Shown here: one piece after another, positions 1 to 25,536 of the stretch
How the letters are laid out: each line of letters opens with the position of its first letter
Numbering within the stretch: the first letter of the stretch is position 1
IMG/VR virus record: IMGVR_UViG_3300030616_000078
Location: 1 to 25,536 of that record
Origin: a virus
Reading direction: 5' to 3' (one strand)
Length of the DNA stretch: 25,536 bases
Made by a program: the position numbers and the translations under genes
The notes under the pieces: generated by a model
What the model saw: only the letters and a program-made list of their open reading frames with translations
The model's database searches: none
What the model was told of the DNA's origin: nothing

Positions 1-612
1 TATTCCTGCTGCCCCTGAAGAAGCAGGTTTAAATATATTAGCTAACGGTTTGAATCCACCCATTGCTCCGAACATCGCAGCATTCATCCCTACATTTGAC
101 CAAGTGCCGAGGATAGTATTCCGTGCGTTTATCTTTCCTGCATATCTAGAATATCTCCCTGCGTATTCATAGTTAGTAGCTTGTGCTTGTGCTGCCCAGT
201 TCTTGTAACTAGCATCAGTTGTCGCTCCCCAAGACTTGTAATCAGCGTTATATCTTAAAGCTAATTCATCTTCCATAACCTTTGTCATTGTTGATGTAGG
301 GATATCTTCTATCGCAGTAACTCCACCGTAAACTCCTGATGCTGCAAGAGCAGTTTTCTGACCAGCCGATACTTCAGCACCTTCTCTTTTTATTTGTTTG
401 CCTTTTTCTTTAGCTTCTTCTTGGTATATCTCGCTTTGTTTTTGACCTCGCTGTAATTCAAGTTCGCCTTGTCGTCTACTACTTTCAGCTATCGCATCGT
501 AATAGTTCCCCTCAGCATCTCCTGCTGCTCGTTGTGCTGCTGCTTGCTGATAACCTGATGCTACTTGTAAAGCAGTTGATGCTGTGAATAAAATTAAAGT
601 TGGTGAACACAT
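1..612 (-). CDS. Internal virion protein, T7 gp14-like (3' end outside window)
   Basis: The reading frame stays open for 204 codons from ATG at 612 to the window edge, so the C-terminus is missing. A strong GTAGGAGG ribosome binding site lies just upstream of the ATG. The protein begins MCSPTLILFTASTALQVASG, a short hydrophobic stretch. It continues with a Gln/Ala/Glu-rich, probably helical region (AEGNYYDAIAESSRRQGELE) and an Ala/Gly-rich end. This plan matches T7 gp14, a small internal core protein ejected into the host envelope with the DNA, which also starts with MC and a hydrophobic segment. Its place directly downstream of a gp13-like gene supports the call. The match is by architecture and remembered family features, not by alignment. 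Confidence 0.6.
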   Translation of the reverse strand, partial: MCSPTLILFTASTALQVASGYQQAAAQRAAGDAEGNYYDAIAESSRRQGELELQRGQKQSEIYQEEAKEKGKQIKREGAEVSAGQKTALAASGVYGGVTAIEDIPTSTMTKVMEDELALRYNADYKSWGATTDASYKNWAAQAQATNYEYAGRYSRYAGKINARNTILGTWSNVGMNAAMFGAMGGFKPLANIFKPASSGAAGI

Positions 613-623
613 AGTAGTTCCTC

Positions 624-1106
624 CTACTTATTGAAGTAGAAGTACATAAACTTCTGTCCTTCTTCTCCATATGGTCTTGGTTGACTAAACTTAGCTCCAC
701 AATACTTGAGCCATTTTATAGTTTTCTTGTTCCTGCAATCTACATAATTGTATAAGTATGGATAATATTCTAACATTAACTTTATAAAAGCTTTACTATG
801 GCGTAAAAACCTTTTCTGGATTTTATATAAATCTTCACTAGACAAAAACCATATTGAAGCTTTGTTCCCTAATATTGATTGTGGCACTATTCCGAACATA
901 CCTATTGGATTCCCATTTACTATTGTTAGTGCGAATATTGACTTCTCTAAACTTTCTTTTAACGCTCTCTCAGGTTTATACCTATGGCTCGCCCAAACTT
1001 CGTCTATATCAGATTGTTTAAGTTTGTCTTTTAAATATTCAGCATCTGTAATTATAGATCTGCGTACTGTAATTCCGTCTTTATCGTAATATAATTCTTC
1101 GCTCAT
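624..1106 (-). CDS. Internal virion protein, T7 gp13-like (GNAT-like fold)
   Basis: This is a 160-residue protein beginning MSEELYYDKDGITVRRSIIT. The segments EVWASHRYKPERALKESLEK, FALTIVNGNPIGMFGIVPQ and IWFLSSEDLYKIQKRFLRHS follow the pattern of phage proteins related to T7 gp13: a polar N-terminal helix, a strand with a GxPIGMFG turn, and a W(F/L)L segment. Those proteins resemble degraded GNAT acetyltransferases and are needed for virion assembly or core formation. The start codon overlaps the stop of the upstream 42-residue gene (TAATG), so translation is probably coupled. The gp14-like gene follows. Whether any acetyltransferase activity remains cannot be judged. Confidence 0.55.
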   Translation of the reverse strand: MSEELYYDKDGITVRRSIITDAEYLKDKLKQSDIDEVWASHRYKPERALKESLEKSIFALTIVNGNPIGMFGIVPQSILGNKASIWFLSSEDLYKIQKRFLRHSKAFIKLMLEYYPYLYNYVDCRNKKTIKWLKYCGAKFSQPRPYGEEGQKFMYFYFNK

Positions 1107-1234
1107 TAAACTTTTCTTTTCTTTCGTTTTTCTATCTTAGCAAGAGTACCGTAAATATAAGCATTTCTTCGTTCGCCTGTTAACCCTTTTGATGACGCTT
1201 CTCGTGCAAGTTTTCTATGTAGTGCTTTTGGCAT
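1106..1234 (-). CDS. Small basic protein, 42 residues
   Basis: ATG at 1234 is preceded by a TAGGAG ribosome binding site. The frame runs 42 codons and its TAA overlaps the ATG of the gp13-like gene as TAATG. The protein starts MPKALHRKLAREASSKGLTG and ends in a Lys/Arg-rich tail (KIEKRKKRKV). The motif GLTGERRNAYIYGTL is reminiscent of short basic proteins often seen in phage structural operons, whose function is not known. Strong charge suggests contact with DNA or RNA, but that is inference. It is easily missed by gene callers because of its size. Confidence 0.6.
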   Translation of the reverse strand: MPKALHRKLAREASSKGLTGERRNAYIYGTLAKIEKRKKRKV

Positions 1235-1243
1235 AATATACTC

Positions 1244-1495
1244 CTATGTATTAAAGTAAGGGATACATACTGGCTGTGTACCTACATATACTTTTAGATA
1301 TCCGTCAGGTGCGTTCATATTAGAAGCTGACGATGTCGTCCACCCTGGGTCTGTAGTAGGAGTATCTGTTGAACCTGTGAACCTATTAGCACTTGATGAT
1401 AAATTAGTTTCATCGCTCATAATAGTAGCTGTATTAACACTCACATCTCCTATTATAGAAAACTCACCTAACCATTGTTCTCCTACAAAAGGCAT
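1244..1495 (-). CDS. Small tail-region protein, 83 residues, function unknown
   Basis: The protein begins MPFVGEQWLGEFSIIGDVSV. It is rich in Thr, Ser, Asn and Gly and has few charges, typical of a small beta-rich virion or tail accessory protein. It has no signal peptide, membrane segment or cysteine motif. Its ATG overlaps the TAA of the sialidase-like tail gene (TAATG), and an AGGAGG lies just upstream, so it is co-expressed with the tail genes. I do not recognise its family. A minor structural role is inferred from position and composition only. Confidence 0.7.
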   Translation of the reverse strand: MPFVGEQWLGEFSIIGDVSVNTATIMSDETNLSSSANRFTGSTDTPTTDPGWTTSSASNMNAPDGYLKVYVGTQPVCIPYFNT

Positions 1496-3237
1496 TATCT
1501 CGTTGCTCCTCCTATCGTCACTTCAGGTATAATAGCACCTATCGTTACAGGTAACGGATCTGACTGCCTGTAGAATACTCGTCCACCTGGCTCAAACTGC
1601 GATCCTAAAGGTACTCTTACATCACCTGTAAACATTTCTTCGTCACCTAAATTTTCACCTGAACTATACCTAAACTGGTCTTGTGTGAAAGCTTCCCATA
1701 AATTATCTTCGTCATAGCCTATGTATCCACCTCGTGAATTATATAACCTAAATAATACATTATTGACTTTAACTCGTTCTGCTTGCATAGCTCCTTCATT
1801 TAAAGGTACTTCAACATTCAAAGTTTCAAGGTCAGATTCAATAGGTAACCCTACATGAACAATAGAATAGTTACCTATTCCTGATAAATCTATTTCTCCA
1901 TTAGTTACGACTTGCCTGTCAAGAACCTCACCGTTTGCGTAAATAGCAACTGTCTGCCCTTCTAAATGGTCAAGGTTAGCTACATTAGTTGTTACTGTAC
2001 CGACATAACCACAAGGCATTTCAATTTCATCAGGAAGAATAGGATCTGGGTCACAATAAGTTGTTGAACCAGATATTTCATATTTATATTCAATATCATC
2101 TGAATAATAATAATAAAGTTCACTATCAACAACTATTATTCCAGCAAATCCTTTATTAAGTATATTCACTCCATCTATATATCTCTGCTCTTTGAAAGTA
2201 TATAATAAATCTATTCCTGTACCTGGTGACATACCAGAAGTTTCTCCAAACATAAATTCTGGTGCTGACCAAGTTACTCCATTATCTGTGCTTTTTGAGA
2301 AATAGAAATCCTGGACACCAGCTATATCTTGTAAATATACTATATATAAATTGCCTTCTGCATCTTTAGTCATTTGAACGCCATCATCATAATTTTTTCC
2401 ATTTTCAACATCAGGTGAAACTAAAGTCCTTGTCCATGTTTGTGTATCATCATCACGGACAGAATGATATACTGAACCATATCCTCCGAAGATTACACCC
2501 CACCTACTATAACATATATGTATTTTCCCATTATCATCTAATACTGCATCCCATATACTTCTTGAAGTAAGATTATCCACTTCTATATTCTCTGCAACTG
2601 ACCAGCTTCCTTCTGAACCTTCTATATAAAATAAATCATAATAATAAGTACCAGCATCATCTGTGTCATTGTATACTATTCTAAAAGAACCATCTGACTT
2701 CTGTAACAATCTTGCTCTAGCAAAATTGTCAGGGTCTGTAGCAATGAAATCTGCATCTGACCAACTTGTACCATTCCATTTCCTATAATACAGGTTATAA
2801 GTACCTATTAATGCTCTATAAAGTATATGTATATTATCACTAGAATCTGTTATCATATCCATTATCATAGTAGATGCAGGTAAAGTAGATAATTCATTAG
2901 CATTCTCACATAATACTTCTTGCATTAATCTAGCATCATAAGGAGAAGCTATTTGGTCACATATATAATATAAAGAATAATCTGATAACAATATACCTCC
3001 ATAATAAGGGTTATTTACAGTAGAAGCACTTGCATTATCATCTACAGTAGTCTGAGTCCAAGTCAATCCATAATCATAAGAATAAGAAACAACTTGATGT
3101 ATATATCCATTTATATCTTCTGCACAATAATAACAAGCTAATACACCATCTTTGCGTTGAAATAAAGAAGTAAAACCATATGCTGAAGCATAAGTTTGGT
3201 CACCATCGTTAGTAATTTTTATTAAACTTACACTCAT
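1495..3237 (-). CDS. Tail protein: sialidase-like beta-propeller fused to nozzle C-terminal-type domain
   Basis: The protein has 580 residues. Residues about 1-390 look like a six-bladed sialidase-type propeller. Two perfect Asp-box motifs (S-x-D-x-G-x-T-W) are visible at residues 53-60 (SYDYGLTW) and 316-323 (STDNGVTW), with repeated strand patterns such as DNIHILYR, GKIHICYSRW and GNLYIVYLQD between them. Residues about 407-580 (LDHLEGQTVAIYANGEVL to the end) are a diverged copy of the C-terminal domain in the next gene upstream (3237-5066). In related phages this domain ends the nozzle-like tail protein. Asp boxes mark the fold, not the activity, so glycan binding or trimming at the cell surface is inference. 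Catalytic residues cannot be assigned. ATG overlaps the previous stop (TAATG), with GGAGG upstream. Confidence 0.75.
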   Translation of the reverse strand: MSVSLIKITNDGDQTYASAYGFTSLFQRKDGVLACYYCAEDINGYIHQVVSYSYDYGLTWTQTTVDDNASASTVNNPYYGGILLSDYSLYYICDQIASPYDARLMQEVLCENANELSTLPASTMIMDMITDSSDNIHILYRALIGTYNLYYRKWNGTSWSDADFIATDPDNFARARLLQKSDGSFRIVYNDTDDAGTYYYDLFYIEGSEGSWSVAENIEVDNLTSRSIWDAVLDDNGKIHICYSRWGVIFGGYGSVYHSVRDDDTQTWTRTLVSPDVENGKNYDDGVQMTKDAEGNLYIVYLQDIAGVQDFYFSKSTDNGVTWSAPEFMFGETSGMSPGTGIDLLYTFKEQRYIDGVNILNKGFAGIIVVDSELYYYYSDDIEYKYEISGSTTYCDPDPILPDEIEMPCGYVGTVTTNVANLDHLEGQTVAIYANGEVLDRQVVTNGEIDLSGIGNYSIVHVGLPIESDLETLNVEVPLNEGAMQAERVKVNNVLFRLYNSRGGYIGYDEDNLWEAFTQDQFRYSSGENLGDEEMFTGDVRVPLGSQFEPGGRVFYRQSDPLPVTIGAIIPEVTIGGATR

Positions 3238-5066
3238 TACCTTGATACTCCTCCAATATTAACTTCTGGCATAATCGCTCCGATAGTAATTGGTAAAGGA
3301 TCATACTGACGATAAAATATCCTACCTCCACCTGAGAACTCTGATGCAATAGGTTCTCGTACATTCCCTGTAAATAACTCTATATCATCTAAATCTTGCC
3401 CTGAACTTCTTCGGAAAGCTTCTTGTGTAAAAGCTTCGTGTAAGTTATCTTCATCAGGACCAATATACCCACCCCTGCTGTTATATAAAGTAAAAGTTGC
3501 TTGTGCGACTTTAACTTTAAGACCTTGTAAACTTTCATATCCTTTTAATGGAATTTCTATATTAAGAATTTCTAAATCACTTATGAAAGGAAGTCCTGCG
3601 TGAACTATTGAATAATATCCATCTAAATCTACTTCTCCATCAGCAACAACTTGCTGACTTAATACTTCACCATTAGCTAGTATAGAAACAGTTTCACCTT
3701 CAATATGGTCAAGTCCTGTTAATGTATTTGTAGCTAATGATACATAAGCACAAGAGATATCTTCTACCATTGCAGACGGACTTGCTGACGGTGATGCACT
3801 TGGACTTGAACTTGGACTAGAGCTTGGACTAGACGAAGGACTAGAGCTTGGACTAGATGACGGACTAGATGACGGACTAGAACTCGGACTTGACGAAGGA
3901 CTAGAACTTGGACTAGACGAAGGACTTACTGACGGACTTACAGATGGTGATACAGAAGGACTTGCTGATGGTGAAACAGACGGTGAAACCGATGGACTCG
4001 TAGAAGGCGAAACTGAGGGCGAAGCTGATGGTGAAACAGAAGGTGAAACTGAGGGCGATGCACTCGGCGAAACTGAAGGACTAGAGCTAGGTGATACGCT
4101 AGGACTAACAGAAGGCGATTCGCTTGCTTCTATTTCTGCTTCAATTTGTAATGTCAAATCATTTGAGTCAACTATCCTTATATGGTCATACCACCCTTTT
4201 CCCCAGCCACCAGTATCAGAGTCAGTACAATATATATATACAGTTTGTCCAATATAGTCAGATATACTGTCTGTATCAACAGTAAAGAATGTATCTGTGT
4301 CAGTTCCTGCAGTAGATGTGATTAAAGTAGAATCATCAGACGTAAGTTTTAAATAAAGAGCAGATGTATCGCCACCACCACATCTAAGATACTTTATATG
4401 GTCTGCTCCTGTAGGAACAACAAAGTTTGGAGAACGAGCCGTACCCACGCCATTATCATTACTACAATAAAGAAATCTATACCTTCTTCTGCCTTCAGCT
4501 TCACCTGCGTCAGTTGTTTGTTTTGCATCACCAGTACAAGTCCATCCTGAAGGAGTATCGTTATCATTACCAGTTTCAAAATCAAATGGATATTCGTATA
4601 AGAAAGTTGAAGCTACAGCAGTTTCCATAGCTTGAATACGAGTTATACCGACATTAGTCCCAGATGTTATCTCGGTAACATATAATCTATAATAACGATA
4701 TGCTGTAGTATTTGAGAATTGGAATGTTTTTTGTTCTAATGAAGTCCAAGTTATATCTTCTTGGCTATCTAATGTATCCCAATCAGAACCATTATTTGAA
4801 CCTTGAAATAGAAAATCTCTTGGTGACTGACTTTCATAAGGATTTATACTCCCATCAATTACATATTGTGTAAGAGTTGCACTATTAACTGTATCAAAAT
4901 CATATTGCCACCATTCAGGTAAGCCACTTGTATCAGACGCCCATCCATATGTTGATTCTCCTCTATTATCAATAGCAGATCCTGCAGATGTACTATAATC
5001 TTCATTGTAAGTTGAAGAAGCACTCGCTTGACTTACATCTACAAAAAAATTATTCGTATATGACAT
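3237..5066 (-). CDS. Tail protein: discoidin-like module, Ser-Pro-Ser-x linker, nozzle C-terminal-type domain
   Basis: The protein has 609 residues in four parts. Residues about 10-150 resemble an F5/8 type C (discoidin) carbohydrate-binding domain, with AIDNRGESTYGWASD, WWQYDFDTVN, FLFQGSNNGSDWDTL and TAYRYYRLYVTE. Residues about 153-310 form a second beta-rich module with a GWGKGWYDHIRIVDS ending, similar to lectin or jelly-roll domains. Residues about 316-431 are 29 tandem SPSx units. Residues 437-609 are a second copy of the domain that ends the 1495-3237 product; well over half the positions are identical. The start ATG overlaps the stop of the nozzle-like gene (TAATG), with GAGGT upstream inside that gene. 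Role as a receptor-binding part of the tail is inferred. Confidence 0.75.
   Translation of the reverse strand: MSYTNNFFVDVSQASASSTYNEDYSTSAGSAIDNRGESTYGWASDTSGLPEWWQYDFDTVNSATLTQYVIDGSINPYESQSPRDFLFQGSNNGSDWDTLDSQEDITWTSLEQKTFQFSNTTAYRYYRLYVTEITSGTNVGITRIQAMETAVASTFLYEYPFDFETGNDNDTPSGWTCTGDAKQTTDAGEAEGRRRYRFLYCSNDNGVGTARSPNFVVPTGADHIKYLRCGGGDTSALYLKLTSDDSTLITSTAGTDTDTFFTVDTDSISDYIGQTVYIYCTDSDTGGWGKGWYDHIRIVDSNDLTLQIEAEIEASESPSVSPSVSPSSSPSVSPSASPSVSPSVSPSASPSVSPSTSPSVSPSVSPSASPSVSPSVSPSVSPSSSPSSSPSSSPSSSPSSSPSSSPSSSPSSSPSSSPSSSPSASPSASPSAMVEDISCAYVSLATNTLTGLDHIEGETVSILANGEVLSQQVVADGEVDLDGYYSIVHAGLPFISDLEILNIEIPLKGYESLQGLKVKVAQATFTLYNSRGGYIGPDEDNLHEAFTQEAFRRSSGQDLDDIELFTGNVREPIASEFSGGGRIFYRQYDPLPITIGAIMPEVNIGGVSR
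3772..4119 (-). repeat. 12-bp tandem coding repeat, about 29 units (Ser-Pro-Ser-x)
   Basis: The minus strand encodes about 29 consecutive SPSx tetrapeptides in which x is Val, Ser, Ala or Thr. The units with Val or Ala lie first, followed by a run of ten SPSS units and three SPSA units. Codon choice varies among units, but several neighbours are nearly identical at the DNA level. Each unit is 12 bp, so gain or loss of units keeps the frame. The product would be an extended flexible linker between the lectin-like part and the C-terminal domain. Confidence 0.9.
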
Positions 5067-7252
5067 TACTGAACTACCTCTGTTGCAAGGTCAAAAGTGT
5101 TAGTAGATACATTGTTTATTGTCCAAGAAGTTGCATTGAGAGTTTCGTATTCAGTTAAATTATCTAATCTAACAATATCATTGTTACTGAATCCATGGTT
5201 TAGTGCTGTTACTCGTATAGGGTCAGTAAGTCTTATACTAATTATATAAACAGGATTAGTACCGTAAGTTACTCCACAATCTACGAAATAAGAATTCTCT
5301 GCTCTAAACTGCCTCCCTCCTGTTATACACTCTGATTCTACAATACGTTTTGACATAACTTCAATGAACCTATGATTCCCTCTGCGTACTGACATCCAGA
5401 GTTCATCGTACCCTTCGCCTGGTATTGCTGCACAAGAGTTTATTGTAGCTACATCATTCCCTGCGACTGTACCTGTATCCATCCAATACCACGCTACGAC
5501 TTCTTGTTCTCGCATATATGTCATACCCAATAGTATACCGTCATCTCGTAACGCCCAGACTATACTGTCAGGATCTTGTTGATATGCTAAGTCGTATATA
5601 TACCATTTATCAAATAAATGTTTAGAAAGGATATTTAATTCTGCTCCTGTAAAACTATCGTCTGATAATTGGTATCCGAAGTTACGGATAACTTTCCCTG
5701 CTTGTTGGACATATATAATCTCGTTACCTACAACAACAGGATCAATACCATATGATCCTCTGTATCCTTCTATCTTCTGTTCAATATTAGTAGGTGTAAC
5801 TGCTGCACCAGAAGCTGGTCCTATACTGAACTCTGAAGCACTTGTAAATACTATTAACCTTGATAATACTACCATACCATTAATAGCGTTAAGTTGCCTG
5901 CTAGGAAGGTTTGTAGTTATACCGTCACTATCAAGTAAAGTTGAATGCCGTATGAAACTGTAATAGTTTCCTGTCTTTGTCATCCAAACTGTCATAGGTT
6001 CTGAAGTAGTACCACCGAAACATAACCTGTCTTGATAAAACCTCGCTACTCTAGGAAACCCCCTATAAGTACTCCATGACCCCTCTGCCCAGTCGTCTGT
6101 TGATGCTAAACTGCCTATTTCAGATAAAACCGTGCAAGTTAAACTAGTAGCACTATGATAAGTATCAACTTCTACAATTCCGTCTTGGTAAAAAGGATCT
6201 GTAGTTAAATCTACATTACAAGTACCACTTGTATAATCTGTCATATTCAATCTTACTAAAAACGGATCTTCGTTAACTTCTACATCTTCCGTTCCGTAAG
6301 TGTTAGCGTTATAATCATCTGCTGAAGAGAATTTCCTTATTACTGTCCAAGTCACTCCTGCATCATCTGATTTCTCTACAGCGAATTTACCTGTCCAAGT
6401 ACCGTGGGATATAACTCGCCAAGTAGTAAAACATTTAATTCCTGTACCTGTACCTGTTCCTGTAAACGATTGTGAATCAGATTGACCTTCTATATAATGC
6501 GTTAATCGCCATAATGCTCCTACATGAGTAGAATAAAATAATGATGAACTAGCTGTTAAACTACAAGTACCTGATACTGCCGAAGCTATTAATGTCGTTG
6601 TTGTAGTATTAGCTGGCATGAACGGACCGTCTTGTGGTTCGTATAATTCAAGTTCCCAATTAGCGTCACCGTACCTCGTTAATGTCCTTGTCTGATAATC
6701 AGGGTGCGTTATCCATATAACATCAGCTGAACTTTCTAATCTCAAATCTCTTAAATCACCTTCTGCATAAGGTGACCATATTTCGTACATACTTTGGTTA
6801 ACCCAGACACTAGGATAAGTTTCAGGTGGTTCGCCTGTACTCGCTACGCTGGTGATATTAAGATAAGTAGATGCTACTGTCGTACCTGATGCTATATAAG
6901 TAACAAAATCATTTAAAGCATAACTAGCATCTGTACTCCATTCGGAAGGTACATCAGGTTCAATCTGTGATTGGTCTTTATAAAATCTTATATATAAATT
7001 ACCGAACTCTAATATATAAGCTTCAGTTTCAGAAAATACAAATCTTTTAACTACACATAATTTATCAGCGTATTTCGCTGTTGCTATATATTTTGTTCCA
7101 GGTCTGTTACTCGCACCACCGTGGGGATGAATGTAGAAGTTCCTGCAGGTTTTAAGTCCAGTACGGTACTTTTCTATATCTACACGAGGATAAATTGAAG
7201 GAGAGTACTCGCCTCCAGCAAAAGTTGGCTGAATTGGTCTTATTAATGGCAA
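5066..7252 (-). CDS. Tail nozzle-like protein (tail tubular protein B-type), apparently lacking its usual C-terminal domain
   Basis: The 728-residue protein has the hallmark N-terminus of a large podovirus tail family: PTFAGGEYSPSIYPRVDIEK, then YRTGLKTCRNFYIHPHGGAS, NRPGTKYIA and YILEFGNLYIRFY. These proteins sit next to the tail adaptor and form the tail tube or nozzle. Residues about 660-728 hold an FCCH/Ig-like insert (DPIRVTALNHGFSNNDIVRL, STNTFDL), and the gene stops straight after it. In the relatives I remember, a domain beginning LxHLEGxTVxxxADG follows in the same chain; here it is in the next two genes. The first possible start is TTG at 7252, because an in-frame TGA directly precedes it. 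GGAGGA lies 5 nt upstream. Confidence 0.75.
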   Translation of the reverse strand: MPLIRPIQPTFAGGEYSPSIYPRVDIEKYRTGLKTCRNFYIHPHGGASNRPGTKYIATAKYADKLCVVKRFVFSETEAYILEFGNLYIRFYKDQSQIEPDVPSEWSTDASYALNDFVTYIASGTTVASTYLNITSVASTGEPPETYPSVWVNQSMYEIWSPYAEGDLRDLRLESSADVIWITHPDYQTRTLTRYGDANWELELYEPQDGPFMPANTTTTTLIASAVSGTCSLTASSSLFYSTHVGALWRLTHYIEGQSDSQSFTGTGTGTGIKCFTTWRVISHGTWTGKFAVEKSDDAGVTWTVIRKFSSADDYNANTYGTEDVEVNEDPFLVRLNMTDYTSGTCNVDLTTDPFYQDGIVEVDTYHSATSLTCTVLSEIGSLASTDDWAEGSWSTYRGFPRVARFYQDRLCFGGTTSEPMTVWMTKTGNYYSFIRHSTLLDSDGITTNLPSRQLNAINGMVVLSRLIVFTSASEFSIGPASGAAVTPTNIEQKIEGYRGSYGIDPVVVGNEIIYVQQAGKVIRNFGYQLSDDSFTGAELNILSKHLFDKWYIYDLAYQQDPDSIVWALRDDGILLGMTYMREQEVVAWYWMDTGTVAGNDVATINSCAAIPGEGYDELWMSVRRGNHRFIEVMSKRIVESECITGGRQFRAENSYFVDCGVTYGTNPVYIISIRLTDPIRVTALNHGFSNNDIVRLDNLTEYETLNATSWTINNVSTNTFDLATEVVQ

Positions 7253-7263
7253 TCATATCCTCC

Positions 7264-7401
7264 TTATTTTAACCCTGTACCTCTAGGTGGAAGTTTTGTT
7301 GTACCATATAATCTTTTATGTCTAGCTCTACGCTCGGCATTAGTTCTTGGTTTACCTCTTCGTCTTTTATTTCCCATCATTATTGCATATTCTTTATTCA
7401 T
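7264..7401 (-). CDS. Small basic protein, 45 residues
   Basis: ATG at 7401 has a GAGGA ribosome binding site upstream. The 45-residue product starts MNKEYAIMMGNKRRRGKPRT and continues NAERRARHKRLYGTTKLPPR. It is extremely rich in Arg and Lys. The ending YGTTKLPPRGTGLK resembles short basic proteins I have seen in phage tail gene clusters, for which no function is known. It lies between the tail adaptor and the nozzle-like gene. Its stop falls next to the ribosome binding site of the nozzle gene, consistent with coupled translation. A nucleic-acid-binding or assembly role would be a guess. Confidence 0.6.
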   Translation of the reverse strand: MNKEYAIMMGNKRRRGKPRTNAERRARHKRLYGTTKLPPRGTGLK

Positions 7402-7405
7402 TTCT

Positions 7406-8053
7406 TTATCCTCTTGAAGCTACTATTGGGTTACTTTGATGAGGTTTGTTCTTTTTCTCACTACTGCCTATGCGTTTAGAATCGTGAATATATGCACTAG
7501 ATAACTGCATAAGTGTTAAAGCTTTCTTTTCATCGCCTGTTAAATCTACACATATTGAAGATGCTAACCTATAAGAAAACGCCATAACGAACTTCGGACT
7601 CCATAGTGTAGGATCAGTTACATTGTATGTATACTCACAATACGCTGCGACTGATGCGTTTGTTACATTACAACAGATTATCCGTACAGCTAAGTCAGGG
7701 TTGTATACAACTTCAAACTGGTTCTCTTCTTTTTCTTCTACAGAACCTGGATCAAAGACATTCCATACTGTTGCTGCGTTTGCTGTGTATACATAAAAAT
7801 ACTGCCATTCAGGATAATCACTTATACTCACACCTGCTTGAACTTGCATAGGTTCAACTACATTAGCAAACGACCATTGGTATTCACTAAACAAATCATT
7901 TCTTACTGGACCCCAATGTAAGTTGATAGCTATTGCTGCAGGGTTATACGCTGCTGCATCAGTATCTAAATCTGTGATAGGTTTCATACCTAAGTGAGAT
8001 AAAGCTAAATTTGCGATAGAAGTAGTATTTAATGTCAAATCAGTTAGTGCCAT
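7406..8053 (-). CDS. Tail tubular protein A-like head-to-tail adaptor
   Basis: This 215-residue protein belongs to the gp11-like adaptor family that forms a ring between portal and nozzle. Visible family features are SIANLALSHLGMKPITDLD at residues 12-30, the NLHWGPVRNDLFSEYQWSFA segment (equivalent to the family's W-x-x-x-R-[DN]-x(4)-x-x-W-x-F-A signature), and PEWQYFYVYTANAATVWNVF. The length is typical. It lies directly upstream of the nozzle-like gene, the usual order. The single possible ATG at 8053 lacks a nearby Shine-Dalgarno sequence. A hairpin lies just upstream instead, which is unusual in this window. Confidence 0.85.
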   Translation of the reverse strand: MALTDLTLNTTSIANLALSHLGMKPITDLDTDAAAYNPAAIAINLHWGPVRNDLFSEYQWSFANVVEPMQVQAGVSISDYPEWQYFYVYTANAATVWNVFDPGSVEEKEENQFEVVYNPDLAVRIICCNVTNASVAAYCEYTYNVTDPTLWSPKFVMAFSYRLASSICVDLTGDEKKALTLMQLSSAYIHDSKRIGSSEKKNKPHQSNPIVASRG

Positions 8054-8069
8054 TATTTATTAGGGATAG

Positions 8070-8095
8070 GGCGAGAAGCTTTTATTCTCCTCGCC
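8070..8095. other. Hairpin (GGCGAG/CTCGCC) before the tail adaptor gene
   Basis: GGCGAG at 8070-8075 pairs with CTCGCC at 8090-8095, extended by two more pairs after one mismatch. On the plus strand the stem is followed by TTTT and a pyrimidine run, so it could act as a weak terminator for rightward (antisense) transcription. On the minus strand, which carries the genes, no T-run follows. There it would be a 5' structure in front of a gene that lacks a normal ribosome binding site, or an RNA processing site. The function is unproven. Confidence 0.45.
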
Positions 8096-8111
8096 TTTTC
8101 CCTCTCCCTTT

Positions 8112-8462
8112 TTAGTCTGATTTTTTCACACTTCCAGCATCTTTTCTTCTCCTGCGTACGGACTTTTTTCGCTGTATATCTTCTTCGGAAACATTATTGG
8201 GAACCTTGTCAGTAGTAAGTATCCGTGGCAACTCGTTGGTCTTTAACCCAGTTGACATACCACCTTCTGGTTTCCTCATTTTTCCTGGTTCAACTTCTAC
8301 AGCTTCTGTCCTTACGATAGGTTTCGGCTTCTCAATCGGAGCTTTATCTATCGGCACGAAGAATCTTGGGACTTTGACATTTTCAGGAATCTCTGCTACT
8401 TCTCCTGCTTGCCAAAGCCTAGTTTGAAACTGGCATAGTGTTGTTACTTTATACTTAATCAT
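8112..8462 (-). CDS. Conserved-type phage protein of the head-tail region, 116 residues
   Basis: The product begins MIKYKVTTLCQFQTRLWQAG and continues EVAEIPENVKVPRFFVPIDK. The second half is a charged, Pro-rich tail ending in a basic patch (KKSVRRRRKDAGSVKKSD). A compact N-terminal beta domain with a disordered tail is suggested. Such short proteins often sit between capsid and adaptor genes in podoviruses, but I cannot name a family. TAGGAGG lies upstream, right at the stop of the cement-protein gene, so the pair is co-translated. The role is unknown; a virion-associated or connector accessory role is inferred from location. Confidence 0.7.
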   Translation of the reverse strand: MIKYKVTTLCQFQTRLWQAGEVAEIPENVKVPRFFVPIDKAPIEKPKPIVRTEAVEVEPGKMRKPEGGMSTGLKTNELPRILTTDKVPNNVSEEDIQRKKSVRRRRKDAGSVKKSD

Positions 8463-8473
8463 TTAGCCTCCTA

Positions 8474-8911
8474 TTAGGCATAAACATTTTCAATACCGAC
8501 ATCTTTCACAATATACATATGTACAGGTGAAGATGAAAATGCGTTTACACTATCTTCTGTCAAAAGTCTAGTGCCATCTCCAGACCTTGCCCAGAAATAT
8601 CCACGCAGATATTGCTTTACATCGTTACCAATCGGAAGTTTGATTTCTTTTCCTGCTGCTAATGCTGCTGCATTATAAGTGCCACTTGCAACGAGAGTTG
8701 TGTATTCATTGAAGTCTTCTGATTCAGAAGTCTGCAATTCAAACTGTCCATATGGCGCACCTACTGACGCTGCAAACGCTGTTAAGACATGGACATATAG
8801 CCAAGCTCCTCTGCAAGATTCACCGACAGCAACAGTATCAATTATACTCGGTGATGCTGCTGGTAAGGTATTATCAATAATACCTAAGTCTAGTAAGGAA
8901 TCAAGAAACAT
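8474..8911 (-). CDS. Bbp16-like capsid cement protein
   Basis: The 145-residue protein begins MFLDSLLDLGIIDNTLPAAS, close to the MYLDxLLxLxxxQxxT start of Bordetella phage BPP-1 Bbp16 and relatives. It continues with the pattern GAWLYVHVLTAF, QFELQTSESEDFNEYTTLVA, LAAGKEIKLPIG and KQYLRGYFWARSG, typical of these beta-rich decoration proteins that lock capsomers together on the head. It directly follows the major capsid gene, as in BPP-1-like phages. An AAGGAGAT ribosome binding site lies upstream. Confidence rests on motif recognition and gene order. Confidence 0.8.
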   Translation of the reverse strand: MFLDSLLDLGIIDNTLPAASPSIIDTVAVGESCRGAWLYVHVLTAFAASVGAPYGQFELQTSESEDFNEYTTLVASGTYNAAALAAGKEIKLPIGNDVKQYLRGYFWARSGDGTRLLTEDSVNAFSSSPVHMYIVKDVGIENVYA

Positions 8912-8958
8912 TATTTATCTCCTTTGTTAATTAAAAATTAATACTATACTGACACTCT

Positions 8959-10002
8959 TTATGAGAAGTCCGTTTCTGTAGTGATTTGAGTTTCAGTATT
9001 CAGAATGCTGTCAATTCTTCTGCAAGGGATACTTAAGAAATGTAGCATCTTTCCTCTTACTAACGGTGTATTCTTTACTTCATCCATGCTTAACCAGATG
9101 TTGCTTTTATCTAACAACTTGACACCTAACATAGCTCTTACTCTGTTGTTCATATAAAATACTGGTCTAGCTGAAGAGTCAGGTGGAAGTTTTTCAATAG
9201 CTTGACACATATATTTTATAATGTTAGCAGAAGTATCAGAACTGTCACTAGCTGTTTCTAGATTTGAGATGTCAATATTGCAGATCCTTACGACTGTGCG
9301 ATAATCGTCAATCGCTAAACCACATTTCCATTGGAAGTGTGATTGGTATACTTTCATGAAATATCCAGAGTTGTTAGGGTCGCTGATAGTAATTAAACCA
9401 TCGTCTTGGTGCTGTAACCCTGCTAATGATCCCTTTGGATATATACCATAGCATTTGTTTGGTGCCCATTGTACGAGCCAAATGCTAGTGTTGTCACTAC
9501 CTGTTCCTCCTGCATCTATCATTTGTGCTGATGTCGTGTAAGTAGACCCTGTGCTGAAATAACGAGATGCAAGTCCGTCAAACTGCTCTGGATTAACTGA
9601 AACATTACCGTAAATCAATGTTGAAGACATAGTGTCAGATAACCCTTGGATAAACCCTTTATCCTGGCTGAACCTGAATGCTTCAGTATTACCGTTTAAC
9701 ATAGCTAAGTCTTTATCAATATGACTTAGTGCTTCTAGCATACCACAAGTGTTTGTGATTTGCCCAGTTGTTGCTTTAGATGCTTGAATACCTTTGTTTA
9801 ACTGCCTCCAAGTTCCTGCTGGTTTGCTTGTACGAACAGTTGAAACATGACCTGTAGGTAAGTTACCTTCAATCATAGGTATATCATCAAGGATGTCATT
9901 GTACTCTTGCAATACTTCTGCAATCATATCAATTTTCCCATTAGGATCCATTGCTCTAGCTACATCTAGTAGCGTAGGAAAAACTGTTGATAAAGTAGAC
10001 AT
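8959..10002 (-). CDS. Major capsid protein (Bbp17-like, HK97-fold family)
   Basis: This 347-residue protein follows the scaffold gene and precedes the cement gene. It starts MSTLSTVFPTLLDVARAMDP, then LQEYNDILDDIPMIEGNLPT, HVSTVRTSKPAGTWRQLNKG and LEALSHIDKDLAMLNGNTEAF. This is the characteristic opening of major capsid proteins in BPP-1-like podoviruses. Further family features are the segments SIWLVQWAPNKCYGIYPKGS and CGLAIDDYRTVVRICNID. The protein forms the icosahedral shell. AAAGGAGC lies upstream of the ATG. No sign of a cleavable prohead protease domain is seen in the neighbours. Confidence 0.88.
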   Translation of the reverse strand: MSTLSTVFPTLLDVARAMDPNGKIDMIAEVLQEYNDILDDIPMIEGNLPTGHVSTVRTSKPAGTWRQLNKGIQASKATTGQITNTCGMLEALSHIDKDLAMLNGNTEAFRFSQDKGFIQGLSDTMSSTLIYGNVSVNPEQFDGLASRYFSTGSTYTTSAQMIDAGGTGSDNTSIWLVQWAPNKCYGIYPKGSLAGLQHQDDGLITISDPNNSGYFMKVYQSHFQWKCGLAIDDYRTVVRICNIDISNLETASDSSDTSANIIKYMCQAIEKLPPDSSARPVFYMNNRVRAMLGVKLLDKSNIWLSMDEVKNTPLVRGKMLHFLSIPCRRIDSILNTETQITTETDFS

Positions 10003-10014
10003 TTATTCGCTCCT

Positions 10015-10668
10015 TTATTTATTTTTACTGGTAGGATTGTCGTATAGTTTACCTATACCTCCACCTTCAGCTCCTTTTTTCTTATCAGACTCAACGAAAG
10101 TATCTTCACTTATCGCTTTGCCTGCCTTTACAAACAACTTGACAAGTTCAGGATGGTTACCTAATCCTGTATCATCAAGCACTTCCCTTACTTTTGGAGA
10201 ACCGAATTTGTCAATGAACTTTGATGCAACTACTTTAGCTTCTTTTAACCCTGCTCCTAGTTCTTGAACTGTCTGGTTCTTCCATTCATCTACTTGCTTG
10301 CTCCATCCATCTAGTGCTTCTTGTTTTGCTTTTTCCGTCTGCTGTTGCACATAAGGTATATATGCATCAGCTAACTTCTGTGCTGCTTCTTGAGTAAGTC
10401 CGACTTCTTTCATAACAGGGGATAAGATGTCAACCAAAGCGTTTTCAAGTTCCATACCCTCTGGCATTTTGAGTTCGTACTTCTCAGGTACATCAGGTGT
10501 TGCTTCTTCGTCACTCTTTTCACCTAGCAAAGTACTTTCTTCTTTTGTTTCCTCAGCTTCAGTAGTTTCTGTAGTCTTTGTGTCTTCAGTAGTTGTATCC
10601 TGATTCTGAGTGTCTTGCGTAGTTTGCTGGTCTGTTGTTTCAGTTGCTTGAGTGGTTTCTTCTGGCAT
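10015..10668 (-). CDS. Capsid scaffolding protein
   Basis: The 217-residue protein has a very acidic, Thr/Gln/Glu-rich N-terminal third (residues 1-60). The middle is helical (LENALVDILSPVMKEVGLTQ, QKLADAYIPYVQQQTEKAKQ). A conserved end includes KEAKVVASKFIDKFGSPKVR, EVLDDTGLGNHPELVKLFVK and AGKAISEDTF. The signature G-N-H-P-E-[LV]-V near the C-terminus is common in putative scaffolding proteins just upstream of podovirus major capsid genes. It would guide procapsid assembly and then leave. AAAAAGGAGC precedes the ATG. A basic C-terminal tail may contact the capsid protein. Confidence 0.8.
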   Translation of the reverse strand: MPEETTQATETTDQQTTQDTQNQDTTTEDTKTTETTEAEETKEESTLLGEKSDEEATPDVPEKYELKMPEGMELENALVDILSPVMKEVGLTQEAAQKLADAYIPYVQQQTEKAKQEALDGWSKQVDEWKNQTVQELGAGLKEAKVVASKFIDKFGSPKVREVLDDTGLGNHPELVKLFVKAGKAISEDTFVESDKKKGAEGGGIGKLYDNPTSKNK

Positions 10669-10695
10669 TGCTTTGCTCCTTTTTAATTTGACTAA

Positions 10696-10723
10696 TTAAT
10701 CCGAGTCCGTAGAGTGGGATTAA
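10696..10723. other. Inverted repeat at the end of the Bbp19-like gene
   Basis: TTAATCC (10696-10702) and GGATTAA (10717-10723) form a 7-bp stem around a 14-nt loop. It overlaps the stop codon of the Bbp19-like gene and lies before the scaffold gene. No T-run follows on the coding strand, so it is more likely an mRNA-stabilising or processing hairpin than an intrinsic terminator. Confidence 0.35.
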
Positions 10724-11073
10724 CCGTCTGTTGATAATATATCTTTATTCTCAATTCTTTCTTTTTCGTCTAACTCTTCTCGCTTGGCTTCGCTTGCGTG
10801 TTCTCTCTGCATCTGCATAAATGCGTCAGGCTTAGCTTCCATTATTTCTGCCAACGCCCATAAGCCAATACCCCTACGACCAGAATTATAAGTAGTACCA
10901 AAACCTGCATCTCCGTGGACATATCCGTCACGAAATACTTGTGCCTCGCTTAATACTCTCCATAAGAACCTCCTGCCTTCTGGCGATGATAATATAAGCT
11001 TGATGTCATTTAGCTCTCTATCTCTTAACCGTTTTGCTTTCTGTTCTAATGTTTCCTTCCTTGATTCTGTCAT
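10720..11073 (-). CDS. Bbp19-like phage protein
   Basis: The 117-residue protein resembles the Bbp19-type domain found between portal and scaffold genes of BPP-1-like phages. Key segments are RDRELNDIKLILSSPEGRRF, LWRVLSEAQVFRDGYV, GFGTTYNSGRRGIGLWALAE and a charged C-terminal tail. The family pattern is a D-x-x-x-[IV]-[LM]-x-[ST]-x-x-G-R-R-F-[LIV]-W-R core followed by a G-R-R-x-x-G-L motif. Its biochemical function is not known. Its ATG overlaps the stop of the 30-residue membrane peptide as ATGA, so the portal gene, the peptide and this gene are read as a coupled chain. Confidence 0.75.
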   Translation of the reverse strand: MTESRKETLEQKAKRLRDRELNDIKLILSSPEGRRFLWRVLSEAQVFRDGYVHGDAGFGTTYNSGRRGIGLWALAEIMEAKPDAFMQMQREHASEAKREELDEKERIENKDILSTDG

Positions 11074-11162
11074 CTACATAAACTCCATAATAAAACTCCG
11101 AAAGTTATTGATGTTATTATAACAAGCATCATTAAAAGTTTTTCTAGGTCTGATAAAGTCAT
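11070..11162 (-). CDS. Hidden single-pass membrane microprotein, 30 residues
   Basis: The product begins MTLSDLEKLLMMLVIITSIT and continues FGVLLWSLCR. A short amphipathic start is followed by one clear hydrophobic segment (about residues 9-28) and a basic last residue. Its ATG overlaps the portal stop as ATGA, and its TGA overlaps the next ATG, again as ATGA. AAGGGG lies upstream within the portal gene. Such exact double overlap would be unlikely for a spurious frame. Size and topology would fit a small membrane protein, perhaps a lysis accessory, but no family is recognised. Confidence 0.6.
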   Translation of the reverse strand: MTLSDLEKLLMMLVIITSITFGVLLWSLCR

Positions 11163-12820
11163 CTCTGCACCCCTTGTGCTAGTCTATCTAGCATTGAGTT
11201 TTTATCCATCTCTGTTTCAGATAACTTCTTGCCTATATCAGTAGCTGTATCAGCAGACTGTGCCATCCCTTGTAAGTTCTGTACTTGTGCTTTCTGTTGT
11301 CTGATAGCGTCAACTGTATCCTCTTCGTTTATGACCTTTACTGGTACTCCTTCCATCTCGGCAACTTCTTTAACAGCTTGGTCAATATTAATCATATCAA
11401 CAGCTTCTGGGAATACTCCTGCCATTTGCCCTACAAACCCTATGACTCTTTGTATCCCTACCGACCCTACTGCTCGTTGTGCTTGTGCGAGAATTGAGAT
11501 GTACTGTATCTTTATCTCTTGCCCTTGTATCTCTTCTGGTGGTATCGGTATCAATCCGTTGTCTGCCATAATGTCAAATAACAGTTCAATTACCTTACTC
11601 AACATCTCTTCATCAAGATTGTTAAGTATCGGACCCATTAACAGTATTCTTTCTTGTTCTCTTGCTGCAACTTCATGTGCTGTTATCTGTGTCCTGTCTA
11701 ATGTCGCTAGCATCGTGAATAAGTCTGTAAAGAAATGCCTATCTATTGACTGCTTGACACTATTCTCTAACTCTATAAACGATTGTAAGTTAGGGTTAAT
11801 CTGATACGCAGGTGTTAATCCAGCGTTAGGGACATTAGCTGTTGTCCGTGTTATCCCTCCTGGAAGTAAGTTAGCGTTGCCTACTACATTAGCATCAGAC
11901 TGCATTGGTGGGTTATGGAGCTTCTCTTGAGCGAGCAATTTGTCATACTTGACTTTCTGCAATTCCTTAATATCCCCCAACGCATCCCATCCTGGTCCGT
12001 ATCCGTATACTACATCAGTTGTCGGAATCATCCATCTAGGTGCGACTACATTAAACCTCTTGAACCCTCGTTTAGCTAAGAAGTTATTGCCACCTTCGCC
12101 TGTTTCCCAGTACAATGAACGATACGGCATATTAGTAAAATCAACTTTTACAGGATCTCGTTTATCATTAGGTTCAATCAAATGCCTTACTGATACCCAA
12201 CTGTCTTTCTTATTCTGATTCCATTTAGATTGTACTTGTGGCGAACAGTTATCGTATCCGAACTGCTTGACTAACTGCCCTACTGTTAACCAGAACGGTC
12301 GTGCAAAAGAGTTGACTTTCCCTCTCTGGTCTGTTGCTAAATAATACTCACCTATTGTAAAGTTCCTGAACCGTACGATTGATTCAATGTCTTCTAATAT
12401 AATAAACGCTCCTGTCCCAAAACTTAGTAACTCTTCGTAAGTGTTCTGTGCGACTCCGTAAAAGTTAGACCCTTCTAGTATAGCGTACATTCTGCGTTGG
12501 ACTTCTTCAAGCCACATTCGTACTGATATTAACTTAGATAACTCTGCGTCAGATAATGTAAGCTTGAACCAAGGGCGTGACTTGCTTGTAATTCCAGAGT
12601 TTAACCCTGACGCTGATTTCCTACAGCTTTGTGTTGCGTATGCATCAAGGACAAGTTTATGGTCAATCATCTTGCCACGCTTAGGTCGTGCATTGTCAAA
12701 TAACCCTCGTGTAGGATTGAGATACTGTGCGATATCTCGCCAAGAAGCTCTGTATAATTCAGCTTCTCGTTTCATATCATCAAAGCGTTTGTTGACTTGT
12801 GTCTTTAAATTCTCTGCCAT
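11159..12820 (-). CDS. Portal protein (head-tail connector)
   Basis: The 553-residue protein is a podovirus portal. It carries the family's early features RFDDMKREAELYRASWRDIA, QYLNPTRGLF, a LVLDAYATQSCRKSASGLNS segment (equivalent to the conserved S-x-[AG]-x-x-x-x-L-A-S-G-[LM] region), and TSKSRPWFKLTL. Later come YGVAQNTYEELLSFGTGAFI, YGYGPGWDALGDIKELQKVK and TAHEVAAREQERILLMGPIL, followed by a Gln/Ala-rich C-terminus. Twelve copies would form the DNA entry channel. It lies downstream of the terminase and small protein genes and upstream of scaffold and capsid genes. Length is normal for the head-tail connector family. Confidence 0.92.
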   Translation of the reverse strand: MAENLKTQVNKRFDDMKREAELYRASWRDIAQYLNPTRGLFDNARPKRGKMIDHKLVLDAYATQSCRKSASGLNSGITSKSRPWFKLTLSDAELSKLISVRMWLEEVQRRMYAILEGSNFYGVAQNTYEELLSFGTGAFIILEDIESIVRFRNFTIGEYYLATDQRGKVNSFARPFWLTVGQLVKQFGYDNCSPQVQSKWNQNKKDSWVSVRHLIEPNDKRDPVKVDFTNMPYRSLYWETGEGGNNFLAKRGFKRFNVVAPRWMIPTTDVVYGYGPGWDALGDIKELQKVKYDKLLAQEKLHNPPMQSDANVVGNANLLPGGITRTTANVPNAGLTPAYQINPNLQSFIELENSVKQSIDRHFFTDLFTMLATLDRTQITAHEVAAREQERILLMGPILNNLDEEMLSKVIELLFDIMADNGLIPIPPEEIQGQEIKIQYISILAQAQRAVGSVGIQRVIGFVGQMAGVFPEAVDMINIDQAVKEVAEMEGVPVKVINEEDTVDAIRQQKAQVQNLQGMAQSADTATDIGKKLSETEMDKNSMLDRLAQGVQR

Positions 12821-12821
12821 C

Positions 12822-13079
12822 TTATGCCCCTAACTTTGACTTGCCGTAGAATCCAGATGATTTAAGGTCTGCTCCTGTTCCTGTTAATCCCCTTGCTCCA
12901 GTTTTAATTGTGCTAGCTAAACCGTATTGTAACTGTTCAAGTCGTTTCTTTCTAGAATCACTTGCCACTTGACTAGCTACTTCAGGCGTAGGTGTCGGTG
13001 GTGGTGGCATAGGTGGAGGTGCTGGTGTTGCTGGCATAACAGGTGGTGCTGGTGTTTTTGGTTTTGAAAATATACACAT
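12822..13079 (-). CDS. Proline-rich small protein with MC N-terminus, 85 residues
   Basis: The protein begins MCIFSKPKTPAPPVMPATPA and has about 18 prolines in its first 35 residues. A basic region follows (SRKKRLEQLQYGLASTIKTG), with a Gly/Leu/Thr ending (ARGLTGTGADLKSSGFYGKS). This layout, MC plus a poly-Pro stretch plus RRKK and a G-L-x-G-T ending, is common in small proteins encoded next to podovirus portal genes. Their role is unknown. The stop lies next to the portal ATG. AAGGAGAACATAAT precedes the ATG, nearly identical to the sequence in front of the neighbouring upstream gene. Confidence 0.75.
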   Translation of the reverse strand: MCIFSKPKTPAPPVMPATPAPPPMPPPPTPTPEVASQVASDSRKKRLEQLQYGLASTIKTGARGLTGTGADLKSSGFYGKSKLGA

Positions 13080-13080
13080 A

Positions 13081-13326
13081 TTATGTTCTCCTTTTTTGTG
13101 CTATTTGTGGAGCTACTGATGTCGGTCTTGGTGAAGATGAACCCCCAGAACTCATTGATGGGTACATTGAATTACTTGGTGAAACCTCTTCATTATTCCA
13201 ACCAAATTTTGGCTTTAATTGGCGAGCTATACTTTCGTTCCACTTAAATAATGCAGAACGAGATTCTGGATTATATGTCTTTTTACCAGATATTTCTCTA
13301 GCCATAAAATATTGGGGAATACACAT
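13081..13326 (-). CDS. Small protein with MC N-terminus, 81 residues, function unknown
   Basis: The protein begins MCIPQYFMAREISGKKTYNP. It has a polar middle (SALFKWNESIARQLKPKFGW) and a Ser/Pro/Gly-rich, probably disordered C-terminal half ending in KRRT. No enzyme or membrane motif is visible. CAGGAGGACATAAT precedes the ATG, and this start region closely matches that of the next gene (12822-13079), including the first three codons. The same MC start recurs in other small proteins here. A virion accessory role is possible from position only. Confidence 0.65.
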   Translation of the reverse strand: MCIPQYFMAREISGKKTYNPESRSALFKWNESIARQLKPKFGWNNEEVSPSNSMYPSMSSGGSSSPRPTSVAPQIAQKRRT

Positions 13327-13327
13327 A

Positions 13328-13630
13328 TTATGTCCTCCTGTTTAACTTTTTACTGGCAAAATGTATCATTAAACTTAACCACGAAGCTGTTAATATCCCT
13401 ATTGTAATCCAGAATTTATACACTGGTGTTACTTCATTGCTGAACTTCCATACCTGTTGGCTTATTGTCATCCCTGTTGTGTGTACTGCGTGCCATTCCC
13501 AAAATCCGAAACATAAAAAGAAAGTTAAAAATGTATATAACAAATGCCAGCTTCCTGTTGTTATGCCTATATAAATCGCTGGACCTATCATCCCACCTAT
13601 CATAACTATTATGAAAATAAACTCTTTCAT
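13328..13630 (-). CDS. Three-span membrane protein (holin candidate)
   Basis: The 100-residue protein begins MKEFIFIIVMIGGMIGPAIY. Three hydrophobic segments are visible at about residues 3-22, 28-45 and 70-91. They are separated by short loops containing WEWHAVHTTGMTISQQVWKF and end with a basic tail (KKLNRRT). Size and three spans fit class I holins, which permeabilise the inner membrane at lysis, but no endolysin is seen in the window, so this is a guess from topology. The ATG overlaps the stop of the upstream gene (TAATG). A generic small membrane protein of podovirus packaging modules is the alternative. Confidence 0.7.
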   Translation of the reverse strand: MKEFIFIIVMIGGMIGPAIYIGITTGSWHLLYTFLTFFLCFGFWEWHAVHTTGMTISQQVWKFSNEVTPVYKFWITIGILTASWLSLMIHFASKKLNRRT

Positions 13631-13986
13631 TAAAATGCTTCTGCTGCTACATTAGTTGTGGTTGTGCCTAAAACATAAACAATGTGAGCTGATCCTGTAT
13701 CTACATATCTTTCTGTCCATTCACCAGCTTTTGCTATTCCACCTATCCCTCTTGTTCCTCCGTCTATTGATCCTACTGTGCCAGTAGTTTCATCTATTGA
13801 AAATCTAATATCATTAGTAGTTGGATATAATCTGAACCCTATTGCTGCAGCAGGTAGAGTGAATCCTTTTGCTGTAGTATAAACATTTCCTTCTGCACTA
13901 AATAAACATCCTTGTTGACCATTTTGTACTGCTGTAGCTACAAAATTCATTGATACATTGTTTCTTACATAATCTTGTCTGCCCAT
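13630..13986 (-). CDS. Beta-rich small structural protein candidate, 118 residues
   Basis: The protein begins MGRQDYVRNNVSMNFVATAV. It is rich in Gly, Thr and Ala with regular alternating hydrophobic positions (AAAIGFRLYPTTNDIRFSID, SAHIVYVLGTTTTNVAAEAF). It has no membrane segment or signal peptide. The composition suggests a small beta-sandwich virion protein, such as a head decoration or minor structural protein, but no family is recognised. AAGGAGGACATAAA gives a strong start. It is coupled to the membrane protein gene that follows. Confidence 0.65.
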   Translation of the reverse strand: MGRQDYVRNNVSMNFVATAVQNGQQGCLFSAEGNVYTTAKGFTLPAAAIGFRLYPTTNDIRFSIDETTGTVGSIDGGTRGIGGIAKAGEWTERYVDTGSAHIVYVLGTTTTNVAAEAF

Positions 13987-13987
13987 T

Positions 13988-14287
13988 TTATGTCCTCCTT
14001 GTTCCTGTAGGTCTTTTTATAATAGGTTCTGAAAAACTTGGTGCTGGTGCTGATGACTTGCTTGCGACCTGTTGACTTGATGTATAAAGTTTATTCTTAG
14101 GATTTAATAATTCTGGTGCCTCCCTTGAGTATATTCCTATTCCTCCAGAAGTCATAGCTTGATTAGATGCTTGTCTACGATATAATATTTCTTGAGGAGA
14201 AAGACCTCTACTATTATTAGTTTCCCAAAATCCTTGTCCTGTCTTCTTATACATTCCTACATCTAAGACTGAAGTAAAAAGACACAT
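13988..14287 (-). CDS. Small protein with MC N-terminus, 99 residues, function unknown
   Basis: The protein begins MCLFTSVLDVGMYKKTGQGF. Polar, Ser/Gln/Pro-rich sequence with little predicted order follows, ending in the basic stretch KRPTGTRRT. It is the first gene after the large terminase and shares the MC-plus-hydrophobic start of three other small products in this operon. GTGAGGTGAG lies just upstream. No catalytic or metal-binding motif is visible. The role is unknown. Confidence 0.65.
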   Translation of the reverse strand: MCLFTSVLDVGMYKKTGQGFWETNNSRGLSPQEILYRRQASNQAMTSGGIGIYSREAPELLNPKNKLYTSSQQVASKSSAPAPSFSEPIIKRPTGTRRT

Positions 14288-14290
14288 ATC

Positions 14291-15886
14291 TCACCTCACA
14301 GTATGTAACTCTCGCCAACTCTTTGGCATTTTGTCTGGTTGATACATAGGTACTGCTTCTCTTGACTGCCTACGATTTAATTCTAATGGACTAAAATTCT
14401 CTTCATCACGCCTTAATCCTTGTGCTTCTAAGAACGATAACTCTTTCTTTGGGAACTTCGCTCCTAAGTCTACATCAACTATCCGTGAAATAGCGTCTAG
14501 CATATCATCGTGTGTGCTAACTGGAAAGACTGAATACTCCTTGTTAATGAACTCTGCTACGAAATCAACTGCTTTGCCTTCGTGCGATATGAATAAAAGT
14601 TTCCTTGGGATATAAAACTTATGGTTCTCAAACAATGGTACTAGCCTTCGGATCCTGTCATTCTTGGGTGTATTGCCACCTAGTGCTGTGACTCTAAACC
14701 TATAATTCTCTTGCTCCTGGACATACTTGATGTGTTCAATATCGCATTGCATACCATATTTCTCATAACCTACATTCAAAGGATTCCATTTCTTAACGAA
14801 CTCAAATAGCTTTGTAGTACGCTCGGTTAAGTTTAATCTATCTCGTATACCTTCAACAAGGTAATAGTTGCCATCAGGTGCTAGTCCTAAAACAACTATG
14901 ACTGTATAATCGTTTAGTTTCTTCTTCTCGCTTGCAGGGTCAACAAGAATATAAAAGTTCCACTTATTCGCTTGGCTCGCTACATCAAAGAATTCTAACC
15001 AGTCATCTTTGAAACCCATAACGCTGTCAACTAACGGATCTAATAACATCTGTGCTGCGAATATATAACTGCCCATATCATTTAACTTCTTATCAAGTGA
15101 TTCCTGGGATACTAATACTGGCTCTCCGTGTAGTGTACCGTCTTTTGTGGCTGGATATATCCTCGGTATCGCTGCACCTCTGTCTATAATTGTCTTATAA
15201 GTATCATTCGCGTGGTATCTTGTGCCGATATACCTGACCTTGCAATCCTCTTTGCTCCCTAAGTTCAGCGACAACGCCCAAGCTTCCGTAACTTTGTGGA
15301 TCTGCTCAGGCGTTGCGACTGATTCCCTGGTTACAACATCATCATAAACTAATATCTTATAGTGCTTTGAAGTAGGCTGACCGTCAACTAATCCTGATGC
15401 TTCTACCGTACATTCTTTTGGATTGCCTTGTCTTTTAACAATAACGCCTTTATCAAGCGACCAGCAAGGCGATTCTTTTTGTGGATTTGTATATAGTACA
15501 TCTGGAAAGAGTTGTTTGAGGAAATCATTCTGTTCAAGTTCACGCTTGATTTGTGCAAGAAAAGCTTTAGCTATCGGACTTGTATGCGAGAAAATCCCTA
15601 TTGTTACCTCAGGATCCCTAAGGATATCTTGTATGCTTTTAGCTAATGTGATGATTGTTGACTTGTAATGCTCTCTCGCCCAAAGGTCAATGTATCCGTC
15701 TGGATTTGCTTCAACTTCTCTGCATCTATCGTATATCCAGTCTTTGTTGACATCATATCGTTTAAACACAGAGAATAAAAGAAAAAAGAGGTCAGTTAGA
15801 CAAAGACTTCTAGACCTCTCATTGTTCTCGGATCTGATAATTTCTGTATATAATTTGATACTGTCTACACGATTAAGGGTATTCAA
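14291..15886 (-). CDS. terL: Terminase large subunit
   Basis: The 531-residue protein packages DNA by ATP hydrolysis and cuts the concatemer. The Walker A-like motif is WAREHYKSTI near residue 70, and the Walker B motif is KILVYDDVV near residue 180. A coupling-type segment follows (VRYIGTRYHANDTY). The nuclease half has the acidic positions expected of the RNase H-like fold: FYILVDPAS, VGYEKYGMQCD and STHDDMLDAISRI. The start is TTG at 15886: an in-frame TAA stands just two codons upstream, the next Met is far inside, and GAGGAG lies 10 nt ahead. The gene follows TerS by a few bases. Confidence 0.93.
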   Translation of the reverse strand: MNTLNRVDSIKLYTEIIRSENNERSRSLCLTDLFFLLFSVFKRYDVNKDWIYDRCREVEANPDGYIDLWAREHYKSTIITLAKSIQDILRDPEVTIGIFSHTSPIAKAFLAQIKRELEQNDFLKQLFPDVLYTNPQKESPCWSLDKGVIVKRQGNPKECTVEASGLVDGQPTSKHYKILVYDDVVTRESVATPEQIHKVTEAWALSLNLGSKEDCKVRYIGTRYHANDTYKTIIDRGAAIPRIYPATKDGTLHGEPVLVSQESLDKKLNDMGSYIFAAQMLLDPLVDSVMGFKDDWLEFFDVASQANKWNFYILVDPASEKKKLNDYTVIVVLGLAPDGNYYLVEGIRDRLNLTERTTKLFEFVKKWNPLNVGYEKYGMQCDIEHIKYVQEQENYRFRVTALGGNTPKNDRIRRLVPLFENHKFYIPRKLLFISHEGKAVDFVAEFINKEYSVFPVSTHDDMLDAISRIVDVDLGAKFPKKELSFLEAQGLRRDEENFSPLELNRRQSREAVPMYQPDKMPKSWRELHTVR

Positions 15887-15889
15887 CCG

Positions 15890-16378
15890 TTAAATACTCC
15901 TCTCCAAGACACGCAATCTATCTTGATATTCTTCTCGTTGAACAGCAATAATGATTTGATTCTTCTTGTCACCTTCGTTAGGATTCTGGTTTCTTTCTCG
16001 CCATTGTTTGGGTTTGCGATTTTTAAGCCAGAATATCATTGATGTTGGATTAGGTGGAAAATAATGCTCTTCTTCCCATTCATTCAATTTATGCGTTTTC
16101 TTATCGTATGCTCCCCTTTTTACCATTTTGCTAAAACCACAAGCACTCGTATATAATGATTTCTCAACCTCTAAATCAGCTTCATCTTTCCAATCTTTTA
16201 GGGTGTTGAGAAATTCTTTATTAGATTGCCTCCAATTCCAAAGAGTAGTTCTGTTAACTCCAATGATTTTAGCTACTTGCGTATCATCTACTCCTGCCTT
16301 GTAGAGTTTCTCCAGGAGATCCATATCAACTCCATCAAGCTTTGAAGGTCTTCCAACTTTGTTGATTTTTCTAGACAT
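15890..16378 (-). CDS. terS: Terminase small subunit
   Basis: The 162-residue protein starts MSRKINKVGRPSKLDGVDMD. An N-terminal helix-turn-helix (LEKLYKAGVDDTQVAKIIGV, NRTTLWNWRQSNKEF) is typical of small terminase DNA-binding domains. The second part, residues about 60-130 (EVEKSLYTSACGFSK, PPNPTSMIFWLKNRKPKQWR), matches the common phage TerS ending, including the P-x-x-x-[AS]-x-x-F-x-L-K-N-R motif. It would bind the packaging site and feed DNA to TerL, whose gene follows. It overlaps the zinc-ribbon gene by 8 bp. Confidence 0.9.
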   Translation of the reverse strand: MSRKINKVGRPSKLDGVDMDLLEKLYKAGVDDTQVAKIIGVNRTTLWNWRQSNKEFLNTLKDWKDEADLEVEKSLYTSACGFSKMVKRGAYDKKTHKLNEWEEEHYFPPNPTSMIFWLKNRKPKQWRERNQNPNEGDKKNQIIIAVQREEYQDRLRVLERSI

Positions 16379-16559
16379 AAGGTGACTCTTTCTTTAGCAC
16401 TCTCTTAACGACTTTGCCAATGATTCTAGCTCTTGAAACGCTATACACATATTCCTTGTGGCATTTAGAACAGCGAACTTTAACCAAGTCAATGTTCTCA
16501 CCGTTGCCTGCTTTGACCGTAAAGAATGTTACATCCTCGTTACAGTTAGGGCAGAACAT
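16371..16559 (-). CDS. Small zinc-ribbon protein, 62 residues
   Basis: The protein begins MFCPNCNEDVTFFTVKAGNG. Two CxxC knuckles, CPNC at residues 3-6 and CSKC near residue 30, form a classic zinc ribbon. A basic helical tail follows (RARIIGKVVKRVLKKESPYV). The ATG overlaps the stop of a 37-residue membrane peptide (TAATG), and the end overlaps terS. The zinc ribbon and basic tail suggest binding of DNA, RNA or RNA polymerase. Its place before terS would allow a late regulatory or packaging role. The specific function is unknown. Confidence 0.75.
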   Translation of the reverse strand: MFCPNCNEDVTFFTVKAGNGENIDLVKVRCSKCHKEYVYSVSRARIIGKVVKRVLKKESPYV

Positions 16560-16672
16560 TATAATCCCAATATATATTTAACCTCAGCGATTATACCGAG
16601 GACAAAGAAAATAGAAGCTAAGAAAGGCAATACTTGACCATAAACAAAATCAGTAACTTTCGTCAATACCAC
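16559..16672 (-). CDS. Hidden membrane microprotein with GTG start, 37 residues
   Basis: A GTG at 16672 has an ideal AGGAGG seven bases upstream. It opens a frame whose product begins MVLTKVTDFVYGQVLPFLAS and continues IFFVLGIIAEVKYILGL. One hydrophobic helix covers about residues 13-29. The start overlaps the end of the upstream gene, and the TAA overlaps the ATG of the zinc-ribbon gene as TAATG. The good ribosome binding site and the exact overlap argue that it is translated. No family is recognised. Confidence 0.6.
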   Translation of the reverse strand: MVLTKVTDFVYGQVLPFLASIFFVLGIIAEVKYILGL

Positions 16673-16884
16673 AATTTCGCCTCCTTGAAAACTCTCAGGT
16701 GAACCACTCGCATTTTATATCTTGTTATCTTGCCAGATTTATACTCTGGTTCTATTTGATCCATAGCAATCTTAATTTTATCAAGATGCCTGGAGAAAGA
16801 ATTGATTGCGTTAAGCGAGAACTCTCCTCTGCACCTGATGTAACATCTTTCCAAAGAATCTGGATTGATAGTTGTCTGTTGCAT
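16663..16884 (-). CDS. First gene of the leftward operon, 73 residues, function unknown
   Basis: The protein begins MQQTTINPDSLERCYIRCRG. It continues with EFSLNAINSFSRHLDKIKIA and a basic end (ITRYKMRVVHLRVFKEAKLW). It is predicted to be mainly helical and positively charged. As the first gene after the leftward promoter it could be a regulator, but no helix-turn-helix or other family motif is clear. AGGA lies about seven bases before the ATG. Its 3' end overlaps the start of the 37-residue membrane peptide. Confidence 0.65.
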   Translation of the reverse strand: MQQTTINPDSLERCYIRCRGEFSLNAINSFSRHLDKIKIAMDQIEPEYKSGKITRYKMRVVHLRVFKEAKLWY

Positions 16885-16923
16885 AGGAAAGTCCTTTGTT
16901 CATTAGTTGAACATCTAATTACT

Positions 16924-16951
16924 ATCATACACACAGATACAAGAAATGCAA
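16924..16951 (-). promoter_or_regulatory. Leftward sigma70-type promoter
   Basis: Read on the minus strand, TTGCAT and TATGAT are separated by 16 bases. The -10 is followed by AGTAA, giving TATGATAGTAA. It points toward the packaging and virion operon, whose first ATG lies about 40 bases downstream. The 11 bases from the -10 are identical to those of the rightward promoter at 17048-17058. The stretch between the two promoters (about 16952-17025) is very A/T-rich with poly-T runs and holds no gene. Confidence 0.65.
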
Positions 16952-17025
16952 GATTTTTGTTTTATTTATTTTTTTTGATGCAGATTATTTTTTTAGATAG
17001 ACGACATTCACATAAAAAATATTTA

Positions 17026-17053
17026 TTGACTTTCACAATGAAAAGACTATGAT
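17026..17053 (+). promoter_or_regulatory. Rightward sigma70-type early promoter
   Basis: TTGACT (17026-17031) and TATGAT (17048-17053) are spaced by 16 bases, followed by AGTAA. It faces the replication and modification operon starting at 17196. An A/T-rich upstream region could serve as an UP element. The transcript would begin near 17060, giving a leader of roughly 135 bases before the first large gene. Confidence 0.7.
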
Positions 17054-17064
17054 AGTAAATACAA

Positions 17065-17181
17065 ATCGGAGAGCCTATGAACTTGAAACAAAAAATATTT
17101 TTAAAGATAAAATCAAAGCTATGCAGGGGTCCGTTCTCCGATAACCTCAGACACGCTAAAGTGTCGCCTCTGCATAGCTTT
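17065..17181 (+). ncRNA. Structured 5' leader RNA with possible pseudoknot
   Basis: Three pairings are visible. AAAGCTATGCAG (17115-17126) pairs perfectly with CTGCATAGCTTT (17170-17181) and can extend by four more pairs, two of them wobbles, to about 16. GACAC/GTGTC (17150-17154 and 17161-17165) forms a hairpin that would stack on that stem. ATCGGAGA (17065-17072) is complementary to TCTCCGAT (17135-17142) in the unpaired part, which makes a pseudoknot. ATCGGAGA contains the ribosome binding site of a 36-codon leader frame. The long stem ends in TTTT just before the AGGAGG of the first large gene. This looks like a cis-regulatory leader, possibly an attenuator. It matches no riboswitch consensus I can recall. 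Confidence 0.55.
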
Positions 17182-17187
17182 TCCTAG
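17077..17187 (+). CDS. Possible leader peptide, 36 residues
   Basis: ATG at 17077 has a CGGAGAG ribosome binding site five bases upstream. The frame encodes MNLKQKIFLKIKSKLCRGPF followed by SDNLRHAKVSPLHSFS. Its TAG overlaps the AGGAGG that serves the replication gene at 17196. Translation would run through the long stem of the leader RNA, so ribosome movement could control folding and expression downstream. The peptide is basic and has no obvious run of one regulatory amino acid. It may instead be a chance frame within a structural RNA. Confidence 0.4.
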   Translation: MNLKQKIFLKIKSKLCRGPFSDNLRHAKVSPLHSFS

Positions 17188-17195
17188 GAGGACTT

Positions 17196-17810
17196 ATGGA
17201 ATATATCCACATCAAAAACCTTGAGAAGTATAACCCTGGATACAAAGACCGTGATTTGATTTGGGGCAAAATCTATTTCACGATGGTTAGTGGCGATCCT
17301 GATTGTGCGATGATTGAAGAAGAAATAGATTGGTCACGGCTTGTAAAATTCATCCTCATTGAGCTACAGACTAAAAAACCCATCCCAATAAACCCCATTT
17401 TCCTAGGGAAGATTGGATTCAACTTGAAGAAAAGACCTATCCACTTGACACTAAATGCGTTACATAAGTTTGTTGAGGTCTGTAACACCAGCGTAACAGA
17501 ATGTAACGATATGTTACCTAGAGAAGAGAAGAGAAGAGAAGATAAGAGTATAAAGAGAGGCTCTACAAATGGGTTTGTAGCACCAACAGAGGATGAGGTA
17601 CGCACATACTGTTCGGAACGAAACAACGACATCAATCCAACCACCTTTATAGACTTTTACGCCTCTAAAGGCTGGATGGTAGGTTCAAACAAGATGAAGG
17701 ACTGGAAGGCTGCCATCAGGTTATGGGAGCAACGAGATAAAGATAACCCTAATAAATCAGGAGGACTTACCAATGCCGACAGAAGAAGCCTTGGAATGGC
17801 TGAAAAATAA
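17196..17810 (+). CDS. Replisome organizer-like phage replication protein
   Basis: The 204-residue protein starts MEYIHIKNLEKYNPGYKDRD. It has an N-terminal domain (about 1-95) resembling the winged-helix start of phage replication organizers. A charged linker follows (REEKRREDKS), then a C-terminal motif at about residues 128-177 with EDEVRTYCSERNNDINPTTF and FYASKGWMVGSNKMKDWKAA. The F-x-D-F-Y-x-S-K-G-W-x-V-G-x-x-K-M-K-D-W-K-A-A pattern is common at the end of phage initiators. It would bind the phage origin and help load the helicase. AGGAGGACTT is the ribosome binding site. It is the first substantial gene of the rightward operon. Confidence 0.75.
   Translation: MEYIHIKNLEKYNPGYKDRDLIWGKIYFTMVSGDPDCAMIEEEIDWSRLVKFILIELQTKKPIPINPIFLGKIGFNLKKRPIHLTLNALHKFVEVCNTSVTECNDMLPREEKRREDKSIKRGSTNGFVAPTEDEVRTYCSERNNDINPTTFIDFYASKGWMVGSNKMKDWKAAIRLWEQRDKDNPNKSGGLTNADRRSLGMAEK
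17481..17549. other. Candidate replication origin inside the replication gene
   Basis: Three GTAAC boxes at 17482, 17493 and 17503 and an inverted GTTAC at 17513 are spaced 10-11 bp apart, one helical turn. They are followed by four GAGAA pentamers (17521-17540) and a purine-rich, A/T-rich tail. The block sits in the part of the gene encoding the linker between the two protein domains. Lambda-type phages also place origin iterons and an easily melted tract inside the initiator gene. The function is inferred. Confidence 0.4.
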
Positions 17811-18198
17811 TCCTTGTGTCAATATGACACCTATGGAAGAGTTGGAATACCATCAAGTTAAGATCCCACCACAAAGACCACAGAAGCTAGATGCTTATTA
17901 TAACCTATCCCCACAAAAACAGAAAGACGCTCAGAAAGATGGATTCTTTACAGAAGATGATATAAAAAAGTATTTGGATGCAAAATGGGAAGCAGAGTTG
18001 CTTAACCGTGATGCCTTTCTAAGGGCATACGAGCTATACTTGGAACATCCAGAACATAAATCATTGATTATAAGTTATCTGAAAAAGTTTAAAAGGGCGA
18101 TAGAAAGCACTCCTTATCCTTACAAGTCTTTAAAACTAAACTTCAAAGAGTATCCGTTTGAAGAATTAGATGATATTGAGGTGGCTTGGGATGAATGA
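17773..18198 (+). CDS. Early protein of unknown function, 141 residues
   Basis: The protein begins MPTEEALEWLKNNPCVNMTP. It is polar and helical with many Lys and Glu residues (FTEDDIKKYLDAKWEAELLN, RDAFLRAYELYLEHPEHKSL) and has no cysteine cluster, membrane segment or enzyme motif. It overlaps the replication gene by 38 bases and uses CAGGAGGACTT as its ribosome binding site, the same core as that gene. The tight overlap suggests a partner in replication, for example a helicase loader or accessory factor, but that is inference. Confidence 0.75.
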   Translation: MPTEEALEWLKNNPCVNMTPMEELEYHQVKIPPQRPQKLDAYYNLSPQKQKDAQKDGFFTEDDIKKYLDAKWEAELLNRDAFLRAYELYLEHPEHKSLIISYLKKFKRAIESTPYPYKSLKLNFKEYPFEELDDIEVAWDE

Positions 18199-18532
18199 GG
18201 ACGGTGTCTACTTAGGAGCTAGGAGAGAATACGATCAGGCAGCGACATATCGTAAAGGAAGAAAATGCAAGATCTGCAAGAAGAAACTTTCAATGTATAA
18301 CCCAGAGCCTTATTGTTTTGTCTGTGCGAAGAACGAGATAATGGATGACCTCGTTGAAGAACACGACAGGAAAATGAATTGGAGATACGAATATGCAAGG
18401 CTTAAAAGACAAAAAGAACTTGAGAAAAATAAAGGCAAGCGAGATTTTAAATACCGAGGAAATAAGAATCGTGAAATATATCTTGAAAACCTTCAACGGG
18501 AAGATAGTAAGCATAGAGGATATAAAGCGTGA
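18191..18532 (+). CDS. Zinc-knuckle early protein, 113 residues
   Basis: The start chosen is ATG at 18191, with GAGGTGG upstream inside the previous gene; an upstream in-frame alternative has no better site. The product begins MNEDGVYLGARREYDQAATY. It contains a four-cysteine zinc site, CKICKKKLSMYNPEPYCFVC, followed by a strongly charged helical tail rich in Lys, Arg and Glu. This suggests a nucleic-acid-binding protein. It overlaps the preceding gene by 8 bases. Its stop is part of the GTGA start of the cytosine methyltransferase, so expression of the two is linked. No family is recognised. Confidence 0.7.
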   Translation: MNEDGVYLGARREYDQAATYRKGRKCKICKKKLSMYNPEPYCFVCAKNEIMDDLVEEHDRKMNWRYEYARLKRQKELEKNKGKRDFKYRGNKNREIYLENLQREDSKHRGYKA

Positions 18533-19659
18533 AAAATATTAAATACTTTTCAATGTTTAGTGGGATAGGAGGGTTTGAACTTGGACTTCATAACGCTTTT
18601 TATAATACCAGAATCAATAAAACCACAGGGGAATTATCTTCCGAGGGAGAGGGTTCTTGCCCCAATAATAGCAAGAGCAGTATCAACAAATTACAGTCAG
18701 ATGCCTTGGTATGCTGTGGTTACTCCGAAATTGACAAATACGCAATCCAAATCTACGAAAAACACTTTAAAGGACACAAAAACTATGGAAATGCAACCAG
18801 AATTATTCCAAAAGAAATACCAGACTTTGACTTCCTCTGTGGTGGATTCCCTTGTCAAGCATTTAGTATCGCAGGAAAGCGTGGGGGATTTAAAGACACT
18901 AGAGGCACTTTGTTCTATGAAATCGCAAGGATTGTATCCGTTAAAAGACCTAAACTACTGCTCTTGGAAAATGTCAAAGGACTTCTCAGCCACGATCGTG
19001 GGCGAACCTTTGGAACCATCCTCGCAACCTTTTCTGAGCTGGGGTATATTTGTGAATGGCAGGTACTTAACAGCAAGAACTTCGGTGTGCCGCAGAACCG
19101 AGAACGAGTGTTCATTATCGGATATCCTAGAGGAGAATGTAGACCAGAAGTATTTCCTATCAGAGAAGATGGTCAAGGGAATAATGAAGAGCAACTTTCA
19201 GGAACGGAAACCAATGAAAGGCAAGATAGCCAGGACACTCAAAATCGGAGGGGATGTTCCTTGTCTAGAAGTGAAGCAAAAGCCTTGAATGAACCACAAT
19301 ATAACAAGTTTGTAGAAAGCAATATCTCGCAGAATCTAACAGCTTTAGGAAAAGGTGCTAAGCCTAAATGTATTGTTAAAATACCTTCTGCTACCAAGAA
19401 AGGGAAAGAGGATAAAAAATATATACCCAAAACAGATGATTTGGCTAATTGTCTTACCACAGGAAAAGAAGCTATAGAAAAATGGACTTTTGAAAATTCT
19501 AAAATACGTAGGCTCACTTGCGTAGAATGTGAAAGACTACAAGGTTTCCCTGACGGATGGACAGAAGGAATAAGCGACACGCAAAGATATAAATGTCTAG
19601 GCAATGCCGTCACAGTTAATGTTATCCAAGCGATAGTAGAAAGGATGTTTAATGACTAA
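18529..19659 (+). CDS. dcm: DNA cytosine-5 methyltransferase
   Basis: The 376-residue enzyme transfers a methyl group from S-adenosylmethionine to cytosine C5. Motif I is FSMFSGIGGFELGL (residues 7-20). Motif IV is GGFPCQAFS with catalytic Cys109. Motif VI is ENVKGL (147-152), motif VIII is QNRERVFIIG (189-198), and motifs IX and X (RRLTCVECERLQGFPDGW and GNAVTVNVIQAI) end the protein from residue 327. The target-recognition region is about 200-325. An extra stretch of about 35 polar residues (23-58) separates motif I from GYSEIDKYAI. The GTG start overlaps the previous stop (GTGA). No cognate restriction gene is visible, so it probably protects phage DNA from host restriction. Confidence 0.93.
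   Translation: MKNIKYFSMFSGIGGFELGLHNAFYNTRINKTTGELSSEGEGSCPNNSKSSINKLQSDALVCCGYSEIDKYAIQIYEKHFKGHKNYGNATRIIPKEIPDFDFLCGGFPCQAFSIAGKRGGFKDTRGTLFYEIARIVSVKRPKLLLLENVKGLLSHDRGRTFGTILATFSELGYICEWQVLNSKNFGVPQNRERVFIIGYPRGECRPEVFPIREDGQGNNEEQLSGTETNERQDSQDTQNRRGCSLSRSEAKALNEPQYNKFVESNISQNLTALGKGAKPKCIVKIPSATKKGKEDKKYIPKTDDLANCLTTGKEAIEKWTFENSKIRRLTCVECERLQGFPDGWTEGISDTQRYKCLGNAVTVNVIQAIVERMFND
18575..19288 (+). CDS. Candidate overlapping gene in the +1 frame of the cytosine methyltransferase
   Basis: A frame of 237 codons lies open within the methyltransferase gene. Its translation contains SWKMSKDFSATIVGEPLEPS, FLSWGIFVNGRYLTARTSVC and SLSDILEENVDQKYFLSEKM. These strings resemble, from memory, phage proteins with an S-W-K-x-S-x, W-G-x-x-x-N-G and S-L-S-x-[IV]-L-E-x-x-V-x-x-K-Y-x-L-S pattern, some found with methyltransferase genes. 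A TTG at 18581 has AGGAGG eight bases upstream, though that also encodes the GIGGF motif. Long shadow frames occur elsewhere here, so it may be chance. No search was possible. Confidence 0.3.
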   Translation: MNLDFITLFIIPESIKPQGNYLPRERVLAPIIARAVSTNYSQMPWYAVVTPKLTNTQSKSTKNTLKDTKTMEMQPELFQKKYQTLTSSVVDSLVKHLVSQESVGDLKTLEALCSMKSQGLYPLKDLNYCSWKMSKDFSATIVGEPLEPSSQPFLSWGIFVNGRYLTARTSVCRRTENECSLSDILEENVDQKYFLSEKMVKGIMKSNFQERKPMKGKIARTLKIGGDVPCLEVKQKP

Positions 19660-19789
19660 ACTTTTCCCAACAACCGTGATCATTCTTTTCGCCTTGGCAT
19701 CATTGGTATGTTTTATTAATGGAGAGGTTGCCAAGGGATTGTTTTATTTCTTTTCGGCAGCCATTAATCTTACCGTGCTTTGGATGTGA
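19652..19789 (+). CDS. Two-span membrane microprotein, 45 residues
   Basis: ATG at 19652 lies within the last codons of the cytosine methyltransferase, with AAAGGA upstream. The product starts MTKLFPTTVIILFALASLVC and continues with a short polar turn (INGEVAKG) and a second hydrophobic segment (LFYFFSAAINLTVLWM). Similar very short two-span proteins, with a G-[DE]-V/W-x-[KR]-A/G-x-Y turn, occur in many phage early operons, with unknown function. It ends 10 bases before the adenine methyltransferase start. Confidence 0.65.
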   Translation: MTKLFPTTVIILFALASLVCFINGEVAKGLFYFFSAAINLTVLWM

Positions 19790-19798
19790 AAGGAAACT

Positions 19799-20248
19799 AT
19801 GAAAAATAGAAACCTTAATCATAAAGACGATTGGAAAACACCTACGGCATTACTACAAGAGTTAAATAAAGAATTTAAGTTTGATTTTGACCCTTGTCCT
19901 TATCAATGCACAACATTTGATGGATTAAAGATTGGATGGGGTAAAAGTAATTTTATTAATCCACCATATTCCCTAAAGCTAAAAGAAGCATTTATCCGTA
20001 AAGCATTTGAAGAATCCAAGAAAGGCAAACTATGTGTTATGTTGTTGCCAGTAAGCACCTCAACAAAAATATTCCATGAAGTTATTTATCCTAATGCAGA
20101 AATTAGATTTTTGAAAGGTAGAGTAAAATTTGCAGGAGTTAATACAAAGGGGATCTATGTCACAAATAATTGTGGTATGCACGATTCAATGATTGTTATA
20201 TTTAGAGGTAAACAACACAACAAGAATTGCTTTTTTGAAATTAATTAA
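19799..20248 (+). CDS. dam: Phage DNA N6-adenine methyltransferase
   Basis: The 149-residue protein starts MKNRNLNHKDDWKTPTALLQ. DWKTP and FDFDPCP (residues 28-34) are the N-terminal signature of phage Dam-type methyltransferases, and the catalytic NPPY motif is at residues 54-57 (NFINPPYSLK). Later segments GKLCVMLLPVSTSTKIFHEV and EIRFLKGRVKFAG match the family. The length is near the lower end for the family, but all core parts are present. It would methylate adenine in phage DNA and, with the C5 enzyme upstream, could mask restriction sites. AAAGGAAACT precedes the ATG. Confidence 0.88.
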   Translation: MKNRNLNHKDDWKTPTALLQELNKEFKFDFDPCPYQCTTFDGLKIGWGKSNFINPPYSLKLKEAFIRKAFEESKKGKLCVMLLPVSTSTKIFHEVIYPNAEIRFLKGRVKFAGVNTKGIYVTNNCGMHDSMIVIFRGKQHNKNCFFEIN

Positions 20249-20322
20249 TTTTTTTCTTGAAAAAAACTTTTTGGCAAAAAAATCCTAGACGACAAACGGA
20301 AATAATTTATTTTGAAAAAAAC

Positions 20323-20351
20323 TTGACAAACAAAAGTCCATCCTTTATACT
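20323..20351 (+). promoter_or_regulatory. Consensus sigma70 promoter for the second early operon
   Basis: TTGACA (20323-20328) and TATACT (20346-20351) are separated by exactly 17 bases, close to the ideal. The region upstream (20249-20322) is non-coding and very A/T-rich. It holds two near copies of TTGAAAAAAACTT, possibly an UP element or protein site. No convincing GC-rich terminator is present after the adenine methyltransferase. The first gene begins at 20389. Confidence 0.75.
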
Positions 20352-20373
20352 TTAGGTATCAGTCAAACCTAAA
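20351..20373. promoter_or_regulatory. Inverted repeat at the transcription start (operator candidate)
   Basis: TTTAGGT (20351-20357) and ACCTAAA (20367-20373) form a perfect 7-bp inverted repeat around a 9-base spacer. It overlaps the end of the -10 and the expected start of transcription. This is a typical position for a repressor operator. It could alternatively form a 5' mRNA hairpin just ahead of the ribosome binding site AAAGGAG. Confidence 0.45.
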
Positions 20374-20388
20374 CAAAGGAGAACGGAA

Positions 20389-20781
20389 ATGAAAAAATTC
20401 ACAGACATTATCAAAGAGAGTTGTAAGAACACAGAGTTTGTTGATTGCAAGAAAAAAGTTGTTACTGGAAGAACATATCAAAGAGCCAATAAGATTAAAA
20501 ACGAATGTGGCAAAACAAGAAAAGTTGACAACCCCTATGAAATCTGGACAAGTGGCGATTGGGAATGGCGAGTGCTTAAAAAATACCAATCACCAGAAAA
20601 AGAAAAAACCAACCCTTACGCACGATGGTTCTGTGCAGTTAAATCACCTTTCACTTATGATGGTTATGATTATGGTGATGTCTATGTAAAGGACATTGTC
20701 CGTAATGCTGTTATGGTAAAAGGGAAGGCAGACCTGAGTAAAGTTATGAGAGAAGAAGTTGACAGTCTTAACATATTCTAA
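20389..20781 (+). CDS. Early protein of unknown function, 130 residues
   Basis: The protein begins MKKFTDIIKESCKNTEFVDC and is Lys-rich. It contains EIWTSGDWEWRVLKKYQSPE, NPYARWFCAVKSPFTYDGYD and YGDVYVKDIVRNAVMVKGKA, suggesting a compact beta-rich domain with exposed aromatic residues. It is the first gene behind a near-consensus promoter, so it is probably made early and in quantity, as many host-takeover or single-strand-binding proteins are. No family is recognised. The ribosome binding region AGGAGAACGGAA is repeated in front of the next gene. Confidence 0.75.
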   Translation: MKKFTDIIKESCKNTEFVDCKKKVVTGRTYQRANKIKNECGKTRKVDNPYEIWTSGDWEWRVLKKYQSPEKEKTNPYARWFCAVKSPFTYDGYDYGDVYVKDIVRNAVMVKGKADLSKVMREEVDSLNIF

Positions 20782-20795
20782 ATAGGAGAACGGAA

Positions 20796-20939
20796 ATGGA
20801 AAAAATACTTGGATACAGTTTTGTCTGCATCACAGTTGTATCAATGTTCTTTTGTGTAATGGCAGGATTTGTTCTTAACGATAGAGATAAGTACAGAACT
20901 CCCTCATATAGAGGTAAAAGGAACAGGAGAACGAGATGA
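20796..20939 (+). CDS. Small membrane protein with basic tail, 47 residues
   Basis: ATG at 20796 follows TAGGAGAACGGAA. The product starts MEKILGYSFVCITVVSMFFC, with one hydrophobic helix (about residues 6-26). A strongly basic cytoplasmic-type tail follows (DRDKYRTPSYRGKRNRRTR). The stop overlaps the next ATG as ATGA. The layout, one membrane span followed by a cationic tail, is common among small phage early proteins that act at the host membrane, but no function can be assigned. Confidence 0.65.
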   Translation: MEKILGYSFVCITVVSMFFCVMAGFVLNDRDKYRTPSYRGKRNRRTR

Positions 20940-21124
20940 TCCGAGAATTCAGAGTATCGCTTATATTGGAAATAAATGTAGTTTGTGACGAGGATACGCC
21001 CTTGGAAGTGGCTAGAGCCAAGGCATCTCAGCAGATTGACGAGATAAGAAAAGTTATCCCTTGTCCAACTTGGACAGATGGAATGCCGAAAACTATAGAG
21101 GAGATTATCAATGAAGAAGCGTAA
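20936..21124 (+). CDS. Small early protein, 62 residues, function unknown
   Basis: The product begins MIREFRVSLILEINVVCDED. It continues TPLEVARAKASQQIDEIRKV, giving a beta strand followed by a helix. It is acidic overall and lacks cysteine pairs or membrane segments. The ATG overlaps the previous stop (ATGA), with CAGGAGAACGAG as ribosome binding site, and its end overlaps the next small zinc protein by 14 bases. The function is unknown. Confidence 0.65.
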   Translation: MIREFRVSLILEINVVCDEDTPLEVARAKASQQIDEIRKVIPCPTWTDGMPKTIEEIINEEA

Positions 21125-21236
21125 ATGTTTATTTTGTGGGAAGTATACATATAGCAAGGAATGGCTTTGCATCAGTTGCTGGGAAATAGCAAGCAAGGAA
21201 GTTAAATGCTTTATCCAAAGGCTCAGGGATTTATGA
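21111..21236 (+). CDS. Tiny zinc-finger protein, 41 residues
   Basis: ATG at 21111 has GAGGAG seven bases upstream. The product starts MKKRKCLFCGKYTYSKEWLC and continues ISCWEIASKEVKCFIQRLRD. The cysteine pairs CLFC and CISC, 11 residues apart, form a compact zinc knuckle, followed by one helix. The ends overlap both neighbours, and its stop is shared as ATGA with the next start. It is one of several very small zinc proteins in this operon. Confidence 0.65.
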   Translation: MKKRKCLFCGKYTYSKEWLCISCWEIASKEVKCFIQRLRDL

Positions 21237-21418
21237 AACCAGACTACATGTCAAATACATCCAAAGTGATTATTGGGAACAAGTTAATCCAATATGTCCT
21301 AAAGAAGCATCCTCTGATAACCCAGACACAACTCCGTAAGATTTTCTGCCATTTATATCAGAGGCTGAGAACCGAGGATAAACACTTCAATGAGATAAAG
21401 AGGAAGATGATAAAATGA
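21233..21418 (+). CDS. Small basic helical protein, 61 residues
   Basis: The start chosen is ATG at 21233, which overlaps the previous stop as ATGA like its neighbours. An in-frame ATG at 21206 with AAGGAAG upstream is a good alternative and would add nine residues. The product (MKPDYMSNTSKVIIGNKLIQ onward) contains LITQTQLRKIFCHLYQRLRT and a Lys-rich end. It is helical and basic, and a small DNA- or RNA-binding role is plausible. The stop overlaps the following start (ATGA). No family is recognised. Confidence 0.6.
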   Translation: MKPDYMSNTSKVIIGNKLIQYVLKKHPLITQTQLRKIFCHLYQRLRTEDKHFNEIKRKMIK

Positions 21419-21612
21419 GGCATTTTGACCATAGTTGTTATCTATGTAATAAAGAATACTCGGATGACCTCGGTCAACCAGACTACTATATGGCATTAGT
21501 CTTCCAACATACGAATAAACAATACTTAATATGCTGGGATTGTTGGATGAAAATATTAAGACCAGGAATATGCGAATTAAAGAAACAAATAAAGAGGAAG
21601 GTGATAAAATGA
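21415..21612 (+). CDS. Small zinc-finger protein, 65 residues
   Basis: The product starts MRHFDHSCYLCNKEYSDDLG. CYLC near the start and CWDC near residue 43 (YLICWDCWMKILRP) make a treble-clef-like zinc site, followed by a basic C-terminal helix (ELKKQIKRKVIK). The ATG and stop are both shared with neighbours as ATGA. It is the gene immediately before the PD-(D/E)XK nuclease and could be an accessory to it. That link is inferred from position only. Confidence 0.7.
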   Translation: MRHFDHSCYLCNKEYSDDLGQPDYYMALVFQHTNKQYLICWDCWMKILRPGICELKKQIKRKVIK

Positions 21613-22496
21613 AAAGAATCTTAGAAATCACATCAAGTTTTACTGGCACTATTTCTACTGCTAATTATGAAAACTCTAAACCTTTATTCTCCGTCAAGGA
21701 AGTAGTAGAGCTAGACCAAGAAGTTATGAACGACCTGGATGACAAGTATATAGAGAATAGACAAAAGCAACTCCACGACTTATGTTACAACCAATTTAAA
21801 CAAATAGCAGACCAACTCTATGCCGAAAGAATCGCCAAGACCTATAAGAACATCAGGTTCTATGACGGCATAGGTGGTAAGAAATACCCCTCGGTCACTT
21901 CCATTATAAATATGGACAAGGACTTCGGTATACCACAAGACGAGTTGCAGCAGTATGCATCACGAGGCACGATTATCCATAAACAAGTTGAAATCTTCCT
22001 AAAGACAGGCACTTGGATGATGCCTTACAACATCGCTGAAGTGTCCTCTGATTGGCTTACAGTCAAGAACGGCAACCTCGGACTAGACTGTAGTGATGTG
22101 GACTTTATGGCATTCTACAAAGACTATCCTTTCAAGGTGATCTCGCAAGAAGAAACCGTCCTTAACCACGAGTACCGTTACGGTGGTAGGCAGGATATTC
22201 TATGTAGGATTGAATCATCTAATCCAGGCAAGTGGGCAAAGGTAGACAAGGTAAAGTTTGATGTGCCTACGATCCTAGACATCAAGACATCAACTACTCT
22301 AGATAAGATTAACGGCTTGATGCAACAGTCAGCCTATGCAAAGTCACAGCCAGATGTACAGCAGATTGGGTTGATCCACCTTACGAAATCAAACAAGTGT
22401 GGATATGCGACTCCAGTTGTTGAAACCAACTTAGATAGGTACTTCAACCTATTTTTAAATAAACTTGAACAATTCAGACAAAGGTACGGTGTATAA
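21609..22496 (+). CDS. PD-(D/E)XK nuclease, RecB/Cas4-like phage exonuclease
   Basis: The start chosen is ATG at 21609, with GAAGGTGA upstream and an ATGA overlap; an upstream in-frame start would run far into the previous gene. The 295-residue protein has an N-terminal helical domain (1-95). The nuclease core follows: GTIIHKQVE (His124, Glu128), YRYGGRQDILCRI (Asp196), TILDIKTS (Asp224 and Lys226) and MQQSAYA (about 238-244). This is the order seen in RecB-type nucleases. It probably resects DNA ends for recombination or processes replication intermediates. The TAA overlaps the next ATG. Confidence 0.82.
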   Translation: MKRILEITSSFTGTISTANYENSKPLFSVKEVVELDQEVMNDLDDKYIENRQKQLHDLCYNQFKQIADQLYAERIAKTYKNIRFYDGIGGKKYPSVTSIINMDKDFGIPQDELQQYASRGTIIHKQVEIFLKTGTWMMPYNIAEVSSDWLTVKNGNLGLDCSDVDFMAFYKDYPFKVISQEETVLNHEYRYGGRQDILCRIESSNPGKWAKVDKVKFDVPTILDIKTSTTLDKINGLMQQSAYAKSQPDVQQIGLIHLTKSNKCGYATPVVETNLDRYFNLFLNKLEQFRQRYGV

Positions 22497-22855
22497 TGAG
22501 AATCAATGTCCAAACAACAGTAGGAAATGTAAACTATAACTATCTAATAGACGAGCCAAAAGAGATGGATGCGATGCACAAGGCTATTGTATTAGGCAAT
22601 CCTCCGAAGTATTGCAACTGCTGCTCAAATAACCAATACTTCAGGATGGACAGCAACAAAGCCACCTCAGACAAGGGAACATTCACTTATATTAATGTTA
22701 TGTGTACTAAATGCTTTGCAAAAGCAACTCTAGGGCAATACAAAGCAGGTGGATACTTCTGGCATAAGTTTGAGAAATACGAGAAAGATGACAATGGGAA
22801 ACAACAGCAAGAAACACCACCTCAACAAGAAGAACCTGAACCAGAAGGATGGTAG
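22496..22855 (+). CDS. Zinc-binding protein with acidic tail (single-strand-binding candidate)
   Basis: The 119-residue protein begins MRINVQTTVGNVNYNYLIDE. It has cysteine pairs CNCC and CTKC (YCNCCSNNQYFRM, INVMCTKCFAKATLGQYKAG) framing a beta ribbon, then GYFWHKFEKYE. It ends with a Gln/Pro/Glu-rich acidic tail (QQEEPEPEGW). An acidic tail ending in an aromatic residue is typical of single-strand DNA-binding proteins such as SSB or T7 gp2.5. Coupling to the nuclease gene by TAATG suggests a recombination or replication partner. I recall similar small proteins beside phage nucleases, but no function is known. Confidence 0.72.
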   Translation: MRINVQTTVGNVNYNYLIDEPKEMDAMHKAIVLGNPPKYCNCCSNNQYFRMDSNKATSDKGTFTYINVMCTKCFAKATLGQYKAGGYFWHKFEKYEKDDNGKQQQETPPQQEEPEPEGW

Positions 22856-22858
22856 ACT

Positions 22859-23080
22859 ATGAAAGTAAGAGAGATGCTAAAAAGGATGGGAACAAAATCT
22901 AACGCAAATGATACCCTAACTATTACTTTTGAATATGAAGATGTTGATGTTATCCTGCAAAGCCTTGGCATAATTTATATAATGGGAGAAACATGGGATG
23001 ATGCTAAAGGTAAAATACCCAACAATAATCAAATAAGACAAGTACAAAACATTATAACTGCAAGTATAGCAAATAAATAA
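22859..23080 (+). CDS. Small early protein, 73 residues, function unknown
   Basis: The product begins MKVREMLKRMGTKSNANDTL. It continues with alternating strand patterns (TITFEYEDVDVILQSLGIIY) and a polar helical end (NNNQIRQVQNIITASIANK). It has no cysteine motif or membrane helix. AAGGATGG lies before the ATG, three bases after the previous stop. The role is unknown. Confidence 0.7.
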   Translation: MKVREMLKRMGTKSNANDTLTITFEYEDVDVILQSLGIIYIMGETWDDAKGKIPNNNQIRQVQNIITASIANK

Positions 23081-23092
23081 AGAAGGGTAATT

Positions 23093-23305
23093 ATGTTAAG
23101 AAAATCAAACGAAATTCCTTATAGTTCTAAGTTAGTGACTATACTTTGGAAAGAGAAAGGAGAATGGCACTTTTGTAATTCAAAGACAGAAAAAAGAGAT
23201 TTATGCGAAAGAATAGATGCTATTGATGAAGTTATGGTCATCTGGACAGGGAAGTGGTCTTCAGATGTATTTGAAATTGATTGGAAAGAACTAGAAAAGG
23301 TATAG
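23093..23305 (+). CDS. Small early protein, 70 residues, function unknown
   Basis: The product begins MLRKSNEIPYSSKLVTILWK. It contains strands rich in Trp (EKGEWHFCNSK, VMVIWTGKWSSDVFEIDW) and a short helix between them, suggesting a small alpha/beta fold. AGAAGGG is the ribosome binding site. No motif allows a functional call. It lies between an unknown gene and a coiled-coil protein in the nuclease operon. Confidence 0.7.
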   Translation: MLRKSNEIPYSSKLVTILWKEKGEWHFCNSKTEKRDLCERIDAIDEVMVIWTGKWSSDVFEIDWKELEKV

Positions 23306-23314
23306 GAGAACATT

Positions 23315-23683
23315 ATGGATCTATTGACAGTAGCCAAACTAATTAACGGGAAAATCAAAGCCATTGAGGTAGAAAGGAATAAACTTGAAACACTTGCTAA
23401 TAATAAAGCTAGAGCCGAAGCCGAGTACGACAGAGAACTCGCAGTCACAATTATCAAGCTTAAAACAGGAACTCCGATCACGGTTGACGGCAATGAAATT
23501 GTCAATCCTCCAGCAACTATTATTGAGCGAATTGCTAGAGGAGCAGTTTGGGAAGCAAAGCTTAGATGTGAAACAGCCAACGGATTATATAAAGCAACTA
23601 TATCAAACATATCAGCTTTAGAAAGTCAAATGACAGGATACCAGAGCATAAATAAATATTTAAAGGAGATTGATGGTGAATAA
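23315..23683 (+). CDS. Helical phage protein, 122 residues
   Basis: The product begins MDLLTVAKLINGKIKAIEVE. It is mostly helical, with a coiled-coil-like first part (ERNKLETLANNKARAEAEYD, RELAVTIIKLKTGTPITVDG). A conserved-looking second part follows: NPPATIIERIARGAVWEAKL, CETANGLYKATISNISALES and the QMTGYQSINKYLKEID end. The I-A-R-G-x-x-W-E and G-Y-Q-S-I motifs are familiar from unnamed phage early proteins. TAGGAGAACATT precedes the ATG. The 3' end overlaps the HNH gene. The function is unknown. Confidence 0.75.
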   Translation: MDLLTVAKLINGKIKAIEVERNKLETLANNKARAEAEYDRELAVTIIKLKTGTPITVDGNEIVNPPATIIERIARGAVWEAKLRCETANGLYKATISNISALESQMTGYQSINKYLKEIDGE

Positions 23684-24167
23684 AGAATGGTTTGAGATAC
23701 CAACTTATGATGGTAGATATATGATAACAAAAGACGGCAGAATCAAAAGCAAGTTCAAGGAATTAAAACAAGTAAAACGGAAAGATGGATATAAAAGGAT
23801 ATCTCTCACCAAAAATGGTAAAAGGAAAAATTATTTAGTTCATAGAGTTATTGCTATGACATTTATCCCTAATTCTATTAGAAAAAAAGAAGTAAATCAT
23901 AAAGATGGGAACAAAAGAAACAATCATGTTTCTAACCTTGAATGGTGTACGAGAGAAGAGAACATAAGACACGCTTCATCAAAAGGACTAATGTGTTGTG
24001 GAGAAGATAGAAAAAACTCTAGACTAACATGGAAGGAAGTATTATTGATACGAAAAATGCTATCTATCCCAAATAGAAAGCTAGCATCTCTATTTGGAGT
24101 CAGTCCTACCACTATACTAAAGATTAAAAAGAACATCAAATGGAAACGACAAGGAGGCAAGAAATGA
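23673..24167 (+). CDS. HNH homing-type endonuclease (NUMOD4-HNH-HTH)
   Basis: The start is ATG at 23673 or GTG at 23676, both close behind AAAGGAG. The protein of about 164 residues opens with a NUMOD4-like segment (EWFEIPTYDGRYMITKDGRI). The HNH core includes LVHRVIAMTFIPN, EVNHKDGNKRNNHVSNLEWC and REENIRHAS. A C-terminal helix-turn-helix follows (IPNRKLASLFGVSPTTILKI). This is the standard architecture of free-standing phage homing endonucleases, which nick a phage site and spread by repair. It sits inside a coupled operon with overlaps at both ends, so it seems well integrated and may be expressed with it. Confidence 0.85.
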   Translation: MVNKEWFEIPTYDGRYMITKDGRIKSKFKELKQVKRKDGYKRISLTKNGKRKNYLVHRVIAMTFIPNSIRKKEVNHKDGNKRNNHVSNLEWCTREENIRHASSKGLMCCGEDRKNSRLTWKEVLLIRKMLSIPNRKLASLFGVSPTTILKIKKNIKWKRQGGKK

Positions 24168-24523
24168 ATGATTGGACTGAAGATAATGGAAAGACTTATT
24201 GTAAAAAAGAGAAGGAAAAGGCTAGAGTCAAATTCTGTAATGGTTGGTCATTCAATATGTCGGAGAATGATATAACAAAGTTTAAAAAATTAAAGTACAT
24301 AACAGAAGAAGCGACATATATAATAGATGTTCAGGGTGCTTTAACTAAAGGATTCTCTAGACCAACTAAGCAAGGTGAGAATAAACTATACATACCAATA
24401 AAAAACTTTGATATTATTCCTCATGAAAACAGAAAAAAAGAAACTCAGCTTCTACAAAAAGAAAGCTTGGACACAGTTCAGCAAGTACATCCGTCTGAGG
24501 GATTCCAAGAACGGCTATTCTAA
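24164..24523 (+). CDS. Early protein of unknown function, 119 residues, long overlap with ninG
   Basis: The start chosen is ATG at 24164, with AGGAGG seven bases upstream and an ATGA overlap with the HNH gene. An in-frame ATG at 24140 lacks a comparable site. The product (MNDWTEDNGKTYCKKEKEKA onward) has a probable alpha/beta core up to IKNFDIIPHENRKK. Its last 34 or so residues (ending VHPSEGFQERLF) are encoded by the same DNA as the start of the NinG-like gene, in another frame. That tail may be an accidental extension. No family is recognised. Confidence 0.65.
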   Translation: MNDWTEDNGKTYCKKEKEKARVKFCNGWSFNMSENDITKFKKLKYITEEATYIIDVQGALTKGFSRPTKQGENKLYIPIKNFDIIPHENRKKETQLLQKESLDTVQQVHPSEGFQERLF

Positions 24524-24848
24524 GTGTTGCACCTGTGAATTTATAGACGAATATAAGTACCTCCAAGCAGGTCATTTTGTACCAGGAAGAAACAACTCTA
24601 TTCTTTTTGATGAACGCAACTGCCACGCACAATGTGCTGGGTGCAATTACTTCGGACAGAATTCTCAGCATTTTGGCAAGTACTATGAGTTTATGAAAGC
24701 TAGATACGGCATAGAGGTGATTGACGAACTCTTAATCCTGTCCAACAAGGAATGTATCTACAAGCAACACGACTATGAAGAAATTGAAGAGAAGTATAAA
24801 CAGAAAGTAAAGGAGATCCTATGCGACAAGGCGACAAAATTACACTAG
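24423..24848 (+). CDS. ninG: NinG-like recombination protein
   Basis: The 141-residue product from ATG at 24423 (MKTEKKKLSFYKKKAWTQFS) matches the phage NinG (Rap) pattern. It has FSKYIRLRDSKNGYSKCCTC, LQAGHFVPGRNNSILFDERN, CHAQCAGCNYFGQNSQHFGK and YYEFMKARYGIEVIDELLIL. The cysteine and histidine residues form an HNH/zinc-finger-type site. Lambda NinG aids Red-dependent recombination and cuts branched DNA. No clear Shine-Dalgarno sequence precedes this ATG, which lies inside the previous gene, so translation may depend on coupling. Conserved residues begin soon after the start, so the long overlap is real. Confidence 0.82.
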   Translation: MKTEKKKLSFYKKKAWTQFSKYIRLRDSKNGYSKCCTCEFIDEYKYLQAGHFVPGRNNSILFDERNCHAQCAGCNYFGQNSQHFGKYYEFMKARYGIEVIDELLILSNKECIYKQHDYEEIEEKYKQKVKEILCDKATKLH

Positions 24849-24973
24849 AATTAAACGGCAAAAAGCCTATTGAATATGAAGTGTTAATCAGATTAGGGCA
24901 GAACAAATATCTTTTAATTAATAAAAAAGAAGACCGACCGAGGAAGGTTTATTTTGCAGAGTGTCCAGAATAA
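24821..24973 (+). CDS. Small beta-rich protein, 50 residues
   Basis: ATG at 24821 has a perfect AAAGGAGAT ribosome binding site inside the end of the NinG-like gene. The product starts MRQGDKITLELNGKKPIEYE and continues VLIRLGQNKYLLINKKEDRP, RKVYFAECPE. The pattern of alternating hydrophobic residues suggests a single small beta-barrel such as an SH3-like fold. The function is unknown. Confidence 0.65.
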   Translation: MRQGDKITLELNGKKPIEYEVLIRLGQNKYLLINKKEDRPRKVYFAECPE

Positions 24974-24978
24974 CACGC

Positions 24979-25009
24979 TAGGCTCTTACCCACTAAGGAG
25001 GGATAGATG
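24979..25009 (+). repeat. 31-bp direct repeat carrying a ribosome binding site, copy 1
   Basis: The sequence starting TAGGCTCTTACCCACTAAGG and ending in the start codon at 25007 is repeated exactly at 25271-25301. It holds AAGGAGGG and the ATG of the following gene. The unit therefore acts as a portable translation start. Confidence 0.85.
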
Positions 25010-25273
25010 GATGAAAGGTTATTAAAGATTGAGGAATTATTTAAAAATAAAGCAATCCTGAATAAAAGAACTATGAAGTGGGAGTTTAGAGATAATCAAG
25101 AACTTAGAGAATTTGTAGTAGAAGTGCTTGGATTTATTGATACATACTATCAAAGTTATTATAATCTGGCTAATTTTGCTGATGCGTTTGTTGATTTAAT
25201 GCCACAACACAAGTTATATGAAAGTTGCCGACAAGATTTAAAGGGTTGCCTTAAAAGAATAAAGGGTTTATAG
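25007..25273 (+). CDS. Small helical protein, 88 residues, function unknown
   Basis: The product begins MDERLLKIEELFKNKAILNK. It is helical, with an aromatic middle (EVLGFIDTYYQSYYNLANFA) and a polar end (YESCRQDLKGCLKRIKGL). It has no motif that I recognise. The translation start is inside a 31-bp repeat shared with the following gene, and its TAG stop is part of the second copy. The two neighbours may be paralogues or only share the start cassette; their sequences show no obvious similarity beyond both being helical. Confidence 0.72.
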   Translation: MDERLLKIEELFKNKAILNKRTMKWEFRDNQELREFVVEVLGFIDTYYQSYYNLANFADAFVDLMPQHKLYESCRQDLKGCLKRIKGL

Positions 25274-25301
25274 GCTCTTACCCACTAAGGAGGGATAGAT
25301 G
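25271..25301 (+). repeat. 31-bp direct repeat carrying a ribosome binding site, copy 2
   Basis: This is an exact copy of 24979-25009. The first three bases are the TAG stop of the upstream gene, and the last three are the ATG of the next gene. The two copies are 292 bp apart. Confidence 0.85.
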
Positions 25302-25536
25302 AGCCAAGAGAAGATTAAGGAAGTTGAGAGGATAATTGATAAATTCTTTTTCCCTCATTGGGAAGAACCAAATGACTTGTTGCAGGATGAGATGTTTAGA
25401 GAATATGACTATCAGAAAAAAAGATGTGTTCAAGCCATAGTCAATTACTTTGAGAAACAGCAGAAGAAAGACCTTAAGCCGATATTGGATGTATGGGAAC
25501 GAATGACAACAGCAGATGAGCCTTGGGTAGATAGAA
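25299..25536 (+). CDS. Helical protein, partial (3' end outside window)
   Basis: ATG at 25299 lies at the end of the second 31-bp repeat, with AAGGAGGG upstream. At least 79 codons are open up to the window edge. The product starts MSQEKIKEVERIIDKFFFPH and continues with WEEPNDLLQDEMFREYDYQK and a polar helical region (YFEKQQKKDLKPILDVWERM). It appears to be a soluble, helical protein. The family is not recognised, and the missing C-terminus prevents a better call. Confidence 0.65.
   Translation, partial: MSQEKIKEVERIIDKFFFPHWEEPNDLLQDEMFREYDYQKKRCVQAIVNYFEKQQKKDLKPILDVWERMTTADEPWVDR

What the first reader, a model, noticed from the sequence alone, without database searches (positions are those of the whole stretch)
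17054..17195. Pseudoknotted leader RNA with an embedded leader peptide ahead of the replication genes
Seen: a perfect 12-bp stem extendable to about 16, a stacked 5-bp hairpin, and an 8-bp pairing that crosses the stem and covers the ribosome binding site of a 36-codon frame. The stop of that frame touches the AGGAGG of the next gene, and the long stem is followed by TTTT. Inferred: a cis-regulatory switch in which folding, leader translation and downstream translation or termination compete. It matches no riboswitch class I can recall, so it could be a new phage leader RNA.
Basis: partly seen in the sequence, partly recalled or inferred. Interest (0 to 1): 0.75.

Follow-up and report, generated by a model that had tools for sequence, protein, structure and literature searches.

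The report
P4-like RNA switch before phage replication
The start of a phage's replication-gene message folds into a looped RNA in which the very 5' end pairs with the loop of a long hairpin, the same plan as the RNA control region of phage P4, and unrelated-looking versions of this switch sit, sometimes several per genome, behind strong promoters of other uncultured phages.

Summary
A sigma-70 promoter (17026-17053) starts an RNA whose 5' end (S1, 17065-17072, containing the leader peptide's ribosome site) is complementary to the loop (S1', 17135-17142) of a 16-bp hairpin (S2, 17115-17130 / 17166-17181). A 36-codon leader frame ends in the next gene's AGGAGG. The same order promoter-S1-S2-S1'-S2' occurs in eight other IMG/VR phages: at the matching place in the closest relative that carries the region, four times in one genome and three in another. 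S1 and S2 differ in sequence yet always pair (promoter >=11/12, score >=43: 8 sites against 0.000 per shuffled set; 0 in 949 kb of unrelated phage DNA). Two phages with near-identical flanks carry completely different leaders of the same plan, exchanged exactly between promoter and next gene. The plan and helix sizes match the phage P4 immunity leader (seqA / CI stem / seqB), which I located in P4, but Rfam's C4 and isrK models do not match the window. Most likely it is a P4-type RNA attenuator: S1' pairing with S1, in cis or in trans, shuts leader translation and lets S2 stop transcription of the replication operon. Trans action and immunity are inferred. New variant of a known kind.

The parts
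17026..17053 (+). sigma-70 promoter TTGACT-16-TATGAT, start site ~17060
   Evidence: 10/12; sister elements found by the promoter scan have S1 0-10 nt after such a start site
17065..17072 (+). S1 (seqA-like): ATCGGAGA at the 5' end of the RNA, contains the Shine-Dalgarno of the leader frame; extends to 17074 with one G-U pair
17077..17187 (+). leader ORF, 36 codons, MNLKQKIFLKIKSKLCRGPFSDNLRHAKVSPLHSFS, stop overlaps the next Shine-Dalgarno
   Evidence: 13 of 14 leaders have an early ATG whose frame reaches S2, expected 5.9, P=3e-5
17115..17130 (+). S2 5' arm (CI-stem-like)
17135..17142 (+). S1' (seqB-like) TCTCCGAT in the loop of S2, complementary to S1 (17133-17142 with the G-U extension)
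17150..17165 (+). H3, small hairpin GACAC-GCTAAA-GTGTC between S1' and S2'; an equivalent hairpin lies at the same place in G003 and G413
17166..17181 (+). S2 3' arm
17179..17182 (+). short T run at the end of S2 (weak terminator tail here, strong in several sister elements)
17186..17191 (+). AGGAGG Shine-Dalgarno of the replication gene, overlapping the leader stop
17196..17810 (+). first gene of the operon: replication-type protein (204 aa, phrog_28809); relatives annotated replication initiation protein / putative replication protein / DnaD-like helicase loader

Best explanation
It is an RNA control module at the head of the replication operon that works like the phage P4 immunity leader. 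Shown: a promoter; S1 at the RNA's 5' end holding the leader peptide's start region; then a long hairpin S2 whose loop exposes S1', the complement of S1; then the Shine-Dalgarno of the replication gene. Inferred: when a ribosome starts the leader peptide promptly, S1 and S2 are occupied, the hairpin cannot form and RNA polymerase runs on; leader translation ends on the next Shine-Dalgarno and couples to the replication gene. When S1' pairs with S1, within the same RNA or from an accumulated short RNA made by earlier rounds (the CI/C4-like part S2-S1'-S2'), leader initiation is blocked, S2 folds and transcription ends early. Because S1' pairs best with its own S1, the module would give a phage its own specificity, as CI and c4 RNAs do in immunity.
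For: Same order promoter-S1-S2-S1'-S2' in G001 (four copies, the fourth without a recognised promoter), G020 (three), G022, G023, G003, G011, G018, G413, G025. Enrichment: 8 against 0.000 per shuffled set at promoter >=11/12 and score >=43; 0 in 949 kb of unrelated phage contigs; 0 of 120 generic promoter+ATG sites. Syntenic in G003, the top hit by terminase, with compensatory changes. G011 and G413: 40-49 of 50 positions identical per 50-column window up to the promoter and 44-50 of 50 after the leader; leader itself not alignable, but both fold alike, i.e. exchange of a specificity cassette. Own S1:S1' is stronger than every cross pairing, also within a genome. P4 sequence: seqA TTCACAGG 8651-8644 x seqB CCTGTGAA 8463-8456, CI stem 17 bp 8502-8486 / 8441-8425, seqC at the next Shine-Dalgarno; a 46-codon frame starts after seqA and stops in the stem. 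PMC4825925 states that P4 CI RNA pairs with seqA and seqC and ends transcription of the replication genes. G011/G413 leaders precede a D5_N primase-type gene. In G022 and G023 the loop also matches the downstream Shine-Dalgarno region as seqC does (p 0.03 and 0.015).
Against: No match to Rfam C4 or isrK even at E 10. No convincing seqC in the window (p=0.16) or in most sister elements. Weak T-run after S2 in the window. An integrase was found only in G022 among ten element phages and no serine resolvase/recombinase in any, so classical lysogenic immunity is unproven; most records are fragments. Several copies per genome fits attenuators at several operons better than one immunity locus.
Confidence: 0.55

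Rival explanations
1. Purely cis, translation-gated transcription attenuator: the 5' end senses whether a ribosome starts on the nascent RNA. Prompt initiation prevents S1:S1' and S2 and lets transcription run on; failure locks both helices and ends it. No RNA acts in trans.
For: Leader frame reaching S2 in 13 of 14 elements, P=3e-5; ATG 5-10 nt after the -10 box in 8 of 14, P=1e-5; stop often overlaps the next start or Shine-Dalgarno; several copies per genome at strong promoters; few integrases.
Against: Does not explain why two near-identical phages carry fully different S1/S2 sequences exchanged exactly at the leader, nor the mutual orthogonality of S1/S1' pairs, nor the seqC-like matches in G022 and G023.
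Confidence: 0.27
2. A phage or host protein binds the pseudoknot (autogenous control by the replication protein, or an antitermination factor).
For: Pseudoknotted leaders bound by proteins are known for T4 gene 32 and several ribosomal proteins (own knowledge).
Against: S1, S2 and loops share no conserved sequence beyond purine-rich Shine-Dalgarno cores; the downstream genes differ (replication protein, D5 primase-type, endonuclease-like, unknown), and no gene is common to all element phages (fragments).
Confidence: 0.1
3. Antisense-RNA replication control as in ColIb-P9/IncB repYZ or pIP501, with a counter-transcript from the opposite strand.
For: Leader peptide, pseudoknot and coupled replication gene recall repYZ (own knowledge); weak minus-strand promoter-like site TTCTCA-16-TATATT at 17227-17200.
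Against: That site is 9/12 and the region holds no more promoter-like sites than shuffles (4 against 4.2); sister elements also precede genes that are not replication genes.
Confidence: 0.05
4. Chance: an ordinary terminator-like hairpin and an unrelated 8-bp match.
For: A single 8-bp crossing match near a hairpin is common.
Against: Recurrence at promoters of related phages against 0 in shuffles and 0 in control contigs at the same threshold; compensatory changes.
Confidence: 0.03

Closest known systems
Phage P4 immunity leader (seqA / CI RNA with seqB / seqC), Rfam isrK RF01394 + C4 RF01695 in P4
   Same: Promoter at the head of a replication operon; 5' complement (8 bp in both) to the loop of a long stem (17 bp in P4, 16 in the window); early leader frame entering the stem; in G003, G011, G413 and G018 also a terminator-like hairpin between S1 and S2 as in P4; in G022 and G023 a second complement at the next Shine-Dalgarno.
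   Different: No sequence or covariance-model match to C4 or isrK; shorter (117 nt against 227 nt from S1 to the end of S2'); S2 itself is followed by a T-run in most elements; up to four copies per genome; S1 lies at or beside the start site; no clear seqC in the window.
P1/P7 c4 antisense RNA (Rfam C4)
   Same: Loop carries a sequence complementary to a ribosome-binding site and sits in the same transcript as its target (PMC12197685, for c4 action and P1/P7 heteroimmunity; same-transcript arrangement is own knowledge).
   Different: In c4 the target lies downstream of the RNA (own knowledge), here S1 is upstream; regulated gene is a replication gene, not an antirepressor; no Rfam match.
Gifsy-1 IsrK / isrK-orf45-anrP leader
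   Same: Short terminated leader RNA plus read-through mRNA from one promoter with a small coupled ORF (PMC4825925).
   Different: IsrK is reported to be activating; no sequence match to RF01394.
Translation-dependent attenuators (trp, pyrBI, ermK type)
   Same: Leader peptide read across the terminator stem (own knowledge of these systems).
   Different: No run of regulatory codons; the 5' start region itself pairs into the terminator loop, and coexistence is a pseudoknot rather than nested alternatives.
ColIb-P9/IncB repYZ leader
   Same: Leader peptide, pseudoknot, coupled replication gene (own knowledge of repYZ).
   Different: No supported counter-transcript promoter; the pseudoknot covers the leader's start site, not the replication gene's.

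Membership tests
Rfam C4 (RF01695) | covariance-model match | tested here: not met
   No hit at E<=10 in 16950-17320; the same library finds C4 in P4 at 74.9 bits
Rfam isrK (RF01394) | covariance-model match | tested here: not met
   No hit; P4 control 60.8 bits
P4-type immunity leader (architecture) | 5' leader segment complementary to the loop of a long stem further down the same RNA (seqA/seqB) | tested here: met
   17065-17072 x 17135-17142 in the loop of a 16-bp stem; P4 8 bp and 17 bp
P4-type immunity leader (architecture) | promoter directly upstream and replication gene(s) downstream | tested here: met
   promoter 17026-17053; gene 17196-17810 related to proteins annotated as replication proteins
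P4-type immunity leader (architecture) | second target seqC downstream near the next Shine-Dalgarno | tested here: inconclusive
   window p=0.16; G022 p=0.03; G023 p=0.015
P4-type immunity leader (architecture) | premature transcription termination in the leader | not testable with these tools
   weak T-run in the window, strong in several sister elements; needs RNA data
P4-type immunity leader (architecture) | processed small RNA acting in trans, giving immunity | not testable with these tools
   cassette exchange and orthogonal S1/S1' are indirect support only
ligand riboswitch | match to a known class or conserved ligand pocket | tested here: not met
   no Rfam hit; sequence not conserved between elements
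plasmid-type counter-transcript control | antisense promoter over the leader | tested here: inconclusive
   one 9/12 site, no excess over shuffles

The most novel reading that the evidence does not exclude
Uncultured phages carry a previously undescribed class of exchangeable, mutually orthogonal RNA cassettes behind promoters of several operons, each a self-targeting P4-like pseudoknot attenuator that gates transcription by leader translation and confers type-specific RNA immunity or superinfection exclusion, up to four per genome.
Probability: 0.35. Interest if true: 0.8.

Novelty: new variant of a known kind. Interest (0 to 1): 0.63.

Why it matters
RNA-based immunity by early termination is known, to my knowledge, from very few phages (P4, and c4 in P1/P7). 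A recurring, sequence-diverse version with several copies per genome and cassette exchange between near-identical phages would make it a general phage strategy that sequence-based RNA searches miss, and would offer a ready set of orthogonal RNA attenuators.

Tried and rejected
Rfam on the window, at E<=10 on the leader and on sister loci: no C4/isrK in them. DNA pattern of part of the exact leader in IMG/VR: none. Named phages: no relative of the N-terminal domain by tblastn with the window or L002 query. Generic promoter + leaderless ATG sites in IMG/VR as a way to find more elements: 0 of 120; kept as negative control. Promoter-free scan gave many probable chance hits and is used only for the fourth G001 copy and the G025 element. 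L016 fits the topology but lacks a T-run and is not counted. Origin of replication / DNA-level inverted repeats: rejected because elements also precede endonuclease-like and unknown genes. Hypothesis of one shared trans-acting protein: no gene common to all element phages. Host search in the phylum of the MAG that holds two relatives gave nothing beyond that MAG. No paper on such phage leaders found; the original P4 target-site paper is not held.

Full report
OBSERVATION. The described structure is present. S1 ATCGGAGA 17065-17072 pairs with S1' TCTCCGAT 17135-17142 inside the loop of S2 (17115-17130 x 17166-17181; 12 Watson-Crick pairs plus four more, two of them G-U). A small hairpin GACAC-GCTAAA-GTGTC lies at 17150-17165. 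The leader ORF is 17077-17187 and its TAG overlaps AGGAGG 17186-17191. A promoter TTGACT-16-TATGAT (17026-17053) places the RNA start near 17060, so S1 is the 5' end of the transcript. S2 is the strongest long-loop hairpin of the whole window. MFE z-score is -2.5. Rfam has no match.

CONTEXT. The window is a phage fragment with a late operon on the minus strand (terminase phrog_38, connector PF12236, major head protein) and an early operon on the plus strand that begins with this leader. The first gene (phrog_28809, unknown function) is related to proteins annotated as replication initiation protein, putative replication protein and DnaD-like helicase loader.

RELATIVES. Scans with the N-terminal domain found 15 homologues of the gene outside the window: 13 virus contigs, including L002/L077, and two contigs of one Omnitrophota MAG. 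In those where the gene follows a promoter directly (G001a, G020a, G023) the leader has the same plan in other letters. In G022 the element lies 2.8 kb upstream at the operon start. After fetching the contigs a descriptor (promoter, S1 at the start site, S2 with a T-run, order S1<S2<S1'<S2') found the window, three sites in G020 (contig positions ~28866, 29760, 37341, minus strand), three in G001 (1413, 7207, 7799), G022 (4839) and G023 (13121). At promoter >=11/12 and score >=43 there were 8 sites against 0.000 per shuffled set, and at promoter >=10/12 nine against 0.067 (60 dinucleotide-preserving shuffles). In 949 kb of unrelated IMG/VR contigs the same thresholds gave 0 and 2, and 0 of 120 generic promoter+ATG sites had it. 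G003, the top terminase hit (66% identity in its best segment), has it at the syntenic place. Further elements: G011 and G018 (G018 by hand from the homology to G011), G413, G025 and a fourth copy in G001 without a recognised promoter. G003, G011, G018, G413, G025 and the fourth G001 copy are not part of the shuffle statistics.

COVARIATION. Window against G003: S1 ATCGGAGAGC/GTTCTCCGAT becomes CTTGGAGAGT/GCTCTCCAAG, with two double compensations and a kept Shine-Dalgarno core. G001a and G001c share the leader start M[VI][KQ]Y..YSN, but S1 and S1' differ together. G011 and G413 share the promoter and a 98% identical downstream protein; the leader between them does not align, and both fold to S1 (10 bp), a terminator-like hairpin, S2, S1', a further segment with a small hairpin, S2', T-run. 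Because most pairs of elements cannot be aligned by sequence, no R-scape-type test was possible; the argument is recurrence of the plan, not column statistics.

LEADER FRAME. 13 of 14 leaders have an early ATG whose frame reaches S2 (within 25 nt of it), against 5.9 expected, P=3e-5. In 8 of 14 the ATG lies 5-10 nt after the -10 box (1.4 expected, P=1e-5), so these leaders begin practically at the start codon; in the window, G003, G020a, G020b and G022 S1 holds the Shine-Dalgarno instead. The elements were chosen for S1/S2, not for the frame.

MECHANISM. Phage P4 (NC_001609) was read as a yardstick: minus strand, promoter-like TTGCCT-18-TATAGT with start near 8692, seqA TTCACAGG 8651-8644, CI stem 8502-8486 / 8441-8425, seqB CCTGTGAA 8463-8456 in its loop, seqC TTCACAGGA 8384-8376 at the next Shine-Dalgarno, and a 46-codon frame from after seqA into the stem. 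Rfam calls these parts isrK and C4. The assignment of the names seqA, seqB and seqC to these stretches is mine, from position and complementarity. The published account (PMC4825925) is that CI RNA pairs with seqA and seqC and stops transcription of the replication genes. The window leader has the seqA/stem/seqB part of that plan with nearly the same helix sizes. I therefore propose a P4-type attenuator: S1' on S1, in cis or from accumulated short RNA, blocks leader initiation and lets S2 end the transcript; early leader translation keeps both helices open. Shown: anatomy, recurrence, co-variation, cassette exchange, orthogonality of S1/S1' by computed duplex energy. Inferred: termination, trans action, immunity.

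LIMITS. The T-run after S2 is weak in the window. A seqC is significant only in G022 and G023, nominally and without correction for 15 tests. Integrase was found only in G022, and no serine resolvase/recombinase in ten element phages; most records are fragments. Hosts are unknown. Thresholds of the descriptor were set after seeing the first examples by eye, so the shuffles and the 949-kb control set, not the raw counts, carry the claim.

Noticed in passing
L002:4370-4860 (G001 between two leader elements): Two stretches of about 100-200 nt each bounded by GGTCGGC ... GCCGACCACCTTTTTAT, tRNA-acceptor-like ends with a T-run; not found by ARAGORN or Rfam; the first folds at z=-1.8.
   Followed up: partly
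window:1495-5066 (-): Two adjacent tail-type genes share a C-terminal domain (GGYIG.DEDNL.EAFTQ...FYRQ.DPLP.TIGAI.PEV.IGG); the second has a long SPSV/SPSS repeat.
   Followed up: no
L099:16889-16980 (G021): Strong S1-S2-S1'-S2' fold with T-run at the start of a secreted-protein-like gene but without a recognised promoter.
   Followed up: partly
L104:2990-3180, minus strand (G024): Terminator hairpin GCGCGGGGG/CCCCCGCGC whose loop CCCTCCTCCC is complementary to the next Shine-Dalgarno GGAGGG: loop-to-SD pairing without an upstream S1.
   Followed up: no
L081 and L082: Two copies of the replication-gene family on different contigs of one Omnitrophota MAG; possible host hint or binning artefact. 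383 other genomes of the phylum had none.
   Followed up: partly
L016:4685-4820: Leader-like S1-S2-S1'-S2' with a 28-bp near-perfect stem but no T-run, ahead of a small gene and a distant relative of the replication gene.
   Followed up: partly
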